A stretch of DNA of 20,836 nt from a virus, in IMG/VR virus record IMGVR_UViG_3300035670_001433, positions 1-20,836 of that record. One strand, given 5' to 3'. The notes beneath the pieces were generated by a model that had not been told where the DNA came from, ran no database searches, and saw only the letters and a program-made list of their open reading frames with translations. A program made the translations under genes and the position numbers. Below are positions 1 through 20,836 of the stretch, in pieces; the stretch's first letter is position 1, and the number at the start of each line of letters is the position of its first letter.

Positions 1-510
1 TGTAGTGTCGAGTGTCCATGATGTATTGAAAAGTTTTACAACATTCACATCTCCGACGGCGATTTTGTTTGCTGACTCAAACACACACAAAGGATGATAA
101 CTAGAGTTTGTTAGACCTGTATTTCTGTTAGTATCAGTACCATCCCATGTAACCAATCGTGTTCCAGTAGTATATACAGTATATCCATTCCAATACACAC
201 CATTAGATGAATCATCGCCTTGCGTCGCGCCAGCGTCTGCAAAGAATGGAGTTACGGAACTAATTGAAAGTGATGAAGCTGAGTAAATCTCATCAGTAGT
301 AACAGCATCAATTGTGCTACCTCTCAATACAAATGACTTTACTGTATCAATTACAGTGTCTGAGCCAGTCATCTCACCCATTTTGGAGTTGAGCGTAAGA
401 TACCCTTTGTTATCAAAGGTTATATTATGGCCATTTACTACATTACCCATTACATCTGACTCTGTAGAGTAGACCCATTGTTTATTCGTGTTAGGTATTT
501 TTATAGTCAT
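1..510 (-). CDS. Phage tail/fibre structural protein, beta-rich, C-terminus beyond window edge
   Basis: This is the first 170 residues of a reading frame that runs off the left edge. It begins MTIKIPNTNKQW and is rich in Thr, Ser, Asp, Gly and aromatic residues, with short alternating beta-strand-like segments such as VYWNGYTVYTTGTRLVTWDG. That pattern resembles the repeated blades of phage tail or fibre proteins, possibly a beta-propeller, but no family is certain. The start ATG overlaps the stop of the upstream glycine-rich gene as TAATG, so the two are translationally coupled. Its position as the last visible gene of the tail operon suggests a virion surface or receptor-contact role. Function is inferred from composition and context only. 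Confidence 0.6.
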   Translation of the reverse strand, partial: MTIKIPNTNKQWVYSTESDVMGNVVNGHNITFDNKGYLTLNSKMGEMTGSDTVIDTVKSFVLRGSTIDAVTTDEIYSASSLSISSVTPFFADAGATQGDDSSNGVYWNGYTVYTTGTRLVTWDGTDTNRNTGLTNSSYHPLCVFESANKIAVGDVNVVKLFNTSWTLDTT

Positions 511-1271
511 TATATTGCTCTTACTATTACTAATCCTGCTTTACCTGCACCTCCTGCGATGTCAGCACCTCCAGAAGATGAAGATCCTCCACTACCACCT
601 CCACCATAAAATGTAGCCGTTTTCCCTGTAGTCGAACCAGATGCAGCATAAGCTCCAGGTGCTCCATGTCCAAAGAATGAACCACCACCATCACCAGAAA
701 GCGCTCTTACGTTTGTAGAAGAACCCACCTGAGCAGGCAACCAACTTGTACCAGCGTTACCACCATCTATATTTACATCTCCCCCTGAAGCCGAACCTCC
801 AGTGCCGTCCGCATTACCCCCCTCTGCTGTAATGTAGCTTCCAAAAGTGGTATCACCACCGTCTGTTCCATTTCCAGATACACCTTCTGCTCCAGCCGCA
901 CCTGCTGCGCCTATGGTGACAGTTACACTTGTGACACCTAAAAGATCTACAAGCTTTCTTACATAAGCACCGCCTCCACCGCTTTGTCCAACCTCTCCTG
1001 CCGAGCCTCCTGAGTTATCTGTACCGCCACCACCCGCTCCTCCTCCAACGGCTTCTACAATTACATATCGTGTGCCACTTGGGACTGTGTAAGTTCCGCT
1101 TGCTGTAAATGTTTGTACGGAAGGGGTAGTTGAGGAAACAATATCCAATACATAGTTTCTTAGAATCTCTTGTGAGATAGTATCGAGAAAGGTAACCTGA
1201 TTTGGCCTCAAGCTTATTTTCTCTACTCTCTCTTGGAGTTCTATTAACTGCTGTAATTGTTCTGGTTTCAT
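510..1271 (-). CDS. Glycine-rich phage tail/adhesin protein
   Basis: A 253-residue protein. The first 55 residues (MKPEQLQQLIELQERVEKI...) are helical and coiled-coil-like, probably for oligomerisation or attachment. A segment around FTASGTYTVPSGTRYVIVEAVGGG is typical of glycine-rich tail-domain proteins. The rest is dominated by Gly-rich loops (GGGAGGGG, GQSGGGGAYV, FYGGGGSGGSSSSGG), ending in GGAGKAGLVIVRAI. Such Gly-rich domains occur in tail fibres and adhesins, where polyglycine sandwiches contact the receptor. I chose the ATG at 1271 because it forms an ATGA overlap with the upstream stop. A longer frame would start at 1349 but would run 82 nt into that gene. Likely the distal host-recognition component. 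Confidence 0.75.
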   Translation of the reverse strand: MKPEQLQQLIELQERVEKISLRPNQVTFLDTISQEILRNYVLDIVSSTTPSVQTFTASGTYTVPSGTRYVIVEAVGGGAGGGGTDNSGGSAGEVGQSGGGGAYVRKLVDLLGVTSVTVTIGAAGAAGAEGVSGNGTDGGDTTFGSYITAEGGNADGTGGSASGGDVNIDGGNAGTSWLPAQVGSSTNVRALSGDGGGSFFGHGAPGAYAASGSTTGKTATFYGGGGSGGSSSSGGADIAGGAGKAGLVIVRAI

Positions 1272-2167
1272 TTTATTAGATTCGTCCAAGACGATGACGA
1301 TTTTGATGTATTCGACATTGAAGCATTGTTTTTTGTGATATTTACCCAACCACTAAATTTAAGCACCGCATTTACTCCTGTTAAAGTGAAAGAACCCATT
1401 GATGCAATTATTCCTTTACCCAATCTTAGTACCGCATCTATTCCTGTTAGGGTAAAAACTCCAGCACTTGCAATAATTTTACGAGTTGATTTAACAATTG
1501 CGTCTATGCCTGTCAAAGTGAACGTGCCAGCTTCTGCTGTTATTGGATAGTTAGTTCCAGCAACAGGTGAAAAAGCGGCCATGACTGTAGCCCTAAAGTC
1601 GTTTCCACCAGTTACTATAAGCGATGTAGAGCCAGCTGGAGTTATTGCAGCGTTTGAGTCATATATACCAGTTGAATCATTACCTGGTCCGTCTAATCTA
1701 AGTGTTGTACCAGTACCAGCAGAGTTTCCAGTACCAGTCGATTTCATCATCAACAATGTCCAACAATTATCTGTTACCGTTGTTACAGAGGTCGTTGTTG
1801 TAGTTTCCTGAGTTGCATCGTTTGTAATTGACGCATCAGGCTGTCCAGATTGTTTTGCTCCTGTGTATGAAACACCAAGAACGTAACCCAAATCTGTACC
1901 AGTCTTAGACATCACTATGTTATTAGTGCCAGAAGCAGGTGCAACCAAATAATAAAGATAAACTGACTCAACCTGAGCGTTTATTACTTTACCAATCTGC
2001 GTCATTGATACTCCGTTGTATGTGATGCCAGAAATCTTATCTGTTCCGCTATCTTGGATCCATACACCAACAAATAAAATTCTATTAGAACCTGTACAGG
2101 TATGAGCTACTGTTACTGATGTAGCTGATGCTGAACCAGAAGATGTTGCGTCTACTGCAATTGCCAT
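1268..2167 (-). CDS. Phage tail/virion protein with three C-terminal FTLTGIDA repeats
   Basis: A 299-residue protein beginning MAIAVDATSSGSASATSVTV. The N-terminal two-thirds is a beta-rich, Thr/Ser-rich domain (residues 1 to about 205) with strands such as ILFVGVWIQDSG and YVLGVSYTG, reminiscent of lectin-like virion domains. After NYPITAE come three tandem copies of a short unit of about 21 residues: AGTFTLTGIDAIV, AGVFTLTGIDAVL and MGSFTLTGVNAVL. A Ser/Asn-rich tail follows. Similar FTLTG repeats occur in structural proteins of many uncultured tailed phages, to my knowledge without assigned function. The stop overlaps the next gene's ATG (ATGA), so it belongs to the same tail operon. Role inferred as tail fibre or decoration. 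Confidence 0.7.
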   Translation of the reverse strand: MAIAVDATSSGSASATSVTVAHTCTGSNRILFVGVWIQDSGTDKISGITYNGVSMTQIGKVINAQVESVYLYYLVAPASGTNNIVMSKTGTDLGYVLGVSYTGAKQSGQPDASITNDATQETTTTTSVTTVTDNCWTLLMMKSTGTGNSAGTGTTLRLDGPGNDSTGIYDSNAAITPAGSTSLIVTGGNDFRATVMAAFSPVAGTNYPITAEAGTFTLTGIDAIVKSTRKIIASAGVFTLTGIDAVLRLGKGIIASMGSFTLTGVNAVLKFSGWVNITKNNASMSNTSKSSSSWTNLIK

Positions 2168-2170
2168 ATA

Positions 2171-2581
2171 TTAAGCAATAGTTAGGAATCCAGCAGAACC
2201 ATCAAAATCTACTGTGAAAGTGTCGCCATCTTGTAGTGTGATAGATGAACCATAGTCGTAATAAGAAATGAGTTGGTCGCTTGCTGCGGTGTCATCGTAT
2301 ATAACAACGTACCTAAATGGGCCAGTAGTGCCTCCACTTGAAGTAAGTACTAGGTCAGTTAACGTAAGTTTATAAGTTCCACTTGTTTGAGCAGATGAAG
2401 ATGTTGTTATATTTCGAGAAGATAGGTTGGTATATGTAATCTCAGTTATCTGCGACAAAGTGGAATCAGTGGCGTTTGGTGCGGTATTCGTCAAAGCCAC
2501 TACCAGCTGATCTGAACCCAAATTAAATACTTTTTCTGCTAGATTCTCTACGAAAGGTTGAAATTTTGTGAATGTTGCCAT
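2171..2581 (-). CDS. Small beta-rich phage virion protein
   Basis: A 136-residue protein, MATFTKFQPFVENLAEKVFNL, followed by beta strands (LVVALTNTAP, TYTNLSSRNI, YKLTLTDLVL, FRYVVIYDDT, SYYDYGSSITL, FTVDFDG). The pattern of a short helical start and then a compact beta domain matches many phage virion proteins found between neck and fibre genes. No catalytic motif is visible. It lies 10 bp downstream of the neck-like gene and 3 bp upstream of the FTLTG-repeat gene, within the tail operon. No SD motif precedes the ATG. Confidence 0.65.
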   Translation of the reverse strand: MATFTKFQPFVENLAEKVFNLGSDQLVVALTNTAPNATDSTLSQITEITYTNLSSRNITTSSSAQTSGTYKLTLTDLVLTSSGGTTGPFRYVVIYDDTAASDQLISYYDYGSSITLQDGDTFTVDFDGSAGFLTIA

Positions 2582-2591
2582 GTGTTTTTAT

Positions 2592-3332
2592 TTATCGAGA
2601 ACAAGTCCTAGCACCTATAAGTGTTTTTTGGACATCACGCTCTCGTGCTTTATAATAATCTGCTATCGCCTCTTCCATCTCCATCATTTCCCTCTTATAC
2701 CTCTCGGCGAGGTCGAATATCTTATTGCGGAGGCAATAGAAGTATGAAGGTCGTAGTGCTAGATACTCATGGTATAAGCCTGCAAAACCAGCCTTCTTAG
2801 TGGTGTCTGTGGTAGCGAAGTATGAACCCTCTCGATTGATGTAGACTTTTAGTCCAGCGGTATAGTTGTAATTTGGTATTGGGTCAAGGAATATTGAGTT
2901 TGCTGTTTTATCGTAGGTGTTAGGATTACCACCCGTATTGAGGCCATCAGTATAGTTAGATGGTGCGCCAGATTGAACATCAACAGGTAGAACTTCAGAA
3001 AAAAGTCCAGTTGAGTCTGCTACAAATACTTTGTACACATCTAAAATCAAGTTTCCATTACTATCAGATGTAAACGAGTAGTCTCTTTGCCCTGAAACGA
3101 TATTAGTGGTGATTATCGGGTAGTCTGTGTGATTTGAATCATCAAACTGCCATGTACCTCCTGCTTGAAAAGCAATATGGAAAACTTGGTCTACTGCCAA
3201 ATTGACATCGCCTGTAAATTGAGCGAGCCTTGTGCTATTACCTGATATATCGCCATCATTAAACCCACAATACTGTTCTATCTTCTGGATTATTCCAGCC
3301 TTGGTTGTTGTGTTTGAGAATTGTATTGACAT
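2592..3332 (-). CDS. Putative neck/head-tail adaptor protein, first gene of tail operon
   Basis: A 246-residue protein starting MSIQFSNTTTKAGIIQKIEQYCG. The mixed alpha/beta body contains the segments WQFDD, YPIITTNIVSGQRDYSF and IFLDPIPNYNYTAGLKVYINREG. A strongly helical C-terminal third follows (LYHEYLALRPSYFYCLRNK, then a charged helix rich in Glu and Arg). This arrangement resembles head-to-tail connector/adaptor proteins of short-tailed phages, but the assignment rests on general pattern and position. Its ATG lies 6 nt downstream of a TATTAT -10 box that carries the phage's repeated upstream element, so it should be expressed from a leaderless or nearly leaderless late transcript. Confidence 0.5.
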   Translation of the reverse strand: MSIQFSNTTTKAGIIQKIEQYCGFNDGDISGNSTRLAQFTGDVNLAVDQVFHIAFQAGGTWQFDDSNHTDYPIITTNIVSGQRDYSFTSDSNGNLILDVYKVFVADSTGLFSEVLPVDVQSGAPSNYTDGLNTGGNPNTYDKTANSIFLDPIPNYNYTAGLKVYINREGSYFATTDTTKKAGFAGLYHEYLALRPSYFYCLRNKIFDLAERYKREMMEMEEAIADYYKARERDVQKTLIGARTCSR

Positions 3333-3338
3333 GCCACA

Positions 3339-3366
3339 ATAATATCAATTTATGTGGTCGGATTAA
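3339..3366 (-). promoter_or_regulatory. Late-class promoter of the tail operon (TTAATCCGACCA - 10 nt - TATTAT)
   Basis: Read on the minus strand, TTAATCCGACCA (3366-3355) is followed by exactly 10 nt and then the -10-like box TATTAT (3344-3339). The ATG of the neck-like gene comes 6 nt later. The same 12-mer with the same spacing occurs at 11696-11669 and 14086-14059. The promoter lies inside the last codons and stop of the upstream glycosyltransferase gene, so it separates the tail genes from the glycan cassette. Confidence 0.75.
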
Positions 3367-4048
3367 GGTGTTTACACTTATTGTATATATAATTTTGCAG
3401 ACTTTCAGAGTTAGGATTAGCCGTTGTGGTTGACATTGAATTAGGATGTCGCCTCCATAATAAGCACACCACGTCACTTACCTTTGATTTGTACCCTTTA
3501 CCTAGTGCCTCAAGCCAGAATAAACGATCCTCCCACCCTTTCTTCATTACAGGATGTTCGTCAAAACCCCCTACATCTACCCACATTTGCTTAGGAAATA
3601 GGGTATTTGAGTAGATAACATTGGTCTTTAGTAGTATTGGTATTGTCGCTTCCCGTGGCCTTGCTGTGTAACTCTCAACTCCAAAGGCCATAAGCCCACA
3701 AGTAACCATAGATTTCTCATCAGCTAGTTTTAAATGTTCCTCCAGGCATCGAGGCTTTAGAATATCATCGGAGTCAAAAGACATTATGTATTTACCTGTA
3801 GCAACCCTGATACCTGCATTACGGGCCGAGGACAGTCCACCATTCTCCTTTTCAATGATGATTATATTCTGGTCAAAGAAGTCCTCCTTAGCTTTCCTCG
3901 CTATGGCAACACTGTCATCAATAGCCCCGTCGGAGACTATGATAATCTCGTGCGCCCTTACAGTCTGGTTGCACACACTCTCTAACGCTTGCCTGAGATA
4001 CTTTCCGTAACTGTAGCAGGGAATGATTACAGAAATCTTGCTCTCCAT
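3350..4048 (-). CDS. Glycosyltransferase family 2
   Basis: A 232-residue GT-A fold enzyme expected to transfer a sugar from a nucleotide-sugar donor. Visible family signatures: VIIPCYSYGKYL at the N-terminus (residues 7-18), IIIVSDGAIDD (about 35-45), ENGGLSSARNAGI (68-80), the metal/donor-binding motif DSDD (92-95), and an acidic GWEDRLFW segment (about 171-178) where GT2 enzymes carry the catalytic base. There is no membrane segment, so it is a soluble cytoplasmic enzyme. The ATG lies 22 nt inside the upstream GT17 gene. It is the last gene of the glycan cassette, and its 3' end carries the tail promoter. The acceptor cannot be told from sequence. Confidence 0.93.
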   Translation of the reverse strand: MESKISVIIPCYSYGKYLRQALESVCNQTVRAHEIIIVSDGAIDDSVAIARKAKEDFFDQNIIIIEKENGGLSSARNAGIRVATGKYIMSFDSDDILKPRCLEEHLKLADEKSMVTCGLMAFGVESYTARPREATIPILLKTNVIYSNTLFPKQMWVDVGGFDEHPVMKKGWEDRLFWLEALGKGYKSKVSDVVCLLWRRHPNSMSTTTANPNSESLQNYIYNKCKHLNPTT

Positions 4049-4851
4049 TTGTTTTTATTTGTTATTAAATACTCTGGTAAATCCTTTTCCTCTACCCACA
4101 TCTTGAAAGGTCTGCCCCTGAAATCTATGCCAGCGTTCACTCGCTCCTCAAGCTTAGGAACTAGGTCATTTACATCATAAGCAGGATGCCCCATAGCCAA
4201 GAGTTTCTGCTTGATACCCTCGACACCGCCCTGATTTCCAAAATGCCAGCCACCATTCTCAACTACGACAAACTCAGTAAGATCGTCAGTCCTTAGATGA
4301 TTTAATATCCCCCCACTTAGTACCTTGTAGTTGCAAGCAATAGTTCCGCTCCAGCCTAGCCAATCTTCATTAGTACGAAGATTAAGATAATACGAATAAG
4401 GAAGCTGTTTTGGCTTATATACAACGTCTTTAGTAAAATCGAGCTTCATGTCTGGATTCCAGAACTCATCTAAGTCTGATATGTAGCAAACATCGTCAGG
4501 CTTTAAATGAGTAAGTGCTTTTCTAACATGTTCTTTTATGTAAAACTCCTTCATCCAACAGAGATGCTCTCTGGTTACGTTAGGACTACTTCTCGCCCAA
4601 CCTAGAATCTTTTGGTCGCTCTTGCTGTCCCAAAAGTCTGTCGGAACGTCTGTAACCTCATGGTAGATAATCTTATGCTTCCACTTAGCGTATCTCCCCA
4701 TGTTGTCCTTAAGTGCTAAATCCTTTTTCTTTCCTGCAAAGGTTTCATTTGCCTCGCATATCACGAAGTAATCTACATGCTTATCAAACATCTCTAACCT
4801 CATCTCTAAGAGGTCGAACTCATTGAAAAAATAAAATATATCGTATGTCAT
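4027..4851 (-). CDS. Glycosyltransferase family 17-like (N-acetylglucosaminyltransferase-like)
   Basis: A 274-residue protein with the GT17 hallmarks: an N-terminal YDIFYFFNEFDLLEMRLE, then VDYFVICEANETFAGK, WKHKIIY, and ISDLDEFWNPD with an acidic DLDE motif (residues 126-129) likely to bind metal and donor. GGWHFGNQGG further on matches the conserved W-H region of the family. Characterised eukaryotic members add the bisecting GlcNAc to N-glycans; bacterial and viral members have various, mostly unknown acceptors. I chose the ATG at 4851, which makes an ATGA overlap with the upstream stop, rather than the start at 4917, which would overlap that gene by 70 nt. No signal peptide or membrane segment is seen. 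Confidence 0.88.
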   Translation of the reverse strand: MTYDIFYFFNEFDLLEMRLEMFDKHVDYFVICEANETFAGKKKDLALKDNMGRYAKWKHKIIYHEVTDVPTDFWDSKSDQKILGWARSSPNVTREHLCWMKEFYIKEHVRKALTHLKPDDVCYISDLDEFWNPDMKLDFTKDVVYKPKQLPYSYYLNLRTNEDWLGWSGTIACNYKVLSGGILNHLRTDDLTEFVVVENGGWHFGNQGGVEGIKQKLLAMGHPAYDVNDLVPKLEERVNAGIDFRGRPFKMWVEEKDLPEYLITNKNKWRARFL

Positions 4852-5411
4852 TTCCAGATTATATACAAAGCTCTCTCGATTGCGTGGCTCTCGGCATTTA
4901 TCTGCGACCAAGAGCAATACTCTAAAAGTTTAGCATAGAACTCCTTAGATCGTTTCAAGATATTCTCCCTCGGAACAATGTAATTCCCACCTGGCGCAAA
5001 AGCTAAATAATCTGGCTTACCAAGCCCCATTAGAGCAGCAAACTCGTTGTAACTACTGAAATATTTATAGGGATATGAATGGAAGTACCAACTGTCGTTC
5101 CTTTCTTCGTATATCCCGTCTACATATCTGCTAACTGGCTCGTATACACCGTGATTTTTAGTTAAAAGCGGCGTAAAACAGGTGTTATTCACTACTTTCT
5201 CGAACTCCTCCACCGTTGTATGCCTCTCTAGGAGGTTATCTTTTACAAATACACACACATCGGGGAGATTATCGTAGTTTTCTACGATAAAAGACATCAT
5301 GGTGCTGATGTTATACCCCACATTCACCCTATCTTTATGGTAGATAACAAAACTATCAGTATATTTCTTCACCCATGAGTAGTCTGACTTGTAATTAGAT
5401 ACAATGAACAT
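4848..5411 (-). CDS. DUF3431-like putative glycosyltransferase
   Basis: A 187-residue protein resembling the DUF3431 group, which tends to occur among surface-polysaccharide genes. Matching features are an N-terminal VSNYKSDYSWVKKY, NVGYNISTMMSFIVENYDNLPD (about 30-51), and FAPGGNYIVPRENIL (138-152) followed by RSKEFYAKLLEY. The C-terminus is ESHAIERALYIIW. It is small and soluble. It overlaps the upstream GT11-like gene by 17 nt and the downstream GT17 gene by 4 nt, so it is translationally coupled within the cassette. The reaction is unknown; a glycosyltransferase-related role is inferred from neighbours and resemblance. Confidence 0.7.
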   Translation of the reverse strand: MFIVSNYKSDYSWVKKYTDSFVIYHKDRVNVGYNISTMMSFIVENYDNLPDVCVFVKDNLLERHTTVEEFEKVVNNTCFTPLLTKNHGVYEPVSRYVDGIYEERNDSWYFHSYPYKYFSSYNEFAALMGLGKPDYLAFAPGGNYIVPRENILKRSKEFYAKLLEYCSWSQINAESHAIERALYIIWK

Positions 5412-6189
5412 AATGGAATCTATGAGTCATGTTCTGATAAAGCTGCCACCTGCTCGTATTGTGCCTTTCCCAATACATCGGAGCTAGAATCAGGTTAGCA
5501 TCACCTAACCAAGCAGGAAGAAACCCAAATGATGAGTTAGATAGTATTAAATACTTTGCGTATCTTACCGACCTCCAGTTAATTCCTATATCTTTTGTAA
5601 TCTTAAAGTCAGGGAAGAACTTTTTAGCCTCGTCTGGATCATCGGTGTGAACCTCGAACTGCATATCTGGGCGTTTACCTTTCATTATGCTAATACACCT
5701 ATCCCAATAACCTTTAGGTAGAAAGAAATCTTTGACGTATTTATATTCACCACCACGAAAGTTTATAACGCATAGATTATCAGGCATCTGCAAAGGTTCA
5801 ACCTTCAACCATTCATTAATCTCTTTTTTCCTGTGCTTGTAGTAGTTCTCGCCCTGTAGGAGTCCATGCACAAGAGTATTGTCCTCTAGGAGGGGTATTT
5901 TAGGGTCATAATCGCCCATTACAGCCCCATCAGGGTATAAGTTGATGTATTCCCTATAATACGATGTAAACCCCTCTGGTAAGGCTTCTGGCACTCCGCC
6001 CTCAACGCTGATTTCACCCCCAACGATAGGCTTTCCCATATCAAGGTTCATGAAGGTTTTACCCTTGAACCTTTCAGGAAACATTACGCCGAAGTCGTAA
6101 CCGTTATCAAGCGCAATGCATCGAGTGGTGACGTAGTTCGCTAACTGATTGCCTAATCCCTGCCCGTTGTACAAAGGTGTCGCTAACAT
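5395..6189 (-). CDS. GT11-like (alpha-1,2-fucosyltransferase-type) glycosyltransferase, divergent
   Basis: A 264-residue GT-B-like protein. It has GLGNQLANYVTTR near the N-terminus (11-23), corresponding to the G-x-LGNQ motif of family 11, and SNSSFGFLPAWLG near the C-terminus (217-229), corresponding to the family's NSSFSWW-type motif. The central GDP-fucose-binding motif, usually H-x-RRGDY, is here NFRGGEY (143-149), so two ligand residues are altered and donor specificity may differ. It overlaps both neighbours (7 nt with the methyltransferase-like gene, 17 nt with the DUF3431-like gene). Size is close to normal for the family. Confidence 0.78.
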   Translation of the reverse strand: MLATPLYNGQGLGNQLANYVTTRCIALDNGYDFGVMFPERFKGKTFMNLDMGKPIVGGEISVEGGVPEALPEGFTSYYREYINLYPDGAVMGDYDPKIPLLEDNTLVHGLLQGENYYKHRKKEINEWLKVEPLQMPDNLCVINFRGGEYKYVKDFFLPKGYWDRCISIMKGKRPDMQFEVHTDDPDEAKKFFPDFKITKDIGINWRSVRYAKYLILSNSSFGFLPAWLGDANLILAPMYWERHNTSRWQLYQNMTHRFHYVHCI

Positions 6190-6692
6190 TTCTTTATCAC
6201 AGTTACGCCGTTGTTATTCGTATACCGTTTAAACATCTTCCACCCACTATTAGCTGCCAAGAACTCCTCTATCGCTGGCCAGATTTCTTTCTCACAAGAT
6301 GTCGTGTCGTGAAAGACAATGTACTTGTTTACTTTATTTGCGTGTCGCTCTAGCTCACCTTTGACCTGATTATAAGTGTGGTCTGTGTCGAGGAATAGCA
6401 TGTCGGTCTGCTCGATATCTACGCTTAAAGTATCAGCCTCTATGAAGGTAAACTTGGTGCCTTTTTCCTTTGCTCGTTCCTCCACCTTAGTGATGTCACC
6501 TCCGTAGTGTGACGGATGTTTATGATCTATAGAAACTAAAATCCCTTTATCAATTCCTTCAAGGAAGGCCCATGACGAAACAATGTACCTAACACCCATC
6601 TCTGTGATGTGAGAACACTCTTTAGCCAAGTCCCGAAGCGTTGGGAGATGTTCGTTAATGTCCGAGTGAGTCTTGCAAAGTTCGTTATACAT
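6183..6692 (-). CDS. SAM-dependent methyltransferase-like / CmcI-like protein
   Basis: A 169-residue protein with a degenerate class I methyltransferase pattern: ITEMGVRYIVSSW (29-41) in place of the glycine-rich SAM loop, VSID (53-56) ending beta 2, MLFLDTDHTYNQV (98-110) around the acidic motif, and YIVFHDT (124-130). The LDTDHTYN...VFHDT pair is typical of small bacterial enzymes related to cephalosporin-hydroxylase-like/methyltransferase-24 proteins found in glycan clusters. It probably modifies a sugar residue. It is coupled to both neighbours (8 nt overlap with the GT2, 7 nt with the GT11-like gene). The exact substrate is unknown. Confidence 0.72.
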   Translation of the reverse strand: MYNELCKTHSDINEHLPTLRDLAKECSHITEMGVRYIVSSWAFLEGIDKGILVSIDHKHPSHYGGDITKVEERAKEKGTKFTFIEADTLSVDIEQTDMLFLDTDHTYNQVKGELERHANKVNKYIVFHDTTSCEKEIWPAIEEFLAANSGWKMFKRYTNNNGVTVIKKC

Positions 6693-7356
6693 ATTTTTGT
6701 TTGAGCATCATTACCTCGTGCCGCTTTACCTCTTCCTTTAGAGTGCTGGTAGTTTGATACTCCGATATCCTGTTTACGATACCAATCCTGTTCGATACCG
6801 TAGGAGGCCCGAACTTAGCAAAGCATCGCTTGTAGTAATCACAGTCCATAAGCCAAATAAGATTCTCATCAAAGGTTAAGTGTCCTTCATTGCGAACAGT
6901 GAGAACAGAAGGGGAACTTATAGTATTAAGGCCAGTGTGGATGAGATGATTGTATCGAGGGAAGAACGGCCTGTAACAAATCATATCGTCTTGTGCGTGT
7001 TCACATGCAGATACAAACCAGTCACCTGCAAAGTTTCTATCTATGTCTTTTAGAGAGTCCTCATCAAAGAGGTAGTCGTCCATGAACAGAACTTTAATCA
7101 AATCCCCTTTAGCTAGGGACATTGCCTTGTTTGTATTTCCACTGATACCTAAAGCCGTATCATTGCGCGAGTAGTTGATGTTTAAGTCCGCAAACTCCTT
7201 ACAAACACTCTCAACGCTTCCGTCTTTTGAGTCATCTGATACGACAACTTCAAAGTCCTTAAACGTCTGCTTTCGTAGCATGTTAAGGCTGTGTCTAAGG
7301 TATTCAGCACCCTTTCCCATCTGCCCGTAAGCAGGAATACACACGCTAATTCTCAT
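6685..7356 (-). CDS. Glycosyltransferase family 2
   Basis: A 223-residue GT-A enzyme. N-terminal ISVCIPAYGQMGKGAEYLRHSL is followed by FEVVVSDDSKDGS (about 35-47), which is the donor-binding segment. GISGNTNKAMSLAKGDLIKVLFMDD has its acidic metal-binding motif at MDD (92-94). After that the protein diverges from typical GT2 enzymes, with HLTFDENLIWLMDCDYYKRC probably serving as the acidic acceptor-side region. It is soluble, without a membrane anchor. The ATG overlaps the upstream GT11 stop by 4 nt. It is distinct in sequence from the other GT2 of the cassette, so it likely makes another linkage. Confidence 0.9.
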   Translation of the reverse strand: MRISVCIPAYGQMGKGAEYLRHSLNMLRKQTFKDFEVVVSDDSKDGSVESVCKEFADLNINYSRNDTALGISGNTNKAMSLAKGDLIKVLFMDDYLFDEDSLKDIDRNFAGDWFVSACEHAQDDMICYRPFFPRYNHLIHTGLNTISSPSVLTVRNEGHLTFDENLIWLMDCDYYKRCFAKFGPPTVSNRIGIVNRISEYQTTSTLKEEVKRHEVMMLKQKYV

Positions 7357-7892
7357 ATTCTAATCCAATTGTTAGGGCATACAGTCCTCTCAATCTTGTC
7401 TGAATACCACTCTTTCGGTGCGACTACTTTGCCTTTTGATAAATAACCACCCCACCAAGAAAAACTACTGTTAGCGATGATTACTGCCTTACAACCTGCC
7501 ATCAGATTAAGATCCGTAACCTCGTCGTTACCTTCGGAGAACTCGAACTGATTGCCCATAAAATGAGCTTTGCACCACTCTATGTCGTCTGAGAACACTA
7601 GGAACTTTTCGTTAGGGAATAGCTCCATAGCCTTCTTATAGTAATCAGTTTTCCAAAGCTGAACGTAGAATGGATTGCCAACGTAATCACCTCGCCTTAC
7701 ATGAATGGCTACTTGGTCTATGGGGACAATATTTTGCCCGTATAACACCTTTATATCCTCCTTAAACTCATCGAACCATGAAGGGTCTTGGAAATAGTAG
7801 TCGGTTTCAAACTTCTTCGAGTATGTATACATAAACGCAAACTGGAACATCTGATTCCCAAGTCTGCCCATAATTTTATGTATAGGAATCAT
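7353..7892 (-). CDS. Compact glycosyltransferase family 11 (alpha-1,2-fucosyltransferase-type)
   Basis: A 179-residue protein carrying the key family-11 motifs: MGRLGNQMFQFAF (8-20), VAIHVRRGDYV (61-71, the GDP-fucose-binding H-x-RRGDY motif), FSDDIEWCK (100-108) and ANSSFSWWGGYL (140-151). Family 11 enzymes transfer fucose from GDP-fucose, usually alpha-1,2 to galactose. At 179 residues it is much shorter than the usual roughly 280-300: the stretch between the first two motifs is reduced to about 40 residues. All motifs are intact and both ends look natural, so it is a compact form rather than a pseudogene. The start follows the upstream stop with no gap (TAAATG). Confidence 0.9.
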   Translation of the reverse strand: MIPIHKIMGRLGNQMFQFAFMYTYSKKFETDYYFQDPSWFDEFKEDIKVLYGQNIVPIDQVAIHVRRGDYVGNPFYVQLWKTDYYKKAMELFPNEKFLVFSDDIEWCKAHFMGNQFEFSEGNDEVTDLNLMAGCKAVIIANSSFSWWGGYLSKGKVVAPKEWYSDKIERTVCPNNWIRI

Positions 7893-8357
7893 TTACTTCT
7901 TCGCCTTAGACGCTCGAATTGACTTTACCTTCTCCTCAATCTCATCAAATACTTCAACGTAGATACCATCTTCTCGATTAACAGTGTGTCGAGCAACCTC
8001 AAACTCATCAAGCTGTTCCTTTACCAATTCAAGGAGAATAGGCTGGAGCTTATTCTTTACAAGCTGTGCCTTCTGCTCAGTTGCTTCAATTGAATCAATC
8101 TCAGGTTGAAACTTCTTAGTAAGCTCTTGAATAACAAACTTCTTTGACTTAATTTCTTCGTTTAGCTTCTGAACCTCTTGGTAGATAGGATCGATAACGG
8201 TGTAATACTCTGCGTTTAGCTTATCGAGGATTGGATTGATTTCCTTCTGGAGTGCTGACAACTCCTTCTGCAACTCAGTTACAGTTTCGTTCTCAATCTT
8301 GATAAGACGCGAACCTTCGTAATTTACCTCAGCCAACAATGCTTTATCTATTTTCAT
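7893..8357 (-). CDS. Coiled-coil protein of unknown function inside the glycan cassette
   Basis: A 154-residue, highly charged, almost wholly helical protein. From about residue 25 to 115 it shows heptad-like spacing of Leu/Ile with Glu/Lys (for example LQKELSALQKEINPILDKLN). It ends in a Lys-rich tail (SIRASKAKK). There is no signal peptide or membrane segment. It sits between the GT-B gene (14 nt overlap) and the compact GT11 (no gap), so it is co-expressed with them. It could be a scaffold for the enzymes or a virion protein displaced into the cassette; nothing in the sequence settles this. Confidence 0.75.
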   Translation of the reverse strand: MKIDKALLAEVNYEGSRLIKIENETVTELQKELSALQKEINPILDKLNAEYYTVIDPIYQEVQKLNEEIKSKKFVIQELTKKFQPEIDSIEATEQKAQLVKNKLQPILLELVKEQLDEFEVARHTVNREDGIYVEVFDEIEEKVKSIRASKAKK

Positions 8358-9447
8358 TTTTTATTCCAACTAACTTATAAATACTTTCCAACCAAACACT
8401 CGCATACGTTTTTATATTGTAGTTTTCTAAGACGTAGTCGTGTGCTTTACATGCAAGCTCCTTATAAAAAGAATACCTGTTCTTGACATCAATTATTGTA
8501 TCATGCCACTGCGCATTTTGTGTCACAATTGTCATGTATGAGTTATCCACACCTTGATACGGGCTTGTTCCATCTTTAAAACCTTGAGCGATTACAGGGA
8601 TTTTAAGTAAGGACATCTCCAAGAACTTTAGGTTAGACTTGCACCTATTAAAGTAACTATCGTGGCGTGGGATTATTGCTACGTCTAGGGCCAACTTAGC
8701 TACTGTTTGCATGTACTCAGTGACTCTCACATACGGATGCCACTCAATGTTTTTTATAGAGTTCCAGAACTGATAGTCCTGCTCCATAAAACTTAGATGT
8801 GTGCCGTCTTTATACTTTATCCCCATAACCACAAGCGTTACATCATCTCGCTTATCTAACTGCTTAATCTGATTCTTTATGTGAATGTAATCGTCGTTTG
8901 TAGTAACCGAGCCTATGAAGCCAATGCGAAACTTACCTGTTGTATTAGGTTTGCAAGGGAACTTGTCGAGCGGATCAATACAGTTCTTTATAACAATTAC
9001 ATTAGGGTTTACTGCCCTGTATTCGTCTGCGAGTATTTCAGTTGATGCGATAGCTCCGTCACAGAGGGCTAGGATTTCATTGGTAAGCTTGCTCATCTCC
9101 ACCGCTATCTTCCTTTGACTATTGTTCTCAAGCCTTTCTAGGATTATCCCCTTACCTACAAGATAGGTGTCATCGTTCTCAAACACTACTTTCTTACCCA
9201 TAGTCTTTAATACTTTTACCAACTCCAAAGTCTCTTTAGTGTTGGGTCGTTGTAGGACAACTATATCTGCGCTCTTGGCTTTATCGACTATCTTAGTATG
9301 AGGAATATCTGTCGCCAACCTTACAAAATCTGAAACCACCATGCTGTTGCTGTAAACTCCTGGAAGATATCCTCGGTAGTAATAACAGAATGGATACTTA
9401 CCTGGTAAAAACAATATCTTACTTCTTGAGTGCGTTAAGGATTGCAT
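8344..9447 (-). CDS. GT-B glycosyltransferase (family 4/1-like)
   Basis: A 367-residue, two-domain enzyme. The N-terminal Rossmann-like half includes ADIVVLQRPNT and KKVVFENDDTYL (86-97). The C-terminal half begins after a linker at FRIGFIGSV (173-181), continues with VTLVVMGI, and carries CKSNLKFLEMSLLKIPVIA (269-287), the donor-binding region with the conserved Glu, as in GT4-type enzymes. It is soluble, with no export signal. The start at 9447 lies 29 nt inside the upstream gene; a later start near the ILFLPGKYPF segment is possible. Likely the first sugar-transfer gene of the cassette in transcription order. Confidence 0.87.
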   Translation of the reverse strand: MQSLTHSRSKILFLPGKYPFCYYYRGYLPGVYSNSMVVSDFVRLATDIPHTKIVDKAKSADIVVLQRPNTKETLELVKVLKTMGKKVVFENDDTYLVGKGIILERLENNSQRKIAVEMSKLTNEILALCDGAIASTEILADEYRAVNPNVIVIKNCIDPLDKFPCKPNTTGKFRIGFIGSVTTNDDYIHIKNQIKQLDKRDDVTLVVMGIKYKDGTHLSFMEQDYQFWNSIKNIEWHPYVRVTEYMQTVAKLALDVAIIPRHDSYFNRCKSNLKFLEMSLLKIPVIAQGFKDGTSPYQGVDNSYMTIVTQNAQWHDTIIDVKNRYSFYKELACKAHDYVLENYNIKTYASVWLESIYKLVGIKNENR

Positions 9448-9802
9448 CTAGTTTGTTTTCCATATTATTAACCTTTGTTTCGAGGACATCTATCTTACTT
9501 GGACTTGTTGGTGTGGACTCTAGCTTTACTTGCTCTATGTTTACTTTAGGAATAGGGGCGGTTCCAGCTCTCATATCTTCTACTTCTTTAGGAACTGATA
9601 TCTCATTGAGACGAGCTTTAGCGGCCTCCTTTTTATCCTCTTGTTTTCGGAGTAGGTCTTTGTATGCGCCTTCATTTACAACCTGCCCGTTTCTAATAAT
9701 CCAACCACCCTTAGATTCATCCAGTAGATTTATAATTTGTCCTTTTGTATTTCGAGTAACGGACTTCTTCGCCATTCTGCCAGCGATATTTATATTTGAC
9801 AT
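9419..9802 (-). CDS. Unknown protein with C-terminal coiled coil, leading the glycan cassette
   Basis: A 127-residue protein. The N-terminal part (residues 10-50) holds KSVTRNTKGQIINLLDESKGGWIIRNGQVVNEGAYKDLLRK-like polar sequence (described, no family recognised). The middle is Pro/Thr-rich. The last 25 residues form a short coiled coil with regularly spaced Leu/Ile/Val and Asn (KVNNMENKLDAILNALKK), as in oligomerisation tips. It lies directly downstream of the capsid gene's terminator and behind its own -10 box, with ATG 6 nt after TATAAT. It could be a head protein or the first gene of the glycan unit. Confidence 0.75.
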   Translation of the reverse strand: MSNINIAGRMAKKSVTRNTKGQIINLLDESKGGWIIRNGQVVNEGAYKDLLRKQEDKKEAAKARLNEISVPKEVEDMRAGTAPIPKVNIEQVKLESTPTSPSKIDVLETKVNNMENKLDAILNALKK

Positions 9803-9808
9803 GATTTA

Positions 9809-9836
9809 ATTATACAACGTGTGACTATTCATGCAA
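9809..9836 (-). promoter_or_regulatory. Sigma70-type promoter of the glycan cassette (TTGCAT - 16 - TATAAT)
   Basis: On the minus strand TTGCAT (9836-9831) and a perfect TATAAT (9814-9809) are separated by 16 nt. The ATG at 9802 follows 6 nt after the -10 box, so the transcript would be leaderless or nearly so. The phage's TTAATCCGACCA element is absent here, so this unit should obey different control from the structural operons. A terminator lies immediately upstream. Confidence 0.7.
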
Positions 9837-9837
9837 C

Positions 9838-9858
9838 AAAAAACCCCCTTTCGGGAGT
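9838..9858 (-). terminator. Rho-independent terminator after the major capsid gene
   Basis: On the minus strand ACTCCC-GAAA-GGGGGT forms a 6-bp stem with one T.G pair and a GNRA-type loop, followed by six T residues. It lies 14 nt after the capsid stop codon and just before the cassette promoter. Confidence 0.85.
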
Positions 9859-9872
9859 CCTTTGTTTTTGGA

Positions 9873-11061
9873 TTAGAGTCCAACTGCAACTGAGTGTGAT
9901 CGCATCTTAACTGCTGAATCATCTCGGTTCTCAACAACACCGTAACAGAGGTCAATGGTAACGAGGTCACCAAGGTACTCATGAACGTATGACTGCTGAA
10001 CTCGGACACCTTCTGAACCAACCATGCCCTTAGTTGCCTTAACTGGCATTGAGAGCCTTGCCCAATGGAAGGTATCTCGGTGAGCGAGGAGGTTGAGTCG
10101 TGCGCCGTTATCTCCAACTGCACCAGCACCAACTGGAACTGCAGGTGAAACAATAACTGGAATCGAGTAGAGAGATCGAGTAGGAGCTTTAGAGCGAGGA
10201 AGTTCAGTAGAAGTATTCTGCCAAAGGGTCATCTTATCAATAGAACCAACCTGTCGATAGAATGTGTTTGGGTGGAATACGAATGCTGTGTCTCCGCCGT
10301 ATACTGGTACTCCTGCGGTCTCAAGGATAGCGATAGCTGCGAGGACAGATGAGTCTGCCATGTTAGCAGTTCCAAGTCCAACTACGTTAGTAGTGATACC
10401 TGTGAACAATGCTGCAATAGCGTCTTCCAAATCCTGTGCAACTTCAAATGCACCTCCCTTAGCAATCTTCTCCTGGAGGTAGTAAGACTTCTTAACCTGT
10501 GCTGCCTCTCGGTCTTCGATAACGAATGAAGCCTCCTTCCATGTTGATACATCGAGGGTAACCTTGGTGTACTCAGGTGAAGAAAGAGTAACTTCGGTGT
10601 TTACGGTCTTCGTGTTAGTCGAAAGAGCTGAAAGGTTTGGAGTAAAGATAGTAGCACCGCCGTCTGCGAGTTCATCTGAGCGGTCAACGAAGAACGCTGC
10701 GAGCTGAAGTTCGTATCGGAAGTAGTCGTTAATCTTCTCTCCCCAAATCTGTGGGATATCTACTGTAAGGTCGCCGCCGTTGCCTCCAGTGAATCCATTA
10801 GTTCCTAACTTTACTGTTTGTTATCGTAAGCTTTTACCGCTTACTTCTTATAGTTCCCTATAAGTTCAGACTATGTCATCTCTTTCGAGTCGGGTATATA
10901 GTCGTTACACATTTATTATAGATATTATGGATCTATCTATAAATTTAGCTCGGCGTTGTCCACTTGTTTCAGTTGGGAGTTTCACCGAATTAGCCCAATT
11001 TTTTACCCTACATCAACTTTTTTGCCCTTTGTTAATGTTCGGTGGCCTTAGGTTAAGCCAT
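9873..11061 (-). CDS. Major capsid protein, gene split by a group I intron (join 9873..10808 and 11056..11061, minus strand)
   Basis: Exon 1 is only ATG GCT (11061-11056); exon 2 is 10808-9873. Together they encode 313 residues starting MALGTNGFTGGNGGDLTVDIPQ. The protein has the look of an HK97-fold coat protein: an N-arm, then IWGEKINDYFRYELQLAAFF, VTLDVSTWKEASFVIEDREAAQ, a spine-helix-like KSYYLQEKIAKGGAFEVAQDLEDAIAAL region, VFHPNTFYRQV, LYSIPVIVSPAVP, and ARLNLLAHRDTFHWAR near the end. Without the intron the exon 2 frame has no ATG or GTG start before its in-frame TAA at 10821-10823; the only alternative, a TTG at 10430, would lose 128 residues. It follows the scaffold-like gene and ends at a strong terminator, as expected for a highly expressed coat gene. 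Confidence 0.9.
10809..11055 (-). ncRNA. Group I self-splicing intron in the major capsid gene (247 nt, no ORF)
   Basis: Paired elements read on the minus strand. P1: exon GGCU with intron GGCC (11047-11044), with the required U.G at the 5' splice site. P10: exon 2 UUAGG with intron CCUAA (11052-11048), directly contiguous with P1 on the guide. P2: CATTAAC/GTTGATG (11037-11031 and 11017-11011). P4: CGGT/GCCG. P6: around ATAGATA/TATCTAT. P7: GACTAT (10903-10898) with ATAGTC (10874-10869). P3: TTGGG/CCCGA. P8: CTC-GAAA-GAG (10889-10880). P9: CTTATAG-GGAA-CTATAAG (10864-10847). P9.1: GTAAGC/GCTTAC (10844-10826). The last intron base is G (10809). The core resembles the intron in T4 td. There is no room for a homing endonuclease. 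Confidence 0.93.
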
Positions 11062-11079
11062 ATTATTTACTTATTTTTA

Positions 11080-11595
11080 TTATCTTCCTTGTGATTCTCT
11101 CCAAAGGGCTTTGTGTTCTTCAGGAGTTAATCCTTTAGATGTAAAGTCTTTGGCTTTCTTGACTGGAGCTGATCCACGGCTAGCAGGAAGTTTTACCTTT
11201 TTTGCCGCTTCTTTTATCGCTAGGAATATTGGGTCTTCTGTACACTCCATCATGGTTTTACCACGGAGCTTTGCGATAGTTTTTAGTTCGCTTAGAAGTT
11301 CATCCGCCATTCCCTGTGACTTCAAGATTCTTGAATCAACTACGTCTTCTGACAAGGGAGCGCTTGTAGTGTCGGCGGTCTTCGTTGGAGCGGATTTTGT
11401 CCTCTTCAACTCAGCTTCCGCCTTCTTTGCTCTAGCGAGTACCTGATTAAACTGTGATTTTGGAACTGTGTCCGCTACCACTGTTTCAGTCTCCTCTTGA
11501 GCAGGAGTTTCATTTGTCTCCTCTGCAACAGTATCTTCAACCACTTCTGGTTCAGGATTCGTGCCTTCCTGTGGCGTAATGTCTGTTTCTGACAT
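11080..11595 (-). CDS. Putative capsid scaffolding protein
   Basis: A 171-residue acidic, low-complexity protein. The first 45 residues are Glu/Thr-rich (ITPQEGTNPEPEVVEDTVAEE-like composition). A charged helix follows (KSQFNQVLARAKKAEAELKR), then a Ser/Thr/Ala linker, and a basic C-terminal region (AIKEAAKKVKLPASRGSAPVKKAK) ending EEHKALWRESQGR. This acidic N-terminus, central coiled-coil-like helix and basic C-terminus, immediately before a capsid gene, is the usual form of phage scaffolds, whose basic end binds the coat. No protease motif is seen. It starts 18 bp upstream of capsid exon 1 and about 67 nt after the late-class promoter. Confidence 0.75.
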   Translation of the reverse strand: MSETDITPQEGTNPEPEVVEDTVAEETNETPAQEETETVVADTVPKSQFNQVLARAKKAEAELKRTKSAPTKTADTTSAPLSEDVVDSRILKSQGMADELLSELKTIAKLRGKTMMECTEDPIFLAIKEAAKKVKLPASRGSAPVKKAKDFTSKGLTPEEHKALWRESQGR

Positions 11596-11668
11596 TTGAT
11601 TGGTGGTTCATGCCTCACACCTGGCGTTAATGACAGATTATGCTTACTGTCGAGCTGATAACATGATT
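11596..11668 (-). other. Untranslated leader of the scaffold/capsid operon with a small hairpin
   Basis: The predicted transcript from the promoter at 11696-11669 has about 65 nt before the scaffold ATG, unlike the leaderless portal and tail units. It holds a 5-bp hairpin GACAG/CTGTC (11651-11647 and 11636-11632) and a possible six-codon ORF, MLSARQ, beginning at 11664. I see no tRNA or riboswitch fold in it. Confidence 0.4.
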
Positions 11669-11696
11669 AGTATATCAAGTCCATTGGTCGGATTAA
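11669..11696 (-). promoter_or_regulatory. Late-class promoter of the scaffold/capsid operon (TTAATCCGACCA - 10 nt - TATACT)
   Basis: On the minus strand TTAATCCGACCA (11696-11685), 10 nt, then TATACT (11674-11669). It is identical in element and spacing to the promoters at 3366 and 14086. The TTAA overlaps the stop codon of the preceding small gene. Confidence 0.72.
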
Positions 11697-11875
11697 CGGG
11701 CGTAGTTTTTAACTATAGAAGTATTGACTTTATTACGCTCCGCAAACTCGTGTATATTGTTCTTAAATATCCCTTGATATCTCTTCAAGAGTCTTTCCAT
11801 TGCTTTACCATCGAGCTTCTTACCGCCGTTATCTCGATTGGTTAGGGGTGTCCTCTGTTCTTTTTGGTATTGCAT
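11693..11875 (-). CDS. Small basic protein of unknown function
   Basis: A 60-residue, Lys/Arg/Asn-rich protein: MQYQKEQRTPLTNRDNGG, then a helical KAMERLLKRYQGIFKNNIHEFAER and NKVNTSIVKNYAR. No family recognised. Its ATG at 11875 lies 47 nt inside the preceding gene, an unusually long overlap for this genome, so the true start could be the internal Met at residue 26 (MERLLKRYQG). It sits at the end of the portal operon, just before the scaffold promoter, and might be a small head-assembly or regulatory protein. Confidence 0.5.
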   Translation of the reverse strand: MQYQKEQRTPLTNRDNGGKKLDGKAMERLLKRYQGIFKNNIHEFAERNKVNTSIVKNYAR

Positions 11876-12053
11876 ATATGATGTCTAGATTCTCGAAAGC
11901 TTTGTCGATAATATCCTTAGCGTCGGCTATGCCTGACACATCACATCTGGTTAGCACTTTATCCTTTGCATACTCACCTAAAAAGGCAAGAATGTAATCT
12001 TGTACTTCCTTTTTAGTAGCTTTATCTGCGTAAAATCTTCCTAATATATCCAT
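11829..12053 (-). CDS. Small protein of unknown function in the portal operon
   Basis: A 74-residue protein: MDILGRFYADKATKKEVQDYILAFLGEYAKDKVLTRCDVSG, then a helical ADAKDIIDKAFENLDIIY and a polar tail. It begins TAATG-coupled to the upstream gene. The composition (alternating charged and hydrophobic residues, predicted all-helical) fits small phage head-region proteins between portal and capsid, but no function can be assigned. Confidence 0.7.
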   Translation of the reverse strand: MDILGRFYADKATKKEVQDYILAFLGEYAKDKVLTRCDVSGIADAKDIIDKAFENLDIIYAIPKRTEDTPNQSR

Positions 12054-12286
12054 TAGTCTATTGGTATTAGCTTTGCTGCCTCAGCCCTTGATAGGTTGCG
12101 ACTTGTGACGTTTGCCTTTACGTTTAACGCCTCTTGAACTGACAAGCCTGTAGTTCCAGCGTAGATGTTAGCTGCAATCTGAGAGCTACGAGGATTTGCT
12201 GTCGTGCCAGCGAGAATGTTTAGACAGTCCTTGTTAGTCCTGTTTGTTGTCAATGCGAGTCTGTTTAGTTCATCTTGTAGTGACAT
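12053..12286 (-). CDS. Small putative virion protein downstream of portal
   Basis: A 77-residue protein beginning MSLQDELNRLALTTNRTNKDCLNILAGTT, followed by the segment QIAANIYAGTTGLSVQEALN and ending SRAEAAKLIPID. The repeated LAGTT / YAGTT motif pair is notable. Such short proteins occur in many uncultured phage genomes next to portal or capsid genes. It is separated from the portal stop by one base and overlaps the next gene as TAATG. Structural role inferred from position only. Confidence 0.7.
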   Translation of the reverse strand: MSLQDELNRLALTTNRTNKDCLNILAGTTANPRSSQIAANIYAGTTGLSVQEALNVKANVTSRNLSRAEAAKLIPID

Positions 12287-12287
12287 A

Positions 12288-14051
12288 TTATACAGTGGTT
12301 AGTTCTTCTACTCCTTGTGCCGCTTGAGTTGCCTGTGCCGCCTGAGCTGATGGCGTAGGCTTGCTAGACTTCAATTGTCCAAACGAGATTGGAACGCCAG
12401 CCATTTCTACGATAGTACCGAATAGCTTTGATAGCACTGGATCTTCAAGAGCTGAGTAAGTTCCAGTTTGAGGATTAAACGTAGAGATAATCGTCTTTAG
12501 GATGCTGTCGAGTGACTGTAGGATTGCTTGCTTGTTCTTTAACTCACCAGTTACGTTAGCTGTGATATGACCTTCAACATCGAGGAAGCCTTCAGGAATC
12601 TTAATCTCTCGTTTGCTACCGTTCTTCCTGAGTGAAGTTTTAACTGACTCCCTGAACTGTGCATCTTGCTCTGGAGTAACTGGCTGTGCGAAAGGGCTAA
12701 GGAGTGCTTCGATAGCTTTGTTCTTTCCTTCGTAATTAGCTACAACCTCGTCAATCAAATCCAATTCTGCATCATCATAATCAGCAACAAGGTTATGTTC
12801 CTTAACTATTCGCTTCTTTAGTTCAGGTAATATCCACTCGTTAAGAATCTCTGTTTGGAAGATTCCCATTTCCTCTCGTCGATACTCAAATGGTGAATTA
12901 GCCACTTGATTAAGTAGGGCGGTCTGTGAGTATGGAGTTCCTGCGGTTGGAGCTTCACCAGTGTTTGCGTCGTAGGTAGAAGACGCTCGGTTGTACTGTG
13001 AGTCCCATAGGTTAATCATATTCTCAATCTGTGGGAGAGCGGAAGGGGAGAGGTTGATAGATGAAATAGACTTACCATCCTCAAGCTCGAAGATGTGTCC
13101 GCTTTTAACGCTAGTGAGTACGTTACCCGACACCTTCTTAGAGTTAGTTGAAAGGACAACTTTACCTGACAAGTCCATAGCGTTTCGCATCATAATCATG
13201 CTGTCGTTAGTCCATGACTGTGACTCAAATCCTTCCTCCCATACGCCTCGGCCTAGTCCTCGCTTTGGAATCCTCTGCCATGCGAGATACTTATACTTCT
13301 CATCAATTGACTTAAGAGTCTCATGATAGAGTCCAAACTTCTTATTGCCTACAATAGCGATGTAGAAACAGTATGTCTTATAAGTATACTGGTCTTCGTC
13401 CTCATTACCTGGCTCGTAGTTAGTAGGGAATGTTCCTGTAATCTCCTTAATCTCAACCTTTGCTGGCTTTCCTTTAAATTGCTTCTTGCACTGGTCTAAT
13501 ACTTCCTCTTTGTTGTCGTAGTCCATCATGGAGAAATCAGCGAGGTTCATGTAGTGAGTCTCGATTACAGCTCCTCCGAGAATGTCTGATGGGTCTACCT
13601 CTACGTTAGTCCAGTCTACAACTTCAATATTGATACCGTCTTCATCCTTTACTTTCTTTACAATTACACCTCCGTATTTAGCACGGGTATAACCTTGTTC
13701 ATTAAGAGACTCTGAGTAGTTAATCTCTTTAAGGAACTGGAATAGCTCCCTGTTGATGATCATGGCTTGAGTGCTGTACTTCAATGTATCAGCCTCAAAT
13801 CGAAGGTCTTTTACGTCTAGGTCTGTGCCTACTTTAGCGGTAGTAACTCGGTAACTTCCAATGTTAAAAAATGGCTTCTCTCGGCCCAACTCATCCTTAT
13901 TACCTGATAAATATGTGCTGTTATCGTAGAACTCGATTGTCCTGATTGTCTCCTTTAGATTATGGGTAAGTCCAGAAGCGACCTCCACTGATTCACTGTA
14001 GGCATCTACAATCTTGTCCAAATCAGCAATGATTTTGTATTCCGTATTCAT
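12288..14051 (-). CDS. Portal protein
   Basis: A 587-residue protein, within the size range of portals of short-tailed and other phages. It forms the dodecameric ring at one capsid vertex through which DNA is packaged, and docks the terminase. Evidence: position directly after TerL, size, mixed alpha/beta segments such as VVDWTNVEVDPSDILGG and YLAWQRIPKRGLGRG, and a long helical region around LNEWILPELKKRIVKEHNL. The C-terminus is Ala/Gln-rich (AQAAQATQAAQG). The start ATG lies 7 nt after a TATAAT box, so its message is predicted to be leaderless. Function is not shown by a single diagnostic motif, but the context is strong. Confidence 0.85.
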   Translation of the reverse strand: MNTEYKIIADLDKIVDAYSESVEVASGLTHNLKETIRTIEFYDNSTYLSGNKDELGREKPFFNIGSYRVTTAKVGTDLDVKDLRFEADTLKYSTQAMIINRELFQFLKEINYSESLNEQGYTRAKYGGVIVKKVKDEDGINIEVVDWTNVEVDPSDILGGAVIETHYMNLADFSMMDYDNKEEVLDQCKKQFKGKPAKVEIKEITGTFPTNYEPGNEDEDQYTYKTYCFYIAIVGNKKFGLYHETLKSIDEKYKYLAWQRIPKRGLGRGVWEEGFESQSWTNDSMIMMRNAMDLSGKVVLSTNSKKVSGNVLTSVKSGHIFELEDGKSISSINLSPSALPQIENMINLWDSQYNRASSTYDANTGEAPTAGTPYSQTALLNQVANSPFEYRREEMGIFQTEILNEWILPELKKRIVKEHNLVADYDDAELDLIDEVVANYEGKNKAIEALLSPFAQPVTPEQDAQFRESVKTSLRKNGSKREIKIPEGFLDVEGHITANVTGELKNKQAILQSLDSILKTIISTFNPQTGTYSALEDPVLSKLFGTIVEMAGVPISFGQLKSSKPTPSAQAAQATQAAQGVEELTTV

Positions 14052-14058
14052 TGCTTGA

Positions 14059-14086
14059 ATTATAGCTAACTAAATGGTCGGATTAA
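14059..14086 (-). promoter_or_regulatory. Late-class promoter of the portal operon (TTAATCCGACCA - 10 nt - TATAAT)
   Basis: On the minus strand TTAATCCGACCA (14086-14075), 10 nt, then a perfect TATAAT (14064-14059), with the portal ATG 7 nt further on. The element overlaps the TerL stop codon. It is the strongest of the three copies because its -10 box is the exact consensus. Confidence 0.78.
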
Positions 14087-15672
14087 CGAGACAGGTTACC
14101 TCCGCTGAAGTTTCTCTGCTGCTGTAGCTCGTATATCTCTAAGTCTGTCATGCCTTTTGGCTTGTGATAGGTTGCAAACTCTTTCATCTGCCAAGCAATG
14201 GCACAAGCGATAAGAAGGTCAAAGTGCCTAGTAGTTAGGCGTGGGTCTTTCTCATCGTCTATGAGGTCGTTTCGTGTGTAACCCTTCAGTTCACTTATGA
14301 GGTCTTTATCGTTGAGTGCTATGTGTCCATTCTGAACAGCTTTAGCTAAAGCATAGAGCATTTTAGGCTTAGTCATGGCGTTAGTGTGCCAGCCGTACTC
14401 TTTAGCAGTGGACGCAATGATAATGGTGTCCTTCTTTGGGGTAATAAAAATATCAGCCTCTAATTGTCTTAGCCTAGCAATCGTAGTATGTCCGTGATTA
14501 TTCTTTTCAGGTGCTACAAGGCAATATCCAAATATCTCTGATTGTCTCTGGATCTCATCACCGAATGTATCGGGGCGGATAGTATTACAGTTATACGTCG
14601 CTACAACCTGAGCAGGGAATTGCTCAAAGTCTATAAACACTGAGGTGGAAGAGTCGAGTCCTACTCCTCCTGCTACATCGTGTCCTCCTGCGTATCTATG
14701 CGATGGGTCAAACTCTTTATAAATTTTAAAGCCACTAATTACTTTAATCGGTTGCAATACTTTTTGATTATCCAATGACTCTCGGTCAAAGAACACATCT
14801 TTAGATGCACTAGGCTTACATAGTCTTTCACCTTCAAAGTCATCGTCGTCTTGTTTCATTTGCTCAACGTCACCCAATGTATACCTTTCAGGCCACATCA
14901 ATACTCCCTCATCGTTAATAATAGGAATGATAAGCACAATCTTCTTAGTAGTTTCCTTAGTAACCAGTGTGTGAACATTGCCTTGCTCTGAGATGTAGTT
15001 ACAGGTATACACACACGCTCCACCTTTTGCTAGTCCAGTCCTCGCTTCTTCCATGTTCGCCCAGATAGCAATTGTTTTAACAGCAGAACGCAACGTAGTC
15101 CTGTTCTCGAAGTCTTCAAACCAAATGAAGTCTGGTCGAGCATCTTCTTGGATAGCTCCTCGTTGGTCAGTTCCTACAGTATCAGCCACAACCTTTATTC
15201 CAGTTGTAGTAGTAAATGAACCCATAGTCTCTTCACGTTTAAGGTCTGTCTTTGAGAATACTTCGGGGTATATATCCGCCACACGCCTATACACGAGCAT
15301 ATTGTATATGTCGGTTGTAATCTGCCTTGAGTTAGTTCCGTCAGCGGATAGAACCTTTACATAGCGGCGAGAGTGCTCTTGGTCGTTGAGAATAACAAAC
15401 CCTAAGAATAGCTTAGTTCTTGCTGTCTTAGCCGCACCTCGGAACGCAATATCAACAAAAGCATTTATCTCTCCTCTGTAAGCCTTTAAGTTATTGAGAT
15501 CTATATCTTTATGAAATGGCGCATCCTTTGATTTAAAGTATTGTGGGAAGAAGTATCTAGCCCAGAGGTTGAACTTAAACAAAACCTTCTCATGTGAATC
15601 AGTAGACTCAAAAGAGAATAAAGCTCTGATTAGCTTAGGGTCATTACTGTTGAGGATTTCTTGGAGTGTCAT
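14083..15672 (-). CDS. terL: Terminase large subunit (packaging ATPase and nuclease)
   Basis: A 529-residue protein. N-terminal ATPase: a Walker A-like FRGAAKT (77-83), where the usual second Gly is replaced, and Walker B PDFIWFED (180-187) with the catalytic Glu/Asp pair. C-terminal RNase H-like nuclease: AGGHDVAGGVGLDSS (328-342, first Asp at 332), VAPEKNNHG (386-394, acidic E389) and HFDLLIACAIAW (483-494, Asp 485), the expected three acidic sites. It cuts concatemers and drives DNA into the prohead through the portal. It overlaps TerS by 29 nt. The start is ATG at 15672 with no SD, and its stop is overlapped by the portal promoter element. Confidence 0.95.
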   Translation of the reverse strand: MTLQEILNSNDPKLIRALFSFESTDSHEKVLFKFNLWARYFFPQYFKSKDAPFHKDIDLNNLKAYRGEINAFVDIAFRGAAKTARTKLFLGFVILNDQEHSRRYVKVLSADGTNSRQITTDIYNMLVYRRVADIYPEVFSKTDLKREETMGSFTTTTGIKVVADTVGTDQRGAIQEDARPDFIWFEDFENRTTLRSAVKTIAIWANMEEARTGLAKGGACVYTCNYISEQGNVHTLVTKETTKKIVLIIPIINDEGVLMWPERYTLGDVEQMKQDDDDFEGERLCKPSASKDVFFDRESLDNQKVLQPIKVISGFKIYKEFDPSHRYAGGHDVAGGVGLDSSTSVFIDFEQFPAQVVATYNCNTIRPDTFGDEIQRQSEIFGYCLVAPEKNNHGHTTIARLRQLEADIFITPKKDTIIIASTAKEYGWHTNAMTKPKMLYALAKAVQNGHIALNDKDLISELKGYTRNDLIDDEKDPRLTTRHFDLLIACAIAWQMKEFATYHKPKGMTDLEIYELQQQRNFSGGNLSR

Positions 15673-16054
15673 TTATAAATGAACTTATAGCTACGTCTAC
15701 CTTTTCTTTAGACTCTTTATCAGGTATTAAGTCCTTTCCTTCCTTTCCAGTCTGTTCAGTTCTTTGTGCAAACTCGTCTTTTACCTTACGCTCAAGATAC
15801 CATTGTGATACCTGCTTATCTCCTGATTCTATTGCAACAGATACATTCTTTCTTGCCTTATATTTAGGCGTATCTTTTAGTGCTTCCTTTCTCTCCGCAA
15901 ATTCTGGATTTTCTTGACAATATGCATAAAGCGTAGTCATTCCTATATTGGCCACAAGACAAGCTTCTTTATCCGTTGCACCTATTAGAAAAGCATCCTC
16001 TAGCCTAGCTATTGTTTCGGGAGTCATAACTGTTGGTCTACCTACTTTTTCCAT
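15644..16054 (-). CDS. terS: Terminase small subunit
   Basis: A 136-residue protein. The N-terminus GRPTVMTPETIARLEDAFLIGATDKEACLVANIGMTTLYAYCQENPEF (6-53) is a typical helix-turn-helix for recognising the packaging site. A helical oligomerisation region follows (ERKEALKDTPKYKARKNVSVAIESGDKQVSQWYLERK), and the acidic, Lys-rich tail is flexible. This domain order matches many small terminases of tailed phages. It overlaps TerL by 29 nt, as packaging subunits often do, and lies 7 nt downstream of the HTH gene. Confidence 0.9.
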   Translation of the reverse strand: MEKVGRPTVMTPETIARLEDAFLIGATDKEACLVANIGMTTLYAYCQENPEFAERKEALKDTPKYKARKNVSVAIESGDKQVSQWYLERKVKDEFAQRTEQTGKEGKDLIPDKESKEKVDVAISSFINDTPRNPQQ

Positions 16055-16061
16055 ATAAATA

Positions 16062-16385
16062 TTATAACTTAGAATAGTTGCTGTATATGTTGTTTATCTC
16101 CTCAAGAGGTAGGTTTAATTCATTAGCAACGTCCATAGAATTATACCCCATATCTCTCCTCAATTTTACCACGAATACCACGATCTTATAGCGGATTACT
16201 TTAAACTTCTTCTTCTCTCTTTTGTATTTAGGACACCTTTTACTATATTCCTTGAATACGTTATCCCAAATAGTAGTCTCAGAGACATCAAAGTATTTAG
16301 CTAATCGACGTTTTGTAAAGCCGCTTAATCTCAGCTGTTGAGCTTCTTTAATTTGTTCGTCAGTTAGTACTCGTACTATGGACAT
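16062..16385 (-). CDS. Helix-turn-helix DNA-binding protein
   Basis: A 107-residue basic protein. ITS first HTH lies at LTDEQIKEAQQLRLSGFTKRRLAKYFDVSETTIWDNVF (8-45), the form seen in resolvase/transposase-like and sigma-like HTH proteins. A basic linker (KRCPKYKREKKKFK) follows, and a second possible HTH (MGYNSMDVANELNLPLEEINNIYSNY) ends it. I prefer the ATG at 16385 over the TTG at 16391, because it lies 5 nt after a TATTAT box. It may be a late-gene regulator, possibly the activator of the TTAATCCGACCA promoters, or a packaging-site binding partner of TerS; both are guesses from position. Confidence 0.8.
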   Translation of the reverse strand: MSIVRVLTDEQIKEAQQLRLSGFTKRRLAKYFDVSETTIWDNVFKEYSKRCPKYKREKKKFKVIRYKIVVFVVKLRRDMGYNSMDVANELNLPLEEINNIYSNYSKL

Positions 16386-16390
16386 ACACA

Positions 16391-16396
16391 ATAATA
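16391..16396 (-). promoter_or_regulatory. Possible -10 box (TATTAT) of the HTH-terminase unit
   Basis: TATTAT on the minus strand sits 5 nt before the ATG at 16385, matching the leaderless spacing of the other units. It follows a terminator, so a promoter is needed here. No good -35 box and no TTAATCCGACCA element is visible. Confidence 0.4.
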
Positions 16397-16405
16397 TTCT
16401 ACAAT

Positions 16406-16430
16406 AAAAAAGGAAGCATCACTACTTCCT
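16406..16430 (-). terminator. Rho-independent terminator of the small-gene unit (possibly bidirectional)
   Basis: On the minus strand AGGAAG-TAGTGATG-CTTCCT forms a 6-bp stem followed by a run of T. The stop codon TAG of the 52-aa gene lies inside the loop. On the plus strand the hairpin is followed by TTTTG, so it may also act weakly in the other direction. Confidence 0.8.
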
Positions 16431-16580
16431 TTTGAAAACACTGATTTTTAAGTAGACAGTCTTTCGCTTTGTATTGAAAGTCAGAGTGTATTCGTTGCCG
16501 TAACCACCATGTTTTGACTTATAAACACGGCCGAGTTTTCTGAGTGATTTAAGAAGGTGCATACTCTTAGAGTATACCAT
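16422..16580 (-). CDS. Small basic protein (52 aa), unknown
   Basis: Frame read directly from sequence: MVYSKSMHLLKSLRKLGRVY, continuing KSKHGGYGNEYTLTFNTKRKTVYLKISVFKRK. It is strongly basic, with a helical start and a beta-hairpin-like C-terminus. A second possible start, the Met at residue 7, lies just after the 15-bp palindrome at 16561-16575. It ends within a terminator hairpin, as the last gene of a unit normally does, which supports it being real. A small nucleic-acid-binding or host-takeover role is possible but unproven. Confidence 0.65.
   Translation of the reverse strand: MVYSKSMHLLKSLRKLGRVYKSKHGGYGNEYTLTFNTKRKTVYLKISVFKRK
16561..16575. repeat. 15-bp palindrome ATACTCTTAGAGTAT, possible operator
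   Basis: Perfect 7-bp arms (ATACTCT/AGAGTAT) around a single central T, in the 5' end of the 52-aa gene. A 14/15 match lies at 18405-18419, 22 nt upstream of a plus-strand start codon. Two near-identical palindromes by opposite-strand gene starts suggest a shared regulator site. Confidence 0.4.
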
Positions 16581-16594
16581 GGCCGTTTATTTTA

Positions 16595-16786
16595 TTATGA
16601 AAATACTTCTCTCTTTACGGCCTTATATGTTTCAGCATCATCGAGAAGCCTTGATATTAAGTAAGGTTCTCTGAGTAACGCCAAAGCACTCTCGCTTCTA
16701 TTTGTTTTGGTTATAGTCTCTTTGAGAACGATAAGAGACTCGCCGTCGGTATCATCTGAAATAACTATGTGTAGTGTGTAGCTCAT
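16595..16786 (-). CDS. Small acidic protein, unknown
   Basis: A 63-residue protein: MSYTLHIVISDDTDGESLIV, then LKETITKTNRSESALALLRE and a helical end PYLISRLLDDAETYKAVKREVF. It is predicted to have a beta strand followed by helices. It is coupled to the preceding gene by an ATGA overlap and followed by the 52-aa gene. No family recognised. Position next to the control region suggests early expression. Confidence 0.65.
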   Translation of the reverse strand: MSYTLHIVISDDTDGESLIVLKETITKTNRSESALALLREPYLISRLLDDAETYKAVKREVFS

Positions 16787-17007
16787 TTTTTTAAACTAAT
16801 TATTACCTGTACGATCTTCTCATCCTTGTTTACTTCCAGTCCTTCCAGCTGTTGCTTAGAAAATATAAGGTTAAGGTTAATTGATGGCTTCTCCTTGGAA
16901 ACTATTGCGTAGGCTAGTTTAGGTTTCATGTATTTAGCGTACCACACCTCTGTCAAAACCCCCTGTGGATAACTGGTATAATTTATATGAAGATAAAGAC
17001 TCCTCAT
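16783..17007 (-). CDS. Small protein, unknown, start codon inside a long inverted repeat
   Basis: A 74-residue protein. The first 26 residues (MRSLYLHINYTSYPQGVLTE...) differ in character from the rest, which starts at an internal Met (MKPKLAYAIVSKEKPSINLN, residue 27) and ends VNKDEKIVQVIISLKK. The internal Met could be the true start (CDS 16783..16929), because the N-terminal part overlaps a DnaA box and a plus-strand promoter candidate. The ATGA junction with the next gene is firm. On the mRNA the first ATG lies within a 13-bp stem, so initiation there could be controlled by structure. Confidence 0.55.
   Translation of the reverse strand: MRSLYLHINYTSYPQGVLTEVWYAKYMKPKLAYAIVSKEKPSINLNLIFSKQQLEGLEVNKDEKIVQVIISLKK
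16964..16972 (-). promoter_or_regulatory. Consensus DnaA box (TTATCCACA on minus strand)
   Basis: Exact match to TTATCCACA, within the divergent control region and inverted relative to the box at 17076. DnaA boxes mark replication origins or DnaA-controlled promoters; here one sits directly next to an extended -10 (TGGTATAAT). Confidence 0.6.
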
Positions 17008-17071
17008 TAAAACTTAGATGCTTGGGTCGAGGCTATGATTAACTAAGCGTTGATGGGGAGTCTTTGTTTTC
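16974..17071 (+). ncRNA. Candidate small structured RNA with its own promoter and terminator
   Basis: An extended -10 promoter TGGTATAAT (16974-16982) on the plus strand would start an RNA near 16989. The region 16995-17065 is bounded by a 13-bp inverted repeat with one G.U pair (AAAGACTCCTCAT and ATGGGGAGTCTTT), enclosing shorter pairs CTTAG/CTAAG and GCTT/AGGC. GTTTTC follows, a weak terminator tail. This would give an RNA of about 80 nt. No -35 match is seen. The alternative is that the repeat folds on the opposite strand and hides the start codon of the 74-aa gene. Confidence 0.4.
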
Positions 17072-17075
17072 GTAG

Positions 17076-17084
17076 TTATCCACA
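17076..17084 (+). promoter_or_regulatory. Consensus DnaA box (TTATCCACA)
   Basis: Exact consensus on the plus strand, 103 bp from the inverted box at 16964-16972, in the intergenic region that feeds the replication module. Confidence 0.6.
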
Positions 17085-17105
17085 GATACGATTGAAATAG
17101 TGATT

Positions 17106-17137
17106 TTGTTCCATGGTAATATATTTGCATGGAACAA
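17106..17137. repeat. Perfect 10-bp inverted repeat flanking a -10 box, likely operator
   Basis: TTGTTCCATG (17106-17115) and CATGGAACAA (17128-17137) are separated by 12 bp containing TAATAT (17117-17122), a -10-like box on the plus strand. The ATG of a 35-codon ORF (17129) follows 6 nt later. A dimeric regulator bound here would cover the promoter of the rightward early unit. A weak -35 (TTGAAA, 17092-17097) has a 19-nt spacer. Confidence 0.5.
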
Positions 17138-17236
17138 TATACGATCAACCTTAACAGACTTTTGTTAGCAACAGGGAGTAAGACATCATTCCGTTTGATC
17201 GCGGAGTTCCAGTGTTTTACTCCCTTTTGCTTGTAA
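17129..17236 (+). CDS. Possible leaderless 35-aa leader/small protein
   Basis: ATG at 17129, 6 nt after TAATAT, opens a frame of 35 codons: MEQYTINLNRLLLATGSKTS, then FRLIAEFQCFTPFCL and stop. It ends 5 nt before the next gene's ATG. The leaderless spacing equals that of the late units, which supports translation. The second half overlaps a long hairpin (17174-17224), so it might act as a leader peptide. No family recognised; it could be non-coding. Confidence 0.4.
   Translation: MEQYTINLNRLLLATGSKTSFRLIAEFQCFTPFCL
17174..17228 (+). terminator. Long hairpin with T-run, attenuator-like
   Basis: GGGAGTAAGACAT (17174-17186) pairs with GTGTTTTACTCCC (17212-17224), 13 bp with two G.U pairs. An inner TCCG/CGGA pair is possible, and TTTT follows. 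It lies just upstream of the replication initiator gene and could end transcripts from the upstream promoter unless translation or a factor prevents it. The short T-run makes it a weak terminator. Confidence 0.4.
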
Positions 17237-17241
17237 AATAA

Positions 17242-17952
17242 ATGAACAATGGATGGATAAAATTGCATAGGAAAGTGTTAGACAACCCTATCTCGAAGAA
17301 GCCAGCATGGTTATCTTTGTGGGTTACATTATTACTTTTAGCTAATCATGATAATAGGAATAAGTTTATATGGATGGGCAAAGAGATTGAGCAAAAAGCA
17401 GGTGAGTTTGTTACAGGACGTAAGTCCCTAGCCTTACAAACTGGTATCCCTGAAACGACGATTGAGAGGATTTTGGATTATCTGGAAAGTAGTGGACAAA
17501 TCGGACAACAAAAGACCACAAAATACCGTTTAATTACAATACTTAAATGGAAAAGCTACCAAGAAGTGGACAGCAAACGGACAGCAAACGGACAACAAAC
17601 GGACACAATCAAGAATCTTAAGAAAGAAAGAAGTAAAGAAGAAGTCTCTAGCGACGTGCCGTCGCAGGATATTGTAGCCATCATAGATTCTTTTAAGGGA
17701 GTGAATCCTGCCTATGGGAAGTGGTATGCGAACAAGACTCAACGTGCCTCAATTGAGCGAATGCTTCCTATTCACGGGAAAGAGAGACTTTTAAAGGTAA
17801 TCCCGCTTCTTTCCAAGTCGAATACGATGCAGTTCTTCCCAAGTATCACGACTCCCGTACAGCTTGAGGAAAAATGGGCGCAGCTTGAAGCTCAATGGAA
17901 GCGGTATCAAGGTGAGGTTACGAAGAAGCCGAATGTAGTGTTTAGCAGTTAA
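17242..17952 (+). CDS. Replisome organiser / DnaD-like or phage O-like replication initiation protein
   Basis: A 236-residue protein. Residues 1-105 form a winged-helix domain: GWIKLHRKVLDNPISKKPAWLSLWVTLLLLANH, EIEQKAGEFVTGRKSLALQTGIPETTIERILDYLESSGQIGQQKTTKYRLITILKW, as in phage replication proteins related to the DnaD/replisome-organiser N-domain. A basic linker (KKERSKEE) leads to a C-terminal helical domain with VNPAYGKWYANKTQRASIERML and a W-rich end (EEKWAQLEAQWKRY), probably for partner or helicase-loader contacts. It lies immediately after the candidate origin with DnaA boxes. It would bring host replication machinery to the phage origin. Confidence 0.8.
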   Translation: MNNGWIKLHRKVLDNPISKKPAWLSLWVTLLLLANHDNRNKFIWMGKEIEQKAGEFVTGRKSLALQTGIPETTIERILDYLESSGQIGQQKTTKYRLITILKWKSYQEVDSKRTANGQQTDTIKNLKKERSKEEVSSDVPSQDIVAIIDSFKGVNPAYGKWYANKTQRASIERMLPIHGKERLLKVIPLLSKSNTMQFFPSITTPVQLEEKWAQLEAQWKRYQGEVTKKPNVVFSS

Positions 17953-17962
17953 AAATAAAACA

Positions 17963-18367
17963 ATGCGATATTTCATCATCAAGACGGGTTATGGAGAGAA
18001 CGAGTTTATAAAGATCGACGAGAGCGAACTCGAAACTGCTCTCTATGCCTTTATGAGCGACTCAAAGGGCGTGTTTAAGAATGGAGTAGTAAGGGGTAAG
18101 GACATTATTGCTATTCGAGAAGATTGGCACAGGGAGATGGGTTGGAACTACACGCATGTTATGGAAGTAGAGGATTGGGCCGAACTTATGGATCGAGGAG
18201 TGAGTTCAAAATATGCAGGTGCGATACAAGGGGCAAAGGAGAAGGTTCAGTACCTCATGCAAACAGACCAGCTCAACCTTTTAGGTAAACCCGTACCAGA
18301 AATAGATAAGAAGGAACTCAGTAGCGGTTTTGATACTTCAAGCTTGGCTAACAAGATGAAAATCTAA
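17963..18367 (+). CDS. Conserved-type phage protein of unknown function
   Basis: A 134-residue protein: MRYFIIKTGYGENEFIKIDE, then ELETALYAFMSDSKGVFKNGVVRGKDIIAIREDWHREMGW, a helical SSKYAGAIQGAKEKVQYLMQ, and a polar tail ending SLANKMKI. The beta-alpha start and GKDIIAI segment resemble small phage proteins found next to replication initiators. The ATG at 17963 follows the initiator's stop by 10 nt. A role in replication control is possible from position only. Confidence 0.75.
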   Translation: MRYFIIKTGYGENEFIKIDESELETALYAFMSDSKGVFKNGVVRGKDIIAIREDWHREMGWNYTHVMEVEDWAELMDRGVSSKYAGAIQGAKEKVQYLMQTDQLNLLGKPVPEIDKKELSSGFDTSSLANKMKI

Positions 18368-18369
18368 CC

Positions 18370-18378
18370 TGTGGATAA
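18370..18378 (-). promoter_or_regulatory. Consensus DnaA box (TTATCCACA on minus strand) in a 6-bp hairpin loop
   Basis: Exact match, in the gap between two genes. AACCTG (18366-18371) and CAGGTT (18387-18392) flank and slightly overlap it as a short inverted repeat. Confidence 0.5.
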
Positions 18379-18404
18379 CTTGCTTGCAGGTTTCCTATTA
18401 GATG

Positions 18405-18419
18405 ATACTCTTAAAGTAT
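18405..18419. repeat. 15-bp palindrome-like ATACTCTTAAAGTAT, possible operator
   Basis: Matches the palindrome at 16561-16575 in 14 of 15 bases and lies 22 nt upstream of the ATG at 18441, close to where a repressor could cover a promoter. Confidence 0.4.
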
Positions 18420-18440
18420 TAGAAGCTAGTCAATAAAAAA

Positions 18441-18590
18441 ATGTATCAAGGAACTTACGCAAAGGAAAAGGCACAGAAGAAAGCAAACAAGCGAAAGATG
18501 CAATCAAAGATAACTGTAAACGTAGCACTCTTCACAGGAGTCATCGTGGTCTTTACAGGAATATTGGCTGACATAATTAATAACCTCTAA
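18441..18590 (+). CDS. Small single-span membrane protein (49 aa)
   Basis: Frame read directly: MYQGTYAKEKAQKKANKRKM, then a hydrophobic segment (about residues 23-45, TVNVALFTGVIVVFTGILADII) and a short polar end. A basic cytoplasmic tail followed by one transmembrane helix (positive-inside) suggests an inner-membrane protein of N-in topology. The next gene's ATG overlaps its stop (TAATG). Small membrane proteins in early phage operons can act as membrane anchors or superinfection-exclusion factors; a pinholin is less likely this far from lysis genes. Confidence 0.65.
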   Translation: MYQGTYAKEKAQKKANKRKMQSKITVNVALFTGVIVVFTGILADIINNL

Positions 18591-18760
18591 TGATCTACAT
18601 AGCAAACGAACTCCTACTCAAGCTCACACACTTGGCCTTGGTAGGTGTAGACGGAGATGGTCAGTTGGAGTGGTGTGGCACTAGAGAACAGTGGGAGATG
18701 GCTAACTGCCCTAGCGATTGTAAAGTTTTGGACAAAGCAGACCTAATCTTTGAAGAATAA
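18590..18760 (+). CDS. Small acidic protein (56 aa), unknown
   Basis: Frame read directly: MIYIANELLLKLTHLALVGV, DGDGQLEWCGTREQWEMANC, PSDCKVLDKADLIFEE. It holds three Cys residues and an acidic C-terminus. It is coupled to the membrane protein by a TAATG overlap and followed after one base by the next gene's ATG, so the operon spacing supports it as a gene. No family recognised. Confidence 0.65.
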   Translation: MIYIANELLLKLTHLALVGVDGDGQLEWCGTREQWEMANCPSDCKVLDKADLIFEE

Positions 18761-18761
18761 T

Positions 18762-18968
18762 ATGAAAAAGATACTATCTGAGCTTGATTACCCACCAGAA
18801 CAGTTCCCAGAAAGCCCTATAAGCGTCCTAGAGGCCATGGAAAGCACAAAACAGGCATATCTAGCACAAGAGCTATTTGAGAGGCTTGTAGGGGAAAATA
18901 GGCACAAAGAGGCGGCGAAGGTTGGCAAGATATTGCAGTGGCAATTTAATATAGACCTAAGCAATTAA
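18762..18968 (+). CDS. Small helical protein (68 aa), unknown
   Basis: A protein starting MKKILSELDYPPEQFPESPI, then helical SVLEAMESTKQAYLAQELFERLVGENRHKEAAKVGKILQW and QFNIDLSN. The ATG at 18762 fits better than an in-frame TTG at 18750, because it begins one base after the upstream stop. The amphipathic helices suggest oligomerisation. It directly precedes the ERF gene (1-nt gap), so it may assist recombination or replication. Confidence 0.7.
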   Translation: MKKILSELDYPPEQFPESPISVLEAMESTKQAYLAQELFERLVGENRHKEAAKVGKILQWQFNIDLSN

Positions 18969-18969
18969 T

Positions 18970-19413
18970 ATGGAAGAAAAACTTTTAAAAATTCAGATGG
19001 AAATCGGAGCGATAAAAAAGGATTCAGTAAATCCTCACTTCAAGAATAAGTATTTCGATATAAATACTCTTCTTGCAGAGGTAAAGCCTATCCTAAACAA
19101 GCATGGAGTGATTCTTTTACAGGGACTTACAAGTATCGAAGGAAAACTAGCTCTCGAGACAAAACTAATGGGAATAGATAGTGAAGAGATAGAAGCTTAT
19201 ACATGCCCTATCCCAGAAGGTGCAGACGCTCAAAAGACAGGTTCAGCTATCACTTACTTTAGACGATATGCGCTACAAAGCCTTTTAGCCCTTGAAGCGG
19301 AAGATGATGACGCTAACTTGGCTAGTAAATCAGTACAAAAACCAGTTGCAAATGTAACTAAAAATGCAAAACCAGTAAAAGGAGAAATTAACAACGAAGA
19401 TCTTCCTTGGTAA
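18970..19413 (+). CDS. erf: ERF-family single-strand DNA annealing recombinase
   Basis: A 147-residue protein with ERF-family signatures: NPHFKNKYFDINTLLAEVKPILNKHGVILLQ (21-51) and the hallmark KTGSAITYFRRYALQSLLALEAEDDD (89-114). ERF proteins anneal complementary single strands, aid recombination and circularisation of phage DNA, and typically sit beside an SSB. The C-terminal tail (about 117-147) is disordered and ends INNEDLPW, an acidic tip resembling the SSB-type C-terminal docking peptide. The gene follows its neighbour by a 1-nt gap and precedes the SSB-like gene. Confidence 0.92.
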   Translation: MEEKLLKIQMEIGAIKKDSVNPHFKNKYFDINTLLAEVKPILNKHGVILLQGLTSIEGKLALETKLMGIDSEEIEAYTCPIPEGADAQKTGSAITYFRRYALQSLLALEAEDDDANLASKSVQKPVANVTKNAKPVKGEINNEDLPW

Positions 19414-19425
19414 TAACAAAATTAT

Positions 19426-19749
19426 ATGAACGAACGAATTAAAATAAGTATTGATGTTACAAAAGTACCAAAAGACAAAATTACTGAAAGACGCTTCACC
19501 AACTCGCAGGGACATGAGGTCGTAGCTCGTGAGTTAAAAGCAGAGGTAGTGCCGTTAAATGAACCAAAAGTAATTAAAACTGGCGATACATGGGAACTTT
19601 GGAAAACCCATTTTGTCGCACTTGAACAAACGCAAGAAGAGAAAAGTGTAAAAAAAAGCGGCGCAATTGTAGGAGCTGGTGTTATGTTTAGAGCTAAAAC
19701 TGCCCCTGTTATAGATGACGGTGTAACGGCTGATGAAATCCCTTTCTAA
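19426..19749 (+). CDS. Putative single-stranded DNA-binding (SSB-like) protein
   Basis: A 107-residue protein. The body (MNERIKISIDVTKVPKDKITE..., KAEVVPLNEP, GDTWELWKTHFVALEQT) is beta-rich and could form a compact OB-like fold. The final residues VTADEIPF match the acidic, Phe-ended C-terminal tip of bacterial and phage SSB proteins (D/E-x-IPF), which recruits replication and repair partners. It sits next to the ERF annealase, as SSB genes often do. The classic SSB core is not obvious by eye, so the call rests on the tip, size and neighbour. Confidence 0.6.
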   Translation: MNERIKISIDVTKVPKDKITERRFTNSQGHEVVARELKAEVVPLNEPKVIKTGDTWELWKTHFVALEQTQEEKSVKKSGAIVGAGVMFRAKTAPVIDDGVTADEIPF

Positions 19750-19752
19750 TCT

Positions 19753-20130
19753 ATGAACCTAACCTATTACGTTAAAATAAATGGGAAGGTGAATATACCT
19801 ACAGAGTTGTCGATAGGCCACAATTACGAACTCAGGGCAGACTGCTCGATTGTAGGGGAAAGCAAAGACGATAACGAGAACGGTGAATACTCAGTTACTT
19901 ATAAGCTTGTTCCTGTAACTGCTGACATAACCAAAGCAAACGGAGAGGTGGTGAAGGCTAAAGATCCTCGAAAGAATAGTCAAAAGATGCGTAACTATCT
20001 GTTCAAGAATTACTTTGACGAAGGGATTATAGAGGACTTTGACCTCATCTATGACGCTTTCACTTACGAAGTTATGGCTATGACACCACAGTTACTAAGA
20101 GAGGCGGTCAAACGTGTTCAAAAAAAATAA
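19753..20130 (+). CDS. Unknown protein of the recombination/replication module
   Basis: A 125-residue protein. The N-terminal half is beta-rich (YYVKINGKVNIPTELSIGHNYELRADCSIVG, EYSVTYKLVPVTADITK), and the C-terminal half is helical (DPRKNSQKMRNYLFKNYFDE, TPQLLREAVKRVQKK). No family recognised. Three nucleotides separate it from the SSB-like gene, and the next gene starts 1 nt after it, so the operon is continuous. A nucleic-acid or replisome accessory role fits the neighbourhood but is unproven. Confidence 0.75.
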   Translation: MNLTYYVKINGKVNIPTELSIGHNYELRADCSIVGESKDDNENGEYSVTYKLVPVTADITKANGEVVKAKDPRKNSQKMRNYLFKNYFDEGIIEDFDLIYDAFTYEVMAMTPQLLREAVKRVQKK

Positions 20131-20131
20131 C

Positions 20132-20461
20132 ATGACTATATACGACCAAGTAGAGGCTATGCTAGAGGTTGATACTAACTCAAGAGAGAGGAGATTTAAG
20201 GACGGAGGACTTATTAGAATCATTCTAAGTAAGATGGATTTGGCACTTGTTTCATCTATACCAGTCTCAGAGCTTTCAGACTTTGCTAGGGAGTATGAAT
20301 CATATAATCGGGCGTGGAGGCAAGTGTTAAGAGATCGTGAAGACTTAAGGGGTACTGATTATCACGAGGGTAATGTGCTTGAACAGGAGAAAGAGATTGA
20401 ACTAGGTTACAATCCGATGTTTGAGAGAGACAATAAAAGGTTAAAACAACTAAGTCTATAA
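20132..20461 (+). CDS. Unknown helical, highly charged protein
   Basis: A 109-residue protein when started at the ATG at 20132 (MTIYDQVEAMLEVDTNSRER). A GTG start at 20114 would run back over the upstream gene, so it is less likely. The body is helical with many Arg/Asp/Glu (LIRIILSKMDLALVSSIPVS, YNRAWRQVLRDREDL) and ends ERDNKRLKQLSL. No family recognised. It precedes the NinG-like nuclease by 3 nt. Confidence 0.75.
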   Translation: MTIYDQVEAMLEVDTNSRERRFKDGGLIRIILSKMDLALVSSIPVSELSDFAREYESYNRAWRQVLRDREDLRGTDYHEGNVLEQEKEIELGYNPMFERDNKRLKQLSL

Positions 20462-20464
20462 TCA

Positions 20465-20836
20465 ATGGCAACTAAACGAATAAAGGAATACATAAAACTC
20501 AATCTCCCTTACTACGGGTCTATCCCTAGAAAGTATCGGTACAAAGGAAGTAATGCAGAGGTAAAAGATAAGGCGTGGTCGATATTGAGTGATTATGTAC
20601 GCTGTAGAGACTTCATCAAATACGGTAAGTGTGTTGCCACTCACAAGGTTATACAAGATTGGAGGGAATCAGATGCAGGACACTTCATATCTATGTCGGG
20701 ACACGGGGCTTTGATAGGGTTTGATGAGATGAATATTCACATGCAATCAAAGAACTCTAATCAGTTATCGAGTGCGGAAGATGGCGCAGAGTTTGAAAGG
20801 GAAATTATAAGACGACACGGGGAAGGAACTATGAAG
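20465..20836 (+). CDS. ninG: NinG-like recombination nuclease, 3' end beyond window, altered zinc site
   Basis: At least 124 residues, running off the right edge. The pattern matches NinG/Rap-type proteins: KDKAWSILSDYVRCRDFIKYGKC (about 34-56), WRESDAGHF (66-74), and GALIGFDEMNIHMQSKNSNQ (81-100), followed by FEREIIRRHGEGTM. In typical NinG the end of that block reads Q-C-x-x-C-N, and an earlier C-x-x-C pair exists. Here both late Cys are Ser (QSKNSN), and only one Cys remains in the earlier site (CVATH). Family members act on phage recombination intermediates. The DAGHF core is intact, so it may work without zinc. Confidence 0.75.
   Translation, partial: MATKRIKEYIKLNLPYYGSIPRKYRYKGSNAEVKDKAWSILSDYVRCRDFIKYGKCVATHKVIQDWRESDAGHFISMSGHGALIGFDEMNIHMQSKNSNQLSSAEDGAEFEREIIRRHGEGTMK

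Follow-up and report, generated by a model that had tools for sequence, protein, structure and literature searches.

The window analysed here, positions 1 to 20,836 of the uncultured phage record IMGVR_UViG_3300035670_001433 (coordinates refer to this whole stretch), carried nine intact open reading frames arranged head to tail on the minus strand at 3350-9447, between capsid and tail genes, as the original prediction had placed them. Neighbouring frames abutted or overlapped by 4-22 nt, given a corrected start for the GT17 gene (see below). The upstream flank comprised the terminases and the major capsid protein (MCP) gene, as assigned with PHROGs, and the downstream flank a tail-fibre gene, while GC content was unchanged across the cassette borders. 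Flippase and polymerase genes were absent, as had been predicted, and none of the cassette proteins had a TM-like segment. The nine genes had also been taken for a single unit, a description that needs revision: the cassette is two things, a fixed core formed by a GT-B glycosyltransferase gene and a coiled-coil protein gene, and a variable insert of seven genes.

The MCP gene (9873-11061, minus strand; phrog_267) encoded a protein of 313 aa once its intron was removed, and none of 50,697 phage records contained a match to it. A hairpin with a T tract (approximately 9858-9838) and a TATAAT (9814-9809) lay on the minus strand at 9809-9858, the TATAAT being 6 nt ahead of the start codon of p127 (9419-9802, minus strand), a small protein encoded in the MCP/GT-B interval. 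The same arrangement was present in six related loci. The element was absent from the list of a generic promoter scan, which performed at chance level (17 found versus 17.6 expected). Judged from sequence, the hairpin and TATAAT probably mark the end of the MCP transcript and the start of the cassette operon, and the operon would then probably begin one gene earlier than originally noted, at p127. This protein was found in most relatives with varying lengths, and is a candidate virion protein and glycan acceptor. Its Ser/Thr-rich linker was rejected as a universal acceptor, the linker not being conserved.

The GT-B gene (8344-9447, minus strand) was assigned through phrog_7162 (1.4e-32), AF2/Foldseek comparison and synteny; its sequence alone matched no Pfam model, and up to 45 of the 64 family members matched a Pfam GT-B model. 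The AF2 model (pLDDT 94.7, pTM 0.92) resembled GT4-type GT-B structures, and residues N267, K270, S271, K274 and E277 were invariant across the 64 sequences, so that the GT-B fold is combined with the conserved C-terminal donor-site residues of a GT4-like enzyme. The gene started 201-605 nt past the MCP gene in 21 of the 22 loci that were found by MCP alone, which reach down to approximately 40% MCP identity; the sole locus lacking it is on a truncated contig that stops 462 nt past the MCP gene. In these MCP-anchored relatives, p127 and the coiled-coil protein were usually encoded alongside. GT-B identity followed MCP identity, whereas GT11a and GT2b identity did not. Many relatives possessed the core only, and the minimal loci contained the GT-B and coiled-coil genes with an empty insert site.

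The coiled-coil protein (7893-8357, minus strand) was modelled as a 92-residue helix, a beta hairpin and a final helix (AF2 pLDDT 94.1). Homologues were found in 79 loci, and comparison with viral folds yielded no confident match. The gene is part of the conserved structural core rather than of the variable glycan set, and its product is probably a structural or assembly protein. A role as a dedicated glycosyltransferase partner was weakened by the changing position of the gene, which lies at the far insert end adjoining the tail246 gene in three loci (L063, L091 and L092) and ahead of GT-B in another (L088). The tail246 gene (2592-3332, minus strand), a conserved head-tail or tail gene, forms the downstream border of the insert; in about 50 loci, its homologues came immediately after either core or insert. 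As it had no Pfam match, its putative role is deduced from position.

The insert, entirely on the minus strand, possessed the genes for GT11a (7353-7892; PF01531, 3.8e-26), GT2b (6685-7356; PF00535, 1.2e-15), a class I methyltransferase-like protein (MT; 6183-6692; PF13578, 3.2e-4, below cut-off), GT11b (5395-6189; phrog_2644, 8.7e-9), a DUF3431 protein (4848-5411; PF11913, 1.9e-8), GT17 (4027-4851; PF04724, 3.6e-14) and, as its last gene, GT2a (3350-4048; PF00535, 1.8e-33). GT11a, a compact alpha-1,2-fucosyltransferase-like protein, scored 92.5 bits (cut-off 23.9), with an alignment confined to the C-terminal portion of the profile (positions 129-295 of 298), and kept the motifs IHVRRGDY and NSSFSWW in 11 orthologues, which places it in GT11. 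The divergent GT11b had the motifs GLGNQL and NFRGGEY and no Pfam match; as it matched only phrog_2644, a PHROG shared with GT11a, it is described as GT11-like and was not filed as GT11. Alignment with five relatives, which begin at residue M23 of the originally called protein, moved the GT17 start from TTG 4917 to ATG 4851; the protein scored 53.1 bits against a cut-off of 26, its best stretch covering 68 of the 348 profile positions. GT2a was approximately 60% identical to its counterpart in a related locus (L036) and also matched phrog_22739 and the 'GtrB-like' phrog_841. Orthologues of MT occurred in L036, L053, L042 and other loci, and its sequence suggests a probable sugar O-methyltransferase. 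In the NCBIfam search, nothing exceeded the curated cut-offs. Overall, the originally proposed families (two GT2, GT17, GT11, GT-B and DUF3431) were recovered with Pfam and PHROGs, and with AF2 for GT-B; the GT11-like call was upheld through phrog_2644, and the methyltransferase call stayed weak.

The order GT11a-GT2b-MT-GT11b-DUF3431-GT17-GT2a was conserved, with sugar-nucleotide genes as optional additions, and the insert genes were swapped across lineages. GT11b-DUF3431-GT17 occurred in this order in all eight loci of the lineage (8/8), and the cassette order was found between the corresponding phage genes in about 10 further distinct lineage loci from many samples. Among 60 further distinct GT17 loci that lack this capsid, most contained parts of the insert, isolated Synechococcus phages included; parts of the GT17/GT11-type module are thus carried by unrelated phages. 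The idea that the gene set has no parallel was accordingly abandoned. The presumed rarity of GT11 and GT17 in phages was contradicted for uncultivated phages, with at least 567 GT11 and at least 239 GT17 confirmed matches in IMG/VR, and held for GT17 among isolates (7 of 50,697 records). The frames were intact and under purifying selection where testable; the L036 and L047 contigs are nearly identical, so the dN/dS of that pair is uninformative. The MCP profile also matched one 7.3-kb contig in a Tenericutes MAG (ADurb.Bin239). Since the other 278 genomes of the same order gave no MCP match, this contig probably comes from a free phage that fell into the bin accidentally, and the match was not taken to identify the host.

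These observations are best explained, with moderate confidence, by a two-layer glycosylation of the virion. In the first layer, the GT-B inherited with the capsid gene would attach one or more initial sugars to a virion protein, for which the MCP, p127, the coiled-coil protein and a tail protein, all encoded in the same gene block, are candidate acceptors. In the second, swappable layer, GT2b, GT11a, GT11b, GT17 and GT2a would lengthen this stub within the cytoplasm, drawing on nucleotide sugars with putative donor specificities and in a presumed order, and would add at least one fucose-type residue. The methyltransferase may cap the glycan. The particle coat is probably a methylated, fucose-type sugar chain. 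Of the fucosylated, methylated glycan built stepwise in the cytoplasm that had been proposed, the soluble multi-step pathway with a GT11 and a methyltransferase-like protein is retained, and fucose transfer is a prediction. The glycan would be displayed on the particle, and the presumed benefit is that altering it would alter how the virion looks to receptors, defences and predators.

Both virion glycosylation and masking against superinfection had been put forward as roles. The former is favoured because the GT-B and MCP genes were linked in all relatives with sufficient sequence, although gene position alone is no proof of substrate. The main rival, which we regard as rather unlikely, is a remodelling of the host surface, in which the enzymes would alter a surface glycan or its cytoplasmic precursor at a late stage of infection, so that receptors are hidden from superinfecting phages or progeny can escape from debris. 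The glycosyltransferase, epimerase and methyltransferase families involved are typical of O-antigen and exopolysaccharide loci, and the gene set is common to phages with unrelated capsids; the occurrence of insert parts with unrelated capsids does not suggest a single, fixed acceptor on the virion. The Synechococcus phages RN05-S, S-B05 and S-B43 encoded adjoining GT11b and GT17 homologues (35% and 28% identity) in clusters that also hold GT2, GT11, methyltransferase, epimerase and aminotransferase genes; unlike the present cassette, these clusters lie in T4-like genomes of about 200 kb, near tRNA genes and not beside the MCP gene. Such clusters, S-SCSM1 in the literature among them, have been interpreted by the authors describing them as genes for the host cell wall/LPS (PMC9602691). 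However, the window's cassette has no flippase, polymerase, undecaprenyl-linked membrane glycosyltransferase or TM protein, and remodelling of the host does not predict that GT-B stays with the MCP gene throughout the lineage when the other genes are exchanged.

A division of roles, in which GT-B would glycosylate a virion protein unaided and the insert, merely occupying a recombination-tolerant site, would serve another pathway (e.g. one that makes a small molecule or acts on a host glycan), appears improbable. It would fit the many relatives that keep GT-B without the insert and the insert genes found elsewhere without GT-B, but here the genes form one operon with overlapping frames, and in this lineage the insert always adjoins the GT-B and coiled-coil genes, lying between them in several loci. 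Glycosylation of modified phage bases against restriction is very improbable: phage glycosyltransferases are capable of hypermodifying DNA (Pyle 2024, as cited in PMC12619734), yet PF00303 (thymidylate synthase/hydroxymethylase) was absent in 20 related records, mostly fragments, and present in 9 of 14 control genomes, and a set of seven to nine enzymes beside head and tail genes would be an unusual arrangement for such a role. Misassembly or a captured host polysaccharide locus, raised in the original prediction as what would refute it, was rejected as having a negligible probability because the cassette recurs in the same order in those roughly 10 other loci from many samples, with steady GC at its borders, even though its gene types are also known from bacterial polysaccharide loci.

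Virion glycosylation has its nearest studied parallel, with a similar working, in the cluster O mycobacteriophages (Corndog, Schuy). Schuy has an O-methyltransferase gene and three glycosyltransferase genes between portal and protease/MCP, and capsid and tail tube proteins are the reported targets of the enzymes of cluster O/F phages (PMC11600133; PMC12363180). The present cassette shares with the Corndog/Che8 type its place within the head gene block and the function of soluble, phage-encoded glycosyltransferases with a methyltransferase (here a weak match). It differs in having six glycosyltransferases rather than three, and in its GT11, GT17 and DUF3431 proteins, which are lacking in clusters O/F; moreover, the cassette of Che8 (cluster F) is at the genome end, whereas the present one is in the head-tail block. 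Che8 encodes, as its key enzyme, a GT25-like gp110 (PF01755), besides a weakly GT2-like gp109 and gp108, a GT2 with methyltransferase. No cassette protein matched PF01755, and these Che8 enzymes gave no detectable match to GT-B (for gp108, hhalign probability 0.7%).

In the chlorovirus PBCV-1, viral glycosyltransferases build a capsid glycan whose core is conserved among all chloroviruses (PMC7826918). The core-plus-variable gene arrangement described here is analogous, although chloroviruses are eukaryotic viruses with an unrelated capsid and N-linked glycans. The podovirus ctQWt234 (MW202801) encoded a GT-B 26% identical to the present one, together with radical SAM, GT, PhyH, methyltransferase and NodB-like genes, in the interval from the MCP gene to the phage (tail) stabilization protein gene; its accessory enzymes differ from those found here, and its MCP was missed by the MCP profile. 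Serotype conversion of the gtrABC type is likewise a phage-encoded glycan modification, but was rejected for this cassette, which has more glycosyltransferases, no GtrA flippase, no membrane glycosyltransferase or other membrane protein, and no visible link to lysogeny.

To our knowledge, phage virion glycosylation has been shown by experiment in only a few isolates. In the present lineage, one capsid-coupled glycosyltransferase seems to be retained throughout, with exchange affecting the remainder of the pathway. Tentatively, an obligate GT-B that starts the virion glycan, together with an exchangeable outer-glycan cassette, may constitute a phage serotype locus in a large uncultured tailed-phage lineage, like bacterial O-antigen loci and chlorovirus capsid glycans, with parts of the GT11-GT2-GT11b-DUF3431-GT17 module circulating as a coat pathway among unrelated phages. 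If so, sugar coats would be widespread and quickly evolving in environmental phages, which would bear on receptor use, predation and immune recognition. Unusual fucose-type, methylated glycans are further predicted from the module, as is participation of the so far unassigned DUF3431 family in the pathway.

Separately, the MCP gene was split after codon 2 by an ORF-less group I intron of 247 nt (10809-11055, minus strand; Rfam RF00028, 59.6 bits, E 4.2e-13, at 10847-11064), for which no gathering-level match was found among 15 relatives. Exon 1 (11061-11056; ATG GCT) and exon 2 (10808-9873) joined into a frame of 313 aa that aligned with the 313-aa MCP of a relative (L003).

All nine minus-strand ORFs of the original prediction (3350-9447) were found intact. 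The gene order on this strand of the window, a 20,836-base virus record from IMG/VR, was terS-terL-portal-small genes-scaffold-MCP-p127-GT-B-coiled coil-GT11a-GT2b-MT-GT11b-DUF3431-GT17-GT2a-tail246-tail136-fibres, in which MCP is the major capsid protein (9873-11061), p127 a small protein (9419-9802) and tail246 the tail-side border gene (2592-3332); scaffold, portal and tail246 were named by position and homology inside the lineage. The two GT2, GT17, GT11 and DUF3431 assignments held, with Pfam scores exceeding the cut-offs. The methyltransferase call for MT (6183-6692) was only weak (PF13578, 3.2e-4, under the Pfam cut-off), and the protein predicted as divergent GT11-like (GT11b) was linked to GT11a through a common PHROGs family (phrog_2644). 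Position 4851 was preferred as the best GT17 start. The GT-B gene (8344-9447) had no Pfam match as a single sequence, but one Pfam GT-B model recognised as many as 45 of the 64 members of its family. Its AF2 model (64 sequences; pLDDT 94.7, pTM 0.92) matched GT4 enzymes in a structure search, including GlgM, PglA and BshA, with the protein glycosyltransferase SdgB further down the list. No TM-like segments were detected in the cassette enzymes, i.e. they are soluble. The coiled-coil protein was predicted to fold as a helix of 92 residues, then a hairpin and one last helix, and this model had no confident match in a viral structure library.

Using the MCP of a relative (L003) as sole query, 22 loci were retrieved, several being near-duplicates, and GT-B started 201-605 nt behind the MCP in 21 of them; the sole exception was L003 itself, whose sequence stops 462 nt after the MCP, within p127. 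As these loci were retrieved with the MCP alone, the test is unbiased by GT-B. A GT-B profile search confirmed 194 relatives and, among the best 80 of these 194, nearly all having upstream sequence carried a same-family MCP 1-5 genes before GT-B. The lineage order was MCP, small protein, GT-B, coiled coil, a variable part and tail246. Because the variable part was empty in 12 loci (L039, L040, L041, L045, L046, L079, L084, L093, L105, L107, L111 and L115), GT-B and the coiled-coil gene constitute a core and the remaining seven genes an insert, so that the nine genes, predicted to be a single unit, form two parts. In L063, L091 and L092, the insert sits between GT-B and the coiled-coil gene. 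These are separated by about 14 genes in L091 (11050-19466), where epimerase-, deacetylase-, acetyltransferase- and aminotransferase-like proteins were recognised by eye, representing a far bigger glycan insert at the same site.

All seven insert genes were present in identical order in L036 (and the near-identical L037 and L047), L053, L119 and L131/L198, and the order was kept in L055 and L056 with MT absent from its usual slot. Interleaved genes included epimerase/GDP-mannose dehydratase-like genes (L002, L030, L036, L053, L055), a DegT aminotransferase (L002, L056), a nucleotidyltransferase (L042), an FkbM methyltransferase (L098), a second Methyltransf_24 (L055) and DUF5672 (L056). Across the 11 distinct GT17 loci of the lineage, GT11b preceded GT17 in 11/11, GT11a preceded GT11b in 10/10, and DUF3431 lay between GT11b and GT17 in 8/8.

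GT-B identity tracked MCP identity, whereas GT11a and GT2b identities did not: L098 and the window shared 42% (portal), 38% (GT-B) and 62% (GT11a), L098 and L110 shared 72% (MCP), 69% (GT-B) and 45% (GT11a), and L110 and L002 shared 42% (MCP), 40% (GT-B) and 72% (GT2b). L055 and L098, from the same IMG sample number (3300000405), had differing cassettes. Between the window and L029, pN/pS values were 0.19/0.82 for GT-B, 0.14/0.66 for the coiled coil and 0.12/0.77 for GT11a; these values indicate purifying selection on all three, with synonymous sites close to saturation. The large terminase (14083-15672, minus strand) was 54-69% identical to those of phages L004-L028, most of which had no recognisable counterpart of the window's MCP or GT-B (L020 does have a 26%-identical GT-B): the packaging and head modules are mosaic.

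Sixty further distinct GT17 loci lacked the lineage MCP or GT-B, and nearby genes included GT11b (43 loci), GT11a (31) and DUF3431 (31), with GT11b before GT17 in 40 of 43. The gene set was located immediately before terminase-like and SU10-portal-like genes in L160, before a similar block in L182, next to apparent tail genes in L169, and also in 90-200 kb contigs. The GT11b-GT17 pair was encoded by the isolated Synechococcus phages S-B05, S-B43, RN05-S, RB11-B and S-H68; in RN05-S it belongs to a cluster containing roughly 20 sugar genes. Given this recurrence in the lineage, in outside GT17 loci and in Synechococcus phages, the gene set is not unique, although the original prediction gave no phage parallel for it; among the open-licence papers searched, none was found describing these genes as a set. 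Another podovirus (ctQWt234, MW202801; L116, 8510-13173) has glycan-type genes between its MCP and phage stabilization gene (radical SAM, GT, PhyH, methyltransferase, NodB-like and GT-B).

The system is real and conserved, and is best read as virion glycosylation in which the capsid-linked core stays fixed and the outer module can be swapped. What the data show directly are soluble enzymes, a capsid-coupled GT-B, and an exchangeable set of further GTs plus a methyltransferase-like protein. GT-B would start a glycan on a protein from the same gene block, and the insert enzymes would lengthen and cap this glycan; the acceptor may be MCP, p127, the coiled-coil protein or a tail protein. Among demonstrated cases, cluster O mycobacteriophages come closest: one of them, Schuy, has an O-methyltransferase and three GT genes between portal and protease/MCP. 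Reported effects of such enzymes are the modification of capsid and tail tube proteins and weaker neutralizing-antibody responses (PMC11600133 citing Freeman 2023; PMC12363180). As GT-B had no detectable homology to the characterised mycobacteriophage enzymes tested, the likeness is one of working alike, not of membership. The main rival, remodelling of the host surface, is the view held by the authors describing related cyanophage clusters (PMC9602691). On this rival, GT-B would not be expected to stay coupled to the MCP gene, and the cassette lacks membrane components. Possibly, GT-B acts on the virion and the insert serves something else. The cassette GTs could also hypermodify DNA, but no PF00303 enzyme was found in 20 relatives (partial contigs, and bearing on the PF00303 route only). 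Misassembly is excluded because the same set recurs in other loci.

Behind the MCP (9809-9858, minus strand), a hairpin with a T tract precedes a TATAAT-like box, which lies 6-8 nt ahead of the start codon of p127, a layout also found in L030, L031, L036, L041, L053 and L056. A strong -10 box lay 4-10 nt before the start in 11 of 69 loci, compared to 2.7% of random positions. These signals suggest that p127 and the cassette form a separate, possibly leaderless, transcription unit. Shine-Dalgarno-like motifs preceded few labelled genes and 0/16 in the window, a hint only as starts were automatic.

The MCP gene is split after ATG GCT (codon 2) by a 247-nt group I intron with no ORF (10809-11055, minus strand; RF00028, 59.6 bits), the joined frame encoding 313 aa, as in relatives; gene callers would miss the MCP start owing to its position. 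No gathering-level match to a group I intron was obtained in 15 scanned relatives. Capsid-gene introns have precedents in cluster J mycobacteriophages, according to the title of PMC3706429. In L042 (2075-2202), the MCP ORF begins late (271 vs 313 aa), though the tblastn match starts at 2075, with a frameshift, an insertion or a sequence error nearby as alternatives. Between portal and scaffold, the window has a small ORF (12053-12286, minus strand) with LNxLAGTTxxxxQEAxN-like units, and an 857-aa ORF opening with such a unit occupies that place in L098 (5271-7844). In L057, repeat-rich ORFs of SxEHxxxxSxA type (155-628, 11093-11719 and 12193-12615) lie beside GT-B, the coiled-coil gene and a portal gene that is split, and by eye look like homing-endonuclease-type insertions.
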